From: an uncultured Lachnospiraceae bacterium
Lineage (GTDB): Bacteria > Bacillota > Clostridia > Lachnospirales > Lachnospiraceae
DNA length: 64,000 nt
Assembly: GCA_947243855.1 (NCBI GenBank)
Contig: CAMXIK010000014.1
Location: forward strand, 1-64,000
Direction: 5' to 3'
The translations under genes were made by a program, and so were the position numbers. The notes under the pieces are model-generated. The model saw nothing but the letters and a program-made list of their open reading frames with translations, was not told where the DNA came from and did not search any database. Of the stretch, positions 1 to 64,000 are shown piece after piece; within the stretch, counting starts at the first letter, position 1, and every line of letters begins with the position of its first letter.

Positions 1-54
1 TGTGGTTTTATCTTACATCAGTCCGGAGGTTTACACAAACTTTGGGACAGTCCC
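1..54 (-). mobile_element. End of an IS256-family element, cut by the window edge
   Basis: These 54 bases match positions 5616-5669, the transposase-proximal end of the IS256-like element further right, at 52 of 54 positions. The terminal inverted repeat reads GTTTACACAAACTTT followed by GGGACAGTCCC, so the element boundary is near base 54. The rest of this copy lies left of the window. Orientation is the same as in the second copy. Confidence 0.8.
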
Positions 55-385
55 ACAACAATACTATAAAACAAATAATATTGAGCACTATTTGATCATA
101 TATAAAAATCAAGACCAATGCAGGGATCGTAAATAATAACCCTAAAAACAAATCATCCTTACCTTTAATTTTTTCACCATTTATTTTTCCAATTTCTATA
201 CAGGTTCCGCCTGTGCCAACTATCAATAACAAAATTGATATAATTCTATCCGCTATTATCCAATGAAAAATATTAATATAATATACTAACCCCGCCAACA
301 ATACAAACGATATTCCTAATGCAAATCCGGCAATACTACTATCAATTTCTTTAGAAAACACAACTTTTTTATCTTTATCCATCAT
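8..385 (-). CDS. Small membrane protein, C-terminus replaced by IS sequence
   Basis: I do not recognise the family. The 125-aa reading frame begins with a charged stretch and then has about four hydrophobic segments (near residues 18-37, 43-62, 81-97 and 99-110). Its last 15 or so residues (from DCPKVCVN) are encoded by the IS256 terminal repeat, so the natural C-terminus has been lost and the insertion supplies the stop. The start ATG lies 3 bases after the stop of the upstream gene, so the two were probably one operon. Either of two adjacent ATG codons (385 or 382) could start it. Function unknown; the truncated product may be non-functional. Confidence 0.55.
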   Translation of the reverse strand: MMDKDKKVVFSKEIDSSIAGFALGISFVLLAGLVYYINIFHWIIADRIISILLLIVGTGGTCIEIGKINGEKIKGKDDLFLGLLFTIPALVLIFIYDQIVLNIICFIVLLWDCPKVCVNLRTDVR

Positions 386-388
386 TTT

Positions 389-1060
389 CTACAATCTCTT
401 AAATAAATCTCTTATCCCTTTTACTAATTTTTCTATCAGTTCTAATAAGCCATTCATACATCTGCTTATTGAATCAGCCAAAACTTCTCCCGGAAGTCTA
501 TAAGCATCAAATAATCCTTGAATCCAATAATTTAATCCCCAAATTACCAACTCAAATCCTTGTCCATTTTCACAAGTATCATTTAGTGCTTTGCTTTGAA
601 TATTATACAGTTCCTGAATTTCTTCACTAACATTTTCTAAATCTGTTTCATCATTAGACATAGCTGTTATTTCATTTATGACCTGTTTATACTCATCTAA
701 TATTCTTTTGGCATCTGCTTCTAATATTTTCTTCCGTTCAATCTTGGAAATTCTCGTTGTTTCCTTCTTTATGTAGTCTAATAATACATCTTTCTCTTTT
801 CTAAGACGTTCTATTTTTTCTTCTTCTGTCTCTGCCTGTTCAATTAATACATCAATTTGAGAAATTTTAGACAATTTCTGCAATGTATCATCTTTTCTCT
901 TCACTGAATATCCAAGCGCTGATAATCCCAAAGGTGCTATTAATACCGATGTCAATCCAAATGGCACAATATATCTATTATCACTGCCCGATTTTATACC
1001 CAAATATATTACTACTCCAATTAGACAAAAGCCTATAACCGCTGATATAATTCTTTTCAT
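389..1060 (-). CDS. Hypothetical membrane-anchored coiled-coil protein
   Basis: A 223-aa protein with two N-terminal hydrophobic segments (about residues 4-21 and 31-50). A long charged heptad-like region follows (about 55-135, rich in E, K, I and L), then a C-terminal amphipathic part ending in LFKRL. The start is supported by AGGAG 7 bases upstream of ATG. It is the first gene of a two-gene unit with the IS-truncated membrane protein downstream. I recognise no catalytic motif. Low GC and position next to mobile elements suggest accessory DNA. Confidence 0.6.
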   Translation of the reverse strand: MKRIISAVIGFCLIGVVIYLGIKSGSDNRYIVPFGLTSVLIAPLGLSALGYSVKRKDDTLQKLSKISQIDVLIEQAETEEEKIERLRKEKDVLLDYIKKETTRISKIERKKILEADAKRILDEYKQVINEITAMSNDETDLENVSEEIQELYNIQSKALNDTCENGQGFELVIWGLNYWIQGLFDAYRLPGEVLADSISRCMNGLLELIEKLVKGIRDLFKRL

Positions 1061-1144
1061 CGTTAATCTCCTAATAAATTACTATAATTATATTCCGATT
1101 ATAAACATCTATCAACATTCAATATTTTTGACTTGCACCTCCAC

Positions 1145-2046
1145 CTAAAAAGCTTTGTCTCCACCTTTAACCACAAGGCTTTCATCCACGCCGCCATTGA
1201 TTAGTTTTGTTGCATATGTTTTCCTTGCTTTGTGCATAGACCGTTCCTTAATACCGACATATCTGCATATCTTAACAAGCTTTAACTAAACGCCTTTTTC
1301 TTGATCCATTTTCCGTCACTCATAAATATATATTCGCCAAACGGATTAAGTTTCCTAATCTCTTTTAGAATACGCTGTGCATCAGAATTGAGAGTAATAT
1401 CCCGATTTCCCGCTTCCGTCTTGGGAGACCCACGGACTTCAAATACATATTTCCCACCTTCACCATGGTATCTCACCTCTGTACGCCTGATACACAACTT
1501 GTTCCCTTTAATATCAGAATATTTGAGTGTACAAAGTTCACCAACACGCACGCCAGTCTGAAAAGCAAGCAGAATCCCATAATTGACCAGAGATATATTC
1601 TCTCCTATGTAAGCGAATATTTTTTCAACCTCTGCATCTGTAAAAACTGATTCTTCATCTTTAACGGTCCTTTTGGAAAAACATTTCTTCGGCAAATCTA
1701 AGTCTCCCATAAACTGAGTGATACTAATCTCTGTGTACTTCCGTTTCTTCGCATACTTAAATATGCCGATAATTAACAATCGTAAACCGCCATAAGCCTT
1801 ATTCGATAAGCTTTGCTTCCTAATCGTTTCACGGATAAACAGTTCCAGATCATCTTCGGTTATCTTTCTAATATCCTTATTCGCAAAATCAGAATGGTCA
1901 AAAAATCTGTAAAAATCCGTTGTATATCGATCAAATGTCTGCTTTTGGATTTCACCATACTCAAGTTTTTGGAATGCCCACTCTTGAAACAGATCTTCTA
2001 GCAGGACTTCCTGATTGTTTTTATAATAAATACATATATGAATTTC
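1145..2046 (-). pseudogene. Tyrosine recombinase (integrase) remnant
   Basis: Joined across frames this reads as a site-specific integrase. There is an N-terminal SAM-like segment (EDLFQEWAFQKLEYGE, then a D-R-Y-T-T-D-F motif), then the catalytic domain with box I (LLAFQTGVRVGELCTLKYSDI) and, after a frame change near 1285, the box II signature H-K-A-R-K-T-Y-A-T. The long open part is 1282-1779; a TAA ends it just before box II continues in another frame. The continuation stops at 1145 before the catalytic tyrosine. No convincing start codon lies before an in-frame stop at 2047-2049. The enzyme is therefore inactive: frameshifted and missing its C-terminus. It is probably the old integrase of the surrounding element. 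Confidence 0.75.
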
Positions 2047-2400
2047 TTAACGAGAAAGCATTTTGATAATAATAAGCGGCCGTTAACCATTTCCGAAAAG
2101 GCAAATATATCAAAAAGCAAAAACAATTTACGTTTAGATATATATGACTATTTTAAGGATATTGCAACCGCTTCTAATTCATATATACATCCAGATATCT
2201 TTGTTACAGATAATTGTGATCGAAAAACGTTATTAAAATCGCTTATTATTTGTGATTGCCGATTACTAATGTATGCCTTTGAATTGTTAAACAATCTTGT
2301 CAAATGTCAAAATGCACCGTATATATCAATAATTAATCCTTATGCTGAATACACCAAACTTTGTAATTGCATATTTGCAGTTTGTTGGATTAATTTATAA
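2038..2400 (+). CDS. Hypothetical protein, possibly a HEPN-like fragment
   Basis: A 120-aa frame that starts inside the edge of the integrase remnant and has no clear ribosome-binding site, so the true N-terminus is probably missing. Composition is protein-like (YDYFKDIATASNSYIHPDIF, then a hydrophobic helix LLMYAFELLNNLV). The arrangement of an S-x-Y-x-H-P motif followed by a long helix recalls HEPN-type helical proteins, but this is only a resemblance. It is probably the C-terminal part of a gene whose front was lost in a rearrangement with the integrase. Confidence 0.3.
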   Translation: MNFLTRKHFDNNKRPLTISEKANISKSKNNLRLDIYDYFKDIATASNSYIHPDIFVTDNCDRKTLLKSLIICDCRLLMYAFELLNNLVKCQNAPYISIINPYAEYTKLCNCIFAVCWINL

Positions 2401-2424
2401 CTATATTGATAAGAATATGAAATA

Positions 2425-2613
2425 TTAAATTCCCCACAATTCTTTTAATTTGTTCAAATATTGCATCGCCTCATTGTCGCCTGTTTTGACATTATCAGGA
2501 TGATAAATTTTCATTAAATCTTTGTGGAACTTTCTAACATAAAATTCTGCTTTATCCAGTTTGGCAAAATTATGAAATTCTTGGATATCTTTTAAAGCTT
2601 CATTCAATTTCAC
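2425..2613 (-). CDS. Mini J-domain-like protein
   Basis: A 62-aa protein with the hallmark of DnaJ J-domains: a basic helix (RKFHKDLMKIY) followed by the invariant H38-P39-D40 loop and a following helix (EAMQYLNKLKEL). Length equals little more than one J-domain, and no other domain follows. The start is GTG at 2613, overlapping the upstream stop by 4 bases (GTGA), so it is translationally coupled to the broken ParB-like gene. J-domains stimulate Hsp70 ATPases; mobile elements sometimes carry minimal versions, but the partner here is unknown. Confidence 0.5.
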   Translation of the reverse strand: MKLNEALKDIQEFHNFAKLDKAEFYVRKFHKDLMKIYHPDNVKTGDNEAMQYLNKLKELWGI

Positions 2614-3350
2614 ATTATCTTTTTTGTCTTTTCTTCAAATTTATTATTTTCATCGACTACTTCTTTATGTGCCACATCCCAAGCCATTTCAAAATCTTTT
2701 AAATATTTTTCTGGTATATTTCTTACATCAAATCCATTTGGTCTTTCATCAAAATAGCAGTTACCTTCATATAAAATTTCTTCCTTATCAGCAAACTCTA
2801 TATAAAATTGACACTCCCACATAAAGGGGCTCATGCTTCTTTGGTTAAATCTGTATTTTACTGTAGAAGAAATATCTAACGATTCAAATAAAGACCTTCT
2901 TCTACACATTAATATTTCTCTTTCAGTTTTTAAAGAAGAAATTTCTCTGTCAATCTGATTCATACGATTATCAAATTCAAGAATTTTTTGTTCTGGTTTG
3001 ATTGATTCCTTTTCTGTTGGTTTCAGATTCTTAACCATTTGATAGGCTTAATCTATTGACATCTCTTTATCATGCAACTGTTGATTTATTTCTTTGCTCC
3101 CATGCTTTTTTATATAGTCCAATTTATAATAACTACCAACAGAAACACCCGTTGCTTTTGCCATTTCTTTTTGAACATTAAGCTCTTTCAAATTTGATTG
3201 ACCTTTTCCACCAGAAGATTGATTCTCTTTTGCTCTCTTTTGAAACATATCTTTAAACTTTTGGACTATATCATATTTTTCTTCTGGTGATAAAACTGGT
3301 AATAAATCTTTAAACTCTTTATCAACTTTTAAATCCTTTATATCTTTGTA
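2610..3350 (-). pseudogene. ParB-like partition/replication-associated protein, interrupted by a stop codon
   Basis: One continuous reading frame from 3350 to 2610 is broken by a single TAA at 3048-3050. Before the stop the sequence has a ParB/Spo0J-type helix-turn-helix region (VQKEMAKATGVSVGSYYKLDYI, then a K-E-I-N-Q-Q-L-H stretch ending E-M-S-I-D). After the stop it resumes in the same frame with AYQMVKNLKP, exactly where homologous proteins continue with K-A-Y. The frame is preceded by a TGA at 3351-3353, so the nuclease-like N-terminal domain is missing as well. The downstream part (142 aa from an internal ATG at 3038) has no ribosome-binding site. I read this as a decayed gene rather than two genes. 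Confidence 0.6.
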
Positions 3351-3394
3351 TCACATATTTTTTATTTCCCCTATCTCAATCAATTTCTCTCTTA

Positions 3395-3423
3395 TTTACT
3401 GCATTCTGCATTTGTGGTATAAT
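3395..3423 (+). promoter_or_regulatory. Sigma-A type promoter of the DUF4062 gene
   Basis: TTTACT at 3395-3400 and an exact TATAAT at 3418-3423 are separated by 17 bases. A TG dinucleotide one base before the TATAAT makes an extended -10. The site lies 32 bases before the ATG at 3455. Confidence 0.6.
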
Positions 3424-3454
3424 TTCCCTAGCATAATTTAAGGGGATGATACTA

Positions 3455-4417
3455 ATGAATAAAAAGTTACAAGTTTTTGTTTCGTCTACATATACTGATC
3501 TCATTGAAGAACGCCAGGCAGCCGTACAAGCCATTCTTGACGCTGGTCACATTCCTGCTGGTATGGAATTATTTAAGGCGGGAAATGAGTCTCAATTAAA
3601 GACAATATATAAATGGATTGATGAATCTGATGTATATATGCTTATTTTGGGTGGACGTTATGGCTCTATTGAAGAAAAATCTGGTCTAAGCTATACTCAG
3701 CTTGAATATGAATACGCTGTATCCCAAAATATTCCTGTATTTGCTCTTGTACTAAGTGAATCATTTTTAATTCGAAAAATCAATTCTTTTAAATTATCTG
3801 ATGTTATGGAACAAAAAGAATCTAGCAAATATCAAGCTTTTAAATCGTCTGTTATGTCTAAAATCATCCGAGAAGTCGATGATTGCAAAGACATTATAAT
3901 ACAAGTACATGCAACACTTAACGAATTTATGCGTGAATATGATCTTACCGGATGGGTGCGCAACTGTAATGAGAATGATATACTTCAACTCTCAAAGGAT
4001 AATAATTCCTTAATTAAGGAAAACGCTTCACTTAACAAACAAATTCAAAAACTCCAAGAACAATTAAAATCCAAATCAAATGAGCATTTTGGAAACTTTA
4101 CTTTTGGTGAACTTGTAAATATATTCAAAAATAAAGAATTTGATTTGCCTGAAGATTACTTTCCTGATATTGATGGATCATTAAACGCATTTGATTTTTT
4201 TAAAAACAATTTTAATTTATTTGCCACAGGCATTTCAAATTATAAAGCCAATACCGCAAAAAACAAATATATATATTTTAATATTGCCCCCTACTATATA
4301 AGTTTTAATTTTCTTGAAAGAGTAAAATTACCCAATTCCATACAAAGAATTCAAACCACAAAGCTAGGTTCCTCATTTTATGCTATGATTGAAGCTAAAA
4401 ATATATCAAATGAATAA
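3455..4417 (+). CDS. DUF4062 domain protein (putative defence or signalling protein)
   Basis: About 320 aa. The N-terminal half matches the DUF4062 pattern: KLQVFVSSTYTDLIEERQ, then AGMELF, a D-E-S-D-V-Y segment, GGRYGS, and SYTQLEYEYA. This is a TIR/SEFIR-like fold often found at the front of bacterial NTPase and immune proteins. A coiled coil follows (about residues 185-210, KENASLNKQIQKLQEQLK) and then an unassigned C-terminal domain rich in F, Y and N. I chose ATG 3455 because AAGGGG at 3440-3445 is 9 bases upstream; an ATG at 3446 is too close. It has its own promoter and is the only plus-strand intact gene of this island. What it senses or cleaves cannot be told from sequence. Confidence 0.75.
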   Translation: MNKKLQVFVSSTYTDLIEERQAAVQAILDAGHIPAGMELFKAGNESQLKTIYKWIDESDVYMLILGGRYGSIEEKSGLSYTQLEYEYAVSQNIPVFALVLSESFLIRKINSFKLSDVMEQKESSKYQAFKSSVMSKIIREVDDCKDIIIQVHATLNEFMREYDLTGWVRNCNENDILQLSKDNNSLIKENASLNKQIQKLQEQLKSKSNEHFGNFTFGELVNIFKNKEFDLPEDYFPDIDGSLNAFDFFKNNFNLFATGISNYKANTAKNKYIYFNIAPYYISFNFLERVKLPNSIQRIQTTKLGSSFYAMIEAKNISNE

Positions 4418-4515
4418 TCTATGCTAGTAAAATTACTGACCTATTCGTTTGTATGAGAGAATTTCAAGTTTTATGTAAACTCTAAATCTGATATAAGATA
4501 GTTGAATAGTTACAA

Positions 4516-4547
4516 AAGGGCAGAGCCAGATTTTCAGGTTCTGCCCT
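4516..4547 (-). terminator. Subterminal hairpin of the IS element
   Basis: AAGGGCAGAGCC and GGTTCTGCCCTT form a near-perfect stem of about 12 bp around an AT-rich loop. It lies just after the transposase stop and inside the IS, so it probably ends the transposase transcript or blocks read-through. Confidence 0.5.
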
Positions 4548-4599
4548 TGTCTGTATTATACAAAGATTTTCTGGACTGTAAATGCAGACCTTGGCTCTT

Positions 4600-5590
4600 T
4601 TACAGATTCCGGCCAGAAAGGCGTTCCTCAAAATAAATCTCTAACTGGGAATGGATCTGTCCCCAGTCCTGACGGTGGCCTGTCCATTTCTTCGTTATGT
4701 CCATCATTGCAAGGTACAGCATTTTTAACAGGCTGTCATCCGTCGGAAATACAGTCTTTGATTTTGTCACTTTCCGTAGCTGCCGGTTGAATCCTTCGAT
4801 GGCATTGGTGGTGTAGATAAGGCGCCTTACCACTTCCGGATACTTGAAATAGGTGGACAGGGTTGCCCAGTTGTCATGCCACGATTTGTAGATTTTCGGA
4901 TATTTGGCATCCCACTTATCCCGGAACAGTTCCAGTTCCTGTAAGGCTGTTTCTTCTGCCGGGGCTGCATACACAAGTTTCAGGTCCGCCATCAGTTTCT
5001 TGATATCTTTGTAAGAAACGAACTTTGTAGAATTCCTGATCTGGTGGATGATACACTGTTGGATTTCAGTCTTTGGGTATACTGCCTCTATGGCCTGCGG
5101 GAATCCTGTAAGCCCGTCCACACAGGCAATCAGGATATCTTCCACGCCCCGGTTCTTAAGGCTGTTCCTGCCATTCCTTTACGATGGGAAGGATCTTATC
5201 TGTGATCCGGCTGATGGTACTGTCGGAAATATCGATATCATAGAGTTCTTTCATATGGGACTCTATATCCCCGGTGGTCATGCCTTTTGCATACATGGAG
5301 AGGCTCTTTTCCTCCATGTCATGTGTGACGATGTTCTGGTACTTTTTGATGAGCTGCGGCTCATAGTCGCCGTTGCAGTCACGGGGGACAGCCATTTCCA
5401 TGTCCCCGTAACTGGTGTGCATGGTCTTTGTGGAATGGCCGTTCCTGCTGTTATCAGTATCCTTGTTCCTGTAGTCATACTTTAAGTAGCCAAGCTCCTG
5501 ATCCAGTACGCCTTCTAAAAGGACGGACATCATGTCACGCATGGCTGCTTTCTGTGGGCTTTCTTTTCTTCTTGCCATCGAAGACGGCAA
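4600..5590 (-). pseudogene. IS256-family (mutator) transposase with internal deletion
   Basis: Two collinear pieces belong to one transposase. The upstream piece (5156-5590) runs from MARRKESPQKAAMR through SYGDMEMAVPRD and SMYAKGMTTGDI to KEWQEQP and a stop. The downstream piece (4600-5145) runs from VEDILIACVDGLTGFPQAIE through TTNAIEGFNRQLRKV to the C-terminus. In intact family members roughly 70 residues separate these pieces, including the first catalytic Asp of the DDE triad; here they are joined directly with a frame change. The second Asp (CVDGLTG) and the Glu (NAIEGF) remain. The N-terminus also looks shorter than usual. The protein cannot be an active transposase. Confidence 0.85.
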
Positions 5591-5669
5591 GGAAATATAT
5601 AATACCTCCAGACTGTGTGGTTTTATCTTACATCAGTCCGGAGGTTTACACAAACTTTCGGATAGTCCC

Positions 5670-5850
5670 TTGTTAAAAAGTATAACCCATAATTTGTCTA
5701 AAAATCTAATGTAAATATTAGAATTTCAGACACAACACCATTCCCATTACCAACTTATCACCTACAACTATTCCACTCAGAATTTAGAGATACACCATTG
5801 ATTACAGAGCAAGAATATAAATTCAGAAAATAGTTATTTCATGCCAAAAT
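5670..5850. other. AT-rich spacer without recognisable gene
   Basis: Between the IS and the next gene there is only AT-rich sequence with stops in all frames and a short AATCTAATGTAAATATTAGA inverted repeat. No gene or RNA is apparent. Confidence 0.4.
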
Positions 5851-6258
5851 CTATATTATTTTCACTTCAATTCTATATCTACAATCTTCCCTTTTAGCAT
5901 AAATTGCAGCTGTTGAAAAGTGTTTAGATTGTGCAAATTTAGGAATTCTTGCCCTTTCACTTAGTCCACCATCTATGGGTATATATCCAAACTGAGCCAT
6001 CACAAATTTTATCATTCTTCCTACATTTTGACGATGAACGGCATTTTGATTTTTTCCTTTATGGTGTAATGGCGATAATTTTGTATTTTCAAACCTATTT
6101 TCCAATTCATTTACAATTGGTGTGATTGCAGGTAATCCCATTTCAGAAGCAACTATCATTTTATTAACCGATTCTGGTAAAGATAAAAAATCCATAATTG
6201 CTCTAGTGTCAATATTATCAATAATACTTCCTACAAAATATTCATCTGTTATACCCAT
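5851..6258 (-). CDS. Hypothetical protein, 135 aa
   Basis: A soluble protein with no family I recognise. Visible features are a helical N-terminal half (IMDFLSLPESVNKMIVASEMGLP) and a basic, His/Asn-rich middle (HHKGKNQNAVHRQNVGRMIKF). The C-terminal part (YAKREDCRYRIEVKII) ends in a probable beta strand. The basic segment would fit nucleic-acid binding, which is only a guess. The start is well supported by GAAGGAG 6 bases before ATG. It stands alone within the mobile island. Confidence 0.6.
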   Translation of the reverse strand: MGITDEYFVGSIIDNIDTRAIMDFLSLPESVNKMIVASEMGLPAITPIVNELENRFENTKLSPLHHKGKNQNAVHRQNVGRMIKFVMAQFGYIPIDGGLSERARIPKFAQSKHFSTAAIYAKREDCRYRIEVKII

Positions 6259-6437
6259 ATAATACTCCTTCTCGCTTTTAACTGCTCAAATTGTTTAGTT
6301 ACTATAATAATGTAACAAATTGTTCAGTTAAATGCAAGTAAAAATTAAAAATTTATTTTCTTTCATAATAAACTCGAATAAAATTTCACATTCATAGCAC
6401 CACTAACAGATATACAAAATTAATGAACAACTTCTCC

Positions 6438-6974
6438 CTAACTCTTATCATATTGATTGCTATGATATTCTCCGAGATAACCAATATTACAACATTCTAT
6501 TTTAATTCCATCCTCCTCAAATCCAAGTTTTTCTGGATTTATTAGGAAATCGGAAATTTTTTCGTCAATTTCATTGAATTCATTGTTTATTTCACTAATT
6601 ACAATCTTAGTGTCATACCTAAATTTTCTGTCAATACAATTGCCATTTGCTACATGTACTTTCTTAATGAAATTTTTATTATTAATATCTTGTATTTTAT
6701 CAATAATCTTTTTTGCCAACTGATTCTCCAAATGGTTTGCTTCGCTTGGTGAAACACCATTATTGTTGATCTTAAACCAGTAAAATCTAAATCCTTTTAT
6801 TGATTTATTCATTTTAGACCATATTGGCAGTTTTCTTTTTGTTGAAGTTCTTCTCCAATGAACTAACATTCTTTTTTCAAAGTCTTCCGTAGTTCCGACA
6901 TAGTAGTGACCAGAGTATTTATATCTCAATGCATATAAATTAACCTTCTTTTCTTCACCAGACAACTTATTCAC
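6438..6974 (-). CDS. GIY-YIG-like nuclease domain protein
   Basis: 178 aa. The N-terminal 40 residues resemble a GIY-YIG nuclease core: NLYALRYKYSGHYYVGTTED with the Y...YVG pair, followed by the conserved arginine in FEKRMLVHW. A glutamate candidate for metal binding is E in SEANHLENQLAKK. The remaining C-terminal part is acidic and unassigned. GTG at 6974 is the only in-frame start near the domain and its ribosome-binding site is weak (GATGGG), so the start is uncertain. Such proteins are common in phage and integrative elements; substrate unknown. Confidence 0.5.
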   Translation of the reverse strand: MNKLSGEEKKVNLYALRYKYSGHYYVGTTEDFEKRMLVHWRRTSTKRKLPIWSKMNKSIKGFRFYWFKINNNGVSPSEANHLENQLAKKIIDKIQDINNKNFIKKVHVANGNCIDRKFRYDTKIVISEINNEFNEIDEKISDFLINPEKLGFEEDGIKIECCNIGYLGEYHSNQYDKS

Positions 6975-7093
6975 CCCATCAAACTAGAATTCTATATCTC
7001 ATTTCCTTCTTAACAACAGCATTTAGCCTGCAAAATAAATATTAACATTATATTACTACAATCCGACATCATTTTCCATAACTTTACAACAAT

Positions 7094-7136
7094 CGTAAAA
7101 AAATAAGGCATACCAGACTTTTACATCCAGTATGCC
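7094..7136 (-). terminator. Rho-independent terminator after the coiled-coil gene
   Basis: On the minus strand GGCATAC and GTATGCC form a stem around a 16-base loop, immediately followed by TTATTTTTTTACG. It lies 16 bases after the stop of the gene ending at 7152. Confidence 0.75.
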
Positions 7137-7151
7137 CTACACATCCACCAC

Positions 7152-7622
7152 TTACTTACAACCCATCGTCTTAATGTACACTTCAGCCATATGTGGATCA
7201 ATATTCGCCAGTCTCTCCACCCGCTGATAGAAATCTGCTTTTTCAGCTTCTTCCTTTTTCTTCCACGCAATCACTTTCTGCTCTGCCTCTTTCTTTTTCA
7301 GAAAATCATTGATATAAGCGGTATGCTTATCCTGACGTTCCTGCAATTCTGCCCGCTCGCGTTCAATGCGTTCCTGTCTCCGCTGATTATTCCGCTCATA
7401 TTCATCTGCCCTCTGCTGTCTTATATTCTGACAGGCATTGCTGACATTAAGGATATCATTGAGAATCGTATCATCTGGCTTCTCTTTATCAAGCAGACCG
7501 CCGTATTTATCCTTTTCTGCCTGTTCACGTTCCTGTTTTACCCTAAAATCCACATGGGCATCATCCATATATTTATCCAGTAGATGTCCATATTTATTCT
7601 GTTTATCATTATTTGTATTCAT
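7152..7622 (-). CDS. Highly charged coiled-coil protein, 156 aa
   Basis: Two short repeats near the N-terminus (KYGHLLDKYMDD and KYGGLLDKEKPDD) precede a long helical region (about residues 60-140) made almost entirely of E, R, Q and K with heptad character. No enzymatic motif is visible. GGAGG stands 10 bases upstream of the ATG. It follows the HNH/AP2-like gene by 21 bases and is followed by a terminator, so these two form a unit. Function unknown; a phage-like accessory role is possible. Confidence 0.6.
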   Translation of the reverse strand: MNTNNDKQNKYGHLLDKYMDDAHVDFRVKQEREQAEKDKYGGLLDKEKPDDTILNDILNVSNACQNIRQQRADEYERNNQRRQERIERERAELQERQDKHTAYINDFLKKKEAEQKVIAWKKKEEAEKADFYQRVERLANIDPHMAEVYIKTMGCK

Positions 7623-7643
7623 ATTGTAAATTCCTCCATAAAT

Positions 7644-8609
7644 TTAATCATCAATTTCAACTTTCCAGTTAATCATTGCTTTATATAAGTTGTCTGGAAT
7701 CTTCCCCTTATATCTGTCTGCTACAACGATAATAAGAGCTTCTTTATGTTTCTTATACTCCATAAACGCTTTTTGGGGAGTATTATAAACACCTAATTTT
7801 ACAGATTTACCGTCAACATTTAATGCCGCACGATATTTACCTTTATCAAAACTTACTCCGACTGGATATTTGCCACGTTTTCTTTTACAATTCAGCAAAA
7901 GGGTATTGATTGTATGTGGAACAAATATGCATGTTTCAGGACTGTACACCTTATTGCCTTTGCACAAAATATCCTTATCCAAATCCATCTGCTCATTGCC
8001 AATCATATAATAATTCTCTTCCGCCCATTTATAGAACCGTTCTTTATCCTCTAACCAGTAATCACAAATGGTACAGCCTATATACTCTGGAAATCTTTTA
8101 TGTAATTTCTCGTTGTAACAACGTGAATACATGTCATTCCATAACCTTCTTGCTTTCATGCGGTTGTTATTCAGGAACGGTATATACTTCTGCTCTCTGC
8201 CTAAATCATCTACACTGATCTTTCCATTCCTTAGATTATAAAATTCCCTATCAGACACATAAATCAGATTATTATATTTGCTATTAGAACTATCACTGTC
8301 AATATGATATACCTTGTTTTTACCCTTTACTGGCTCTAAAAATGTCTGTGCCACCAAATTATCTGCATATACATCTCTTTTATATTCCACTCCGCTTTCA
8401 TCTTCATAGAATACCTTCCAATGAACCCTATCTCTTGATTTTGCCAATGTTTCATTATGTACATAGATTTTGCCCTTAATATTATTGGCTAACCTTTCCT
8501 CAGATGAAATATAATAATGCTTTGTTCCGTCTATCAGCATGAATGTTTCAAGTTTGTTTAATGGCTTTATGCCTGTACGCTTTAAATCTAATATGTTTAT
8601 TTCCTGCAT
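7644..8609 (-). CDS. HNH/AP2-type homing-endonuclease-like protein
   Basis: 321 aa. The N-terminal third contains an HNH-like core: VYHIDSDSSNSKYNNLIYVS matches the H-x-D-x-D...N-NL pattern of phage HNH proteins. The C-terminal part (YPVGVSFDKGKYRAALN to LGVYNTPQKAFMEYKKHKE) is an AP2-like DNA-binding module, with DRYKGKIPDNLYKAM at the end as in many phage AP2 proteins. A Cys pair (GCTICDYW) may help bind metal. The Shine-Dalgarno (AAGGGAG) is 14 bases away, longer than usual. Genes of this type are typical freestanding elements in phages and integrative elements; DNA nicking or cleavage is expected but unproven. Confidence 0.7.
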   Translation of the reverse strand: MQEINILDLKRTGIKPLNKLETFMLIDGTKHYYISSEERLANNIKGKIYVHNETLAKSRDRVHWKVFYEDESGVEYKRDVYADNLVAQTFLEPVKGKNKVYHIDSDSSNSKYNNLIYVSDREFYNLRNGKISVDDLGREQKYIPFLNNNRMKARRLWNDMYSRCYNEKLHKRFPEYIGCTICDYWLEDKERFYKWAEENYYMIGNEQMDLDKDILCKGNKVYSPETCIFVPHTINTLLLNCKRKRGKYPVGVSFDKGKYRAALNVDGKSVKLGVYNTPQKAFMEYKKHKEALIIVVADRYKGKIPDNLYKAMINWKVEIDD

Positions 8610-8811
8610 TGCTTAGTTAGATACTCCCTTTAGATAGTCAACACAAAATCGTGTTCACTAATAATTGAGCATCCCGACTGTATGCTCTGAATCCTATTCA
8701 TAATAAAAGAGACAATACGATTGATTCATACTGTCCCCGCCTCTGTATCATTATTTAGTTTTCACTCATGCGGCAGCAGTCCCAAACAACCGACTCCACC
8801 CAAACACTCCA

Positions 8812-9102
8812 TCACTTCCCTCTACCCTCTATCTTCTCCACCAGCCTCTCACTCGCCCGAAACTTCATCTTCCGATGCGCTGGCACAAAACATTCAGCCC
8901 CGCCAATCGGAATCCTGCCCATTCTCTCCTTAAACGTCTTCATCTCAAATTTCCCGATGCCTGTAAACACCACCTTCCTATCTTCGCTCATATAATCTGC
9001 AAGGGTTTCAAAGAACAGATCAACGCCCCTCCGCGCCTCTTTCTTGGTAATGCCTCCCGTCTCTGCCATCCTGTCTATAAATTCTTTCTTTAATACCGAC
9101 AT
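8812..9102 (-). CDS. HU/IHF-family DNA-binding protein
   Basis: 96 aa from the ATG at 9102. The HU fold is visible: N-terminal helices (KKEFIDRMAETGGITKKEARRGVDLFFETLADYM), then the beta arm region VVFTGIGKFEMKTFKERMGRIPIGG with P-A-H-R-K-M-K-F near the end. The usual GRNPxTG turn is changed to GRIPIGG, so this is a divergent HU and probably not the main chromosomal copy. AAGGAGG is 10 bases before ATG 9102; the upstream ATG at 9111 would touch the ribosome-binding site. It sits at the tRNA-side end of the mobile island and may belong to it. Confidence 0.8.
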   Translation of the reverse strand: MSVLKKEFIDRMAETGGITKKEARRGVDLFFETLADYMSEDRKVVFTGIGKFEMKTFKERMGRIPIGGAECFVPAHRKMKFRASERLVEKIEGRGK

Positions 9103-9111
9103 AGCCTGCAT

Positions 9112-9458
9112 TCCTCCTTATGCATAATTTATTTTGTTTTACGGTTATCGCCTATCATCCATCTCCCTGACGCTCTATGAGGCTCATACAGACGTTTTTG
9201 AATCGTTTGTGGGCATTCCCGTGATTTATTGCTAAACCACATAAATAAGCCCTCTGACAATGTTATTTTACAACTGCCAAAGGACTTATTTACATGTCCT
9301 AACAACATATGTACTTATCACGATGTACAGAATTTCTTTCTTTCTCGATTTTGAATCAAACATATGTTAGATTACTTTTGTGATTACCTTTTGATTACCT
9401 CGAAAATACAAAAAGCCCGGAACACTTGATTTTACAAGGATTCTGGACTTCTTTTGAA
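9112..9458. other. Island-tRNA junction, no gene seen
   Basis: About 350 AT-rich bases between the HU gene and tRNA-Met. A hairpin can form between ATAAATAAG near 9240 and CTTATTTAC near 9285. On the minus strand the sequence next to the tRNA contains the repeated motif GTAATC (near 9370-9400), and a short frame ends RGNQKVITKVI then stop, which resembles integrase C-termini but is too short to assign. This is where the left junction of an integrated element with the tRNA would lie. Confidence 0.35.
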
Positions 9459-9532
9459 TAGCGAGAGGGGGACTTGAACCCTCGACACTACGGGTATGAA
9501 CCGTATGCTCTAGCCAGCTGAGCTATCTCGCC
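9459..9532 (-). tRNA. tRNA-Met (CAT), elongator type
   Basis: On the minus strand the sequence folds as a tRNA: GGCGAGA acceptor, TAGCTCAGCTGGCTAGAGC D-arm, anticodon loop with CAT flanked by the ACGGT/ACCCG stem, and GGGTTCAAGTCCC T-arm. The acceptor pairs fully except for a G-U at 1:72, unlike initiator tRNAs, which carry a 1:72 mismatch. CCA is not encoded. The 3' end faces the mobile island. Confidence 0.9.
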
Positions 9533-9569
9533 ATAAAACTGTGAAGAAGTCGTCTCCGACTCCTCAAAA

Positions 9570-9642
9570 TGGGGCCTATAGGGCTCGAACCTATGACCCT
9601 CTGCTTGTAAGGCAGATGCTCTCCCAGCTGAGCTAAGACCCC
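9570..9642 (-). tRNA. tRNA-Val (TAC)
   Basis: Minus-strand 73-base tRNA: GGGGTCT acceptor pairs with AGGCCCC, D-arm TAGCTCAGCTGGGAGAGC, anticodon stem TCTGC/GCAGA with loop CTTACAA (anticodon TAC), and T-arm ATAGGTTCGAGCCCTAT. It lies 37 bases upstream of tRNA-Met and is probably co-transcribed with it. Confidence 0.92.
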
Positions 9643-9774
9643 GTTTATAGGCGGGCCGTTCACACAACCCGCTCTGCTAGTATACAATTGATTGCCATAG
9701 CTTGTCAAGCACTTTTTCAGAAATAGATCTCTCTGAAATAATTCAGCCATGCTCATTCATAAGTTGTCGGCATA

Positions 9775-11556
9775 TCACATCCGCTCCGGCGCAGAAAAAC
9801 CAAGCAGGTCAATACAGGTTTCCAGCACCTCCCTAGTCAATGTAAGCAGTGCAATCCACCCCGCTTTCTTCTCCGCATCCTCCTCGGTGAGAATCTTTGT
9901 CTCGTGGTAAAAATGATTGAACGCATTGGCCAAATCATAGATATAAGCGCAAATTCTGTGGGGTGCGATCTCCTCGCAAGCCGCCTCCATCATAGCGCTA
10001 TATTTGGTCAATTCCAGCATCAGACTCTTTTCTGACTCGCTTGTCGCTTCCTGTATGACTATATCAGTCAATTTACCGCCCTGTTCCTCATACTTGGCAA
10101 GAATTGACTTAATCCGTACAATCGTATAGAGAACATAGGGGCCAGTATCTCCCTCAAAGGAAGTAAACCGATCCATATCAAAGATATAGTCCTTAGAGGC
10201 CTGATTGGAGAGATCGCCGTATTTGATCGCCGCCAGCCCGACGATCTTAGCCGTCTCCTGAGCCTGCTCCATATCCACCGCCGCTCCCTTGGTCTCCCCG
10301 TTCTCCTGAATCTTGCGGATCATTTCCTCATTGATTTCCCGAATCAGATTTTCCAGCCGCATGACGCCGCCTTCCCTTGTCTTAAAGGGCTTGCCGTCCT
10401 TGCCGTTCATGGTGCCGAAACCGATGTGCACAAGCTCCGTATCTTCATTGACCAGTTTAGTTTTCCTTGCGCAGCGGAATACCTGTTCAAAATACAAGTC
10501 CTGTCTCTTATCCGTCAGGTAAATGATCTCGTCGGGACAATAATGCTCCATCCGATCCATGATGGTCGCCAGATCCGTCGTATTGTAAAGGGACGCCCCG
10601 TCGGATTTCAAAATCATGCAGGGCGGCACCTCCTTTGTGTCGGTCTCCTCTTTCACATCCACCACCAAAGCCCCGTCGCTCTCGTAAGCATAGCCGTCCC
10701 GCTTCATCATTTCCACCATGCCGGGAATGAGATCATGCACGTCGGACTCGCCCTTCCAAAGGTCAAATTCCACATTCAAATTGGCATAATTTTTCTTCAA
10801 ATCCGCCACCGACACGGCAATGATATGATCCCACAACGCGCGGTAACCTCTCACGCCGCTCTGGAGCTTATAGGTCGCCTCCATGGCGTCGGCTTTATAA
10901 GACTCGTCCTCCTTGGATTTCGCGCTTGCCGTCGGATAAATTTCCTCCAGTTCTCCTATGGTAAAGGGAGCTTCTACTGGATAATCGCCTTCGTAGTCAT
11001 CATCGAAATATACCAAGTCCGGCTGTCTTTTCTGCAATTCCGTGATAATAAGCCCCATTTGCAGACCCCAGTCTCCCAGATGAATGTCCCCGATCACCTC
11101 ATGACCTGCATAACGGCAGATGCGCTTGATGCTCTCACCGATAATCGCCGAGCGCAGATGTCCCACATGGAGCGGTTTTGCCACATTTGGTCCGCCATAG
11201 TCAATGATGATTTTCTTGGACTTCTCCGGTTTAGCCAGACCAAACTTATCGTTCTCCCTCATGTTACGCAGATAATCTCTGACAAAGGACTCCTTCACCT
11301 TCATGTTTAAAAAACCCGGAGCAACAGCCGACACTTCCGCTAACACTTCGCTCTCCGTCAGCTTCTGCGCCACCTCCTGCGCAATCACAAGCGGCGCCTT
11401 GTGATACTTTTTCGCGCCCGCCATAGCCCCGTTGCACTGATACTCGCACAGGTCGGGTCTGTTAGAAAGCGTCGCCCGGCCAAGCGCCGCGTCGTATCCG
11501 GCCTCTTCAAAAGCCTTCTTCATTTCCTCAGAGATCAAATCTAATATTTTCTGCAT
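9775..11556 (-). CDS. argS: Arginyl-tRNA synthetase
   Basis: 593-aa class I synthetase that charges tRNA-Arg. In order: an N-terminal tRNA-recognition (Add-1) domain, the Rossmann core with the HIGH-type motif HVGH at about residues 130-133 (in NVAKPLHVGHLRSA), and the DALR anticodon-binding domain. As in most ArgRS, a canonical KMSKS is absent; the loop reads FGTMNGKDGKPFKTREGG. The protein ends in PERM, typical of the family. The start is ATG 11556, with GGAGG 5 bases upstream; a GTG 12 bases earlier overlaps that ribosome-binding site. It lies 80 bases downstream of a small membrane-protein gene and upstream of two tRNA genes. Confidence 0.97.
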   Translation of the reverse strand: MQKILDLISEEMKKAFEEAGYDAALGRATLSNRPDLCEYQCNGAMAGAKKYHKAPLVIAQEVAQKLTESEVLAEVSAVAPGFLNMKVKESFVRDYLRNMRENDKFGLAKPEKSKKIIIDYGGPNVAKPLHVGHLRSAIIGESIKRICRYAGHEVIGDIHLGDWGLQMGLIITELQKRQPDLVYFDDDYEGDYPVEAPFTIGELEEIYPTASAKSKEDESYKADAMEATYKLQSGVRGYRALWDHIIAVSVADLKKNYANLNVEFDLWKGESDVHDLIPGMVEMMKRDGYAYESDGALVVDVKEETDTKEVPPCMILKSDGASLYNTTDLATIMDRMEHYCPDEIIYLTDKRQDLYFEQVFRCARKTKLVNEDTELVHIGFGTMNGKDGKPFKTREGGVMRLENLIREINEEMIRKIQENGETKGAAVDMEQAQETAKIVGLAAIKYGDLSNQASKDYIFDMDRFTSFEGDTGPYVLYTIVRIKSILAKYEEQGGKLTDIVIQEATSESEKSLMLELTKYSAMMEAACEEIAPHRICAYIYDLANAFNHFYHETKILTEEDAEKKAGWIALLTLTREVLETCIDLLGFSAPERM

Positions 11557-11636
11557 GCTATCCTCCACTTTGAAGCGGTTATGCTGTGGCAGTCTTTGTA
11601 TTGACCGACACAGTCATTTCATTTATCCATCTGCCT

Positions 11637-12272
11637 TTACGCCTGCTCTTTCTTCCTCTTCGGGAAAATGGGAGGCAGAATACCGATCTTTGCGCCGATC
11701 ATATGCGAACCGAATGTTCCCACCCAGAATAAAATCACCGCGGCGGTATCAAACTTAAACTTGATTGCATCCTCATCAGCAGAATCGAGAGCCGCTCCGA
11801 ACATATCCACGTAGAAAGTAGTATCCGAAAATTCCATCCCGCTTCTCTCTTCCTCCAACTGGCTGATCAAAGTCTCCGGAATTTCAAAAGGCACGATCTT
11901 TGCCACCGGCGTCTGTTTTTTATAACCGTCCACCGTCTTGCTGGCCTTTACATTGTTGCGCACACACACCACTTCGCCGGACGGAAGCTCCATCGGGTTC
12001 CACTCCTTATCATCATAAAACAGATGATACATCTCATAATTCTCGTCATCGGTCACCACATAAAACGTATCGTTCTGCTTCATTTCGGCGATGCTCTCCA
12101 CAAGAGGCGTATCGGCCGTCGGTTCTCCACCGATCTCGCCCTGCGGCAGTTCCTGCGTCTCATAACGCGCATCCGCCATCTCCACATACTTTTGTCCCGC
12201 AAAGATTGTTCCTCCTAAAAGAAGCCCTCCGATCAACAGACAGGGTACAAAATCCATTCTGATTTTTGCCAT
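11637..12272 (-). CDS. Hypothetical protein with two membrane segments
   Basis: 211 aa from ATG 12272, which has TGGAGG 5 bases upstream; longer upstream frames lack a ribosome-binding site. One transmembrane segment lies near the N-terminus (VPCLLIGGLLLGGTIFA) and one near the C-terminus (AAVILFWVGTFGSHMIGAKI), with an acidic soluble domain of about 130 residues between them, probably extracellular. The tail is basic (PKRKKEQA), fitting a cytosolic end. I recognise no family. It lies between queH and argS, about 200 bases after the former. Confidence 0.65.
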   Translation of the reverse strand: MAKIRMDFVPCLLIGGLLLGGTIFAGQKYVEMADARYETQELPQGEIGGEPTADTPLVESIAEMKQNDTFYVVTDDENYEMYHLFYDDKEWNPMELPSGEVVCVRNNVKASKTVDGYKKQTPVAKIVPFEIPETLISQLEEERSGMEFSDTTFYVDMFGAALDSADEDAIKFKFDTAAVILFWVGTFGSHMIGAKIGILPPIFPKRKKEQA

Positions 12273-12468
12273 CATTTCCTCCATTCTAAAACGCCCTGTG
12301 CCGAAAGGCGTTGCTTTCTTATGTATTTTTGGCACTTATGCCGCCTATCCTAGCATCCCTTAGCGCCATATGTCAATCCCTCTTACAGCTTTTCGGCTAT
12401 TTTAGTGAAGTTCCGTCCCTTTTTTATTGATCCTTTATCTATTTTTCCTATCGGCCCATGCTTTCCTA

Positions 12469-13122
12469 TTATACTGAATGCACTCTGCTTTGACAATGCG
12501 GCGTCCTCGAGTACACGCACCCGCAATAATCCTGCCGGTACAAGCCGTATTCCCTCGACAGCTCGATCGACCGCTTATAGCCGTCCCGCTTTTTAAAATC
12601 CGAAGGAAGCCACTCCACGCCATACTCCGCCGCCAGCGCTTCCCCGATTTCATTGATCTTCGCCGCGTTTTTCAAAGGGCTGATAGAAAGTGTGGTGGTA
12701 AAATAATCATAGTTTCCTGCCTGCGCCAGTTTCGCCGTCTCCCGAAGCCGCAGTTCGTAGCAAGCAAAGCACCGTTCGCCGCCCTCGGGGCAAGATTCCA
12801 ATCCCTTAGCGATCTCAAAAAAGCGGCCCGGTTCATAGTCGCCCTCGATGATCTGTATTGGACAGCCACCGCCCGCCGCATTATACGCCGCAATCAGCCG
12901 CTTCTGCTCTTCCGCCCGCTTTTGGTACTCCGTATCCTCGGTGATATTCGGATTATAATAAAAAACGGTAATCCGAAAATACCGCCGCAGATATTCCAAC
13001 ACATAACTGCTGCATGGGGCACAGCAGCTGTGGAGAAAAAGAGTCGGCGCGCCCCCTTCTGCCACACCGATCTTCTCTATGATTTTATCCAATTCTTTCT
13101 GATAATTTCTGATTACACTCAT
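12469..13122 (-). CDS. queH: Epoxyqueuosine reductase QueH
   Basis: 217 aa. Members of this family (formerly DUF208) reduce epoxyqueuosine to queuosine in the wobble base of tRNAs with GUN anticodons, using an Fe-S cluster. The diagnostic cysteines are present: H-S-C-C-A-P-C near residue 35, CFACYELRLRETA in the middle and DYCGCVYS near the end. The protein has the expected length. Its ATG overlaps the carB stop by 4 bases (ATGA), so it is translated from the carAB message. No queuosine biosynthesis genes are nearby, so the link to carB is probably positional. Confidence 0.92.
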   Translation of the reverse strand: MSVIRNYQKELDKIIEKIGVAEGGAPTLFLHSCCAPCSSYVLEYLRRYFRITVFYYNPNITEDTEYQKRAEEQKRLIAAYNAAGGGCPIQIIEGDYEPGRFFEIAKGLESCPEGGERCFACYELRLRETAKLAQAGNYDYFTTTLSISPLKNAAKINEIGEALAAEYGVEWLPSDFKKRDGYKRSIELSREYGLYRQDYCGCVYSRTPHCQSRVHSV

Positions 13123-16100
13123 GGATTGCCCCGCCTTGCAATCGACGCAATATCGATCAGCGTCAATTCTTCCTGTTTCTCTGCATTTTCCAAGCTGGTC
13201 ACAAGAGCCGCAGCCGTGTCCATGGCAGTAATACAGTTGACGCCCGTCTCGATGGAAGTTCTGCGGATCAGGAAACCGTCTCTGTTCTTGTCCCGACCCT
13301 GCGTGGGTGTGTCGATCACCAGATCGATCCTGTGTCCCAGAATCAAATCCATAACGGTCGGGGATTCCTGATGAATTTTATTGACCTTTCTCGCCTTCAC
13401 GCCAGCCTCGTTCAAGACTGCCGCCGTACTTCTGGTCGCGTAAATGATATAGCCCAGCTTCTCAAAGCGGCGTGCTATCTCGATCGCTTCCCCTTTATCC
13501 GCATCCTTCACGGTGATAATCATCTGCTTATGCTTGGGCAGATTGATACCCGCCCCAAGGAACGCCTTGTAAAGCGCCTCGTTAAAAGTTTTTGCGATGC
13601 CAAGACACTCGCCCGTGGACTTCATTTCCGGACCCAGACTAATCTCCGCGCCCCGAATCTTCTCAAAAGAGAATACCGGCATTTTCACGGCAAAGTAATC
13701 CGCCGCCGGCTGTAATCCCGGCTCATAGCCCAGCTCCCGTATCTTTTTCCCGATAATCACCTCCGTGGCCAGATCCACGATAGGAATCCCCGTCACCTTG
13801 CTGATATAGGGCACGGTACGGGAGGAACGGGGATTGACCTCGATCACATACACCTCGTCGCCCATGGCGATAAACTGAATGTTGATCAGGCCGATCACGT
13901 GGAGAGCCTTTGCCAACCGCCTCGAATACTCCGCAATGGTCTCCTTCACCTTCTCGCTGACCGTAGGCGCGGGATAGACGGAAATGCTGTCGCCGGAATG
14001 CACGCCCGTCCGCTCGATATGCTCCATAATGCCCGGAATCAAAATATCCGTGCCGTCGCAGACCGCATCCACCTCCAACTCCTTGCCCTGTAAATATTTA
14101 TCCACCAGAATCGGATGATCCTGCTCGTAGCGGTTGATCACCGCCATAAATTCTTCGATTTCCTGATCGGAAAGGGCGATCTGCATTCCTTGTCCGCCCA
14201 GCACATAGGAGGGCCGCACCAGTACGGGATAGCCCAGCCGGTTCGCCACCTCTTTGGCTTCCTCGGCGGTATAGACCGTGCCCCCTGCTGCCCGCGGAAT
14301 CTCCGTCTCCTCCAGAATCTGGTCAAAAAGCTCGCGGTCCTCCGCCGCGTCCACATCCTCCGCTTTGGTGCCCAGAATCGGCACACCCATTTTCATCAGG
14401 CTCTCCGTCAGCTTGATGGCCGTCTGCCCGCCAAACTGCACCACCGCCCCGTCTGGCTTTTCCACGTTGACGATGTTCTCCACATCTTCCGGCGTCAGCG
14501 GCTCAAAGTAGAGTTTGTCCGCAATGTCAAAGTCGGTGCTCACCGTCTCCGGGTTATTGTTGACAATAATGGTCTCGTAGCCCTCTCTTGCAAAGGCCCA
14601 AGTGGCGTGCACGGAACAGTAGTCGAACTCGATGCCCTGTCCGATGCGGATAGGCCCGGAACCAAGCACCAACACCTTCTTTTTCGGATGGGACTCCTCC
14701 ACCTCCGTCTCCGAACCGAACACGGAATAATAGTAGGGGGTGCTCGCCGCAAACTCCGCCGCGCAGGTGTCCACCATCTTAAAGGCTGCCACGATGCCGT
14801 TATCATAGCGCAGCTTTTTGATCTCTTCCTCGCTCTTCCCCGTCAGCCTTGCAATCACATTGTCGGGAAATTCAATGCGCTTCGCCTCTTTTAAAAGCTC
14901 TACCGTAAGCGGCCCCTTTTCCAGCGCCGCCTCCATCTCCGTCAGAATCGCGATCTTATCAATAAACCAGTGATCCACCATGGTAATCTCGTGGATCGTG
15001 TCATAGTCTATCCCCTTGCGGATGGCCTCCGCAATGATATAGATTCTCTGGTCGTCCACAATCTTCATGCGCTCCAACAATTCTTCTTCCGAAAGCGCGG
15101 AAAAATCATAACTGCGCAGGCAGTCCACATGCTGTTCTAGGGAACGGATCGCCTTCATCAGCGCGCCTTCAAAATTGTTGGCAATGCTCATCACCTCGCC
15201 CGTAGCCTTCATCTGGGTGGTGAGCGTGCGCTTCGCCGTGATAAATTTATCGAAAGGCAGTCTCGGTATCTTCACCACGCAGTAATCTAATGTCGGCTCA
15301 AAGCTGGCGTAGGTCTTGCCCGTGATCGCGTTTTTAATCTCGTCCAGCGTATAACCAAGCGCAATTTTTGCCGCTACCTTGGCGATCGGATAGCCCGTGG
15401 CCTTACTTGCCAATGCGGAAGATCGGCTCACACGGGGATTGACCTCGATCACGCAGTATTCAAAACTGGTGGGATGCAGGGCAAACTGTACGTTACAGCC
15501 GCCAGTGATCTCCAACTCGTCGATAATGTTAAGAGCGGCGCTCCGAAGCATCTGATACTCTTTATCCCCCAACGTCTGGGAAGGAGCCACCACAATGCTG
15601 TCGCCAGTATGCACGCCCACCGGGTCGATATTTTCCATGTTGCAGACGGTAATGCAGTTGCCCGCGCCGTCCCGCATGACCTCGTACTCGATCTCCTTCC
15701 AGCCCGCGATGCACCGCTCCACCAGCACCTGTCCTACACGGGAAAGCCGAAGTCCGTTCGCCAGAATCTCTTCCAGTTCCACCTGATTGTGGGCGATGCC
15801 GCCGCCGGAGCCGCCCAGCGTATAGGCAGGACGAAGCACCACAGGATAGCCGATCTTTCTCGCAAAAGCTATGCCGTCTTCCATATTTTCCACCACAAGA
15901 GACGGCGCGCATGGCTCCCCGATCTTTTCCATGGTCTCCTTAAATTCCAGACGGTCCTCCGCCTTGCGGATGGTTTTCGCCGTGGTGCCAAGAAGCGTCA
16001 CGCCGTGCTCCGCAAGAAACCCAGACTCGTCCAGCTCCATGCCCAGATTCAGACCCGCCTGTCCGCCCATGTTGGGAAGCAGGGAGTCCGGCTTTTCCTT

Positions 16101-16337
16101 CATGATAATCTGCTCTAACACCTTCGCCGTCAAAGGCTCAATATACACTTTATCCGCAATATCGCCGTCGGTCATGATGGTGGCGGGGTTAGAATTGACC
16201 AGAATCACCTCCATGCCCTCCTCTTTTAAGGAGCGGCAGGCCTGCGTTCCCGCATAGTCAAACTCCGCCGCCTGTCCGATCACGATAGGCCCGGAACCGA
16301 TCACTAACACTCTTTTTACATTTGGATTTTTAGGCAT
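13119..16337 (-). CDS. carB: Carbamoyl-phosphate synthase large subunit
   Basis: 1,072 aa. Makes carbamoyl phosphate from bicarbonate, ammonia delivered by CarA, and two ATP, for pyrimidine and arginine synthesis. The duplicated architecture is clear: two halves each opening with a V-L-V-(I/L)-G-S-G-P-I-x-I-G-Q motif (KRVLVIGSGPIVIGQAAEFDY and KKVLVLGSGPIRIGQGIEFDY), each with an ATP-grasp domain (VEVNPR/IEVNPRSSRT), and a C-terminal MGS-like allosteric domain. The start is ATG 16337 with GGAGG upstream, overlapping the carA stop by 8 bases. The frame extends further upstream without a ribosome-binding site. Confidence 0.98.
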   Translation of the reverse strand: MPKNPNVKRVLVIGSGPIVIGQAAEFDYAGTQACRSLKEEGMEVILVNSNPATIMTDGDIADKVYIEPLTAKVLEQIIMKEKPDSLLPNMGGQAGLNLGMELDESGFLAEHGVTLLGTTAKTIRKAEDRLEFKETMEKIGEPCAPSLVVENMEDGIAFARKIGYPVVLRPAYTLGGSGGGIAHNQVELEEILANGLRLSRVGQVLVERCIAGWKEIEYEVMRDGAGNCITVCNMENIDPVGVHTGDSIVVAPSQTLGDKEYQMLRSAALNIIDELEITGGCNVQFALHPTSFEYCVIEVNPRVSRSSALASKATGYPIAKVAAKIALGYTLDEIKNAITGKTYASFEPTLDYCVVKIPRLPFDKFITAKRTLTTQMKATGEVMSIANNFEGALMKAIRSLEQHVDCLRSYDFSALSEEELLERMKIVDDQRIYIIAEAIRKGIDYDTIHEITMVDHWFIDKIAILTEMEAALEKGPLTVELLKEAKRIEFPDNVIARLTGKSEEEIKKLRYDNGIVAAFKMVDTCAAEFAASTPYYYSVFGSETEVEESHPKKKVLVLGSGPIRIGQGIEFDYCSVHATWAFAREGYETIIVNNNPETVSTDFDIADKLYFEPLTPEDVENIVNVEKPDGAVVQFGGQTAIKLTESLMKMGVPILGTKAEDVDAAEDRELFDQILEETEIPRAAGGTVYTAEEAKEVANRLGYPVLVRPSYVLGGQGMQIALSDQEIEEFMAVINRYEQDHPILVDKYLQGKELEVDAVCDGTDILIPGIMEHIERTGVHSGDSISVYPAPTVSEKVKETIAEYSRRLAKALHVIGLINIQFIAMGDEVYVIEVNPRSSRTVPYISKVTGIPIVDLATEVIIGKKIRELGYEPGLQPAADYFAVKMPVFSFEKIRGAEISLGPEMKSTGECLGIAKTFNEALYKAFLGAGINLPKHKQMIITVKDADKGEAIEIARRFEKLGYIIYATRSTAAVLNEAGVKARKVNKIHQESPTVMDLILGHRIDLVIDTPTQGRDKNRDGFLIRRTSIETGVNCITAMDTAAALVTSLENAEKQEELTLIDIASIARRGNP

Positions 16338-17427
16338 GGTATCCTCCATTTCGCATGTTTTCAATAAACCGGTCAAACAAATACGAGGAATCCTGCGGCC
16401 CGGGGCACGCTTCGGGATGAAACTGCACCGTAAAAATATTTTTACCCGTATAGGAAAGGCCCTCGTTTGTCCCGTCGTTTACATTGACAAAGGCCGGCGT
16501 CGCCACCTTGGCGTCTAGCTTATCCGTGTCCACCACATACCCGTGATTCTGGGAGGAAATATAGACCCTTCCGGTAACCAGATCTTTCACCGGATGATTA
16601 CCGCCCCGGTGGCCGTATTTCATTTTAAAAGTGTCCGCCCCAGTGGCCAGCGCCATTAACTGATGTCCAAGGCAGATCGCAAAAATCGGCGTATCAGATT
16701 CGTAAAGTTTTCGAATTTCTTCTATAATAGTGGTGCACTCTTTCGGGTCTCCCGGCCCGTTACTCAGCATGATGCCGTCGGGCTTGTCCCCCAGAATCTC
16801 CGCCGCACTGGTTGCTGCCGGATAAATCGTCACGTCGCACCCTCTGGCGGCAAGCGACTTCGCAATATTATTCTTTGTCCCAAGATCAAGCAACGCCACC
16901 CGCAGGCCCGCTCCGTTTCCTTCCGCGCCTTTCAGGGTATATTTTTCGGTGCAGCTTACCCGCTCCACTACCTTTCCTGTCGTATATGCTTTTAACTTGG
17001 GAAGTATTTGTTCAAGATGATAATTCTCATCGGTCGTGATCATACCGTTCATAGTGCCTTTTTCACGAAGGATTCTGGTGAGGGCTCTGGTGTCGATCCC
17101 GGCGATACCCGGCACACCGTTTTCCTCCAAGAATTGCTGAATGGAAATGTCGCTTCTGAAATTGCTGGGAATCCGCGATAGCTCCCGTACGATCAAGCCG
17201 TCGGGCCACGGCCGTTTCGATTCCATATCCTCCAGACATACCCCGTAGTTCCCGATCAGCGGATATGTCATACACACTGCCTGTCCCGCATAGGACGGGT
17301 CCGTCAGCACTTCCAAATAACCCGCCATCGAAGTGTTAAAAACGATCTCGCTGATAATCTCCTTCTGCGCCCCTATGTGACTGCCCATAAACACAGTGCC
17401 GTCTTCCAAAATTAAGAATGATTTCAT
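16330..17427 (-). CDS. carA: Carbamoyl-phosphate synthase small subunit (glutamine amidotransferase)
   Basis: 365 aa from ATG 17427 (MKSFLILEDG). It hydrolyses glutamine and channels ammonia to CarB. The N-terminal CPSase domain contains GNYGVCLEDMES; the C-terminal class I amidotransferase domain has LSNGPGDP, the nucleophile in FAICLGHQLMA, and the His-Glu pair in VQFHPEACPGP. The frame opens 16 codons earlier, but those residues are atypical. The carA and carB frames overlap, so the subunits are translationally coupled. A hairpin lies between the probable promoter and the start. Confidence 0.97.
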   Translation of the reverse strand: MKSFLILEDGTVFMGSHIGAQKEIISEIVFNTSMAGYLEVLTDPSYAGQAVCMTYPLIGNYGVCLEDMESKRPWPDGLIVRELSRIPSNFRSDISIQQFLEENGVPGIAGIDTRALTRILREKGTMNGMITTDENYHLEQILPKLKAYTTGKVVERVSCTEKYTLKGAEGNGAGLRVALLDLGTKNNIAKSLAARGCDVTIYPAATSAAEILGDKPDGIMLSNGPGDPKECTTIIEEIRKLYESDTPIFAICLGHQLMALATGADTFKMKYGHRGGNHPVKDLVTGRVYISSQNHGYVVDTDKLDAKVATPAFVNVNDGTNEGLSYTGKNIFTVQFHPEACPGPQDSSYLFDRFIENMRNGGYHA

Positions 17428-17502
17428 CTTATGCCCTGTCCCTTCCACCGATAAAATACTGGCATATTTCATCATTTATAGGAAACCTCCGCGCACATAA
17501 AG

Positions 17503-17556
17503 TAGGCGGAGGCTTCTTTGCCACCGCCTATTGTATCATATCTGCCAAAAGTATAC
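17503..17556 (-). promoter_or_regulatory. Probable carA promoter region and leader hairpin
   Basis: On the minus strand a TACAAT hexamer near 17530 could be a -10 element. It is followed at once by a strong hairpin with TAGGCGG (17524-17530) pairing to CCGCCTA (17503-17509), whose inner part GGC/GCC extends the stem. A weak T-rich stretch follows (CTTTATG). No PyrR-binding consensus is apparent. The arrangement would suit transcription attenuation or mark the end of the trp transcript, but the T-run is short. Confidence 0.35.
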
Positions 17557-17634
17557 TATACCTATCCTGTAATTTTTCTGAAAATCTTCATTTGCATCCT
17601 AACACGCCCTATTTTACAGCTTTCTGCCCTGCTG

Positions 17635-18405
17635 CTATGACAACCCCGCCGTCATTTCCCTCACATATTCTCCCACATAAGGCGCGGCTTCCCTGCCATA
17701 CTTCTCAATAATCTTCACAATGGCGGAACCCACTATCGCCCCGTCGGAAATCCCGGCCATCTTTGCCGCCTGCTCCGGCGTGGAAATCCCGAACCCGATG
17801 GCACAGGGAATCTCCGTATTCTGCCTGACCACCTCAACGATCGACTGCAAATTCGTCTTGATCTCGCTTCGCATCCCGGTTACGCCAAGGCTCGACACGA
17901 TGTAAAGAAATCCCTCCGCTTCCTTCGCAATCATGGCGATCCGGTTTTCCGAGGTAGGCGCGATCAGGGAAATCAAATCCACCCCGTAGGTATGGCAGAG
18001 AGGTAAAAACTCCTCCTTTTCCTCATAGGGCAGATCGGGCAGAATCAGACCGTCCATGCCGATCTCCCTGCATGTAGAAATGAACCGTTCCGCCCCGTAG
18101 GAGAACACCACATTGGCGTAGGTCATAAACACCATCGGCACACTCACGTCTTTTCTCAGTTCCCTTACCATGTCAAATATCTTGTCGGTGGTGACTCCTC
18201 CGGTCAACGCCCGCAGGTTGGCCCCCTGAATCACCGTGCCTTCCGCCGTCGGATCGGAAAAAGGAATGCCCAGCTCGATCAGGCTGGCCCCGTTCTCCAC
18301 CGCCGCACGCACACAGGCCGCAGTGGTGGAAAGATCCGGGTCCCCACAGGTCAGAAAGGCGATAAAAGCCTTCTTGTTTTCAAATGCAGACGCTATTCTA
18401 CTCAT
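17635..18405 (-). CDS. trpA: Tryptophan synthase alpha chain
   Basis: 256-aa TIM barrel that cleaves indole-3-glycerol phosphate and channels indole to TrpB. The catalytic Glu equivalent to Salmonella E49 is E44 (LIELGIPFS). The residue equivalent to D60 is a glutamate: the usual FSDPLADGP reads [10 protein letters not shown] here, a conservative but notable change (E55). The phosphate-binding region includes GFGIS and GAIVGSAIV. The ATG lies inside the 3' end of trpB with an 8-base overlap, so the two subunits are coupled. It is the last gene of the trp operon. Confidence 0.96.
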
Positions 18406-19588
18406 GAATATCCTCCCCTCTGTAGCGCGCGATGGCGGCGCAATCCTTGTCTCCCCTGCCGGAAACGGTGATAACTATGATCCGGTCTTTTTTCATAACA
18501 GGTGCAATTTTTCTCGCATAGGCAACCGCATGGGCGGACTCGATAGCCGGAATGACGCCCTCTGTTCTGGACAGATACTCAAAGGCCTCCACCGCCTCCT
18601 CATCGGTGACGGGTACATACTCCGCCCGCCCGATGTCGTGTAAATGGGCGTGTTCCGGCCCGATGCCCGGATAGTCCAGCCCCGCGGAAATGGAGTAAAC
18701 GGGCGCGATCTGCCCGTACTCGTCCTGGCAGAAATAGGATTTCATACCGTGAAAAATTCCCACCCTTCCCGTATTGACCGTGGCCGCCGTCTCAAAGGTA
18801 TCAATCCCCCTGCCAGCCGCCTCACAGCCGATCAGCCGTACGTCCTTGTCCTCTATAAAATGATAGAAACTGCCGATGGCGTTGGAACCGCCGCCCACAC
18901 AGGCGATCACCGCGTCGGGAAGCTTCCCTTCCTTTTCCAAGATCTGGACTTTGATTTCTCTGGAAATGACCGCCTGAAAATCCCTGACAATGGTGGGAAA
19001 GGGATGGGGGCCCATCACCGAACCGAGACAATAGTGGGTGTCCGCAATGCGGGAAGTCCACTCCCGCATGGCCTCGGACACCGCGTCCTTGAGGGTGCCC
19101 GTCCCCGATTTCACGGGTATGACCTCCGCTCCCAGAAGCCGCATACGATACACGTTCAGAGCCTGCCTGACCGTATCCTCCTCTCCCATGAACACCACGC
19201 ACTCCATATCTAGAAGAGCCGCCGCCGTGGCCGTGGCCACCCCGTGCTGGCCCGCGCCCGTCTCTGCAATCAGCCGGGTCTTTCCCATCTTTTTTGCAAG
19301 CAGAGCCTGTCCCAGCACGTTGTTGATCTTATGGGAGCCGGTGTGGTTCAAATCCTCCCTTTTCAGATAAATTTTCGCGCCGCCCAGATCCCTTGTCATT
19401 TTCTCCGCAAAGTAAAGCCTTGAAGGCCTTCCCGCATAGTCGTTTAACAATGCCGTAAGCTCCTCGTTGAAAGCCGGATCATTTTTATAACGATTGTAAG
19501 CCTCTTCCAACTCAATGACCGCATTCATCAACGTTTCCGGTATATACTGTCCTCCATGAATACCAAAACGCCCGTTATTATTTGTCAT
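18398..19588 (-). CDS. trpB: Tryptophan synthase beta chain
   Basis: 396 aa from ATG 19588, which has GAGGAGG upstream; the frame opens 17 codons earlier without family-like residues. It condenses indole with serine using PLP. The PLP lysine is in [16 protein letters not shown], the phosphate cup is GGGSNAIG, and the catalytic-loop segment [13 protein letters not shown] is present. The N-terminus ([15 protein letters not shown]) is the typical TrpB1 type. The start overlaps the end of trpF by 11 bases. Confidence 0.97.
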
Positions 19589-20213
19589 AACTCTTTCCTC
19601 CTCGCACCGCTTCCATGAATCTTCGCATCTTCTCCGCATCCTTCACGCCGTCCGTCTCAATTCCCGAACTCACGTCCACCGCATAGGGCCGCCATCGCTT
19701 CACAGCCTCCCCCACCGTGGAGGCGTCCAGCCCGCCCGCCAGAAAATAGGGCCGGTCTATCCGGGCAAGCAGTTCCCGGTCAAAGGCTTTTCCCGTGCCG
19801 CCGCCTCCCGAATCCAGAAGCACATAGTCCGCCGCGCTGGCTTGGGCTTTCTCAATATCCTCCTCGCCTTCCACACGGAAGGCTTTTATGATCGGCCTGT
19901 CCGTGCGCTCCCGCATTCTCTCGATATAGGTCTCGTCCTCCCCGCCGTGAAGCTGGGCCAGATCGATCACCCCCGATGAAAGCAGGCCGGTAATCCGTTC
20001 GATTTCCTCATCCACAAAGACCCCTACCGCCAAAATGCCGGGGCGCAGAAGACTTTTCAATTCAGCAGCCTGCTCCGGTGATACATAACGCCTGCTTTTT
20101 TTCGCAAACACAAAGCCGATGTAATCCGGACGCAGGTCATTCACTGCTTCAATGTCGCAAGGACGGGTTAATCCACAGAGTTTAATCCTGATTTTACTTT
20201 CTGTCATTTCCAT
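19578..20213 (-). CDS. trpF: Phosphoribosylanthranilate isomerase
   Basis: About 211 aa; TIM barrel that converts phosphoribosylanthranilate to CdRP. Hallmarks are [15 protein letters not shown] with the catalytic Cys, [20 protein letters not shown], and the catalytic Asp in [17 protein letters not shown] codons at 20213 and 20207 are both possible; AAGGG is 5 bases before the first, which I prefer. It ends within the start of trpB. Confidence 0.95.
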
Positions 20214-20257
20214 TTCATCCCTTTTCCGTTTCACGCTTTTCGCTTATGTAAACCAAA

Positions 20258-21037
20258 TCATTTCCCCTGCAGTTTGGATAGCGCCTGCTTTTTATCCGCC
20301 GCCCGCATCAACGTCTCTCCCACCAGCACCGCGTCCGCCCCAATCTGCGCAAGCCGCTCCACATCCTCCGGCCCGCTGACGCCGCTCTCGGAGACAAACA
20401 ACACCTCTTTGGGAATCATGCTTCGCAGTCTGCGGCTGTTTTCCGTGTCCACCGTAAAATCTTTCAGGTTGCGGTTATTCACGCCAATCATGCGCGCCCC
20501 CGCAAAGAGGGCCTGCTCCACCTCTTTTTCGTCGTGTGTCTCCACCAAGGCGGACAACCCCAGCGCGTCGCAGACCGCCAGATACTCCCTGATCTGCTCC
20601 GTGCTTAAAATCGAACAGATCAGAAGCGCCGCCGACGCGCCCAGAACCTTTGCCTCATAGAGCATATACTCGTCCACGGTGAAATCCTTGCGCAGACAGG
20701 GCGTAGAAACCGCCTGCGTAATCTCCCGCAGATAAGCGTCGCTCCCCAGAAACCACTTCGGTTCCGTCAACACCGAAATACAGTCGGCTCCCGCCGCCTC
20801 ATATTCCTTGGCGATCTGTAAATAAGGAAAATCCGGCGCGATCAGTCCTTTGGACGGGGAAGCTTTCTTGCATTCGCAGATAAAGGAGATCCCCGGCTTC
20901 TGCAAGGCCCGTTCAAAGGGAAAATCCCCTTTCTCTATAGATAGCGCCTGTTCTTTTATTTCCAACAGGGAAATCTTCTTTTTCGCCTGCTCTGTCCGGC
21001 ATCTGGCGTGCTCCGCCAACTGCTCTAAAATGTTCAT
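20258..21037 (-). CDS. trpC: Indole-3-glycerol phosphate synthase
   Basis: 259-aa TIM barrel. The N-terminal helix is followed by FICECKKASPSKG (catalytic Lys and phosphate-binding loop), LRKDFTVDEYMLYEA, GVNNRNLKDF, and SESGVSGPEDV, all conserved in the family. It is a stand-alone enzyme, not fused to TrpF as in enterics. It lies 9 bases downstream of trpD, well within the operon, and upstream of trpF by about 45 bases. Confidence 0.97.
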   Translation of the reverse strand: MNILEQLAEHARCRTEQAKKKISLLEIKEQALSIEKGDFPFERALQKPGISFICECKKASPSKGLIAPDFPYLQIAKEYEAAGADCISVLTEPKWFLGSDAYLREITQAVSTPCLRKDFTVDEYMLYEAKVLGASAALLICSILSTEQIREYLAVCDALGLSALVETHDEKEVEQALFAGARMIGVNNRNLKDFTVDTENSRRLRSMIPKEVLFVSESGVSGPEDVERLAQIGADAVLVGETLMRAADKKQALSKLQGK

Positions 21038-21046
21038 GTGTTTCTC

Positions 21047-22078
21047 CTACTCTTCTGCGTCTGGCCGGTTGCTCACTTCAATCAACCGTTCCAGCGTCTC
21101 GTTTGCCTTGCCGGAATCAAGTAACTCCGCCGCCAGCTTCACGCCAGCTTCCATGCTCTCCGCCCTTCCTGCAATATAAAGGCCCGCGCCCGCATTCAAC
21201 AGGACGGCGTTTCTCTTATGCCCCTTTTCCCCTTGCAGAATCGCCCTTGTAATGGCCGCATTTTCCTCCGGCGTGCCGCCTTCCAGATCCGCCTTGGCGC
21301 ACCGTTCCAAGCCAAACTGCTCCGGCGTAATGAGATAGGACTTAAACCAGCCGTCCTTAAACTCGCAAACCTTGGTAGGCGCGCTCATCGAGATCTCATC
21401 CAGCTTATCCTGCCCGTACACCACCATACCCCGCTTCACACCCAGACTGATCAGCACCTGCGCAAGCGGCTCCACCAGATATTCGTCATACACGCCAAGA
21501 AGCTGCATCTTAGGGCTGCCCGGATTGGTCAGCGGGCCGAGGATATTAAACACCGTGCGAAATCCCAGTTCCTTGCGGATGGCTCCCACATACTTCATGG
21601 AAGAGTGGTACTTTTGCGCGAAGAAAAAGCACATGCCCACCTCCGAAAGCAGCTCCTTACACCGCGCCTGGCTCTGATTAATGTTCACGCCGAGGGCTTC
21701 CAGACAATCCGCCGTCCCGCACTTGGAGGAAGCCGCCCGGTTTCCGTGCTTTGCCACCTTCATGCCGCCCGCCGCACACACCAGCGCCGCGGTGGTGGAA
21801 ATGTTGAAGCTCTGGGCGTTGTCGCCGCCTGTCCCCACGATCTCAAAGACGTCCATCCCCGTCTCCACCTTAGTCGCGTGATCCCGCATGGCCGCCGCAC
21901 ATCCGGCAATCTCGTCGGTAGTCTCCGCTTTTGCGCTCTTGGTGGAGAGAGCCGCAAGAAAGGCGGCGTTCTGGGTGGGTGACGTTTCCCCGCTCATAAT
22001 CTCATTCATGACCGCGTATGCCTCGTCGTAAGTGAGGTCTCCTTTGTTTACAATTTTAACGATTGCTTCTTTAATCAT
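21047..22078 (-). CDS. trpD: Anthranilate phosphoribosyltransferase
   Basis: 343 aa. Transfers phosphoribose from PRPP to anthranilate. The signature [14 protein letters not shown], the [21 protein letters not shown] segment and the NILGPLTNP motif identify it. Its length is standard and there is no TrpG fusion. The start overlaps the stop of trpG by 8 bases, giving translational coupling with the amidotransferase subunit. Confidence 0.97.
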
Positions 22079-22652
22079 GATCTTTCCTCCCTTTCATAAA
22101 GTTTTCAAGTATTCGTTTCCCCTCCGGCGTCATAATGGACTCCGGGTGAAACTGCACGCCGTAAACAGGGTACTCCCGATGCTGTACCGCCATCACTTCC
22201 CCGTCCGTTGTGCTTGCCGTAATCCGCAGGCAGTCGGGAATCGTCTCTTGATCCGCCGCCAGCGAATGATAGCGGGCCACCTTCATCCTGTCGGGGCATC
22301 CCTGAAACAGAAGGCAATCGCTGTCAAAGATAATCTCCGACTGCTTCCCGTGCATCAGTTCCTTTGCGTAAGTAATCGTAGCCCCAAAAGCCGCACAGAT
22401 GGCCTGATGTCCGAGACAAACGCCCAAGGTAGGAACCTCCTTTCCAAGCGTTTTCGCTGCTTCCATAATCACGCCCGCGTTTTCCGGCCTTCCCGGACCG
22501 GGCGAAAGGATGATGTGATCGGGCGAAAGCGCCCTGATATCCTCCACGCTCATTTCATCATTTCTAATCACCCGGATGTCCGGATTGATCTCACCTATTA
22601 GTTGATAGAGGTTATAAGAGAAACTATCGTAATTATCAATCAATACTATCAT
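22071..22652 (-). CDS. trpG: Anthranilate synthase glutamine amidotransferase subunit
   Basis: 193 aa from ATG 22652 ([17 protein letters not shown]). Class I amidotransferase: [12 protein letters not shown], nucleophile in [14 protein letters not shown], and His-Glu in [13 protein letters not shown]. It supplies ammonia to TrpE. The frame continues 15 codons upstream into trpE sequence, which is not family-like. As the only anthranilate-type amidotransferase in the window it could also serve folate synthesis (PabA), but its place in trp argues for TrpG. Confidence 0.96.
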
Positions 22653-22668
22653 TTTTGCCTCCCTGCAC

Positions 22669-24129
22669 CTATTCTTCCTGTCCAAGCTCCAATGCACTGA
22701 TCACCGCCTTCGCCTTGTTAATGCACTCCTGAAACTCCTTCTCCGGCTCAGAATCCGCCACAATACCGGCTCCGCTCCTGACAAACACCCGCCCGTTTTT
22801 CTTGTAAGCAATACGGATGGCGATACAGGTATCCATGTTGCCCGTAAAATCGATGTAGCCGATGGCGCCGCCATAGATGCCCCGCTTGTTGTTCTCCAAT
22901 TCCCCGATCAACTGGCAGGCCCTGATTTTCGGCGCGCCGGACAGCGTCCCCGCCGGAAGCACCGCCTCGATGGCGTCCAGCGCGTCAAATTCCTCCCTGA
23001 TTTCACCCCGCACCGTGGAACCGATGTGCATGACGTGAGAGTAACGTTCGATCGAATGAAGCTTCTCCACCTCCACCGTTCCAAACTTACTGATCTTTCC
23101 CAAATCGTTACGGCCCAAATCGACAAGCATGTTGTGCTCCGCCAGCTCCTTTTCGTCTGCAAGAAGTTCCGCCTCAAGCCTATTGTCTTCCTCTTCCGTC
23201 TTTCCCCTCGGCCTCGTCCCCGCTAGTGGGAAGGTATGAAGCACGCCGTCCTCCAATTTCACCAACGTTTCGGGAGAAGCCCCGGCCACTTCCACGTCCG
23301 TACCGGAAAAATAAAACATGTAGGGCGACGGGTTCATGGTTCTTAACACCCGGTAAGTATTGAGCAGGCTGCCCTCAAAAGGCGCTTCCAGTCTGTTGGA
23401 GAGAACAATCTGAAAAATATCGCCCTCCCTGATATGACGCTTTGCCGCCTCCACAATCTTACAATATGCCTCCTTATCGAATAGGGGCGTTACCTCGCCG
23501 AGAAGCCGTCCCTTCGGTTCACGTTTCTTCTCGCCGGTGCGAAGCAGATCGGCAAGCTGTTTTAACTCCCTGACCGCCCTGTTATAGCCGGCCTCCCCAT
23601 CCGCCAAAGTCATATTTACGATTAAAATGATCTTCTGTCTGAAATTGTCAAAAGCAATCACCTTGTCAAAGAGCATCAAGTCCACATCCTTAAAGGCCTC
23701 CGTGTCCTGCACGCCCACCCGGATCGAAGGTTCGCTGTAGCCCAAATAATCGTAGGAAAAGTATCCCACCAGCCCACCAGTAAAAGAGGGCAGATTAGGA
23801 AAACGCGGACTTTTGTACTCCGAAAGGATCTGCCGCAGGGAAGCGGAGGGGTCTTTGGTCTGAAACGTAAGGCCGCCGACTTTCATTTCCCCGTCCATGC
23901 AGGTGATCTCCATCTTAGGATCATAGCCAAGAAAGGTGTAGCGTCCCCATTTTTCCTTCTCCGCCACCGACTCTAACAAATAACAGTGGGTAGACATATT
24001 TTTTAGTATTTTTAATGCCTCGATGGGAGTGCAGATGTCGGAGAGCATTTCACAGCTCACCGGAAGCACCTTGTACTCCCCGCCTGCGGCAATTTTTTGC
24101 ACTTCTTCCAAGGATGGTGAAAATTTCAT
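22669..24129 (-). CDS. trpE: Anthranilate synthase component I
   Basis: 486 aa from ATG 24129. Makes anthranilate from chorismate with ammonia from TrpG. The N-terminal tryptophan feedback site is present (CYLLESVAEKEKWGRYTFLG). The catalytic domain has QIVLSNRLEAPF, TFPLAGTRPRGKTEEED, AEHNMLVDLGRNDLG, GTLSGAPKIRA and GIVADSEPEKE, all diagnostic. It is the first gene of the operon, downstream of a T-box leader. The start is supported by AAAGGAG upstream; the frame extends 9 codons further without support. Confidence 0.97.
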   Translation of the reverse strand: MKFSPSLEEVQKIAAGGEYKVLPVSCEMLSDICTPIEALKILKNMSTHCYLLESVAEKEKWGRYTFLGYDPKMEITCMDGEMKVGGLTFQTKDPSASLRQILSEYKSPRFPNLPSFTGGLVGYFSYDYLGYSEPSIRVGVQDTEAFKDVDLMLFDKVIAFDNFRQKIILIVNMTLADGEAGYNRAVRELKQLADLLRTGEKKREPKGRLLGEVTPLFDKEAYCKIVEAAKRHIREGDIFQIVLSNRLEAPFEGSLLNTYRVLRTMNPSPYMFYFSGTDVEVAGASPETLVKLEDGVLHTFPLAGTRPRGKTEEEDNRLEAELLADEKELAEHNMLVDLGRNDLGKISKFGTVEVEKLHSIERYSHVMHIGSTVRGEIREEFDALDAIEAVLPAGTLSGAPKIRACQLIGELENNKRGIYGGAIGYIDFTGNMDTCIAIRIAYKKNGRVFVRSGAGIVADSEPEKEFQECINKAKAVISALELGQEE

Positions 24130-24193
24130 GATGTACTCCTTTCTGGCTCTGGCCATGTCTGTCAGTCACCTTTGACTCCGCTGTAGACTACAT

Positions 24194-24297
24194 GAGCAGA
24201 CTCAAGATGCTTCGCATCTTTCGTTCGCGTTGCTCGTCCCGCGCCTGCGCTCATAAGCAGATTCGAGATGCTCCGCATCTCTCATTCGCGTTGCTCG
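24194..24297. repeat. Two-copy intergenic palindromic repeat between the trp leader and trpE
   Basis: Two imperfect 42-43 base copies (24194-24236 and 24255-24297) share the plan GCAGA-(T/C)TC-(A/G)-AGATGC-(T/C)-CGCATCT then TTCGCGTTGCTCG. Each has a small hairpin AGATGC/GCATCT with a three-base loop. They lie within the transcribed trp leader, downstream of the T-box terminator, and do not encode a peptide. Confidence 0.6.
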
Positions 24298-24387
24298 CCG
24301 TAAGTCTTCCGAAGCATACATTCATGCAAGCATGATGTCTGCTTCGTCAGCCTTCCTGCTCTGCTTATGCGCGCAAAAAGAAACGCC

Positions 24388-24660
24388 CTTGACAGATTCT
24401 CTTAAAATCTGTCAAGGACGAATGATACAATCCGCGGTGCCACCTTGATTCACGAAAACTTCGTGCGCTTAACAGGATACCAACATATCCCCGGCCTCTG
24501 ACGCGGGCCTTACGTTGCAGAATACTCTGCGCTTTCGCGCATTTGACTGCACCCTCAGCGGTCCATTTGACGACTTGTTTCTTACCTGATTCTCAGCAGC
24601 ACAGGCTCTCTGTAAAGGCATCATCACCGTTATCTCCGCTTCAACGGTTTAACTCGTTAA
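24388..24660 (-). promoter_or_regulatory. Tryptophan T-box leader of the trp operon
   Basis: On the minus strand the T-box sequence AAGGTGGCACCGCGG is at 24432-24446, followed by a strong terminator: CCTTGACAGATT pairs with AATCTGTCAAGG (24388-24417) before a T-rich run. Upstream is a Stem I with AGAGAGCC and a specifier region where UGG (24563-24565) is followed by ACC and CTGAG, as in known specifier loops. UGG is the Trp codon, so uncharged tRNA-Trp should pair with the specifier and with the T-box bulge and allow read-through into trpE-A. This is clear from sequence pattern; folding was done by eye. Confidence 0.92.
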
Positions 24661-24669
24661 ATTTTCTAT

Positions 24670-24698
24670 AGAATACCACTTGAAAAAAGAAGTGTCAA
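24670..24698 (-). promoter_or_regulatory. Sigma-A promoter of the trp operon
   Basis: A consensus -35 TTGACA (24693-24698 on the minus strand) and TATTCT (24670-24675) are spaced by 17 bases. Transcription would begin near 24663, right at the 5' side of the T-box. The -35 overlaps the last codons of the upstream Uma2 gene. Confidence 0.75.
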
Positions 24699-25270
24699 GG
24701 GGTATTGAAAAATTTTTGAAATGCGCTGAAATCAATGGAGAAATCCCCATAGATCCCCACCGGTACGTTTTCCTGAAAAGTATAGGTACTTTCCTCGTCT
24801 TTTTCAAACCGGTATACCGCAACCTCCTTTTCCACCGGATCAACAATCCAATATTCCCTCACGCCTGCCGTGCGGTATTTGAACAGCTTAATTTTCCGAT
24901 CCATCTTCACGCTGCTAGGCGACACAATCTCGATCACCCAGTCGGGCGCCCCGTGACAGCCCTTCTCATCCAGCTTGTCCTCATTGCAGATCACCATGAT
25001 ATCCGGCTCCACATAATTGTATTCGTCATTGTTGATATAGACGGCAAACGGCGCAACATACACTTCGCAGGAACCTTCCCCGTCTTCAATATAGTTGGCT
25101 ATCACTCTAACCAGCGCAAGTAAAAGCCGCTGATGTACCCGGCCCGGACTCGCCATCTCATACATCTGCCCGTCAATCAGCTCAGCGCGCCTGCCTTCCG
25201 GCAGCGCCTCGATATCCTTGACAGTATATCTTTTCCCAGACATCTTATCCATTTCTTCTCTTCCTATCAT
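24695..25270 (-). CDS. Uma2-family (PD-(D/E)XK) endonuclease-like protein
   Basis: 191 aa, the usual size for Uma2/DUF820 proteins. Visible core: Y-T-V-K-D-I-E-A-L-P-E-G-R-R-A-E-L-I-D-G, then SPGRVHQRLL, Y-V-E-P-D-I-M-V-I-C, and APDWVIEIVSPSS, with candidate metal-binding Asp in VEPDIMV and Glu-x-Val in VIEIVS; the conserved K-L-F-K-Y-R-T-A-G-V-R-E-Y-W-I-V-D follows. These proteins are abundant in many bacteria but their role is not settled. AAGGAGA is 7 bases before ATG 25270. The 5' leader carries a conserved hairpin switch-like element also found before the Rpn-type gene at 47447-48334. Confidence 0.88.
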   Translation of the reverse strand: MIGREEMDKMSGKRYTVKDIEALPEGRRAELIDGQMYEMASPGRVHQRLLLALVRVIANYIEDGEGSCEVYVAPFAVYINNDEYNYVEPDIMVICNEDKLDEKGCHGAPDWVIEIVSPSSVKMDRKIKLFKYRTAGVREYWIVDPVEKEVAVYRFEKDEESTYTFQENVPVGIYGDFSIDFSAFQKFFNTP

Positions 25271-25274
25271 TCCA

Positions 25275-25362
25275 TTCTCCTTTTCCGCAGGAGAATCGCC
25301 TTGTTTTCGTTCAGTCCGTCTCCCGCTTTTGTATGTTTGTTGGATGCAAAAGCATAGATTTT
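25275..25362 (-). promoter_or_regulatory. Conserved structured 5' leader, copy A (before Uma2 gene)
   Basis: In transcript order: AAAATCTATGCTTTT (25348-25362), a 17-base loop, AAAAGC running into GCGGGAGA (25319-25330), a 25-base variable part, TCTCCTGC (25287-25294), GGA, then the ribosome-binding site AAGGAGAA (25275-25282). GCTTTT pairs with AAAAGC, and GCGGGAGA pairs with TCTCCTGC through 8 bp including one G-U. The same CTCC can instead pair with GGAG of the ribosome-binding site. The same ordered elements occur at 48338-48455. I know of no named RNA class with this plan. Confidence 0.6.
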
Positions 25363-25471
25363 CTGAACAGTTCTTAGAATCGTAAGATGCGTAAAATACG
25401 CTATGATATCAAAGAATATATGCTTTTCTGATATGTTATCATGCTTCCGTTAGGAAGTCAAGCTCCTAAAT

Positions 25472-25518
25472 GAAAACGACCTCCTAGAAAAGATTCTTCC
25501 TCTCTACAAGGTCGTTTG
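25472..25518 (-). terminator. Possible terminator after purL
   Basis: AAACGACCT (25474-25482) and AGGTCGTTT (25508-25516) form a 9-bp stem around a long loop, about 80 bases after the purL stop. On the minus strand the stem runs into TTTTCATTT. The long loop makes this a moderate candidate. Confidence 0.45.
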
Positions 25519-25599
25519 CACTTACTCTATTCGCTTTTTGGGGCTGCCCCAGATTGCCTCCGCAGGATATTCTGGTGTGCCTCGGGATATTTTCCTCAC

Positions 25600-28500
25600 T
25601 TACTGAAAATACCCAACCCCGCTCTCAAAAATCTTCATATCCTGCTCGCCGTAAATATTGACAGCCACGGCCTCGCCTATTCTCTCCGCATGGGCCATCT
25701 TGCCGAAGCATCTTCCGTCGGGGGAAGTGATACCCTCAATGGACGCATAGGAACCGTTGATGTTCCACTCCTCGTCCATGGAAACCCTTCCGTCCGCGTC
25801 CGCGTACTGAGTCGCCACCTGCCCGTTTGTAAAAAGCTTGTCGATCCACTCCTTGGGCGCAACGAAACGTCCTTCGCCGTGGGACGCCGGGTTTACATAA
25901 GTCTGTCCAAGCTCCGCTCCCGCAAGCCAAGGCGATTTATTGGAAACCACCTTGAGATAGGCCATCTTGGATATATGGCGGTTCACGGTGTTAAACGTCA
26001 GGGTCGGGGAATCCGCCTCCTGTCCTCTGATCTCACCGTAAGGCACAAGCCCCAGTTTGATCAATGCCTGAAATCCGTTGCAGATTCCAAGCGCAAGACC
26101 GTCCCGCTCGTTTAACAGCTTCATCACGGCTTCCTTGATCTTCTCATTCTGAAAAGCAGTTGCAAAAAACTTGGCGGAGCCGTCCGGCTCGTCGCCCGCA
26201 GAGAAACCGCCGGGGAACATAATGATCTGGGCCTGTGCGATGGCTTTCTCAAAGACCTCCACGCTCTCCCTGATATCCGCCGCATTTTGATTTTTGAATA
26301 CCTTTACTATGGTCTGGGCGCCAGCGTTCTCAAAAGCTTTCGCGCTGTCATACTCGCAATTCGTGCCCGGAAAAACTGGAATAAATACGGTAGGCTTCGC
26401 CACTTTATTTTTACACACATAAATACTGTCTGCATGATACGCATTGAAATCCACAGGACTCTTGTCCTTCCCTGCCGTGTAAGGGAATACCTTATCCAAT
26501 TTGGATTTCCACGCCTGCAAGGCTTCCTTCTGCTCTAACTTCATGGAACCGTAACTAAACACGCCGTCGGCAGTCACCGTACCGATTTCCTCATAGGCGA
26601 TTCCCAGCTTCTTTAAACGATGCACCTCTTTTGCCGGCATCTCCGCCACAATATCGCCAAGACCATTGTCAAAAAGCGACTCCACCTTATAAGAAGAATC
26701 TACCGCCACGCCGAGACCGTTGCCGAACGCCATCTTGCTGATGGCCGCAGCCACGCCTCTTGCGTCCAGCGCGTAGGCCGCCACAATCTTTCTCTTCTGG
26801 AATTTAACGGGCATCCCATTTATAACTTCTGTGTCAGTATACTCTGACATTAATGTCATAATTTTGTCATAGAGTGTCATAACTTTGTCGTAAACTGGCA
26901 GATCATACGCATCCCTCTCTATGCGGAAGCGCACCAGTCTGTCGCCCGGATATTTTAGCTCCGGCGTGACAATATTCCCGCTCTTATTCACATTCACCGC
27001 AAAGGATACCAGCGTAGGCGGCACGTCTATGTCGTTAAAGGTGCCGGACATGGAATCTTTGCCGCCAATGGAAGGCAGGCAATACTTCATCTGGGCGTCA
27101 TAGGCGCCGAGCAGAGCGGAGAACGGCTGGCTCCAACGGGAAGGCTCCTCGCTCATGCGTCTGAAATACTCTTGGAAGGTAAAACGGATCGTTTTGTAAT
27201 CTCCGCCGTTTGCCACAATCTTTGCCATGGACTCGGTCACCGCATAAACGGCGCCGTGGTAAGGACTCCAACTGGACAGGTACGGGTCAAACCCATAACT
27301 CATCATGGTTATGGTGTCCGTTTTTCCCGCAAGCGTCGGAAGCTTTGCCACCATCGCCTGCGTCTCCGTGAGCTGGTACTTACCGCCATAGGGCATGTAC
27401 ACGCTGCCGGCCCCGATGGAAGCGTCGAACATTTCCACCAAACCCTTCTGGGAACACACATTCAAATCGTTTAAGAGGGCCAGCCAAGCCCCTTTCACAT
27501 CCTTACGGGCAAGGGCATCGGCCACTGCAGGTACCGCCGTTTTATGAAAATAATTGTCTTTCTCATCAGGGATATCCACGGAAACATCGGTTTCCTGATG
27601 AGCGCCGTTGGTGTCGAGAAAAGCTCTGGACAAATCCACAATGCTTTTTCCGCGCCATTTGAGCACCAGTCTCGGCTCCTTTGTGACCACCGCCACAGGC
27701 ACCGCCTCTAAATTCTCCTCCGCGGCATAATGCAGGAAAGTCTCCACATCCTTCGGGGAAACCACCACCGCCATACGCTCCTGAGACTCGGAGATCGCAA
27801 GCTCCGTGCCGTCCAGACCCGCATATTTCTTCGGCACTTTGTCAAGATCCACGACAAGACCGTCCGCCAATTCACCAATGGCCACGGACACGCCGCCCGC
27901 GCCAAAATCGTTGCACTTCTTGATCAGGCGGCTCACTTCCTCCCGCCGGAACAGACGCTGAATCTTTCTCTCCGTGGGCGCATTGCCCTTCTGCACCTCC
28001 GCGCCGCAGGTATCAATGGATTTTTCCGTGTGCACCTTGGAGGAGCCGGTCGCGCCGCCGCAGCCGTCGCGCCCCGTTCTGCCGCCCAGAAGGATAATGA
28101 TATCGTCCGGGTCGGAATTTTCCCGAATCACATTCTTTCTCGGAGCTGCGCCCATAACCGCGCCAATCTCCATACGTTTCGCCACATAATTCGGGTGATA
28201 TATTTCTTTGACCAATCCGGTCGCCAGACCGATCTGGTTCCCGTAAGACGAATAACCGTCCGCCGCGCCGCGCACCAGCTTCTTCTGGGGCAGTTTTCCT
28301 TTTAAGGTCTCCGCCACGGGCACGGTAGGATCGGCCGCGCCGGTCACGCGCATCGCCTGATAGACATAGCCTCTGCCCGAAAGGGGATCGCGGATCGCGC
28401 CGCCCAGACAGGTAGCCGCGCCGCCGAAAGGTTCGATTTCCGTAGGATGGTTGTGGGTCTCATTCTTAAAGAAGACCAGCCACTCCTCCGTCACCGGGCC

Positions 28501-29448
28501 GTCGCCGTAGTCCATCTCCACCGGCACCACCACGGAGCAGGCATTGATCTCATCGGACTCCTCCATATCGTCCAGTTTTCCGTCCTTCTTTAACTTCCGC
28601 ATAGCCATCAGCGCCAAATCCATCAGGCAGACAAACTTATCCTCCCTGCCCTGAAAAATTTCTTCCCGCACCGCAAGATAATCCTGATACGTCTTCTCGA
28701 TCGGCTCCCGATAACGTCCTTCCCCGAAGCTCACATTCTTAAGCTCTGTGGAAAAAGTCGTATGGCGGCAGTGATCGGACCAATAAGTATCCAACACCCG
28801 GATCTCTGTCATCGTAGGGTCTCTATGCTCTTCCCCGCTGTAATAATTCTGGATATGCTGAAAATCTTTAAACGTCATGGCCAGTCCAAGCGAGTCATAG
28901 AGTGTCCTCAATTCCTGTTCCGGCATCCCGCAGAAGCCCTCAAAAACTTTCACGTCCGCTGGCTCTTCATAAGCCATAGCCAAGGTGTCCGGTTTCACCA
29001 TGCCCGTCTCTCTGGAATCCACCGGGTTAATGCAGTATGCCTTGATTCGCGCAAGCTCCTCGTCCGTAACATTTCCATTGACCATATAAGTCACCGCGGT
29101 CCGGATCATCGGCTCTTCGTCTTCCTTCAAAAACTGCACGCACTGTACGGCGGAATCCGCTCGCTGGTCAAACTGTCCCGGCAAAAATTCCACCGAAAAC
29201 ACCCGTCCGTTCTCCGGAATCTCTATCTCCTCCCGGTATAACATGTCCACCGGCGGTTCCGAAAACACTGTAAGACAGGCTTTCTCAAATACCTCATCGG
29301 AGATGTTCTCCACATCGTAGCGGATAAAGACCCGCACCTGCTGCACGCTCTCTATTCCCAGAAAGCTTTCAATCTCCTCCTTAAGCTCCCTCGCCTTTAC
29401 CGCAAAAGGTTCTTTCTTTTCCACATAAATCCTTCTAACGTTTCCCAT
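25600..29448 (-). CDS. purL: Phosphoribosylformylglycinamidine synthase, long single-chain form
   Basis: 1,282 aa. Converts FGAR and glutamine to FGAM in purine synthesis. It is the fused type: an N-terminal PurS-like segment, two PurM-like halves (YWSDHCRHTTF, FFKNETHNHPTEIEPFGGAAT, GGRTGRDGCGGATG, and later SIGGKDSMSGTF), then a C-terminal glutaminase domain with FPGTNCEYDSA, GGFSAGDEPDG, nucleophile GICNGFQALIK, and SHGEGRFVAP. AAGGAGAG precedes the ATG. The gene begins 31 bases after a TetR-family gene, so the two are probably one transcript. No other pur genes are adjacent. Confidence 0.97.
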   Translation of the reverse strand: MGNVRRIYVEKKEPFAVKARELKEEIESFLGIESVQQVRVFIRYDVENISDEVFEKACLTVFSEPPVDMLYREEIEIPENGRVFSVEFLPGQFDQRADSAVQCVQFLKEDEEPMIRTAVTYMVNGNVTDEELARIKAYCINPVDSRETGMVKPDTLAMAYEEPADVKVFEGFCGMPEQELRTLYDSLGLAMTFKDFQHIQNYYSGEEHRDPTMTEIRVLDTYWSDHCRHTTFSTELKNVSFGEGRYREPIEKTYQDYLAVREEIFQGREDKFVCLMDLALMAMRKLKKDGKLDDMEESDEINACSVVVPVEMDYGDGPVTEEWLVFFKNETHNHPTEIEPFGGAATCLGGAIRDPLSGRGYVYQAMRVTGAADPTVPVAETLKGKLPQKKLVRGAADGYSSYGNQIGLATGLVKEIYHPNYVAKRMEIGAVMGAAPRKNVIRENSDPDDIIILLGGRTGRDGCGGATGSSKVHTEKSIDTCGAEVQKGNAPTERKIQRLFRREEVSRLIKKCNDFGAGGVSVAIGELADGLVVDLDKVPKKYAGLDGTELAISESQERMAVVVSPKDVETFLHYAAEENLEAVPVAVVTKEPRLVLKWRGKSIVDLSRAFLDTNGAHQETDVSVDIPDEKDNYFHKTAVPAVADALARKDVKGAWLALLNDLNVCSQKGLVEMFDASIGAGSVYMPYGGKYQLTETQAMVAKLPTLAGKTDTITMMSYGFDPYLSSWSPYHGAVYAVTESMAKIVANGGDYKTIRFTFQEYFRRMSEEPSRWSQPFSALLGAYDAQMKYCLPSIGGKDSMSGTFNDIDVPPTLVSFAVNVNKSGNIVTPELKYPGDRLVRFRIERDAYDLPVYDKVMTLYDKIMTLMSEYTDTEVINGMPVKFQKRKIVAAYALDARGVAAAISKMAFGNGLGVAVDSSYKVESLFDNGLGDIVAEMPAKEVHRLKKLGIAYEEIGTVTADGVFSYGSMKLEQKEALQAWKSKLDKVFPYTAGKDKSPVDFNAYHADSIYVCKNKVAKPTVFIPVFPGTNCEYDSAKAFENAGAQTIVKVFKNQNAADIRESVEVFEKAIAQAQIIMFPGGFSAGDEPDGSAKFFATAFQNEKIKEAVMKLLNERDGLALGICNGFQALIKLGLVPYGEIRGQEADSPTLTFNTVNRHISKMAYLKVVSNKSPWLAGAELGQTYVNPASHGEGRFVAPKEWIDKLFTNGQVATQYADADGRVSMDEEWNINGSYASIEGITSPDGRCFGKMAHAERIGEAVAVNIYGEQDMKIFESGVGYFQ

Positions 29449-29479
29449 GTATTCTCTCCTTGTTTTTCTCTTGCAAGTC

Positions 29480-30064
29480 TTAGATCTCCGTAATCAGTCC
29501 CTGCATAATATAGAGTAACTGCTCGTCCACCATCTTTTCTGTGATGCCGAAGGTCTGGGCATTGATTTTCAATCCCTCCAGCACAAACATAATATTGGCC
29601 GCCGCTCCCTTGGGATCTTCACAATAAAACTCCCCGCTGGCAATCCCCGCTTCAATCAGCTTTTCAATCACCTTAACGCCCGCGTCAAACTGCCTGCGCA
29701 GCATGTTGTTCTTATCAGTCGATTTATGGGCAAAAAAATACTCATAGACCGCTACAGTCAAATTTTCCTTATTCCGCAGCAGCTCCTTTTTCTGCTCCTT
29801 CAAAAAAAGAGTCAGAATATCCGCCGCCGTACCGCCTTCCTCGATTTTCTCGGAAAAGACGTCGTCCGTCTCCTCCGCCTCCATCTGCAGCACCTCCATC
29901 AAAATCTGATCCGTGCTGTCAAAATACAGATACAGGCCGCCTCTGCTGATTTCGCATGCTTCCACAATATCCTTCATGGTCACGCTTTTATAACCCTTCT
30001 CCACAAATACCTTCCTTGCCGTGTCCAGTATGTATTTTCTTTTCTGTGCTGACTTTTCTCCCAT
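29480..30064 (-). CDS. TetR/AcrR-family transcriptional regulator
   Basis: 194 aa. The N-terminal helix-turn-helix is typical: RKYILDTARKVFVEKGYKSVTMKDIVEACEISRGGLYLYF with the Y-L-Y-F end of the recognition region. The C-terminal ligand domain is all-helical and family-variable. It lies 15 bases downstream of an unknown gene and 31 bases upstream of purL; whether it controls purL or only shares its transcript is unknown. No effector can be inferred. Confidence 0.9.
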   Translation of the reverse strand: MGEKSAQKRKYILDTARKVFVEKGYKSVTMKDIVEACEISRGGLYLYFDSTDQILMEVLQMEAEETDDVFSEKIEEGGTAADILTLFLKEQKKELLRNKENLTVAVYEYFFAHKSTDKNNMLRRQFDAGVKVIEKLIEAGIASGEFYCEDPKGAAANIMFVLEGLKINAQTFGITEKMVDEQLLYIMQGLITEI

Positions 30065-30079
30065 GTGCCCTCTATCTCC

Positions 30080-30637
30080 CTAAAAAAATGTATCCTTCTG
30101 CGCGGGTTTGTCCACGCCTTTTTTCTCTTTTTCTTCCTCCTTGACATTGACCACTCTGGTCTGTACCGGGTGATCCCAAAAATCAAGGTTTTCCTTCATC
30201 TTCGTAATCACAGCCAGAAATACGCCGTTTTCCACCGCTTCCGACCACCTTCTGCCCTTGGTCATGCCTTCCGTCACATAGCGGGATAAAATCGCCTTCA
30301 ACACATCCATCTCTTTGATCGTTGCCCGTTTAACCGCCAAAAGCTCGTCCTCCAGAATACGGATTCTGAGGCGTGAGTACACATATCTATAGTTTCGGTC
30401 TATAAGCTTCGTTCTCTGCGCTTCCTTGACAAACGCTAACAACGTACTGTCGTACACGGGAAACGCAATCGAGTTTTTCTCAACCCCCGACCCCGAATAG
30501 CTCTGTTGGACGCTGCTTCCTTTCTTACTCTCCAGCCAAGGCAGATAACGCGCCAGTTTTTCCACGTCCGCCCTGTATTCATTGACCACCTGCTGCCTAT
30601 AGGCAATCTCCTCATTCTCTGATAGTATTTTTTCCAT
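30080..30637 (-). CDS. Hypothetical cytosolic protein, 185 aa
   Basis: No signal peptide or membrane segment. The N-terminal helix (EEIAYRQQVVNEYRADVEKLARYLPWLESK) is followed by a Gly/Ser-rich linker, a helical middle (VKEAQRTKLIDRNYRYVYSRLRI) and a lysine/glutamate-rich tail. I do not recognise a named domain, but the mature-looking codon use and tight spacing to the TetR gene (15 bases) support a real gene. It may act in the same process as the regulator. Confidence 0.65.
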   Translation of the reverse strand: MEKILSENEEIAYRQQVVNEYRADVEKLARYLPWLESKKGSSVQQSYSGSGVEKNSIAFPVYDSTLLAFVKEAQRTKLIDRNYRYVYSRLRIRILEDELLAVKRATIKEMDVLKAILSRYVTEGMTKGRRWSEAVENGVFLAVITKMKENLDFWDHPVQTRVVNVKEEEKEKKGVDKPAQKDTFF

Positions 30638-30687
30638 ATCCGTTCATCACTCGCTTCCATTTACCGAAGATTTTTACGCGCTTTTGT

Positions 30688-30738
30688 CCGAGGCCGCGGA
30701 GCGGATCTCGCGGAGTTAAAATCGCAGATTTTTACTCC
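30688..30738. repeat. Palindromic intergenic repeat, copy 1
   Basis: Consensus CCGAG-n-CCGCG-n-AGCGG followed by ATCTCGCGGAGTTAAA and a hairpin in which GGAGTTAAAATC pairs with GATTTTTACTCC around a 3-base loop. Two further copies lie at 39133-39176 and 39182-39230. This copy is in the gap between two divergently transcribed genes. Confidence 0.65.
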
Positions 30739-30852
30739 AGGTCCCGACAAGCCTGTCATTTTTAATTTTAGCACATATTTTAGAAAAGTACAGAGTAAAA
30801 AAGTACAGTATCAAAAAATTCACGCCTTCTCCTGCGCAAATCAGCGCTTTTA

Positions 30853-30881
30853 TTGACTTTTTCCACAAAAAGGCATAAGAT
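30853..30881 (+). promoter_or_regulatory. Promoter of the CNBD-protein gene
   Basis: TTGACT (30853-30858) and TAAGAT (30876-30881) are spaced 17 bases, 45 bases before the ATG at 30927. Confidence 0.6.
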
Positions 30882-30926
30882 GTATTCAGGGTTTTTGTAT
30901 TAATTTGTATAAGGGGGTACTTTTGA

Positions 30927-33185
30927 ATGGCAGTAAAAGAGTTTCCGGCAGGCACACAATTGATTCAAAGTGAGCAAAATCTGACCGCCCTGCATGTAAT
31001 CGCTAAGGGGAGCGTATGCGCCTCCTATCCTGGGGGCACATTTTATTTGAAAAAAGGAGACGTGATCGGCGTCTGCGAGATCTTTTTCGGCTCCCATTTT
31101 ATTTCTTATGAAACAGAGGAGCCTACTGGGATTGCTTCTTATCCGTGTACGGCCGCGCAGCTTTCCACACTGATGCAGAAAAGCGTGGATCTGTCCAACA
31201 TGATCGTCTCATCCTTATTCCGGCAGTTTCGCGAAATCTATGACCAATATGAACTGATGAGCTTTGACAGCGAAAACATCTATCATTTCCTGATGGACCG
31301 CTATGAAGAGTACAAATCTTTCTGCGTCAAGCACGGCATTACGCCTAGAGCGCTTCCCGCCATGGAGGATCTGTCGCCGCTCGTTCTGGAAGAGGATCTG
31401 GAACGCTGGATGGACGGATACTACGAGCAGTTGACCACAATGGTCACAGAAAAATCCTCCAAATTCCATAACACGGATTTTCTGGCAGGGGTGGTCATGA
31501 AAGCGGATCAGGACATTCACCGTATCATTTCCATATGCCGTGTTTTTTACGATTATAAGGCGGACATTGCCAGTCTTTTGATGAACGAAAATCATCTGGA
31601 CTTCTTTGACCTCTATGCAAGCCTTTTATATAGAATCGGTGCAAATGATGCGGATTCCACTACCCTGAGCGCTGCGATCTCCACCATGATGATCCAGCTT
31701 GAAGATCTGCCATCCATTGACCGGGAAATGTATCAGGCAAGAGTCGCTGAATACCGTAAACGACTGGAAAATCTCGGGGAAGGCGGCGAGGGAGAATCGG
31801 CCGCCGTGGACGATGTGCCGGATGTAGAAAATTCCATGAACACCATTCTCAACTATGCGGAAGTGGATGCGGAAACTGCCGCCGCTTTCCGTGAGTCGAT
31901 CGGTAAATTCGCTAAGATGACAGATAAGAACGCTTCCGACGATGCGGCAAGGAAACTGCGTCTTACGATCACCAAGCAGTTCTACGTGATCTACGAAAAG
32001 GCGTTCCTAAAGAGCATGCAGGATTCCTCTTCCGTGCCCAAGGTTGTAAAAATGTTCTTTAACTTTGGCTATGTGGACGAAAAGCTGGCCGGCATGGAAA
32101 ACGCCGCGTACCTGTACCGGATCGTTGACAAGCTTCCCACCGACCCAAAGCGCAAGGTTTACACTGCCTATGAATGGTTCACCGCTATCTATCAGGGAAA
32201 GAAAGCGCCAAGCCGTAACGAATTTGACTCTGACTTCCCTACCTATCTGCGCGAGCAGAAAACGACAGGCAACATCACCGCAGCGGATGAGGCGCGGATG
32301 GTGAATGATCCCAAGGAGCAGGTGCTCTTTGAGATTCGCAACATGTTCCAGTCTGTCAATAAAATTTCCTTTGGCCGTGTGTTAAGCTTCTGCCCGGTCT
32401 TTTCGGAGCATAACGTCTTAAAAGATTTGGAAGCCTCTCTGGTGTCCGTTGATAAAGTGGAAGAAGCCTTCAAAAAGATCCGGGAAATCGACTTTAGCGC
32501 GTATTACCGCGACGTAACCTACGCTAACCCCGATCTCGGTATTGCCAAAGAATCCATCGGCGTGGAAGTCCTGCCCGACATTATCTTGATGCCCAATGTA
32601 GGAACACGCGGCATCGCATGGCAGGAAATCGAAGGACGAAAGCGCACCACACCGGCGCGTATGATGGTATCCCTGTTCCAGATGGAAGATTTGACAAACA
32701 TTCTGGTACGTTTGACTGGCGACTTCCGCTGGGAAATGTGCAAACGCGTACAGGGCGCGCGCTGGAACGATATTTCGGAGGCCTCCCTTACCAGCGAATA
32801 CTTCGATTACATCCAGTTCTATCGTAAGAACCGCGAGCTGTCCGCAGACGCCAAGGATAAAATTAAGCTCAGTATGCAAAAAGCCAAAAATAGTTATAAA
32901 GAGATGTTTATACGTGACTATGAGGCATGGATTCTTTATGAAGGCGTCGGTTCGCCCAGACTGAATAAAGTATCCCGCAATATTATCTTCACCTACTGTC
33001 CTTTCTCCAAAGCAATTCGGCAGAAACTGCTGATAAACCCGCTTTATAAGGATACTATGGCACGCTATGATATTAAACTGGCACAGAAACTGCATCACTA
33101 CGACAACCTTTTCCAAAAGCTCAAAAACACCGGAACAGCGATTCCGCAGGAGCTTCAAAAGCAGTACGAATATTTAAACATGTAG
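30927..33185 (+). CDS. Large cyclic-nucleotide-binding-domain protein of unknown role
   Basis: 752 aa. The first 110 residues look like a CNMP/CRP-type beta-barrel (EFPAGTQLIQSEQNLTALHVIAKGSV, then FYLKKGDVIGVCEIFFG with the G-D-x-I-G turn). The phosphate-binding-cassette arginine of true cAMP binders is not evident. The remaining 640 residues are mainly helical, have no membrane segment and match no domain I can name; an acidic linker lies near residues 285-305 (GEGGEGESAAVDDVPD). There is no helix-turn-helix, so this is not a CRP-type regulator. AAGGGGG is 9 bases before the ATG, and its own promoter and terminators make it monocistronic. Confidence 0.8.
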   Translation: MAVKEFPAGTQLIQSEQNLTALHVIAKGSVCASYPGGTFYLKKGDVIGVCEIFFGSHFISYETEEPTGIASYPCTAAQLSTLMQKSVDLSNMIVSSLFRQFREIYDQYELMSFDSENIYHFLMDRYEEYKSFCVKHGITPRALPAMEDLSPLVLEEDLERWMDGYYEQLTTMVTEKSSKFHNTDFLAGVVMKADQDIHRIISICRVFYDYKADIASLLMNENHLDFFDLYASLLYRIGANDADSTTLSAAISTMMIQLEDLPSIDREMYQARVAEYRKRLENLGEGGEGESAAVDDVPDVENSMNTILNYAEVDAETAAAFRESIGKFAKMTDKNASDDAARKLRLTITKQFYVIYEKAFLKSMQDSSSVPKVVKMFFNFGYVDEKLAGMENAAYLYRIVDKLPTDPKRKVYTAYEWFTAIYQGKKAPSRNEFDSDFPTYLREQKTTGNITAADEARMVNDPKEQVLFEIRNMFQSVNKISFGRVLSFCPVFSEHNVLKDLEASLVSVDKVEEAFKKIREIDFSAYYRDVTYANPDLGIAKESIGVEVLPDIILMPNVGTRGIAWQEIEGRKRTTPARMMVSLFQMEDLTNILVRLTGDFRWEMCKRVQGARWNDISEASLTSEYFDYIQFYRKNRELSADAKDKIKLSMQKAKNSYKEMFIRDYEAWILYEGVGSPRLNKVSRNIIFTYCPFSKAIRQKLLINPLYKDTMARYDIKLAQKLHHYDNLFQKLKNTGTAIPQELQKQYEYLNM

Positions 33186-33330
33186 TTTTTTGGCTAATAT
33201 AGTGTTATTCTTTTGCAATATATTTATAGACCAATCAGGGGAAATCCATTATATTGAATATAGACTTGATGTTCGGAAGTCAAGTCGGCAATAGCAATTC
33301 CGAAGAATTCCCCTTTTACACAAGCAAGAA

Positions 33331-33358
33331 CCCCGAAGGCCGAACCTCCGGGGTTTTT
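33331..33358 (+). terminator. Terminator after the CNBD-protein gene
   Basis: CCCCGAAGG and CCTCCGGGG form a GC-rich stem, followed by TTTTTGC on the plus strand. It lies about 145 bases after the stop codon. The same hairpin could also serve the opposing strand. Confidence 0.75.
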
Positions 33359-33373
33359 GCTGTGCAAAGCAAA

Positions 33374-33416
33374 GGACGCATGTGGCAATTTGCCTTTGAC
33401 ATGCGTCCCTCGTTTT
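33374..33416 (+). terminator. Second hairpin terminator before the convergent gene
   Basis: GGACGCATG (33374-33382) pairs perfectly with CATGCGTCC (33400-33408), then CTCGTTTTTCC. It backs up the preceding terminator and separates the convergent MFS gene. Confidence 0.65.
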
Positions 33417-33441
33417 TCCTGCCCGATTGCTATCTTTTGAC

Positions 33442-34740
33442 TTACTTGTCCGTCTTCGCCGGCTTCACGAGGAAGAGGCTGATCAGCAGTGCGATAATAT
33501 AGAGCACAATCGTGAAATACAGCACGTTCTGATATCCTACTGGATTAATCTGTCCGCCGTGCCCATCATCCATGAAGCTGCCCGTATTGCTCACAATCAG
33601 GGTTGCAATCTGATTTCCGGTAAGACCTGCAAAGGCCCATGCCGAAAGGGTAATGCCATGAATCGCGCTGATGCTTCCCATACCGTAGTGATCGGAAAGC
33701 AGGGTCGGCACATTGGAAAAACCGCCGCCGTATCCGGCATTTACCATAAATACCAGCGCCAACACCAGAACAATCAGGAGCATATTGCCCTCGCCGTTCT
33801 TGATACCGCCGGTCAGCATAACTGCTGCCGTAAACACAATCGATAACACAAAGATCAGCTTATAAATCGTATTTCTGTCTTTCAGATGATCCGCCCACGC
33901 AGAGAAGCCGAGACGGCCGCCCGCATTAAAGACCGCGGATATCGTGGAGATCACGCCCACGACTCCTGCAAGACCGATACATTTTACGATCATCTTCTCC
34001 TGCGAGATTAATGCCAGACCGCAGGTGATATTAATATAGAACATAAGCCAGATGCCAACATAGTTGCTGATAGGACGGGTTTTGATGGTTGCCATGATTC
34101 CCTGTCCCTTCTCCTTTTTCTGCGGCTCATGCCATCCCTCCGGCTTCGCAAGGAGAAGATGTCCCGCAAACATCATCACAAAATAAACCGCCGCAAGAAT
34201 ATAGAACATCTTGTAAATGCCGCCCTCTCCCAGATTGCCAAGGAGTGCCTGCATGATAGGGCTTGCAATCGCTTTTGCGCCGCCAAAACCCGCCACGGCA
34301 AGTCCCGTCGCCAGTCCCTTCTTGTCTTCAAACCAAAGCATCAGGGTCTTTACCGGAGACAGGTATCCCGTTCCAAGACCGATCCCCATGATAAAACCAT
34401 AGCAGACATAAATACCAACGAGAGATAAAACGCTGCCCGGATGGCTGCCGCCATAATAAATGAAAAATCCAGTGCCCGCCATGCCAAGCGCAAAGGTAAT
34501 CGAGGCAATCAGAGATGATTTATGGATATCCTTCTCCACCACATTACCAAGGAAGGCCGCCGACATTCCAAGGAAGAAAATCGCGAAGCTGAACGCCCAC
34601 TCTGTCGCCGCCTTGGAAAATCCTATGTAGTCAGCGATCTCCTGACTGAAAATAGACCAGCAGTACACAGTACCAATACTGAAGTGCAGGAGCAATGCCG
34701 GGATCGCGGCACGCACCCATTTGTTTTGACAGTTTTTCAT
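33442..34740 (-). CDS. OFA-family MFS transporter
   Basis: 432 aa with 12 predicted hydrophobic segments. The start resembles the oxalate/formate antiporter family (WVRAAIPALLLHFSIGTVYCWSIF), with MGIGLGTGYLSPVKTLMLWFEDKKGLATGLAVAGFGGAKA as the conserved loop between helices 4 and 6 and the second-half signature NAGYGGGFSNVPTLLSDHYG. OFA members exchange or symport small carboxylates; the substrate here cannot be set from sequence. The gene is alone, convergent with the CNBD-protein gene, with a modest AGG ribosome-binding site. Confidence 0.9.
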   Translation of the reverse strand: MKNCQNKWVRAAIPALLLHFSIGTVYCWSIFSQEIADYIGFSKAATEWAFSFAIFFLGMSAAFLGNVVEKDIHKSSLIASITFALGMAGTGFFIYYGGSHPGSVLSLVGIYVCYGFIMGIGLGTGYLSPVKTLMLWFEDKKGLATGLAVAGFGGAKAIASPIMQALLGNLGEGGIYKMFYILAAVYFVMMFAGHLLLAKPEGWHEPQKKEKGQGIMATIKTRPISNYVGIWLMFYINITCGLALISQEKMIVKCIGLAGVVGVISTISAVFNAGGRLGFSAWADHLKDRNTIYKLIFVLSIVFTAAVMLTGGIKNGEGNMLLIVLVLALVFMVNAGYGGGFSNVPTLLSDHYGMGSISAIHGITLSAWAFAGLTGNQIATLIVSNTGSFMDDGHGGQINPVGYQNVLYFTIVLYIIALLISLFLVKPAKTDK

Positions 34741-34886
34741 AGCTTTACCTGTTATCCTTTCGTTTATATTGAGTCAGATACCCCGTCTTTCCTAACAGGA
34801 ACCTAACCCTCTCACAAAAAACTGCGTGTGACCTCTCTTATTTTAAAACAAATGAATCGGAAATTCAAGCCACATTCCTATCCTGT

Positions 34887-36671
34887 TTACTTTAACACGA
34901 GCACAGAAAAACCGGGCATCACTGCCTTCCCGTTCTCAAAACCAATCCTTTCTTCACCAGTAACAAGCGTACCCCGGATCTCCGTGTCTGCGCCGATGTT
35001 TTTCCCGTTTAACGTAATCCCGGTCAGATCCAGTTCTTCCGTTTCCGCCCCCGTCACAAAAATAAGCAGAAGCTCCGAATCCCCGTAAGTCTTTTTGATG
35101 GCGCAGACGCTCTCCTTCGTGTCCTCCGCCAAAAAATCCCCTACAAGGACATATTCCGCCTTCCCTCTTGCGATCTCTGGATTCTGGTTACGGATTTTTA
35201 TGACTTTCTTATAATAGTGATAGACCGAAGTGTCGTCCTTCTCCTGCTCCTCGAAACTCTCAAACTTCATCTTCACGTCTTCCATATCCGCCGGGCCGTC
35301 GCACATGCCCTCCGCGTCGGGGTTCATGCTCCAATACATAGGGGCACGCTTATTCTCATCCTTCCCGGAACCCTTCATGCCCAGCTCCTCCCCATAATAC
35401 ACAAAGGCCGACCCGCCCATAAACAGGTTCATGGCTCCCGCCATCTTCGTCTGGGCGGCGGAATTGTCCCCCGCATAATAACCTGCGCTTCTGCCCATAT
35501 CATGGTTTGTATAAAAAGGCGCGTCGATATAGTCCGCGTTGTATGTCCCGAAGGTTTCATCTAAAGAAGCGATTGCCGCGCCGTATTTGGCAGCCGAAGA
35601 ACCGTTTAACACTTTGGAAATAATGCCGTCCTTGTCCGCAAAGGCAAAGTCAAAAATACTGTCGATGCCGCTCCCATAATACTGCGCATAATCCGCCATA
35701 TCGAGCCAAGCCTCTCCCACCAGATAGGCATCCTCCTTCTGGGATTTGACCGTATCGGTCAGCCATGCAAGGAAGTCAATGTTCGCCTGCGGCGCACCGG
35801 AATAATATTCTTTCACCGCATCCAGCCGAAAACCGCCCACGCCCATGTCCAGCCAATATTCCGTAATGTTTGCGATTTCCTCCCTGAGCGCTTCACAATC
35901 TAAATTCAGATCCGGCATTTCCGACCAGAACTGGGCCTCATAATACCAGTCCGTCCCTTCCACCTGATAATAGCCGCCGCCCTGCTCTTTGGAAAAATGA
36001 TAATACTCAAAATAAGGGCATTGCGCCGCATCCGGCTCTGCGCCGTCCAGTCCCCGCAAATATTCGCAGGCCTCCACAAACCATGGATTCTGGGAAGAAC
36101 TATGGTTTAACACCAGATCCATAATGACCTTAACGCCCCGTCTGTCGCATTCGGCAAGCAGCGTCTGAAAATCCTCCAGCGTGCCGTATTCCTCATCAAT
36201 GGCATAATAATCCGTCACATCATACTTATGATACGTCGGGGAAGGATGCACCGGCATCAGCCAGATCCCGCTGCATCCAAGATCCGTGTCCGTAGCGTCA
36301 TTTCCGTCGTTGATATAGTCAAGCTTAGAAATCAATCCCTGCAGATCGCCCACACCGTCGCCGTCGCTGTCACAGAAAGAATAGACGAACACCTCATAGT
36401 AGGTGCGGTAATTGTCGTCGATCATTTGCAGCGGAAGGCTCTCCCATGGCTCCCTTGCAGGCGTTCTAGCCTCCGACTCCCCCGCTGCCGTTTCTGTCTG
36501 CTCCGACGCCGGCCCGCTCCCCGCTGCCGTTTCTGTCTGCTCCGACGCCGCTCCGCTCCCCGCTGCGGATTCCAGTCCTTCCGCCGCACCGTCGGCCTTG
36601 CCGCCGCAGCCGCCAAGCAGCAAAGCCGCCGCCAGAGTCCCTGCTATAAGTCTTATATATTTGCTCCGCAT
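34887..36671 (-). CDS. Secreted GH13 alpha-amylase-type lipoprotein
   Basis: 594 aa. The signal peptide ends in lipobox L-G-G-C at residues 19-22, so the enzyme is anchored to the outer face of the membrane. A low-complexity linker has two copies of a 13-residue unit (AAGSG-x-ASEQTET). The GH13 barrel follows: YEVFVYSFCDSDGDGVGDL, region I VIMDLVLNHSS, region II GFRLDAVKEYY (nucleophile Asp), region III LVGEAWLD (acid/base Glu), region IV FYTNHDMGR. It should cut alpha-glucans into oligosaccharides for the adjacent MalEFG-type importer. GGGAGAAG precedes the ATG. Confidence 0.93.
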   Translation of the reverse strand: MRSKYIRLIAGTLAAALLLGGCGGKADGAAEGLESAAGSGAASEQTETAAGSGPASEQTETAAGESEARTPAREPWESLPLQMIDDNYRTYYEVFVYSFCDSDGDGVGDLQGLISKLDYINDGNDATDTDLGCSGIWLMPVHPSPTYHKYDVTDYYAIDEEYGTLEDFQTLLAECDRRGVKVIMDLVLNHSSSQNPWFVEACEYLRGLDGAEPDAAQCPYFEYYHFSKEQGGGYYQVEGTDWYYEAQFWSEMPDLNLDCEALREEIANITEYWLDMGVGGFRLDAVKEYYSGAPQANIDFLAWLTDTVKSQKEDAYLVGEAWLDMADYAQYYGSGIDSIFDFAFADKDGIISKVLNGSSAAKYGAAIASLDETFGTYNADYIDAPFYTNHDMGRSAGYYAGDNSAAQTKMAGAMNLFMGGSAFVYYGEELGMKGSGKDENKRAPMYWSMNPDAEGMCDGPADMEDVKMKFESFEEQEKDDTSVYHYYKKVIKIRNQNPEIARGKAEYVLVGDFLAEDTKESVCAIKKTYGDSELLLIFVTGAETEELDLTGITLNGKNIGADTEIRGTLVTGEERIGFENGKAVMPGFSVLVLK

Positions 36672-36697
36672 CTTACTTCTCCCCGTTTTTCATTTTA

Positions 36698-36714
36698 TGT
36701 AAACTAGTTTTGCA
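36698..36714 (-). promoter_or_regulatory. Possible LacI-type operator upstream of the GH13 gene
   Basis: TGTAAACTAGTTTTGCA contains a perfect 10-bp palindrome AAACTAGTTT with TG/CA ends, the general form of LacI-family sites. It lies between the importer terminator and the GH13 start. No promoter was assigned. Confidence 0.35.
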
Positions 36715-36716
36715 AA

Positions 36717-36752
36717 AACAAACAAGCTGCACTATAAAAGTACAGCTTGTTT
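36717..36752 (-). terminator. Terminator of the sugar importer operon
   Basis: On the minus strand ACAAGCTGTACT and AGTGCAGCTTGT form a stem (36722-36750) with loop TTTAT, followed by TTGTTTTTGC. It lies about 15 bases after the permease stop, so the GH13 gene beyond it needs its own promoter. Confidence 0.8.
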
Positions 36753-36765
36753 TGCTCCCATTACT

Positions 36766-37608
36766 TTATCCTTTCACCGAACCTCCGGTAATACCCTCCA
36801 CATAGAACTTCTGCATAATCAGGAACAAAATCGAGATCGGTATAGAGATGATCACGCCGCCCGCGCAGAACACGGAGAAATATTTGTTAATCATGGACTT
36901 ATTGAGCATGTTAAACAGCCCAATCGCCACAGTCCAGTCTGTCGCAATACCGGAATTTAACATCAGCTTTGCGAACACGAAATCGCCCCACGGCACCAAA
37001 AACGAACTGATGACCGTATATACGATAATCGGCTTGGAAAGCGGAAGGATGATCTTGAAGAAAATTTTTGCCTCGGAAGCTCCCTCCAGTCTTGCCGCCT
37101 CGCTTAAGGAAACCGAAATCGTATCCATAAATCCTTTACAGATCAAGAATCCAAGACCAGCGCCCGCAGAGTACACAATGATCATTCCCAAATGGCTGTT
37201 CGTCAGATTAAACGTCTTTAAAATAAAGTAAATCGCAATCATAGAAAGCACGCCGGGAAACATATTCAAGATAATGCTAAAACTCATCAACTGCTTTCTG
37301 CCCGGAAAACGCAGCTTACTCATCGTATAACTCACCATCAGCACCAAAATGGTGGAGATCAGGCAGGTAAAAATCGCGATCACAAGAGTATTCAAGAACC
37401 ACCTGTTATACTGCACGATCGAATCTGAGCGGAAGAAAAGCTGCATATAATTGTCGAGCGTCCATGTCTCCGGGAAGAAATGGGCGGTATTGATTCCCTT
37501 GTAGCCGCTGAACGAAGTGACAAAAAGCCAGAGAATCGGTATCAGCCAGACAACCGCAAGGAGAAGCAAAACCAAATGTCTTATAATAGAATTCACCGTC
37601 TTTTTCAT
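36766..37608 (-). CDS. MalG-type sugar ABC permease
   Basis: 280 aa, six membrane segments. The EAA loop that contacts the ATPase is EAARLEGASEAKIFFKIILPLSKPI near residue 185. The N-terminus and the C-terminal end (FYVEGITGGSVKG) match MalG-like permeases of maltodextrin importers. The ATG overlaps the MalF-like stop by 1 base (TAATG), so the two permease subunits are coupled. No ATP-binding subunit is encoded here; a shared MsmK-type ATPase elsewhere is likely. Confidence 0.92.
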   Translation of the reverse strand: MKKTVNSIIRHLVLLLLAVVWLIPILWLFVTSFSGYKGINTAHFFPETWTLDNYMQLFFRSDSIVQYNRWFLNTLVIAIFTCLISTILVLMVSYTMSKLRFPGRKQLMSFSIILNMFPGVLSMIAIYFILKTFNLTNSHLGMIIVYSAGAGLGFLICKGFMDTISVSLSEAARLEGASEAKIFFKIILPLSKPIIVYTVISSFLVPWGDFVFAKLMLNSGIATDWTVAIGLFNMLNKSMINKYFSVFCAGGVIISIPISILFLIMQKFYVEGITGGSVKG

Positions 37609-39035
37609 TATTGAAATTCCTCCTCCTTATCTCCTTTTATTGTCCTTGTAAAGGTAATCAAGGTAAATGCCGCACATATGATAAATACGATAATACCGAT
37701 CACAGACGCCATCTTATAGTTGTAATACTCGTTCGTCAGCCTGAACAGCCACGTAACAAGCAGGTCCACTTCCTTCGCGTTGGAATTGGCAAGAAGCTGA
37801 TCGCTTGTGACGAACACATCCTGCGTCAACAGATAGATGACATTAAAGTTATTAATATTCTTGACAAAATCCGTAATCAGACTCGGCCCTGTCACAAAGA
37901 GCATATAGGGCATCGTAATTTTTGCAAAAATTTGTAACGGATTGGCGCCATCGATTCTTGCGCTCTCGATCTGGTCCTCCGGAATATTCATCAGGACACC
38001 CGTTGCAATCAGCATCTGGTATGGCACGCCGACCCAGATATTAATAATCACGATCATCACCTTCGCCCAGCCCGGATTGGTCAAAAACGGAATGTAACTC
38101 AGGTTGGAGGGGACAAGCCCCACGTTTTTCAGAAAATCCGTCAAACCGATGTTTGTACAGAAGGTATTGACAATACCGCTGTCTGCAAAAAAGTTACGCA
38201 CCAAAAGCAGGGTGACAAACTGCGGCACGGCAATGGCAATGATAAAAAGCGTTCTCCACATCTTCGGCATCTTTGTTTGCTTGTTGTTGATAAATTTCGC
38301 AAGCAGGATTCCAAAGATATAAGTAGTAAAGGTGGCAAGTACCGCCCACACCAGCGTCCATATCAATACTTTCCGGAAAGAATACCCGAACGTCACCGTC
38401 ACGGAATTGGAAAATAGATTCTTAAAGTTCGACCATCCCACCCATGTAAACAATGAGCTTGGCGGCATGTGCTGCTGATCATAGTTGGTAAACGCTACCG
38501 CAACCAACACCAGAATCGGCAGAATGTTCATCAGAATAATGCCGATTGCAGGCAGGGTCAGCAAGGTAATATGAAATTTTTCGTTGAACAGCGCCAGCAC
38601 ATCCTCTTTAAAGGTATTGATATGCTCCCCGTTCTCGCTTTTCTGCTGCAAACGATAGACCGCTTTTATATTTGCGGCCCAGAATATAAGAAAGACCACA
38701 ATCAGAAACAATGCAATAATGGAATTTAATAAGATCAAGAAAGAATTATCATAATCGTTGATCGTGCTGGTCATCGTCAGCGGATCAAACACCTGCTCAA
38801 ACTGCACTGTACCGAGTGTTCCAAATTTTGCAAGATTAGGCGCCGCGTAGCCGATACATAACACGGCAAACAGCGCTTCCACCAGAAACATGATGATACC
38901 GTTAATAATCTGGTTTCTGGCAATGTAACCCGCACCCATCAGAACAGCCGAAACCTTAACCCAAACATCCCCCTTGACAAAGGCAATTCCAATATTCTTA
39001 AAATAATTTCCTATCCCATTTAATGCCTTCTTCAT
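37608..39035 (-). CDS. MalF-type sugar ABC permease
   Basis: 475 aa, longer than most permeases because of an N-terminal region with extra hydrophobic segments and a charged cytosolic loop, as in MalF. The EAA motif is ESARIDGANPLQIFAKITMPYM. Partner of the MalG-type subunit downstream. It follows the binding-protein gene after a 194-base gap containing repeats and a hairpin, which probably lowers its expression relative to the binding protein. Confidence 0.92.
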   Translation of the reverse strand: MKKALNGIGNYFKNIGIAFVKGDVWVKVSAVLMGAGYIARNQIINGIIMFLVEALFAVLCIGYAAPNLAKFGTLGTVQFEQVFDPLTMTSTINDYDNSFLILLNSIIALFLIVVFLIFWAANIKAVYRLQQKSENGEHINTFKEDVLALFNEKFHITLLTLPAIGIILMNILPILVLVAVAFTNYDQQHMPPSSLFTWVGWSNFKNLFSNSVTVTFGYSFRKVLIWTLVWAVLATFTTYIFGILLAKFINNKQTKMPKMWRTLFIIAIAVPQFVTLLLVRNFFADSGIVNTFCTNIGLTDFLKNVGLVPSNLSYIPFLTNPGWAKVMIVIINIWVGVPYQMLIATGVLMNIPEDQIESARIDGANPLQIFAKITMPYMLFVTGPSLITDFVKNINNFNVIYLLTQDVFVTSDQLLANSNAKEVDLLVTWLFRLTNEYYNYKMASVIGIIVFIICAAFTLITFTRTIKGDKEEEFQ

Positions 39036-39088
39036 ACGAAACTCCTCTCGAAACTTCTCTCAGAAGCAAATGATACATGATTCAAGAA

Positions 39089-39114
39089 GAGGGCGGGTGC
39101 ACTCACCCACCCTC
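39089..39114 (-). other. Hairpin between binding-protein and permease genes
   Basis: GAGGGCGGGTG and CACCCACCCTC pair with one mismatch, making a very stable stem in the gap between the binding-protein and MalF genes. On the minus strand it is followed by TTCTTG, a weak T-run, so partial termination or mRNA protection is likely. Confidence 0.5.
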
Positions 39115-39132
39115 CTTTTTTACAAATATATG

Positions 39133-39176
39133 CCGAGTCCGCGAAGCGGATCTCGCGGAGTTAAATCTTCCACTCC
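39133..39176. repeat. Palindromic intergenic repeat, copy 2
   Basis: CCGAGTCCGCGAAGCGGATC then TCGCGGAGTTAAATC; same family as 30688-30738 but shortened in the second hairpin (ends CCACTCC). Confidence 0.65.
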
Positions 39177-39181
39177 TCATA

Positions 39182-39230
39182 CCGAGTTCGCGCAGCGGAT
39201 CTCGTGGAGTTAAATCGAAGATTTTACTCC
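39182..39230. repeat. Palindromic intergenic repeat, copy 3
   Basis: CCGAGTTCGCGCAGCGGATC then TCGTGGAGTTAAATC, GAA, GATTTTACTCC. It directly abuts the binding-protein stop codon, and together with copy 2 forms a tandem pair. The GGAGTAAAATC/GATTTAACTCC hairpin lies right after the stop. Confidence 0.65.
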
Positions 39231-40591
39231 TATTCAACAGGCGCCGTGATACCTTCTACGGTAGTATCCAAAAGCTCCTGCAGATCCGTTCCGTCCGGAT
39301 TGCCGGATGCAAGGATCTGTCCCAATGTCTCCGCGGGAGACCAGAAGTTGCCGCCTACACGCTGAGGCGTTGCATATGCCGCCTGCTCTGCCAGCGCTGC
39401 GATTGCCGGATTTGCCTGTACCGCATCGGAGGAAGCCGCCGCAATGTTAGAAGGGCCAAGACCTCTTTCTTGGAATCTCTGGGTCTGTGCAGACTCGTTG
39501 GTCAAGAACTCCGCCAGAAGCATTGCCCAGCCGATGTTTTCAGAATGAGGGTTCACGCCGATTAACTTATAGCCAGAATAAGAAGACATCTGACAGTCTT
39601 TGCCGCCTGCCTTAAAGGTAGGAAGCTTGGTAGCCGCATAGTTCTCGCCCCATGCTGTCTGCGCCGTCTCTGCTCTCCATGTACCGTTTACACATGCAAC
39701 CACATTGCCCTCTGCAATCTGGGTAGCCATATCCTCGTCGCCCATATCTACCAGCACGTTGGAAGCCGTGAGATCAAGGATTGCCTGCGCAACGTCCGTG
39801 CCGCCCTGTCCGTTCCAGTTACAGGTATTGGTAAGACCGTCGTCGTTCAGTTTCAGCTCGAGACCTGCGCCCTGGAAGAAGGCATAAATATACCAACCGT
39901 TAGAAATATCCATCGCGATCTTCTTGCCAGCCGCATCCGCAACCTCAATCATCTTTTCCAGAGACTGTACGTCGCTCTCGGAAAATACGGAAGAATCATA
40001 GAACATAAAGTAACCGTTATCAGCCGTCATCGGATAAGCGTATACCTTGCCATCCACAGCAGCCGCCTCTACGGCGCCGGTTACGTTCTCGTTTACTACG
40101 TCAAAGGTGTAGTTTGCCACTACCTCCTGCAGCGCGCCCGCATTTACAAGATCGTTGATCTGATCGTCCGCAAACGCATACACATCCGCTGCCGCCTCTA
40201 CGTCCGTAAGAACCGTATCCTTTGCGGTAGACTCACTCTCCGCACCGAGGGTAATATCAAATGTAACATCCGGATAAGCCGCCTTGAAGTCGTCAAGCAG
40301 TTTATTGGTAAGATCCTGATCCTCCTCGGACGCCCATACCTTAAGGGTTACGGTGCCTGTTGTAGCAGCAACCAGATTTGCGACGGGATCGGTTCCCTCC
40401 GCTGCCGTTGCCGGAGCCTCTACCGCCGGAGCCTCCTCCTGCGCTGCGGGAGCTTCTTCCGCTGCCGGAGCTTCCGCTGCCGGCTCCTGTGCCGCCGGAG
40501 CCTCTGCTGCGCCGTCAGAACCGCCGCAGCCCGCAAGACAGCCGACCGTCATCGCTGTTGCCAGTAATGTTGCCAAAACTTTCTTTTTCAT
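39230..40591 (-). CDS. MalE-type sugar-binding lipoprotein
   Basis: 453 aa. The signal peptide ends in lipobox L-A-G-C (residues 19-22). A 50-residue linker of Ala, Pro and Glu repeats (QEPAAEAPAAEEAPAAQEE) tethers the binding domain. The mature fold is family 1 solute-binding: VTLKVWASEEDQDL, KAAYPDVTFDITLG, AYPMTADNGYFMFYDSSVF, and NGTWRAETA. With the two permeases and the adjacent secreted GH13 amylase it probably imports maltodextrins, though galacto-oligosaccharides cannot be excluded given the nearby GH53 genes. It is the first gene of the operon, divergent from a LacI regulator. Confidence 0.93.
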   Translation of the reverse strand: MKKKVLATLLATAMTVGCLAGCGGSDGAAEAPAAQEPAAEAPAAEEAPAAQEEAPAVEAPATAAEGTDPVANLVAATTGTVTLKVWASEEDQDLTNKLLDDFKAAYPDVTFDITLGAESESTAKDTVLTDVEAAADVYAFADDQINDLVNAGALQEVVANYTFDVVNENVTGAVEAAAVDGKVYAYPMTADNGYFMFYDSSVFSESDVQSLEKMIEVADAAGKKIAMDISNGWYIYAFFQGAGLELKLNDDGLTNTCNWNGQGGTDVAQAILDLTASNVLVDMGDEDMATQIAEGNVVACVNGTWRAETAQTAWGENYAATKLPTFKAGGKDCQMSSYSGYKLIGVNPHSENIGWAMLLAEFLTNESAQTQRFQERGLGPSNIAAASSDAVQANPAIAALAEQAAYATPQRVGGNFWSPAETLGQILASGNPDGTDLQELLDTTVEGITAPVE

Positions 40592-40685
40592 GTTTCCTCT
40601 CCTTTCGACTTTTACAAAGTCATGTTTCTCTTATATATAAAGTGCAAAGATGCATTTTATATCATTTTTGTGTAGACAAGGGGGA

Positions 40686-40726
40686 TTCTATACCTATAGG
40701 TATAGAAGAAAGGGCTAGCCCTTTCT
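40686..40726. promoter_or_regulatory. Two abutting perfect palindromes in the importer leader
   Basis: A perfect 22-bp palindrome (40686-40707; arms TTCTATACCTA) directly adjoins a perfect 20-bp palindrome (40707-40726; arms AGAAAGGGCT). If the promoter at 40765-40794 is right, both lie in the transcribed 5' leader of the binding-protein gene and would form hairpins; as DNA they could be binding sites. Their roles cannot be told apart by eye. Confidence 0.55.
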
Positions 40727-40764
40727 GGAAAATTTTCGTAAAGTTTCGTATCGAATTTAAGTTA

Positions 40765-40794
40765 AATTTACCACTTTTTCCTAGGTCTTGTCAA
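40765..40794 (-). promoter_or_regulatory. Probable promoter of the sugar importer operon
   Basis: On the minus strand TTGACA (40789-40794) and TAAATT (40765-40770) are 18 bases apart. The start would lie about 165 bases before the binding-protein ATG. Confidence 0.5.
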
Positions 40795-40797
40795 TAA

Positions 40798-40812
40798 GGA
40801 AAACGTTTTTCC
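40798..40812. promoter_or_regulatory. LacI-family operator in the divergent regulator/importer gap
   Basis: GGAAAACGTTTTTCC is a near-perfect palindrome around a central CG, the standard shape of LacI-family operators. It lies 4 bases upstream of the importer -35 element and about 110 bases before the regulator gene, so it could serve both directions. Confidence 0.6.
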
Positions 40813-40855
40813 TATTTTTTTCTCATTTCCTATTTTCTGAAACGCCCGTCTCATA

Positions 40856-40861
40856 TATAAT
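40856..40861 (+). promoter_or_regulatory. -10 element of the LacI-type regulator gene
   Basis: An exact TATAAT lies 61 bases before the ATG. The -35 at 17 bases (TTTTCT) is weak. Confidence 0.4.
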
Positions 40862-40922
40862 AAACATAAACTGCTCCTATCGTAAGAACAGCGTATCCAT
40901 ACCACAATAACGGAGGTTCCTT

Positions 40923-41924
40923 ATGGCTACCATCAAAGAAATCGCCAAACATCTCGGTGTGTCCGCCGGCACCGTATCGAAAGGATTAAACGGCGCAAAC
41001 GATATCAGCGAATCCCTGCGCCAGACAGTGCTTGACACTGCCGTGGAAATGGGTTACACCCCCAAACAAATGCGAAGCAAGGATTGCAGAAAACTCTGCA
41101 TCTTCGTGGAAAATATGGAATATGAAACCCCGGATCAGTTTGGATACGATATCATACTCGGATTCCGTCAGGCCGCGTCGCAGGGCGAGTTTTCCATCAC
41201 GCTGCTTCCTGTCACGCCAGCTTTTCAAACAGAAGAAAAGTATGACACTTTCATGCTGAAAAACGGGTTCGTAGGCGGCTTTATGATCGGTTTTGCCCTT
41301 CAAGACGACTGGATGAGTCAATTCAATACCACTACCATTCCAACCGTCCTTTTCGACAATTATATCCGTAAAAATCCGGCCGTGTGCTCCATTGCCTCAG
41401 ACAATCTAGAAGGCATCGACGACGCCATTGTCCACCTGATTCATCTCGGACACCGGCGTATCGGTCTGCTCAACGGCTCCCGGCATTCCTGTATCTCGGA
41501 GCTGCGCCGCCATGCCTATATTGACAGTATGACGGCTCATAACCTTTCTTTCAGTGAGGCCACAATGCCCTACGGCTACTATGTCGCCGACACTGCCAAA
41601 GACCATTTAGACGGTCTGCTTTCCATGGGAATCACCGCCCTTCTCTGCGGCAATGACCTAATCGCCTCCGGCGTGATCGAAGAGTGCCGCAAACGCCATA
41701 TCCGGGTTCCCGACGACCTAAGCGTAATCGGTTTTGACGACATTCCGCTGGCCGCCAAGCTAAATCCGCCTCTCACCACCGTCAGACAATACCGGTCAGA
41801 GCTTGGCAAATCCGCCTTTTATACGTTGACCGCTTTGATCAATCACGTCCCAGTCAGCCGCTCCCTGCTCCGTCCGCAGCTCATTATCCGGGAATCGACC
41901 GCTCCAGTAAAAGCAGAGCAATGA
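40923..41924 (+). CDS. LacI-family regulator of the sugar importer
   Basis: 333 aa. N-terminal LacI helix-turn-helix: ATIKEIAKHLGVSAGTVSKGLNG, then the hinge region EMGYTPKQM. The periplasmic-binding-like effector domain ends with the usual PDDLSVIGFDDIPLAAKLNPPLTTVRQ. Recognition-helix residues SAGTVSKGLN resemble MalR-like regulators. It is divergent from the importer genes, with a LacI-type operator in the shared gap, so local control is likely. GGAGG lies just before the ATG. It converges with the GH53 gene 10 bases beyond its stop. Confidence 0.92.
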   Translation: MATIKEIAKHLGVSAGTVSKGLNGANDISESLRQTVLDTAVEMGYTPKQMRSKDCRKLCIFVENMEYETPDQFGYDIILGFRQAASQGEFSITLLPVTPAFQTEEKYDTFMLKNGFVGGFMIGFALQDDWMSQFNTTTIPTVLFDNYIRKNPAVCSIASDNLEGIDDAIVHLIHLGHRRIGLLNGSRHSCISELRRHAYIDSMTAHNLSFSEATMPYGYYVADTAKDHLDGLLSMGITALLCGNDLIASGVIEECRKRHIRVPDDLSVIGFDDIPLAAKLNPPLTTVRQYRSELGKSAFYTLTALINHVPVSRSLLRPQLIIRESTAPVKAEQ

Positions 41925-41933
41925 TCGGCCTTT

Positions 41934-43058
41934 TCATCTTGCTTTCGGCACATAATCGCGTATGATTTCTAACGCGGGCAAGGATTGACCATTATAGTCA
42001 AACAACGCCTGATTGGCCCACTCGTTGCCTCCCGGCCCTTTTTCTTCTATATACTGCAAGGCGGCCTCATTGGCCCAGCCCGATCCCGGTACGGGAATCC
42101 AAGCCGGCTCCCAGTAGAAGAAACCGCGGCATTTGTGTTCCGGCACCTGATCGATCACACCGAAAAGCGCTTTCATGAAATCCGACTGTCCCTTCTTCGT
42201 CATAGGAAAGTCCAGTTTTTCCACTAATTCCGGCTTCGTGGCGTAGCCCTTGCGCTCGTCCTCAGAAAGTTCCTCATAGATCCCGTAATCCTCCATGGTA
42301 AAGCCCATAGAAACCTCCGCGATCACAAGCTCCTTGCCGTAGCGCACCGCGAGGTCGTTCATATTGTCCTGCAATTCCCGAAGCGTCCCGTGCCAGAAAG
42401 GATAGTAGGACAGACCGATCATCTGAAAATCCTCTCCCCGCTCCATATAATGATCAAACCAATCCCGGTACATAGGCGCGTTGCCGCCGTTATCCAGATG
42501 AATCATAACCGGAAGCTCCGAATCCAACGACCGCACCGCCCGGATGCCCGCGCTCACAAACTTCGCCAGATTGTCGTAGTTACCGCATTCCAAAAGTTTC
42601 CCTTGGGGCCAGAGCATCCCGTTTGTCAGCTCGTTTCCCACTTGGATCAGATCGGGAAAGACCTCTGCCTGCCTCATGGCAAGCAGGGTTTCCCTCGTAA
42701 AGTCATAGACTGCCTGTTCCAACTGTACGGCGTCCATTCCGCGCCACGCCTTGGGTACGCGCTGTTTCCCCGGGTCCGCCCAGAAGTCACTGTACTGGAA
42801 ATCAAGAAGGATTTCCATTCCGTGGGACTTCGCGCGTTTTGCAAGCTCAATGGTTGTGGCCAGATCGTTTGTCCCCGCCCCGTAGGGCGTGCCGTCCTCC
42901 GCATAGGGATCGTTCCAGAGACGGAGCCTGACCGCATTCGTACCATAGCTTTTCAGGATCTCAAACACATCCTTCTCTTCCCCATGATCGTAAAATTTTC
43001 CGCCGAGACTCTCTACTTCCTTAATCGTGGAGATGTCCATGCCTTTGTAGAATTTCAT
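41934..43058 (-). CDS. GH53 endo-beta-1,4-galactanase, cytosolic
   Basis: 374 aa without signal peptide. GH53 hallmarks: KGMDISTIKEVESLGGKFYD, NAVRLRLWNDPY, ILLDFQYSDFWADPGKQ, acid/base Glu in LIQVGNELTNGM, SYYPFWHGTL, and nucleophile Glu in LVIAEVSMGF; the C-terminus has GFFYWEPAWIPVPG and ALFDYNGQSLPAL. It hydrolyses beta-1,4-galactan or imported galacto-oligosaccharides. It is the third gene of a unit with the 612-aa protein and the zinc ribbon, 35 bases after the latter. A secreted paralogue is encoded at 45353-46684, so cleavage appears to take place on both sides of the membrane. Confidence 0.93.
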   Translation of the reverse strand: MKFYKGMDISTIKEVESLGGKFYDHGEEKDVFEILKSYGTNAVRLRLWNDPYAEDGTPYGAGTNDLATTIELAKRAKSHGMEILLDFQYSDFWADPGKQRVPKAWRGMDAVQLEQAVYDFTRETLLAMRQAEVFPDLIQVGNELTNGMLWPQGKLLECGNYDNLAKFVSAGIRAVRSLDSELPVMIHLDNGGNAPMYRDWFDHYMERGEDFQMIGLSYYPFWHGTLRELQDNMNDLAVRYGKELVIAEVSMGFTMEDYGIYEELSEDERKGYATKPELVEKLDFPMTKKGQSDFMKALFGVIDQVPEHKCRGFFYWEPAWIPVPGSGWANEAALQYIEEKGPGGNEWANQALFDYNGQSLPALEIIRDYVPKAR

Positions 43059-43093
43059 GTTTTGTCTTCCTTTTCCCTGCCATAAGTCTCACT

Positions 43094-43312
43094 CTAGTCA
43101 AAATCAAACTTCGTAAACCGCTTCATCGCATCCTTATACCGGAAGCGCACCAGCTCGTTCTTCTCCAGCACGTCCTCCTCCGTCCCCACATACTGACAGC
43201 GGATGCAGTGATACTCTTTTTTCTCTTTATCATAAAACATGTCGATATCTAAGTCTCTCATAAAACAGGAGGGACATCTGTAATTTAATTTGCCTTTGCC
43301 AGATTGAGCCAT
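43094..43312 (-). CDS. Small zinc-ribbon protein
   Basis: 72 aa. Two Cys pairs (C-P-S-C near residue 13 and C-I-R-C near residue 36) separated by about 20 residues form a zinc-ribbon. The rest is charged (FRYKDAMKRFTKFDFD). The ATG lies 28 bases inside the end of the preceding 612-aa gene, so it is translationally coupled. No function is known; a nucleic-acid or protein contact is typical of ribbons. Confidence 0.7.
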   Translation of the reverse strand: MAQSGKGKLNYRCPSCFMRDLDIDMFYDKEKKEYHCIRCQYVGTEEDVLEKNELVRFRYKDAMKRFTKFDFD

Positions 43313-45123
43313 GTCGCAAATACCTCCTTATCTTTTAACTTGGTGGTGTAACCTAAGGTAAACATCGGGGAGAACGCGTAGCCCTCTCTGATATAGCCAG
43401 TCGCTTCCTTCTTCTCACAGCTCATGGATACCCGCGTCTCAATTTCGGGAACCACAGCCACCGCTTCCGTCGCGCCCTGCATCTGCGCCTCGCGGCACTT
43501 GTACGCGTAGTCGATCTTTTCTGTTTTGGAGCCGTCCGTTACGGACAGTTTCACATTGCTCATGTCCTCGGAATACTCCGTTGTGCCGTAGCAGGCCACC
43601 ATATATTCGTTGATTTCCACTTCCGCCGAAGGATCGCTCATCGAAAGAATCGTTCTCTCAATCTTAATGTTGGAGCTGCCCTCCTCAAAGTACATCTTTG
43701 TCTGCAATTTCACCGTCAGATCATAGAACTCGATATCCACCGGGTCAAGCGTTAAAATCCTCGTATTGCCCTCCTGCGAAAAATGCGCTTTCGTCCTGCA
43801 CAGGCAAAGGTCAACTTCCTCTCCGTTATGCACAAGTTTCGCGCTCCTGACCGTGCCCTCGCCCGCATAGTGGGTAAAATAACCCGCCCGGTACTTCTCC
43901 TGAATCAAGAACGGGTAGGAAGCGTCCGTCACATGCTTCGTGCCGATGCCCACCGGCCATTCCAGCTTCGCCGCATAGGGCCGCAGGTCTACGATCGCGC
44001 CGCCCTGATCCATGTTTGCGCAGACTCTCATAAAAGGATCGCAGTACCAGAAAAGCTGTTTGTCCGATCCGTATAAAATATCTCTCCAAAGCGCGCATTC
44101 CGGCTCCGTGAGTCTTCTATTTGCACGGTAGAAATCCGCAAACTCCGCCATGGTCATATCGGAAAGCTTCCCTTCCTTTTTGAGCTGTCCATAGTAAGCC
44201 ATGCCGTCCTCATAGGATTTGAGAAGCAGCTCGTAAGGAGCCTCCCAGCGTCCCATCTTGTTCATCCAGCCGGGGCCAACAAACATCATATTGTAGGCAT
44301 AGCCATTGTTGTACTTCGCCAGCGCGCGGAACTGGTCGATCAGGTTGTACAGATACGGATAATCCCATGTCTTGGAATCATAGCACATACTCCTCAGGAC
44401 ATTCTGGGGATGCGTGCCGAAGTTGGAGCCGTTGCCGTCGTAGCAGGCAATCAGGTCGCGGGATAAGTGGGGAATCGCCACAATACCCGAATCCTCCGCC
44501 TCGTTCGCCGCCGGCGCATGGGTGTTCTGCTTACTCGGAATCCAAGGCGCCCAAGGGCCGCCGTCCATAAAGGTATACCATGAATTATTGCAAGTATGGT
44601 AGGCCTTCGGACCCTCCTCCCAACAGGTCGCCACGGCGCATTTCACCATAGGATATTTTTCCTTAATATAGTTGATCAGATCGGCGTCCATATAGTAGGA
44701 ACCCGTAGACTCCGGATAGAAACCAAACCTGTCCTTAAATTTGCCGAACACATCGTCCACAATGGACTTCTTATCTTCCATAGAAAACATCCAGATACAG
44801 AAATCCTTGGTCTTGTATTTCTCACGGAACTCCTCGCAGGGAAGTCCCAGCAAAGATAAGGCGATCTCGTCGCCATACTTCTCATGATCCTCTTTCGCAA
44901 GCGCCACCGCCTCGTCGTTAAATAAAGAAGCGTACGTCATCTGAATCGTGGTCTTCAACCCGTTTTTGTGCGCAATCGCCTGCTGTGTCTTGAAGATATC
45001 AAGGGACTCTGTCAAAAGCTCTTTCCTTCCGATATCCTCTTCTTTGCCGTGTCCGGTCACCTTCTCCGCGTACTCAGGCACCATCTCCGGCCGATGGATG
45101 ATGTTGACAATAAATTGATCCAT
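43285..45123 (-). CDS. Unrecognised carbohydrate-enzyme-like protein, 612 aa
   Basis: Cytosolic, no signal peptide. The N-terminal 280 residues look like an (alpha/beta) barrel of the polysaccharide deacetylase/GH57-like type (NGLKTTIQMTYASLF, DEIALSLLGLPC, FYPESTGSYYMDADLINYI, AVATCWEEGP, GGPWAPWIPSK). The C-terminal half (about 400-610) is beta-rich (VDLCLCRTKAHFSQ, YDLTVKLQTKMYF, TILSMSDPSAEVEI). It may correspond to the uncharacterised DUF3863/DUF3864 proteins, but I am not certain. Setting, upstream of a zinc ribbon and GH53 and downstream of another GH53, argues for a role in galactan-derived sugars. The operator-like site at 45273-45288 precedes it. Confidence 0.6.
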   Translation of the reverse strand: MDQFIVNIIHRPEMVPEYAEKVTGHGKEEDIGRKELLTESLDIFKTQQAIAHKNGLKTTIQMTYASLFNDEAVALAKEDHEKYGDEIALSLLGLPCEEFREKYKTKDFCIWMFSMEDKKSIVDDVFGKFKDRFGFYPESTGSYYMDADLINYIKEKYPMVKCAVATCWEEGPKAYHTCNNSWYTFMDGGPWAPWIPSKQNTHAPAANEAEDSGIVAIPHLSRDLIACYDGNGSNFGTHPQNVLRSMCYDSKTWDYPYLYNLIDQFRALAKYNNGYAYNMMFVGPGWMNKMGRWEAPYELLLKSYEDGMAYYGQLKKEGKLSDMTMAEFADFYRANRRLTEPECALWRDILYGSDKQLFWYCDPFMRVCANMDQGGAIVDLRPYAAKLEWPVGIGTKHVTDASYPFLIQEKYRAGYFTHYAGEGTVRSAKLVHNGEEVDLCLCRTKAHFSQEGNTRILTLDPVDIEFYDLTVKLQTKMYFEEGSSNIKIERTILSMSDPSAEVEINEYMVACYGTTEYSEDMSNVKLSVTDGSKTEKIDYAYKCREAQMQGATEAVAVVPEIETRVSMSCEKKEATGYIREGYAFSPMFTLGYTTKLKDKEVFATWLNLAKAN

Positions 45124-45352
45124 TCTTCCCTGCCCTCCGTTTTTACTTAGATTGCTGTTACACTACCGTTTTTCGCTTTACCAACAGCGCTCTTTTGTCC
45201 TTTCCGCCTCATCCGCCCTTTTCCAACAGCCAAGGTCTGCATTCCGCTCTTAGATTTGGTGGTTTTTACTTTGCGCAATCGGTTGTTCATGATCAAATGA
45301 TATCAAAGTGCACAGAACTTGTCAATGCATATTTTTCCAAATTTAAAAAAGT
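45124..45352 (-). other. Regulatory gap of the 612-aa gene operon
   Basis: About 230 bases between two minus-strand genes with no coding potential. It holds the operator-like site described separately and AT-rich stretches near 45300-45350; no terminator for the upstream GH53 gene is clear. Confidence 0.4.
45273..45288 (-). promoter_or_regulatory. LacI-type operator before the 612-aa gene
   Basis: GCGCAATCGGTTGTTC differs by one base from GCGCAAACGGTTGTTC at 51320-51335, upstream of the second LacI gene. The core CAAwCGGTTG is an imperfect palindrome of LacI type. Two such sites 6 kb apart suggest one regulator. Confidence 0.55.
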
Positions 45353-46684
45353 TTACGATTCCGGCCACCCGCTTTCCAGATATCGAAAAACTTTCAGCGA
45401 GTCCAAGGGTTGACCATTATGGTCAAACAATGCCTGATTATCCCACGACGAACCCCCGTAATATTTTCCCGCGTCGTTTGGATCATACCCGGACGCATAA
45501 GAAGAAGCCCAGCCGGAGCCATATTGTTCCCACGCCTCTTGATTCGCGGCAAGCGTCTCGTCCGCATCCGCCGCGCCCTCTTCCCAGACATTGACCGGAA
45601 TCCAAGCTGGCTCCCAATAAAAATAACCAAGCCCCGCTTCCCCCACAGCAGCCACCGCCGCGCACACGTCCCGGATTTCTTTGGCCTGTCCCTGCACCGT
45701 GGCGGCATATTCCGGCAGAATGTCTGACGCCCCGATGCTGTTGGCAGTGCCATCCCCGTCTTTTGTCGTATACGGGTAGGAATTTTCCACTACCAGCACA
45801 CTCTTCCCATAAGCGTCGGACACTTTCCGCAGTGTGTCCGTCAGATTTTCCATCGTCCCGTGCCAGAACGGATAATAAGATACCGCAAAAATATCGTAAT
45901 CGATCTCTTTCTCTTTCAGCTTCCGGGCCAAAGCCAGCGTACCGCTCTGGTCGGCTATATCGGTAAAGTGAACGGCAATCAAAATTTCCCTGCCCCGCTC
46001 TTTCGCCACATCCCTGACAGCCTGCGCGCCCGCCTGTAAAAGCTTTCCCCATGCATTCCAGTCGGTCTCTCCCGCCATACCGTTATTGATCTCGTTGCCA
46101 ATCTGCACCATCCCCACATCTGCTCCGGCATCCAAAATCTCCCTCAGACTCTCCGCCGTAAATTCGTAGAGCGCTTCCGCCTTTTCCTCTATCTCCATGC
46201 CCTCCCATGCTTTCGGGCACATCTGCTTGGAGGGGTCCGCCCAGAAATCGGAATAGTGGTAATTAACGCAGAGCTTCATCTGATTTTCCGCCGCCCGTCT
46301 GCCGATTTTCGCCGCTGCCGCCGTATCGCAATTACCGCCGCCGTAACCGTTTCCGTTCTCATCGTAAGGATCATTCCATACCCGGACGCGGATATAATTG
46401 ACCCCATTTTCCGCAAGCGTCCGAAAAATATCCTGTTCCAGCCCTGATTCATGGTAATAGACAACGCCGCTTTCTTCCTCCGCCAGCACGCTGGAAATAT
46501 CCACACCCCGGATAAAATCCTCACGCAGTCCCTCGATCGGTTCTATCTGTATGTCTGCGGTTTCCCGCCCCACATCCAAACCGCAGCCTGCGAGCAGGAT
46601 CATTCCTGCCACTGCGCCGGCATACAAATACCGTCCCCATTTTCCCTGTTTTTTCAACGCTTTTTTTCTCCCGCTTCTCCTCAT
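45353..46684 (-). CDS. GH53 endo-beta-1,4-galactanase, membrane lipoprotein
   Basis: 443 aa. After a basic N-terminus a hydrophobic segment ends in lipobox L-A-G-C (C34), so the enzyme faces outside. GH53 motifs: FIRGVDISSVLAEEE, NYIRVRVWNDPY, CVNYHYSDFWADPSKQ, acid/base Glu in MVQIGNEINNGM, AVSYYPFWHGTM, and a nucleophile Glu in VLVVENSYPYT, with GLGYFYWEPAWIP at the end. GGAGG is 8 bases upstream of ATG. It probably starts extracellular galactan breakdown, with the cytosolic GH53 acting on imported products. Confidence 0.93.
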   Translation of the reverse strand: MRRSGRKKALKKQGKWGRYLYAGAVAGMILLAGCGLDVGRETADIQIEPIEGLREDFIRGVDISSVLAEEESGVVYYHESGLEQDIFRTLAENGVNYIRVRVWNDPYDENGNGYGGGNCDTAAAAKIGRRAAENQMKLCVNYHYSDFWADPSKQMCPKAWEGMEIEEKAEALYEFTAESLREILDAGADVGMVQIGNEINNGMAGETDWNAWGKLLQAGAQAVRDVAKERGREILIAVHFTDIADQSGTLALARKLKEKEIDYDIFAVSYYPFWHGTMENLTDTLRKVSDAYGKSVLVVENSYPYTTKDGDGTANSIGASDILPEYAATVQGQAKEIRDVCAAVAAVGEAGLGYFYWEPAWIPVNVWEEGAADADETLAANQEAWEQYGSGWASSYASGYDPNDAGKYYGGSSWDNQALFDHNGQPLDSLKVFRYLESGWPES

Positions 46685-46776
46685 TTCTTTTTCCTCCGCC
46701 TCTGCTTATACGAGAAAAAAGGACAGCAATATGGATTGCCATAATGCTGCCCCTAAATACTCATATTACGCTTCTA

Positions 46777-47340
46777 TTAAGAATGATGTCTTCCATGGTG
46801 GCCGCCGTGATGTCCTCCCGACTGCCTTCCACTCTGGCCGCCCTGTCCTGCTGACTGCCCTCCTGTCGACTGCTGACTTCTCACACAGGAATTATCACAA
46901 TAGCCGCCCGCATGTCCGGCTCCGCAGTAAGTCTGCTCTCCATGCACATGACGTCCCGTCTGGGTACAGCCCTCTACGCTGCATACGCCCACAACGCCGC
47001 AGGAACCGTCGCAATAACCGCACCCATGAGCATACCCGCAATAGGTCTGTTTGTCATGAACATGATACCCCGTCTGGGTACAGCCTTCCACCGTACATAC
47101 GCCCACCGCGCCGCAGGAACCGTCGCAATAACCGCACTCGTGACCATACCCGCAATAGGTCTGATCGTCATGGGTGTGCAGGCCAGTATTCACACAGCCT
47201 TCGACTGTACAAAGCCCGCATACCTGATCCGCCGGAATCGTTGTCTGTGCATGACGCCCATGAGCCGATACAGGCATTACCATGAATCCCGCCACCAGCA
47301 GTCCGGCAAAACCGCATGCCAATATTTTTTTCATCCACAT
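46777..47340 (-). CDS. Secreted Cys/His-rich repeat protein
   Basis: 187 aa from ATG 47340, which has GGAGGTGA 7 bases upstream. A signal peptide ends near V-S-A-H. The body has three tandem 38-residue units of the plan C-T-V-E-G-C-(T/V)-x-T-G-x-H-x-H-x-x-Q-T-Y-C-G followed by G-Y-C-D-G-S-C, each with about six Cys and three His; the third is partly decayed. A Gly/Ser/Gln tail ends in HHGGHHGRHHS. The composition points to extracellular metal binding, with redox also possible. No named domain matches. Alone between GH53 and Rpn-type genes. Confidence 0.75.
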   Translation of the reverse strand: MWMKKILACGFAGLLVAGFMVMPVSAHGRHAQTTIPADQVCGLCTVEGCVNTGLHTHDDQTYCGYGHECGYCDGSCGAVGVCTVEGCTQTGYHVHDKQTYCGYAHGCGYCDGSCGVVGVCSVEGCTQTGRHVHGEQTYCGAGHAGGYCDNSCVRSQQSTGGQSAGQGGQSGRQSGGHHGGHHGRHHS

Positions 47341-47446
47341 TGTTAACTCACCTCCATGAATGGTTACCCTTATTCCCAATTGTTATCTTCATAATATAGG
47401 CCTTTAAAAGCAATGTCAAGGGGAGTCCGAAGATTTTGTGGTCTGG

Positions 47447-48334
47447 TCACATGGTCTCCTCTGTGTCGAAATTTTCCAGTTCCATGAACTGTTCAACCGA
47501 CTCCGCCTTTGCGGCTGACAAATGCCATCTTTTCAATGTTTCTTCATCCTCTTGTGCCTTTATCTTCTGTACAAGTTCCAGAGGAAGCTCCCGTCCTGCA
47601 TTTACATACTCCAATAATTGCAAAATATCCTCTGTTCTCGCCTGAATCTTTCCTTCATCCCGTACATATTCGTCTTCGGCCCAACGATCCCTTTTGGCTT
47701 TCCAATAATCGTCATAAACCCACCGCAGCGTCCTTATCAATCCCATTTCTCTTACCACCTCGACCGCTTCCCTCATACCCTCGTTTTTTATCATAAGCAT
47801 ATCCACTTCCTCCAGACTTTTCGCATTAAACAGGCGAATCCACTCGTCCACAGCACTTCCCGTCAGTTTTTTTCCCAGCTCTATGATATGTACCTCCCAC
47901 AGATCAGTAAGCTCCCTGCCCGCATCATCCCGCAGACGGTAAATACTATGGTACTCCTGCTTCTCCGGAAACAGTTTGAAATCCAAGAGGCTGATACTGA
48001 CACACCGACGCAGTTTTCCATAGTTTTCCCCAAGCATCAGATCGTCTGCATACATCCTTGCCAGATAATACAAGTCCCGCCTGACCCAATGCTTCTGTAC
48101 ATGTACCTGCATTTCAATATCAATTTTGGTATCATCATTTAATACCAGCGCAATATCCAGTACCCCCTGCTTCTGCCGCCGTAACAGCTTCCTCAAAAAA
48201 GGATTTGTAAGCCGTACCGATTTGATCTGCGCAATCGGAATCCCTAGGACATCGCTTAAAAACTGCTTTCTGACTTTTTCGTGGGCAAACAGCTCTTTTA
48301 TCGCAAAGTCCGCCTTCAATGAAAACTTCTCCAT
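47447..48334 (-). CDS. Rpn/PD-(D/E)XK nuclease-family protein (transposase-like)
   Basis: 295 aa. The N-terminus KADFAIKELFAHEKVRKQFLSDVLGI and the core LRRQKQGVLDIALVLNDDTKIDIEMQV (Asp, then Glu-x-Gln at the metal site) are the PDDEXK_2 signature. The conserved HWVRRDLYYLARMYADDL follows, and charged helices end the protein. These proteins are related to recombination-promoting nucleases of the Rpn type and occur in many paralogues in Clostridia. AAGGAGGA lies 3-4 bases before the ATG, within a leader hairpin shared with the Uma2 gene. Confidence 0.85.
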   Translation of the reverse strand: MEKFSLKADFAIKELFAHEKVRKQFLSDVLGIPIAQIKSVRLTNPFLRKLLRRQKQGVLDIALVLNDDTKIDIEMQVHVQKHWVRRDLYYLARMYADDLMLGENYGKLRRCVSISLLDFKLFPEKQEYHSIYRLRDDAGRELTDLWEVHIIELGKKLTGSAVDEWIRLFNAKSLEEVDMLMIKNEGMREAVEVVREMGLIRTLRWVYDDYWKAKRDRWAEDEYVRDEGKIQARTEDILQLLEYVNAGRELPLELVQKIKAQEDEETLKRWHLSAAKAESVEQFMELENFDTEETM

Positions 48335-48337
48335 GTT

Positions 48338-48455
48338 TCCTCCTTGTCCGCAGGAGAAACTACCATGGATTAATTACCCCGGCCAGTCTAAGGCCGCGCC
48401 TTACAGAATCTCCCGCTTTTAAATTTGTCGTGTTTGATTTAAAAGCATAGATTTT
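48338..48455 (-). promoter_or_regulatory. Conserved structured 5' leader, copy B (before Rpn-type gene)
   Basis: Same order of elements as copy A: AAAATCTATGCTTTT (48441-48455), a 20-base loop, AAAAGC into GCGGGAGA (48409-48420), a 52-base variable part containing an extra GC-rich hairpin, TCTCCTGC (48350-48357), GGA, and ribosome-binding site AAGGAGGA (48338-48345). Paired strands are preserved, while the intervening sequence differs from copy A in length and content, which fits selection for the structure rather than recent duplication alone. Confidence 0.6.
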
Positions 48456-48605
48456 CCGAAGGTTAGAATGTTTGATATGACATACTGTTTTTATCTAGAA
48501 ATTGTTATGCTTTGAATTTATTATAGCGGACGTGTTTTGGTCTGTCAAGCCCCTCCTCACGAAAGAGGCATCTAAGAATCCAACTGGTTTTACGAATTGC
48601 CAACA

Positions 48606-48636
48606 AAGAAAAAGAGGCGAAATAAACCGCCTCTTT
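48606..48636 (-). terminator. Terminator of the chemoreceptor gene
   Basis: AAGAGGCG (48612-48619) and CGCCTCTT (48628-48635) form a perfect stem with an 8-base loop, followed on the minus strand by TTTCTTTG. It begins right after the stop codon. Confidence 0.8.
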
Positions 48637-48639
48637 TCT

Positions 48640-50184
48640 CTAATCTTCCTGCTTTAACAGCTGCGTCATTTTATCAACCATTTCATTAATGACACCCGCC
48701 TGTGTCGCAATCTCTGATGTATCGTTTGCATTGCTTTCCGCCATAGAATTGATGGAATTGAACTGTTCATTTTCATCTCTGACACTCTTGGCAATATCCT
48801 GATTGATGGTAATGGTTCTCTTAATGACTGCAGACTGCTTGCCATGGGCTTCTCCCATGGTATTGATGGTTTCCACCGATGTATTTAATAAGCCAGTCAT
48901 ATCCTGCATACTCTGGAATACATTTTGGAAATATTCATTCTGCGTGCCAAGCTTTACGGAGTTTTCATTTACTTGCGCCGTAATATCTCTGACATTTTGC
49001 TGCACTCTTTCAATCACCGATTGGACAACCTGTAAGGATTGCTGCGTACTGTTTGCCAGATTCCCTACTTCCGTTGCAACGACAGCAAATCCCTTGCCAG
49101 CTTCTCCGGCTCTTGCCGCCTCAATTGACGCATTCAGTGCCAGTAAATTCGTGGAACTGGAAATATCGCTTATGAGATTTAAGGTTACGCCAATTTCCTG
49201 TACTGCCTCAGATAACCGTTGCGTGATTTCGGTTGTTGTCTTCATTGACGCAGACACTTCGCCGTTAATTGTACGTAAATCGCCAAGAAGTTTTTCGTTT
49301 TCACCAGACTTATCCAACAAGTCTTTGGAAACCTGTTCCACTTTTTCCACATTATCGGCAACGACGCTTTCCCATTCGCTCAACTCGCCAAGATTGGACA
49401 TACTTTCATCCGTCTTTGAACTGAGCAGATTACTGCTTTCCACTAGCTGTACACTGGTAGCCGCTAATTCCTCCGCAGAAGCGCTTTCATTTTCCGATAT
49501 GTGTGAAAGCGATAAACCTGCCGTCTGCAAGTTTTCAGATAACGTCTGGACTGCCGCAAGAACGCTTGTCACATGTTCATTGTTCTTTTCCAACTCGTCC
49601 TTCTTTGCATTCACTAAAAAATGAGCGACAAAGAAAACAAAGATAAGCAAACCAGCCAGCGACAGCGTGAGTGCAACCAGACACATAATCACATCGGAAA
49701 GGAACAACTCATCCTTCACCGGAAGGAGATCTGTCCCACGGACAAACCAGCCGATAAACAGTGATCCCATGCAGGCAAGGCCGCTTATGAACAACATCTT
49801 GATATCCAGAAAAAATGCCATGAGGATAAGGAAGAAAAACAAAAATCCCCAAAACGTTCTAGTCGGAAGCATATACAACAGATAATTCCATTGAATCACC
49901 AGCACAACGACCGAAAAAATCTTACCGATTCGTAATCTTCCTTCTTTTAAACATCCTTCCTGATCAAACGAAGACTTTATGATCAGTATGGCAATCACAA
50001 AAAAGGCGGAATCCATGATTCCCAAACCAATTGTTGCAAGCCATGGCACTGTCGGATACAGCCCAAACATTTTTTCGGTATTAAACATAACGGTAGCGCA
50101 CATGCAGGCGCTCACCAAGATGATAAGCCCCCATTTAAATACCGTAGACAAATACACTTCAACTGCGGTTTTTTTCTTATTCAT
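48640..50184 (-). CDS. Methyl-accepting chemotaxis protein, six-helix membrane sensor
   Basis: 514 aa. The N-terminal 190 residues have about six hydrophobic segments with short loops and no large extracellular domain, unlike classic chemoreceptors. The cytoplasmic part is the signalling coiled coil; its hairpin tip [30 protein letters not shown] is the conserved contact for CheA and CheW. No HAMP domain is obvious. It probably senses membrane state or an intracellular cue. There are no che or flagellar genes nearby. Confidence 0.92.
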
Positions 50185-50277
50185 GACAATCTACCTCCTA
50201 TTATGTGTTTTTATTGTACATTTTTTATAATTTTCTGTCAATTCATGCCATCCACTTTTATCTCCTGTTCAAGCTGC

Positions 50278-51276
50278 TTATTTCGTCGACTCCCGCATCC
50301 GCACCTCATGCCCAAGCAAAGTGCGCCGCTCTACCTCTTCCCCGTTTATCATCCGCAGCAGCAGTTCGCAGGCTTTCCGCCCCAGCTCCTCCACATCAAA
50401 GCGAACGGATGTGACGGCCGGAATCCGGTTCGCCAGTATGGAACTGTCATAGAAAGACGCCGCCTGTATCTGCTCCGGCACGGCAATTCCTCTCTGCTGC
50501 AGCGCATTTAATACGCAGCCGCACAGAAAATCATCCATGCAGACAATACATTCGACCCGATCGGTCAACAACTCGTCCACAATCTCCTCCACCCGTCGGC
50601 CGTCGCTCACGTTTAAAAAGATCTGCTTCTCCCCGTCCCAATCCTTCCTTGCCGCAAAAGCTTCCAGAAATCCTTGTAAACGGTTCCTTGTGACAACGTA
50701 ACTTTCGCTGCCGCCGATCAGCGCAATTTTCTTGATACCACGGTTTAAAAGCGTCTCTGTCAGTTCCCTGCACGCGCCTTTGTGATCGTTGTCGATCTGT
50801 ACCGCCAGCGTGTCTTCCGTACTGCCGATGGCCACAAAGGGCACGCCGTTTTCCTGCAAATACCGCATGGGCGCATCGTCCGTCAGCGTTCTCGTGAGAA
50901 TCACCCCGTCCACCTTGCGGTTCGTCACCGCCCGCTCAAGCTGTGTGATCCGCTCCGGCGTAACCATGGAAACCAGCACGTCATACCCTGCCTCGGAAGC
51001 CGTGCGGCTGATACCCAGCATACATTTCTGGAAAAAGGGGAGTTCCTCAATCTGATAATCTCCCGGCAGTGCCAGCCCCAGATTAAAGGTTTTACTCTGG
51101 GCAAGTCCCTTGGCGACCACATTGGGGCTGTAATGATGCGCTTCGATGTACTCCTGCACCCGTTTTCTCGTCTGCTCGCCAATCCTGCCCTTGCCAGACA
51201 TAACTCTGGACACGGTGGTTTTCGATACGCCGAGTTCTTCCGCAATATCCGCGATTGTGAGATTCCTTTCCTCCAT
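50278..51276 (-). CDS. LacI-family transcriptional regulator
   Basis: 332 aa. The helix-turn-helix is LTIADIAEELGVSKTTVSRVMSGKGRIGEQTR, followed by a hinge EYIEAHHYSPNVVAKGLAQSKT. The effector domain is sugar-binding-protein-like and ends PEQIQAASFYDSSILANRIPAVTSVRFD, near the usual Asp/Asp position but with altered residues. An operator-like GCGCAAACGGTTGTTC 44 bases upstream suggests autoregulation, and the matching site before the 612-aa gene suggests it controls the galactan cluster. Confidence 0.92.
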   Translation of the reverse strand: MEERNLTIADIAEELGVSKTTVSRVMSGKGRIGEQTRKRVQEYIEAHHYSPNVVAKGLAQSKTFNLGLALPGDYQIEELPFFQKCMLGISRTASEAGYDVLVSMVTPERITQLERAVTNRKVDGVILTRTLTDDAPMRYLQENGVPFVAIGSTEDTLAVQIDNDHKGACRELTETLLNRGIKKIALIGGSESYVVTRNRLQGFLEAFAARKDWDGEKQIFLNVSDGRRVEEIVDELLTDRVECIVCMDDFLCGCVLNALQQRGIAVPEQIQAASFYDSSILANRIPAVTSVRFDVEELGRKACELLLRMINGEEVERRTLLGHEVRMRESTK

Positions 51277-51319
51277 AGCCTGCTCCTTCCCGTTTCTTCT
51301 CCCAAGCGTCCCATTTCAT

Positions 51320-51335
51320 GCGCAAACGGTTGTTC
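51320..51335 (-). promoter_or_regulatory. LacI-type operator upstream of the second LacI gene
   Basis: GCGCAAACGGTTGTTC contains the imperfect palindrome CAAACGGTTG. It matches the site at 45273-45288 at 15 of 16 positions. Its distance from the start codon fits promoter overlap and autoregulation. Confidence 0.55.
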
Positions 51336-51508
51336 CTATTCAGATTACCAAAAACTCTGCAACAGTGCAACCTGCAATCTCCATGTGCGTGCCTATGCAA
51401 TCGAGTGAGAAAGAAATTCGGGGCTGCGCATAAAAAACGACCGCAGCACATCTTTGTTGTGGTATACTGAAACTATTCCCCCATACAAGTAAAGAGGTGA
51501 TTTACTAT

Positions 51509-52552
51509 ATGAAAAAAATGTACCGGAGAATCCTTCATTTTACTATAACCGCCGCTTTTTTGCTGGGCTGTCTTCTTTCCGCTCCCGTGCCGGCTTCCGC
51601 CTCCAATCCCGATCCCATGGAAGTGCATTTCATCGACGTTGGACAGGGCGACGCAACGTTTATCACCTGCGGCGGCCACACCATGCTGATCGACGCGGGC
51701 GACGATACGAAGGGAACCGCCATCCAAAATTATCTGAAAAAACAAAAGATCTCCAAGCTGGATTATCTGATATTGACCCATCCGGACGCCGACCACATTG
51801 GCGGCGCTCCGGTTATCATAACGAAATTCAATATTGACAAAGTATTTGTCTCTAATTATGAAAAAGATAACCAAACCTACCGAAAACTGATACAGTCATT
51901 AGATGAAAAACAGATAAAGGCTTTGACTCCAAAGGTCAATTCCGTCTACTCACTCGGCACCGCAAGTATCACCATTCTGGCGCCCGGCAAAGAATATGAC
52001 AACCCTAACGACGCCTCTATCGCGCTGCTTCTGAAAAACGGTTCCCGTTCCTTTCTGTTTACAGGGGATGCCGGCGAAGAAGCCGAACAAGATATGCTAG
52101 AGACTGGCATTACGATTTCCGCAGACGTGTATAAGGTGGGCCACCACGGAAGCAAGTATTCCACCTCAAAGGACTTCTTGGAAGCGGTCAACCCTTTCTA
52201 TGCCGTGATTAGCTGCGGCACGGATAACTCTTACGGACATCCTCATGCCCAAACCCTGAATACGCTCAGGACAAACGGCGTTATGGTGTACCGGACCGAC
52301 GAGGAAGGAACGATCATTGCCTCCACGGACGGCAAGTCGATTTCCTTTAATGTGCCCGCTTCCGAGACATGGAAGGCCGGAGAGCCGACGGGCGGCACGA
52401 ATGAACTTACTTATGTGCTGAATGTGAAAACCAAAAAGTTCCATAAACCCTCCTGCAATTCCCTGCCCACCGCAAACAGACAGGATAGCAGCGAGAGTCG
52501 CGAGAGCATTATCGCACAGGGGTATACGCCCTGCCAAAGATGTAAGCCCTGA
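51509..52552 (+). CDS. Secreted ComEC/Rec2-like metallo-beta-lactamase-fold protein
   Basis: 347 aa from ATG 51509 (AGAGGTGA 8 bases upstream). The signal peptide ends near ASA. The MBL fold shows VHFIDVGQGDATFI, LILTHPDADHIGG (metal-binding H-x-D-x-D-H), SFLFTGDAG, and VYKVGHHGSKYSTS, as in the C-terminal domain of ComEC and in free-standing extracellular forms. A C-terminal module (YVLNVKTKKFHKPSC to GYTPCQRCKP) carries a Cys set like the Ada zinc-binding type. It probably cleaves nucleic acid or a phosphodiester outside the cell; the substrate is inferred from family. A hairpin with TAAGCCCTG/CAGGGCTTA (52543-52572) overlaps the stop. Confidence 0.88.
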   Translation: MKKMYRRILHFTITAAFLLGCLLSAPVPASASNPDPMEVHFIDVGQGDATFITCGGHTMLIDAGDDTKGTAIQNYLKKQKISKLDYLILTHPDADHIGGAPVIITKFNIDKVFVSNYEKDNQTYRKLIQSLDEKQIKALTPKVNSVYSLGTASITILAPGKEYDNPNDASIALLLKNGSRSFLFTGDAGEEAEQDMLETGITISADVYKVGHHGSKYSTSKDFLEAVNPFYAVISCGTDNSYGHPHAQTLNTLRTNGVMVYRTDEEGTIIASTDGKSISFNVPASETWKAGEPTGGTNELTYVLNVKTKKFHKPSCNSLPTANRQDSSESRESIIAQGYTPCQRCKP

Positions 52553-52572
52553 TTTGATAAAAACAGGGCTTA
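52543..52572 (+). terminator. Hairpin at the end of the MBL-fold gene
   Basis: TAAGCCCTG pairs perfectly with CAGGGCTTA, spanning the stop codon. No T-run follows (AGTGTTAAAAAAA), so it may be an mRNA-stabilising element rather than a terminator. Confidence 0.4.
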
Positions 52573-52611
52573 GTGTTAAAAAAATGAAAGTTCTTCCATG
52601 AGGAAAACGAT

Positions 52612-52911
52612 ATGAAGACAATTGCTGAAAGACAAAAAAGGAGGAACCGCTTCTCCCATGCCATCGATGCCACTATATTAGCCGGTATCATCCTTTTACT
52701 GATCGGTCTCTATTATTGTATCATAAAAGCCGGCATTCCCTTTCAAGATCCACCGTTAGAGTTACAAATACAGTACGCCGTCCACATGGGAATCGGCCGC
52801 ATACTGTTAAAAAACGGTTTTGTGATTTCCCTATGCGGAGGCATCGCACATTTCCTTTTTAAGCGAATACAAAAAAAATCCGTGTCCTGCAAGGGAGAGG
52901 GTCAAAACTGA
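52612..52911 (+). CDS. Small membrane protein, 99 aa
   Basis: Basic N-terminus (ERQKRRNRF), one clear membrane segment (AIDATILAGIILLLIGLYYCII) and a second weaker one near the C-terminus (FVISLCGGIAHFLF), then a basic tail. GAGG is 7 bases upstream of the ATG. It may share a transcript with the MBL-fold gene 60 bases upstream. No family recognised. Confidence 0.6.
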   Translation: MKTIAERQKRRNRFSHAIDATILAGIILLLIGLYYCIIKAGIPFQDPPLELQIQYAVHMGIGRILLKNGFVISLCGGIAHFLFKRIQKKSVSCKGEGQN

Positions 52912-52913
52912 CC

Positions 52914-54617
52914 CTACACCCGATACCCGCTCAGTTCCCGATTCATATCCGAAATGGCGGAAAACGTATCCGTCGCGGCAGCCTCTATGTTCTTCATTTC
53001 TTCGTCTATGGCTGCGAGCAGTTCGGAAAGATGTACGGTCTCCGCACTGCTCTCCTCGGACGCCGCGCCCACGGATTCCATGGCGGTACGAATCTCTTTC
53101 ATGACCTCCGCGTACTCTTCCATATTTTTGAGAAGCTGCTCCATAGACGTCCTGATTTCATCGGCATGCTCCGAAAAACCACGGGAAATATCCCCGAACT
53201 TCTGATAATCCGCCGAAACATCATTTTGAAGAAAACCGAGCATCTGATCCGCCAATGCATTCAGTCCCTGAATCGCTTCCACAACCTCACGGCTCATGGT
53301 CTGAATTTCATTGGCGGCATCGTTGGTGTTTCCCGCCAATGCGCCGATTTCTCCCGCTACTACCGCAAATCCCTTTCCGGCCTCCCCTGCCCTTGCCGCT
53401 TCGATAGAGGCGTTCAACGCTAATAAATTGGTCTGTCCGGATATCCCGAGAATCGTCTCTGAAAGCTCCTTAATCCGAAGAACCGCCTCCGCCTTTTTCT
53501 TTTCCAGCTGTAAGGAATGGGACAGCTGCTCCACCTGTTTCCCGATGCCGTCAAAAGACGTCTGCGCCGTTTCATGCAGCTTTGCCGAATCCTTGTTGAT
53601 CTCCTGTAGGCTGATCGTATTGCCCGCCGCAATCTCAACGATATTCTGAATATCCTGATAAACAAAATCCACCTGATCGCCCACAGTGGCAACGGAAGCT
53701 GCAATCTGTTCGGAGGAGGCAGCCATGGAGTGTATGGTATCGTTAATGCCGCTGATCTGCGCAGCCGAATCCGTCACATGGGTATTGATATCTCCCATTT
53801 TTGTCTCAATGCTGCCTGCCCCGCCTTTAATTTCCCTGACCGTATTTGCAGTCTTTTCCAAAAGCTGATTCAGGCTGTTTCCGATCACTTCCAGCTCGTC
53901 TCCCGACGTAATATTTAATACCTTCGTGAGATCCCCGTCATCGGACGCCACCTCAAGAATTTTATCGTTCACCTTGATGAAATTGCGCCGCATTCTAACC
54001 GCGACAAGCACGGCTGCCGCGCCCGCAAACAGGATCGCCGCCCCCACCGCTAACAGAATATTGCGGATCAGGCTGTTTAAGGACGTCTGTATGGAGGACG
54101 CCTCGTAATCCACCGCCACAATTCCCAGCACCTTTCCGTCCAGCCTAATAGGCGCGTACCCGCTGTAAAAGGTTCCCCACTCGTCGGTGAAAGGGTCCTT
54201 CGTCACGGAAGGGCCGCCCTGCATAGCCTGAAACATGGCATCCTGCGCTTCATAGTCTTCCGCATACTCTCCCGGGTCCTCCGGGTCCGTATCCACCACA
54301 AACTGAAACAGGCTCGCATCCTTTGGCATCAGCGTATAAACATAGGTAACCGAATTGCCTACCAGAAAGAAACTCAAACTGTCCTTAACCGCCACCAGCG
54401 CCGCCTCGTCGCCCTCCATGGCTTTCGCAAAAATCTCCCCATCCACATTTTCCGCGGCAATCACAGCAATTTCCATCACGTCATCCTTGCATTTCTTTTG
54501 CAGGAAATCGCTCATATTAGCGTAGGCAATGCCTCCCACGATCACCGCAACAATGACGGCTGCCCCTAAAATAAACAAAAAAAGCTGCGCGGCAATGCTG
54601 AGTTTCTTCGTTTTCAT
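52914..54617 (-). CDS. Methyl-accepting chemotaxis protein with extracellular cache-type sensor
   Basis: 567 aa. Two membrane segments (about 10-33 and 188-210) bracket a periplasmic-side domain with cache character ([45 protein letters not shown]). A HAMP-like linker follows ([27 protein letters not shown]), then the signalling coiled coil with tip [30 protein letters not shown]. It converges with the small membrane-protein gene. The ligand is unknown. Confidence 0.93.
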
Positions 54618-54777
54618 CCCTTCTGTATCCTCCTCTGTTGTCTCTTCCCCTGCGGAACCGTTCTTTTGTTTCTATTTTCTATCCGCAAAAGCTTCTGTAC
54701 TATTGTACAGAAAAAAGCGATTGGTAGGAACAGATTCGGTATATATCGTAATTTTTAGGGAATATTTTGCATTTAGT

Positions 54778-56313
54778 TTACATAACTTTTCTCCTTGCCG
54801 TCCGCAGAATCCGCTCCACCGCCGCCTCCGCGTTCACGGGCAGATTTCCCATTGTATGCTCTTCCATTCCGGATGCCGTATTCTCCATTTCGGAAACTGT
54901 CCCTTCTATTCCCGTCTCAAAAACCTGCAAGGCATACCGGGCCAGCAGACCCGAAACCCGGCCCCGTTCTATGGAATCCTCCGTGCCAAGAACGACCACC
55001 ACCAAATCATGCTCCATGACCCCGTCGTCCGCAGTCAGGGAAGTAACCAGACAGGCCCCCGCCCTGTTGGTGGTTCCCGTTTTCAGCCCCGTAACCTGAG
55101 ACAGATTGTGCAAAAGCGGATTGGTATTTTTTACCTCAAAATCAAGAGATTCCAGCGTCGCTTCTTTCATGGATGTGATATCCGTGATCTGGGGGTACAC
55201 TTTCAAGAAATAGGAGGCCAGACGGAACATATCCCCCGCGCTCATGCTGTTTTGCCGTTTTGCAGGAATCGCCTCTTCTGTGTAGACTGGAAGACCGTTA
55301 CAATTGTAAAAAGCGGCTTGGGAAAGACCAAGCTCCAGCGCTTTTTGATTCATGGCTTGGACAAACGCCTCCTCCGAACCTGCAACCGCTTCCGCCAGAC
55401 ATAGTGCGCATTCATTGCTGGACGGCAGAAGCGCCCCCACCAGAAGCTCCTGCACCGTAATCTGCTCTCCCGCTTTTAACGGCACCACCCCGTCGCCCGA
55501 ATCGGCTAACGCCTGCGCTGCCTCCGAAATCGTGATTTGCTGGTCAAGGGTAAGCTGCCCGTCCGCGATAGCGTCCATCGCCAAAAGACAAGTCATCAGC
55601 TTCGACGTGCTTGCGATCGGATAAGGCGCATCGGACTGATACTCATAATAGATTTCCCCGGTCGTCGCGTCTCCTGCCAGCACGCTGTTGACCCCATAAA
55701 AATATCCCGCTTCTTCCAACGCCGCCGGTGAAATACGGAAAGGCTCATTCGTATGAATCTCAAGACCGTCCGCAGCGGGAACCGTAATTTCCATATCTAA
55801 AATCATCGCCAGATCCGCCGCCATCATAAAGCAGTCGTAATTGCCGGAGGGTAGTTCCGTAATGATCGTATAATAAGACGCCGTTTCTTCGTTTATCTGG
55901 AACTCATTCCGCCGCAGAGCGATATCCGAATTTTTATTGGTTTCGCCGCTTTCCCCGTCTTCCCATAAATCATTTTCTCCTCCCACGGGCACATAAACGC
56001 CTCCCAGATGCAAGGAAACAGTATTTTTCGTAATTTCCAGTGAGAACGATTTTTCCGTATCATTTAAGAGCATCGCCAGATCCCGCAGGGAAAAATAGGT
56101 ATTATCCTCGTACCCATAATCCAGCGTTTTTACCATGTCCGCGCCGCCCGCATCCGTCTGTACCTGACACACGCCGGGAATGGTAAAAGCGGCGGCCGCC
56201 CTGAGCGGAAAAATGGCGCAAAGCAGAATGATGGACAATAGAAAAGCCCATATTATGCCGGTTTTCTTTCCGTTTGTCTGATTTATGTTCTCTTGCGCTC
56301 GCATCGTTTTCAC
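54778..56313 (-). CDS. D-alanyl-D-alanine carboxypeptidase (S11) with N-terminal copper-amine-oxidase-like domain
   Basis: 511 aa. Exported by an N-terminal signal/anchor (IIWAFLLSIILLCAIFPL). Residues about 45-195 resemble the copper amine oxidase N-terminal fold seen in clostridial cell-wall proteins (YFSLRDLAMLLNDTEKSFSLE). The peptidase domain has the three penicillin-binding motifs: S-x-x-K in ASTSKLMT, S-x-N in PSSNECAL, and KTG in GLKTGTTNRAG. It trims the terminal D-Ala of peptidoglycan stem peptides. The gene is followed downstream by the cache chemoreceptor and preceded by an exported protein of unknown function 60 bases away. Confidence 0.92.
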   Translation of the reverse strand: MKTMRAQENINQTNGKKTGIIWAFLLSIILLCAIFPLRAAAAFTIPGVCQVQTDAGGADMVKTLDYGYEDNTYFSLRDLAMLLNDTEKSFSLEITKNTVSLHLGGVYVPVGGENDLWEDGESGETNKNSDIALRRNEFQINEETASYYTIITELPSGNYDCFMMAADLAMILDMEITVPAADGLEIHTNEPFRISPAALEEAGYFYGVNSVLAGDATTGEIYYEYQSDAPYPIASTSKLMTCLLAMDAIADGQLTLDQQITISEAAQALADSGDGVVPLKAGEQITVQELLVGALLPSSNECALCLAEAVAGSEEAFVQAMNQKALELGLSQAAFYNCNGLPVYTEEAIPAKRQNSMSAGDMFRLASYFLKVYPQITDITSMKEATLESLDFEVKNTNPLLHNLSQVTGLKTGTTNRAGACLVTSLTADDGVMEHDLVVVVLGTEDSIERGRVSGLLARYALQVFETGIEGTVSEMENTASGMEEHTMGNLPVNAEAAVERILRTARRKVM

Positions 56314-56373
56314 AAATGCCCTCCCTGCTCTATTCTTTGCCTTCGGTTTTCCAAGAGCGCCTGTTTGCGCCGC

Positions 56374-57105
56374 TCATTGTGTAGACTGCCGTAACGTATA
56401 TACCACAGGGTATTCATCGGAAGAAAGATCCGAAGAATCGGCGTCCGTTTCTCCCATCAAAATCAGGCTTTCGTCCTGCCGAATATAGATTTCCGTCTTT
56501 GTCACAACCGTTCCGTCCTCTTCAAACCGTCTGGTCAAAATGTCATCCGTCTTTTCATAGCTGCCGCCGCCGTCATACTGCGCCTGCAGCTCTTCCAGAG
56601 AGGGCAAAAGTTTGGGTCCGTAAGACTGTAAATATGCCTCAGTAGACATGCCGAAGGTTTCCGTCACAAGAGCCTCTATGGCTCCCTCGTCCGTACCGCC
56701 CGCATAGCCCGCCATGGAAAGCCGTTTGGCCAGAAGATCATGAAAGGCCGCAGCCAGCGCCGCATAAGCCGCCTGACTGCAAGCCTCGTAACTTTCTGGC
56801 GACACCTTACATACAAAAGTCCCCGCCGAGTCGTCCGTCTGCGCAAAAGATAGATTGACCTCCACAGTCAATTTCGGTGTATAGGACTCCATCTCCTCCA
56901 AAGAAAAAGAAACACCCTCTATTTCCTGCAGCCAGCTATAGGCCGAGACAGCCGCTTGTTCCGTCAGATTCAGCTCAGCCGTCCACTCCCCGGAAAGGCC
57001 GCTGTCGTCTGCGGCAAAGAAATGAAGGTATGCGAAAAGGGCTGTGGAAGCGGCGAGGGTTAGAAACAAGATGGTAAGTATGGTGGTTTTTATCATTTTT
57101 CTCAT
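56374..57105 (-). CDS. Exported protein of unknown function, 243 aa
   Basis: The N-terminal hydrophobic segment (TTILTILFLTLAASTALFAYLHFF) is a signal or anchor. The rest is acidic (GEWTAELNLTEQAAVSAY, EEMESYTPKLTVEVNLSFAQ), with a beta-strand-like layout ending PVVYTLRQ. The W-x-x-x-x-L-N-L segment recalls small lipoprotein-like domains but no family is clear. Position upstream of the carboxypeptidase on the same strand suggests a joint transcript and a cell-envelope role. Confidence 0.65.
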   Translation of the reverse strand: MRKMIKTTILTILFLTLAASTALFAYLHFFAADDSGLSGEWTAELNLTEQAAVSAYSWLQEIEGVSFSLEEMESYTPKLTVEVNLSFAQTDDSAGTFVCKVSPESYEACSQAAYAALAAAFHDLLAKRLSMAGYAGGTDEGAIEALVTETFGMSTEAYLQSYGPKLLPSLEELQAQYDGGGSYEKTDDILTRRFEEDGTVVTKTEIYIRQDESLILMGETDADSSDLSSDEYPVVYTLRQSTQ

Positions 57106-57218
57106 AAATCTACCTTCTTTTCAACAACGGACAGCCTTTTTTCTCACGGCTGCTATTTAAAAAATTTCTCTGGAAAACACCATGGCAAAAACTCCCTGCC
57201 CATATTTGAGATGTCATC

Positions 57219-57818
57219 TTACCTAAAGTTTAAATTCCTTTTTTCTATATGTTCAATACCTGTTAATTTGATAATATTTTCTAAATACCAATCCTCACAT
57301 TCATCATAATACATTTGGGATTTTCTTTTTTTAAAAATACGAAATGGTTCCATTTCAGAATTATCATAGATATGACAAATATCACAAAATACAATTAATT
57401 CTTTAACCAATGCCAAAGCTTTGTCATATCGTTTTATTATTTTCTCTTCCGGAACGTCATGCCCTCCCGCCTCAACTCTCGTTTTTACACGCAACACATT
57501 TATCATCGGGTCGGCCGTAAGTATATAATAGCAACGTATAAAATATCCTTTTTCTTTTGCACGTTGAATCATTCTCAAATTTCGATCTGTAGACAGAACT
57601 GTCTCAAAACAAAATTCTTCCATACGCTCCAAATGCTCTTCTCGCTGCTTTTCTGCTATCTGTGCTGCCTCTAAATCTGAGCACTTTAAAAACTTTTTTA
57701 TTTCATCCGCATTAATGTAATCCATGGGCGGCTTTAATAATTCTGTAAACGTACTTTTTCCCGAACCATTCGGCCCGGCAAACACTACAATTTCCGGCAT
57801 TTTTTCTTCAATTTCCAT
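57219..57818 (-). CDS. Zeta-toxin-like P-loop kinase (putative toxin)
   Basis: 199 aa. The P-loop FAGPNGSGKSTF is near residues 13-24, followed by YINADEIKKFL (the D-E substrate-binding region) and FCFETVLSTDRN, as in zeta-toxin-type kinases. R-C-Y-Y-I-L-T and the arginine pair near E-A-G-G-H-D-V-P-E-E-K-I-I-K-R-Y fit the family. Zeta toxins phosphorylate UDP-N-acetylglucosamine; that is known for PezT, not shown here. It overlaps the small upstream gene by 11 bases, the expected antitoxin-first order. AT-rich, unlike the neighbouring carboxypeptidase genes. Confidence 0.82.
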   Translation of the reverse strand: MEIEEKMPEIVVFAGPNGSGKSTFTELLKPPMDYINADEIKKFLKCSDLEAAQIAEKQREEHLERMEEFCFETVLSTDRNLRMIQRAKEKGYFIRCYYILTADPMINVLRVKTRVEAGGHDVPEEKIIKRYDKALALVKELIVFCDICHIYDNSEMEPFRIFKKRKSQMYYDECEDWYLENIIKLTGIEHIEKRNLNFR

Positions 57819-58011
57819 ATCGTTCCTTTCTAACCTTTAAATCAACTGCTACCTTAGAACCGTCGCCATTTAATTCATAAATTGTTCTCGTTTTTCTATC
57901 GAACACCACCGCCGGAATACCCAAAGCTTTTTTCTTTTCCAATTCGATTTTCACCGCCGCATTTGCTCTCTTGACAACCTCTTCATCTGAAATATATTTT
58001 TTCCGTTCCAT
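57808..58011 (-). CDS. Small protein upstream of the zeta-like gene, putative antitoxin
   Basis: 67 aa from ATG 58011, with GAGGTG 6 bases before it. Basic and helical at the start (ERKKYISDEEVVKRANAAVKIELEKKKALG), then VFDRKTRTIYELNGDGSK, a short strand-rich end. It does not resemble the classical epsilon or PezA antitoxins. The link to the toxin rests on order, overlap and size. Confidence 0.55.
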   Translation of the reverse strand: MERKKYISDEEVVKRANAAVKIELEKKKALGIPAVVFDRKTRTIYELNGDGSKVAVDLKVRKERYGN

Positions 58012-58085
58012 TGCTTGCACCTCGTTTCGATCTAATTGTCATATGTTAATTTTTCCATCATACATATTTATAAATATGTATCTTG

Positions 58086-61000
58086 CTATTCATCAATATC
58101 CTGCCCTCTTCTCCCCTGCTGGAGGAACCCTTTCTGCTGTAAAAACTTCATTTTCAAAAAACTATGACCTTTTTTTCTTTCTTTCATTTTTCTTTGGATT
58201 TCCTCTTTGCTCCAAAGCTGGAGCAATATTGCGAGATAGATTGCCGCCCATTCGTCATATTCATTTTCAGGATGTTGATAACGCCTCACTATCATTTCCT
58301 CCAAGCCACTGATATTTTGCAATATATCTCCTTGAAACGAAGGCATACATACATTCACTATCCCCCAAGAAACCACCCTTTTTACGTCATATGACATATC
58401 TCGATTGACCCACAGCTCCACAAGTCTGGCAAAAATTTCAGCAGCAATTTCTCGTGGTATTAGATCCGCCGAATCATATCCTGACCATGCAAGACACCAC
58501 GAAGCCGAAAAAATTGATAAACTTAAATCATTTTGAAGTAGTCTAAAAATATGTTTATAAATCTCCTCCATCGTTGCCTGATCTGCGTCTTTCTCTTTAC
58601 CCCTAAACTCCACCTGCCTATGATATGCAGTTATCATCAGCAGCAATGCTCCTGTTACCTGTTTTCGATAATCCTCACTGCATAGATAACTCAAAATTTC
58701 TGTCAAATCATACTCCTTTTGATGTTTTCTATAACAATTGTCCAGCCACGCCTCACAAAACTCGTATATATATTCTTTCTCCAATTCCAAAAATAATCTT
58801 TTCTCTGCAATCTCACTATAACTATTTCCGTACTTGCTTTTTATAATTGTGTCATATACGTTAATATTATCCCAAATACTGCTTTGATGTTTTATATTTT
58901 CAATTACCCTTCTATTTTTTATGATGGCAACAATCGCTTGTTCAAGCAGCTCCTGATTCATGGGAACCTCGTTTGCAACACAGTTTGCCAAGCACAAAGG
59001 CGCTAGATTTGCTCGTCGATCTTCTTTCTTTGAAGGAATCTCCGTAGACCGCTCAATAAGACACTCCATTAGCGGTCTAGCCTGACGCCCCAAAAGAACC
59101 GCCGCCATCGGAATAATCTCTCTCCACTGTTCATTATTAATATGCGAAATCAAAATTTCTACCGCATTACTCCCGTCATCCTCCTGAATCCATAATTCCG
59201 CAACCGCTTTCGCCGTAAGGTATTCCTGAAAACTTAAATGGGAAAACTCGTAAGTCGGAACCAACTGCCCATTCTCATTTTCCTCTAAACCCGTCTGAAT
59301 CAGCAGACTGCTCCGTTCCTCTACCTGATCGATAAAACGCGCCGGCGTAACGGTTGTATATCCCAATAATTCCGGCAATTCTTTTCTTGCTTTGACAATA
59401 CTTTTTTGCAGCTCGTCCTTGATAATTTTTTGCACGCCCTTTTTTGTCATCTCATAGGCTACAAATGCTAACTGCGGTTCGGTTTCGTCCATTTCAAGCC
59501 GATCGTGTCCAGCCGCATTCCACGTTACAAGAAGCAGCTTTATCATCTCCTCATAAAGCTGACATTTTTTGGTGGGAAGATATCCTACCCAACGCTTTAC
59601 AAATAATAACGTAGTCAACAGCAATGGATTCTGAGCTAACGCGTGAATTCTGACATCCGCCAAAATAATATTACATACTCTATCTGCTTCAGCTCGTGTC
59701 GATTCCATTTCGCCTAATATAGCCTGATGCCATTTCAAACACAATAATCGAATTTCCTCTTCATCCATGCCGTCAATCGTATATTGCTGACAATAACTTG
59801 CCAATGTACTGGCCACCGCACGGAATCCGGCTTCACGGGAAGTAACGATCAAATGACCGTTCGGGTAAGTCGCCACAAAGGTACGTAACTGATTCACAAG
59901 ACAAATCCTATTTTTTTCCTGTGATATTTCATCCAATCCATCCAGTAAGAGCAACATACGCCCTTCCTGCAAAGCGTCTTCGACAATAGCCTGAAAAGAA
60001 CTCTCATATTGTAAAATTTCGGCTCTGCGGGCAATTGACCCGATTATCTCCAAAATGCTCTTTGTAACATTATCTCCAAGATCGCGACAGCGGATATACA
60101 CCGGAAACCAATCCTTATCCGGTAAGTTATCATCCACTTTTAATCTGCGTTCAGGGAGCGCATAGGCAAGCGCAATACGACGTATAAGCGTAGACTTCCC
60201 TCCGCCCGGCTTTGCTAAAATCGCAGCCCTCATAGAATTTGTTAAAACATGCTCAATCAAAACATGTTCTTCTTCCTCATCTTGCTTACAACAAAACGTT
60301 AAAGGCACAAAGATATTTTCCAGATTCACTTTGACAGCGCCAGCTTCTTTATCTGTTGGCATACCTTCAAATTGAATTTCTCCTAACTCAGTTTCTAAAT
60401 ATCTAAAATATAAATCCTGAGCCAGCTGCTTATCTGCATCTGTTTTCGATTTCGCATTCATATAATTCAACGATGCAAATCCAATATTCTGCTTCCTTGC
60501 CTGTTCAATCAATTTCTTTGCCACGCTGTTGACCAGACGGTTTCCATCGGCGTGCACAAACGCAAAATGCGTAGTTGTCTGCTTTGGAAAATCCGAATAA
60601 TATAATACCCATATCCACCCCTCTTCACTGGCAATCAAATCCACTACGTCACAAAGATGCAGCGAACTGTTTTTTGCCTGTCTAACTGCATCAACTGCCT
60701 TTTCCAAAGAACAAAGTACATTTCCCTCAATCAACTCTTTTATTATTCCGTCCGGCCCTAACAAAATCGGTTTTTCATTGCCAATCCGCTCTTTTTCCTG
60801 TTCTAATGCAGTTTCTGTAAATCCCAAATGCGAAACAAAATATCCAACCGTTTCATATCCTACTTGGTTAAACCGCCCTTTTTCAACCCCAAACGCACCA
60901 ACAAATTTATTAATTTCACTTCCGCCAACCTTTTGCTGCCATGCCTTACTCTCAACAATCGCAACCCTCTTTTCTGTGCGATGCAGCAAGAACATATCAA

Positions 61001-61139
61001 TTTCTCTTCCAGCTTTTTGAACATCATAATGCGGTTCTCCAAAACCAAGCGAATGAAAAACATCATAGACCATTCGGTTAAACAAATCACCTTTTTTGTT
61101 TTTATCTTTTTCAAGAAAAATTATGTCCCTAACTTTCAT
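58086..61139 (-). CDS. NACHT-domain immune-like protein with N-terminal Mrr/PD-(D/E)XK nuclease
   Basis: 1,017 aa from ATG 61139 (GGAGG 9 bases before; a TTG one codon earlier is possible). Residues 18-70 look like a restriction-endonuclease domain: DLFNRMVYDVFHSLGF, GREIDMFLL, and VAIVESKAW, giving D49...E64-x-K66. Residues about 165-285 are a linker domain shared by similar fusions, ending LENIFVPLTF. The NACHT NTPase follows: Walker A AKPGGGKST (310-318), Walker B LLLLDGLDE (396-404), VTSRE (433-437), and the winged-helix end FSHLSFQEYLTAKAVAEL. A long helical C-terminus would sense a trigger. Bacterial NACHT proteins of this type are known anti-phage factors; activity here is inferred. 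Confidence 0.85.
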   Translation of the reverse strand: MKVRDIIFLEKDKNKKGDLFNRMVYDVFHSLGFGEPHYDVQKAGREIDMFLLHRTEKRVAIVESKAWQQKVGGSEINKFVGAFGVEKGRFNQVGYETVGYFVSHLGFTETALEQEKERIGNEKPILLGPDGIIKELIEGNVLCSLEKAVDAVRQAKNSSLHLCDVVDLIASEEGWIWVLYYSDFPKQTTTHFAFVHADGNRLVNSVAKKLIEQARKQNIGFASLNYMNAKSKTDADKQLAQDLYFRYLETELGEIQFEGMPTDKEAGAVKVNLENIFVPLTFCCKQDEEEEHVLIEHVLTNSMRAAILAKPGGGKSTLIRRIALAYALPERRLKVDDNLPDKDWFPVYIRCRDLGDNVTKSILEIIGSIARRAEILQYESSFQAIVEDALQEGRMLLLLDGLDEISQEKNRICLVNQLRTFVATYPNGHLIVTSREAGFRAVASTLASYCQQYTIDGMDEEEIRLLCLKWHQAILGEMESTRAEADRVCNIILADVRIHALAQNPLLLTTLLFVKRWVGYLPTKKCQLYEEMIKLLLVTWNAAGHDRLEMDETEPQLAFVAYEMTKKGVQKIIKDELQKSIVKARKELPELLGYTTVTPARFIDQVEERSSLLIQTGLEENENGQLVPTYEFSHLSFQEYLTAKAVAELWIQEDDGSNAVEILISHINNEQWREIIPMAAVLLGRQARPLMECLIERSTEIPSKKEDRRANLAPLCLANCVANEVPMNQELLEQAIVAIIKNRRVIENIKHQSSIWDNINVYDTIIKSKYGNSYSEIAEKRLFLELEKEYIYEFCEAWLDNCYRKHQKEYDLTEILSYLCSEDYRKQVTGALLLMITAYHRQVEFRGKEKDADQATMEEIYKHIFRLLQNDLSLSIFSASWCLAWSGYDSADLIPREIAAEIFARLVELWVNRDMSYDVKRVVSWGIVNVCMPSFQGDILQNISGLEEMIVRRYQHPENEYDEWAAIYLAILLQLWSKEEIQRKMKERKKGHSFLKMKFLQQKGFLQQGRRGQDIDE

Positions 61140-61142
61140 CAA

Positions 61143-61334
61143 GTTTATCCTCCACTGTTGTATTTAAATACTCATTCTTCTAAAAGTGTATATTAATGTA
61201 TCTTTTGCATAGCAAACATCATATCATTCTTTTTAACATGTTTTTCTAATCTGGTAATAATATGTTTATTATATTATAAAATAACTTTACAGCTTTTTCT
61301 ACGTATTTTTGATAAATGTAAACGCACCTTTTTA
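61143..61334. other. AT-rich gap upstream of the NACHT gene
   Basis: About 190 very AT-rich bases between the NACHT gene and the subtilase gene. It must contain the NACHT promoter on the minus strand, but no clean -35/-10 pair stands out. Confidence 0.35.
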
Positions 61335-63128
61335 CTACCCCGGCAGACTCCCCTCCACACACAGCGCCCCATACCCCACTCTCGCATCCGGATACTCCGC
61401 CACCCCGCGGATCGGCTTCGCACCCTTTCTGAGATAAGCCTTCACCTTCTCCCCGTACAAATACGGATCGTTCCCCATCACAATCCCCCACTGCATCAGC
61501 AAGGCCGCAGCTCCCGTCACAAAAGGAGTTGCAAAGGAGGTGCCCGTGACCGGCGAATAACCGCCATATCTGTCGGGCGCCATGACACCCACCCCCGGCG
61601 CCACAAGATCCGGTTTCACATAAGTGTCCGAAGTCCGGCTGTTTACCTGTTCCTCATACAGATATCCCCTGCCTGAAAAATCGGCGTATGATTCATAGAC
61701 TGGATCATAGGCTCCTACCGTAACTACATTGCCGGCAGTGGAAGGAATAGTGAGCGTCACATCCGGCGTGGTTCTGACAAAACGGGTGTCCGCGCTTCGC
61801 ACGGAAGAAGACGGCAGATAAAACGTATAATTTCCGGTTGCCACCTTCAAGGGACGAATCAAAAACGTCCATACCCCCTCATCCAAATAGGACTCTCCTG
61901 CCGCCGGCAGAAAATCAAAGTAAATTTCCTGTGCTGTCCGATAGGGCGCCGGTTCCCCATTGTAGAGTAAAATTTGTGTCTGCTGCAGCCGATAAACCTG
62001 TTTACCGGGTTGGTCAGTATCGACTTGAAAACGCTCCCCGGAGGGCGACACGACTGTCACAAGAAAACGGTCCGTATATTCCTTCCAGAGCTGTACATTC
62101 AACCCTCTTTCATATGCCCCCACTGTCATTTCCACCCTCACGTTCTGTCCATCCGCATTCCCGTCAGTCATATTGACTGTTTGGGTCACTTCATAAGTCC
62201 CTAGTCTTTCCGCCCGCACGCTGCTTCCCACATGCCCTCCGGACGCGCCCTCATTTCCACTGCCCACACAGATCACGCTTCTTCCAATTTCCGAAACATT
62301 ATTGATAAACCGTTCCAACAACGAAGTCCCGTCATGAGGGCCATACGTATTTCCAAAACTTAAGTTCACAGCCACAGGCATATTCAATGCAACCGATTTA
62401 TTAACCACATAAGTCAATGCCCGCATCAGCTCTGTGGTTCTGGGAAAAGAATTTTCCTTTGGCGTTCCCAGCCTCACAACCAAAAGACTACTCTCCCTTG
62501 CGACTCCCGCATAAGCAGCGCCTGCGCCACCGCCGTTTCCAGCGGCGATTCCAGCCACCGCCGTGCCATGCCCGCTCGTATCAACGCTTGGCACAACTCC
62601 CTCGGCCGCCACCCTGCTGCCCGCCGCAAGAGCCTCGTTGATCTGCGCCGCGTCAAATTCCCGCCCCAGAACCTGATCCCAAAGATACCGGATTCTGGTC
62701 GTACCGTCCGCATTACGAAAATCCATATTATAGTAGCTGATGCCGGAGTCGATCACTGCAACCAGCACGCCCTGTCCCGTCAATTCCCGGAAAATCTGAC
62801 TGCCCGGCGCGTAACAGGAAGCCGTATTGCCGGACAAATCAGAAAAAAAGAGCCGCTTAGGCTTCTCCACATATTCGATTTCCTCCACCTCGGCAAGACG
62901 TTCCACCAATGATTCCGGCACAGTCAAAATCGCGTATCCCGCAATCAGCTCTTCCACCACTATGCCCCATTCCACCAGTCTTTGCAAAGATCCGTGATAT
63001 TTGACAATGACTTCCCATGTGTTTTCCAGCCCGTCGTATCCCACATTCAATTCCAGCGAACGTTCCCGCTCTGCCTCCGGCGTCTGTAGCGCCAAATTCA
63101 ATATATTCTCATTTTTCTGCGAATCCAT
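61335..63128 (-). CDS. Csp-like S8 subtilisin-family protease
   Basis: 597 aa from ATG 63128 (AAAGGG upstream); the frame opens 34 codons earlier without support. No signal peptide. An N-terminal inhibitor-like domain (ENTWEVIVKYHGSLQRL to LTVPESLVERLAEVEEIEYVE) precedes the catalytic domain with Asp in VLVAVIDSGISYY (about residue 127), His in SGHGTAVAGIAAG (about 187) and Ser in GTSFATPFVTGAAALL near 530. A large insertion sits between His and Ser, as in the clostridial Csp proteases that activate the spore cortex lytic enzyme SleC. All three triad residues are kept. Function in germination is inferred from the family. Confidence 0.88.
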   Translation of the reverse strand: MDSQKNENILNLALQTPEAERERSLELNVGYDGLENTWEVIVKYHGSLQRLVEWGIVVEELIAGYAILTVPESLVERLAEVEEIEYVEKPKRLFFSDLSGNTASCYAPGSQIFRELTGQGVLVAVIDSGISYYNMDFRNADGTTRIRYLWDQVLGREFDAAQINEALAAGSRVAAEGVVPSVDTSGHGTAVAGIAAGNGGGAGAAYAGVARESSLLVVRLGTPKENSFPRTTELMRALTYVVNKSVALNMPVAVNLSFGNTYGPHDGTSLLERFINNVSEIGRSVICVGSGNEGASGGHVGSSVRAERLGTYEVTQTVNMTDGNADGQNVRVEMTVGAYERGLNVQLWKEYTDRFLVTVVSPSGERFQVDTDQPGKQVYRLQQTQILLYNGEPAPYRTAQEIYFDFLPAAGESYLDEGVWTFLIRPLKVATGNYTFYLPSSSVRSADTRFVRTTPDVTLTIPSTAGNVVTVGAYDPVYESYADFSGRGYLYEEQVNSRTSDTYVKPDLVAPGVGVMAPDRYGGYSPVTGTSFATPFVTGAAALLMQWGIVMGNDPYLYGEKVKAYLRKGAKPIRGVAEYPDARVGYGALCVEGSLPG

Positions 63129-63199
63129 CTTTTTCCCTTTTCTTTCCGCGCTTTTATATGCTAAAATAGTTTTAGTATATTGTATTAAGAGGAAACGCC

Positions 63200-64000
63200 A
63201 TGAAGACCTTACAAACCGCCATTGCCGCAAACACGAAGAACAAAGAATCCTTCACACATGATTCACCGGAAACCTACGATAATCTTTACGCAAAAAGAGA
63301 TTATGGAACGTTAGACTATCCGGTCAACGCACGCTGTCTGGATCTGCGCAAATCCTATATGAACTGGATTCGCTGGCATTGGCATGAAGAAATGGAAATC
63401 ATCATTGTCAATCAAGGAATTGCCGAAGTCTCCACAGACGACGCCACTTATCTCATCAAGCCGGGGCAGGGGCTCATCGTCAACCAGAATGTCATGCACT
63501 GTATTCATGCCTACAATCAGAAACACTGTATCTTTCTTTCTCTGGTTTTTCATCCGGATTTTATTTTTGGGCACAAAAATAACTATTTGCAGACAGAATA
63601 TTTGCTCCCCATGCAGAATTATCAGCTTTTCAAAGCTTTCTTTCTGGACGAGAGCGCACCTTGGCACGAGCGTATATTGCAGACGTTAAAAGAAATCATT
63701 GACTTGAATCTTGACCAAAATTTCGGCTATGAAATTGCCACCAAAGGATATTTGTGCCATTTCTGGGTAGAGTTGCTGCGACAGCTCCCCCAACCGGACA
63801 CGCCCATTGTTTCCCACGCATCGCAGGACGAACAGCGCGTCAAAGAGGCAATGCTGTTCATTCGGACCCACTATGCGGAACCCCTGACGCTGCAGGAAAT
63901 TGCTGGCAGCATCCACGTCAGCAAAAGCGAATGCTGCCGCTGCTTTGCCAGAACCTTGCAGATGAGTCCATTCGAGTATTTGATGAAATACCGCATCTAC
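63200..64000 (+). CDS. AraC-family regulator, 3' end beyond the window
   Basis: 267 codons are open from ATG 63200 (AGAGG 7 bases upstream) to the window edge with no stop. The N-terminal cupin-like ligand domain has WHWHEEMEIIIVNQG and H-P-D-F-I-F-G. The C-terminal helix-turn-helix starts at VKEAMLFIRTHYAEPLTLQEIAGSIHVSKSECCRCFARTL, followed by MSPFEYLMKYRI. Divergent from the subtilase gene. Such regulators often govern sugar use; the target lies outside the window. Confidence 0.88.
   Translation, partial: MKTLQTAIAANTKNKESFTHDSPETYDNLYAKRDYGTLDYPVNARCLDLRKSYMNWIRWHWHEEMEIIIVNQGIAEVSTDDATYLIKPGQGLIVNQNVMHCIHAYNQKHCIFLSLVFHPDFIFGHKNNYLQTEYLLPMQNYQLFKAFFLDESAPWHERILQTLKEIIDLNLDQNFGYEIATKGYLCHFWVELLRQLPQPDTPIVSHASQDEQRVKEAMLFIRTHYAEPLTLQEIAGSIHVSKSECCRCFARTLQMSPFEYLMKYRIY

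Follow-up and report, generated by a model that had tools for sequence, protein, structure and literature searches.

Leaders and genes within the window

The window, by which we mean the entire 64,000-nucleotide stretch of an uncultured Lachnospiraceae genome that was analysed, contains a Uma2 gene and an Rpn-type gene, each preceded by a leader on the minus strand (Table 1). Both gene calls of the initial annotation proved right, as evidenced by the Pfam matches of the window proteins to Uma2 (PF05685, E 4e-36) and PDDEXK_2 (PF12784, E 3e-37). Its description of the two as unrelated PD-(D/E)XK genes held less well: Pfam puts one of them in PD-(D/E)XK, and Uma2, which is placed in the same superfamily, is hence not wholly unrelated to it.

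The four sequence blocks earlier reported to be shared by these leaders in a fixed order were all present in both. A comparison of the complete leaders revealed five common blocks in the same order: (1) AAAGCATA, (2) (TTCRG)AAAATC-TATGCTTT, (3) AAAAGCGGGAGA, (4) TCTCCTGC and (5) the Shine-Dalgarno sequence. The intervals originally assigned to the leaders, 25275–25362 and 48338–48455, enclose blocks 2–5 and so miss the 5' half of the element; both leaders start about 60 nt further upstream, at AAAGCAUA, leaving block 1 outside. Three of the four pairings described below had likewise been seen, whereas segment 1, and hence its pairing with segment 2, was missed. Block 1 is complementary to TATGCTTT of block 2.

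The pattern GCTTTT-N5..34-AAAAGCGGGAGA occurs exactly twice in the window, against a mean of 0.00 in 100 dinucleotide-preserving shuffles, and the two occurrences of ATCTATGCTTTT-N5..34-AAAAGCGGGAGA in the entire 3.58-Mb genome are both window leaders. Covariance-model matches span 25307–25426 (Uma2 leader) and 48399–48513 (Rpn leader), and the models identified two further copies in the same genome, at C4:72174–72286 and C19:70648–70770.

At both promoter-like sites of the window, the first base of block 1 is the seventh after the −10 hexamer, and the RNA start is predicted at block 1 because it lies just after such a site. Across the relatives, a −10-like hexamer was located 4–7 nt 5' of segment 1 in 157 of 166 leaders, compared with 58 of 166 for a control position within the leader. 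On the plus strand, a consensus scan returned no promoter-like site at the Uma2 leader and one weak site (9/12) at the Rpn leader; neither window leader has a terminator-like site on the sense strand. Among the pairs read from the sense strand, G.U exceeded A.C both in 3:4 (78 versus 12) and in 2:3 (73 versus 42), which points to a sense RNA.

The T-box model RF00230 gave no match over either leader. Its only match in the window (94 bits) is at 24411–24653 on the minus strand, upstream of a gene at 24156–22669 that adjoins the Uma2 gene and resembles anthranilate synthase by eye.

Table 1. Predicted features of the two leaders and their genes in the window
Feature	Position	Strand	Remarks
Uma2 leader, predicted promoter	25433..25461	-	TTGACT 25461-25456, 17-nt spacer, TAACAT 25438-25433; 9/12 consensus bases
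Uma2 leader, segment 1, AAAGCATA	25419..25426	-	predicted RNA 5' end
Uma2 leader, segment 2 + upstream arm, TTCAGAAAATC-TATGCTTT	25349..25367	-	partner is segment 1 or segment 3
Uma2 leader, segment 3 + outer arm, AAAAGCGGGAGA ... CTGAAC	25309..25330	-	2:3 and 3:4 tests
Uma2 leader, segment 4, TCTCCTGC	25287..25294	-	3:4 test
Uma2 leader, segment 5, Shine-Dalgarno AGGAG	25277..25281	-	pairs with segment 4 in minimum-energy fold
Uma2 gene, 191 aa	24695..25270	-	PF05685; matches PADLOC candidate defence model PDC-S03
Rpn leader, predicted promoter	48520..48548	-	TTGACA 48548-48543, 17-nt spacer, TATAAT 48525-48520; 12/12 consensus bases
Rpn leader, segment 1, AAAGCATA	48506..48513	-	
Rpn leader, segment 2 + upstream arm, TTCGGAAAATC-TATGCTTT	48442..48460	-	
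Rpn leader, segment 3 + outer arm, AAAAGCGGGAGATTCTGTAAGG	48399..48420	-	
Rpn leader, segment 4, TCTCCTGC	48350..48357	-	
Rpn leader, segment 5, Shine-Dalgarno AGGAGG	48339..48344	-	
Rpn-type PDDEXK_2 gene, 295 aa	47447..48334	-	PF12784

Distribution of the leader

Two covariance models were built, R1 from six leaders and R2 from 31. With R1, matches were obtained in 49 of 60 genus genomes (E<=1), with a maximum of 11 per genome. R2 matched 26 of 299 family genomes at E<=0.01 and, at E<=0.05, 52 of 397 family genomes and 47 of 334 genera, the latter counts including weak, unchecked matches of which a few look false and some, such as L241, are without segment 1. An order-level draw yielded matches in 3 of 146 genomes. 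The family is called Lachnospiraceae here since records so named carry very similar leaders. The single match outside the family (G045, L174) was dropped since it resembles coding sequence without segment 1, and so was L004 (Nitrosocosmicus), where the short pattern alone matches and the flank inspected has no segment 1. L085 was left out because it could not be parsed, L141–L143 and L246–L248 stand outside the model searches, and the hand lists omit near-duplicate or identical copies (such as L069, L172, L224 and L243–L245) as well as a cut-off second match at L050.

Judged by these sequence matches, the leaders are members of a large, Lachnospiraceae-wide RNA leader class, hereafter class A. 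The divergence of the leaders and the several sequence groups of genes behind them, together with the number of genera matched, rule out one recent duplication of the whole region as the source of their likeness. Rfam 15 gave no match above the gathering threshold at the window leaders or at 10 relatives' loci, and the matches at E<=10 all scored far below gathering, which fits the earlier remark that no named RNA class with this plan is known. Our literature searches returned no description of such a leader; a 2017 survey of 224 RNA candidates lies outside their scope, and a prior mention there is possible. In the main text of PMC11109978, PMC8632094, PMC6429828 and PMC2864571, as far as it was accessible to text searches, neither Uma2 nor Lachnospiraceae is mentioned.

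Genes downstream of the leaders

A search in the sense direction identified an ORF of at least 80 aa after the Shine-Dalgarno sequence in 158 of 185 distinct leaders; the other 27, with no readable ORF of that length, lie at contig ends or before decayed genes. By similarity of the first 190 residues, 149 of the 158 ORFs fell into four groups, comprising 94 KDTxFRMLF and YhgA-like Rpn relatives, 36 members including the window PDDEXK_2 protein, 14 Uma2 proteins and five members of a family with an EYK motif. The nine singles were classified by eye as two Rpn C-terminal pieces, one possible PD-(D/E)XK protein and six unrelated ORFs. Overall, 151 of 158 downstream ORFs are nuclease-type or pieces of nuclease-type genes, with products of roughly 180–340 aa. 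A covariance-model search of the kind that the initial annotation proposed has turned up numerous copies of the leader in front of Uma2 genes, Rpn genes and their relatives.

Of 133 non-redundant ORFs, 127 were scanned, and Pfam assigned 27 proteins to PDDEXK_2, 11 to Uma2 and five to Transposase_31. The NCBI Rpn model TIGR01784 matched 30 of the 127, and up to 21 of the 127 matched NCBIfam FliH, which we take for repetitive tails. The KDTxFR family has an invariant D..E-x-Q and was linked to the YhgA-like family by profile comparison (probability 90%); 10 of 17 of its members weakly matched Transposase_31 (best E 0.0014), and against the PDDEXK_2 group its C-terminal tails alone were aligned. 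The PD-(D/E)XK status of the EYK family rests on a motif seen by eye, since a profile comparison with the KDTxFR family found nothing. Profile searches against solved structures, which covered the families other than EYK, gave a confident match for Uma2 alone. Among the PADLOC candidate defence models, PDC-S03 matched the window Uma2 protein (E 3e-44) and none gave a good match to the window Rpn protein. Rpn proteins are reported to be toxic and anti-phage, and in E. coli the full-length Rpn is restrained by an internally encoded antitoxin (PMC10327210, in the excerpts available).

In this genome, 15 Uma2 or PDDEXK_2 genes were found, three of them with the class A leader by model. In L049, L054, L079, L125, L132 and L168 a deletion seems to have joined the leader to the middle or the end of the gene or to another gene, which at L168 is a glycerol-kinase match. 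Leader-gene units seem to decay often.

Co-variation along the segment chain

The consensus chain reads AAAGCAUA (segment 1), UAUGCUUU (segment 2), AAAGCRGGAGA (segment 3), UCUCCUGC (segment 4) and the Shine-Dalgarno sequence (segment 5), and the pairing set 1:2 + 3:4 excludes the set 2:3 + 4:5. Compensatory changes had been named in advance as a test of the pairings, and they are present. After thinning to sequences less than 75% alike, which is the only way in which the permutations account for relatedness, none of 5000 permutations was as good as the native partners for 2:3 (n=62) or for 3:4 (n=52), and 3 of 5000 were for 4:5 (n=52).

Among 88 distinct rows, 12 cells of 2:3 were changed on both sides (0/500 shuffles), in an alignment that is fitted to 2:3; the count of doubly changed pairs, two, was ordinary (138/500 shuffles). 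For 3:4, the native duplex averaged −13.9 kcal/mol, compared with −12.5 for permuted partners and −6.5 with shuffled downstream sequence (RNAduplex, n=154), and an earlier test with ungapped placement gave z=7.2 with mixed ranks among variant segments. Most variant segments 3 pair with their own leader less well than the consensus segment would (RNAduplex); hence the 3:4 signal resides in the mean value and in rewritten partners such as GCAGAAGG/CCUUCUGC and GCAUAGUGCA/UGCACUGUG. Segment 4 tracks segment 3 over a spacer of variable length. The co-changing partners lend firm support to 2:3 and 3:4 as predicted helices, and good support to 4:5.

Evidence for 1:2 is thin because segment 1 is nearly invariant; it was unrecognisable in 9 of 185 leaders. 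In the 88 distinct rows, three pairs were changed on both sides in 8 cells and 93.9% of cells were paired, with 0/500 shuffles as good and slid controls reaching at most 56%; the outermost pair was unpaired in 35 of 86 cells. After thinning, as many as 195 of 5000 permutations did as well as the native pairing in one set (n=62) and 173 of 5000 in another (n=39), and the inner extension alone gave z=−2.2. Specific swaps back the putative pairing: AAAGCAUA/UAUGCUUU is replaced by AAAGCAUU/AAUGCUUU in six distinct leaders, AGAGCAUU occurs with AAUGCUUU in one and AAAGCAA with UUGCUUU in another, while five distinct leaders carry one half only of the A/U swap.

Between leaders, the loop that 1:2 encloses differs greatly in both length and sequence. 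UUCU occurs in it at 1.95 per leader versus 1.07 in shuffles (n=62), of which the inner extension of 1:2 can explain one copy. Throughout this 5' domain (25368–25418 in the window, for example), UUCU and UCU(A/G) appear at about twice the shuffle frequency (n=62); inspection by eye also shows a recurring hairpin with RUCU after it. The UUCU/UCU(A/G) repeats are possibly a protein-binding pattern.

Predicted folding and proposed mechanism

Energy folding, a calculation that leaves out kinetics, proteins and ligands, was applied to leader prefixes of increasing length; the counts exclude leaders that lack a start codon, have long spacers or contain N. In prefixes ending at segment 2, 1:2 was present in 136 of 138 minimum-energy folds, versus 4 of 138 when the segment 1 letters were shuffled. 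With segment 3 included, 2:3 was present in 129 of 138. The minimum-energy folds of the full leaders contained 2:3 in 135 and 1:2 in one of 138 cases, and the Shine-Dalgarno sequence was mostly paired in 121; the computed default is hence off. The on fold is calculated to be much weaker than the off fold: by predicted energies, forced 2:3 lay below forced 1:2 + 3:4 in 126 of 127 leaders, with a mean gap of 9.5 kcal/mol.

From the co-variation and these folds we consider it probable that the five-segment leader is a translational relay switch, with two mutually exclusive pairing sets, placed mostly before nuclease-type genes. The switch-like logic proposed in the initial annotation is supported by the same co-variation and by the nuclease-type genes that the leaders precede. 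In the predicted off state, 2:3 and 4:5 would hide the ribosome-binding site, and in the on state 1:2 and 3:4 would expose it. As the RNA grows, 1:2 would form earliest and be displaced by 2:3 upon emergence of segment 3, after which segment 4 would shut on the Shine-Dalgarno sequence and leave the ground state off. A factor that holds 1:2, be it a ligand, a protein, an RNA chaperone or delayed refolding, may free segment 3, which would then capture segment 4 and allow translation to begin. The leader would presumably serve to withhold growth-inhibiting or anti-phage nucleases until the cell has use for them, and on the best reading it would guard toxic or defence nucleases and be off at equilibrium.

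A second leader class with the same chain

Other PDDEXK_2 genes of the same genome carry other leaders. One of these, class B, is located at C1:203946–204089 on the plus strand and, in intact units, precedes a PDDEXK_2-like gene (loci L264–L283 and L297–L305). DNA matches, some of them short, were found in 28 of 77 genus genomes, and model R3 matched 8 of 299 family genomes, with weak scores outside two genera. Its chain consists of AAGCAA (segment 1), CUCCUUGCUU (segment 2), GCAGGGAGG (segment 3), CCUCUCUGC (segment 4) and AGAGAGG (segment 5). The 5' domain is multi-stem, with double-sided changes in two of four stems; the closing stem 1:2 varies too little to tell. Of 10 loci inspected in other genera, seven have the chain, and a simple motif search put it as absent from three. 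Joint changes of segments 3, 4 and 5 occur within these seven, as in GCAGGGA / UUUCCUGC / GAAAGGAA of L298. This recurrence of one chain in a different spelling speaks more strongly than anything else for the chain itself being the function. Seven loci of leader classes other than A had no match in Rfam.

Alternative explanations

The leader may alternatively work as a timer that needs no trigger. Every new transcript would be on for a short time, with 1:2 and 3:4 formed, and then refold to off, giving a burst of translation per mRNA without any ligand. The order of folding in the prefixes and the deep off state agree with such a timer, and the variable loop enclosed by 1:2 argues against one tight ligand pocket. 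However, 2:3 is already formed in most prefix folds (129/138) once segment 3 is out, which would leave little time for 3:4, and the 5' domain shows some constraint, as evidenced by the UUCU enrichment (1.95 versus 1.07, n=62) and by the recurring hairpin and RUCU seen by eye; we therefore hold the timer to be possible but doubtful. A static hairpin that merely hides the Shine-Dalgarno sequence, the remaining complementarities being by-products, is consistent with computed folds dominated by 2:3 and 4:5. It is unlikely in view of the co-variation of 3:4, including its rewriting in L218 and L219, of segment 1, which is conserved where the transcript is predicted to begin although the domain between it and its partner varies, and which shows some compensatory changes, and of class B, which repeats the entire chain with other letters.

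The many copies, the adjoining genes annotated as putative transposases and the leaders fused to truncated genes might instead suggest a DNA-level element, that is, a mobile repeat, a recombination site or a regulator-binding palindrome. Such an element would not be expected to favour G.U over A.C, to have a segment 4 that follows segment 3 across a variable spacer, or to carry a −10-like hexamer before segment 1 in 157 of 166 cases. Behind 158 of 185 leaders, a search of the sense direction only found an ORF preceded by a Shine-Dalgarno sequence, 151 of the 158 being nuclease-type or pieces; within that search, the inconsistent orientation to neighbouring genes typical of a mobile repeat was not seen. 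We regard this explanation as very improbable. Attenuation through a leader peptide is the least plausible of the alternatives. It would draw on the AUG within segment 2 (AUGCUUU), which is present in 168 of 176 leaders, with two GUG, one UUG and one CUG among the other eight. That AUG has no Shine-Dalgarno consensus before it by eye, the frame it opens runs from two codons up (quartiles 7, 14 and 28) with no fixed stop, and its letters are already required by the pairing. The predicted relay switch is hence our preferred reading, and the leader is best placed as a new class within the switch-type leader RNAs, a known kind, and not as a proven riboswitch.

Relation to known systems

Translational riboswitches that sequester the Shine-Dalgarno sequence by means of a sequestor and an anti-sequestor are a known class. 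The leaders resemble them in their mutually exclusive sequestor and anti-sequestor, in a 5' domain upstream of the expression platform and in the lack of a terminator-like site in the window leaders; they differ in having a chain of five segments, the first of which lies where the transcript is predicted to begin, a loop domain of variable length, and nuclease-type instead of metabolic genes. Type I toxin mRNAs such as AapA3 (PMC6733600, in the part available) likewise have a hidden Shine-Dalgarno sequence, sequential co-transcriptional hairpins and a toxic product; here, in contrast, the early hairpin would be permissive and the product is nuclease-type. By analogy, these riboswitches and the toxin mRNAs with metastable hairpins described in the same source appear to be the closest working parallels. 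In T-box and trp-type attenuators, too, helices that exclude one another form a relay within the leader, whereas the present leaders have no T-box match, no fixed leader peptide and a translational platform. The mobile or repeat candidates of RNA-motif screens (PMC11109978, in the portion available) are similar in their many copies per genome near called transposases, but the leaders described here are promoter-adjacent, stand before start codons and have co-varying alternative helices that extend to the Shine-Dalgarno sequence. A five-strand hand-over is not described for any RNA class found in our searches.

If the reading is true, a widespread anaerobic family would possess a class of regulatory RNA that goes with nuclease-type proteins (Rpn, Uma2) instead of a metabolic pathway. 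Being off at equilibrium, such a leader would add a second, RNA-level lock to Rpn-type nucleases, and the silencing of such nucleases becomes directly testable by reporter fusions. More tentatively, class A, class B and possibly a class C may form a superfamily in Lachnospiraceae whose RNA relay switches respond to infection or stress and arm PD-(D/E)XK defence nucleases, the 5' domain sensing the signal, holding 1:2 and freeing the ribosome-binding site through 3:4.

Further leaders in the genome

Class C is found at C2:78577–78713, C10:72928–73015 and C32:25848–25943 (loci L284–L295) and in 6 of 77 genus genomes. In these leaders, UUGGAAAAUC ... GAUUUCC closes two hairpins (UGCC..GGGCA and GGAGCG..CGCUCC), and the genes that follow include two that match PF12784, one of them below the cut-off. 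On contig C8 (locus L251), a further Uma2 gene is preceded by another long leader that lies after a promoter-like site (GAAACGGAGTATTC ... CGCTTACTCACT).
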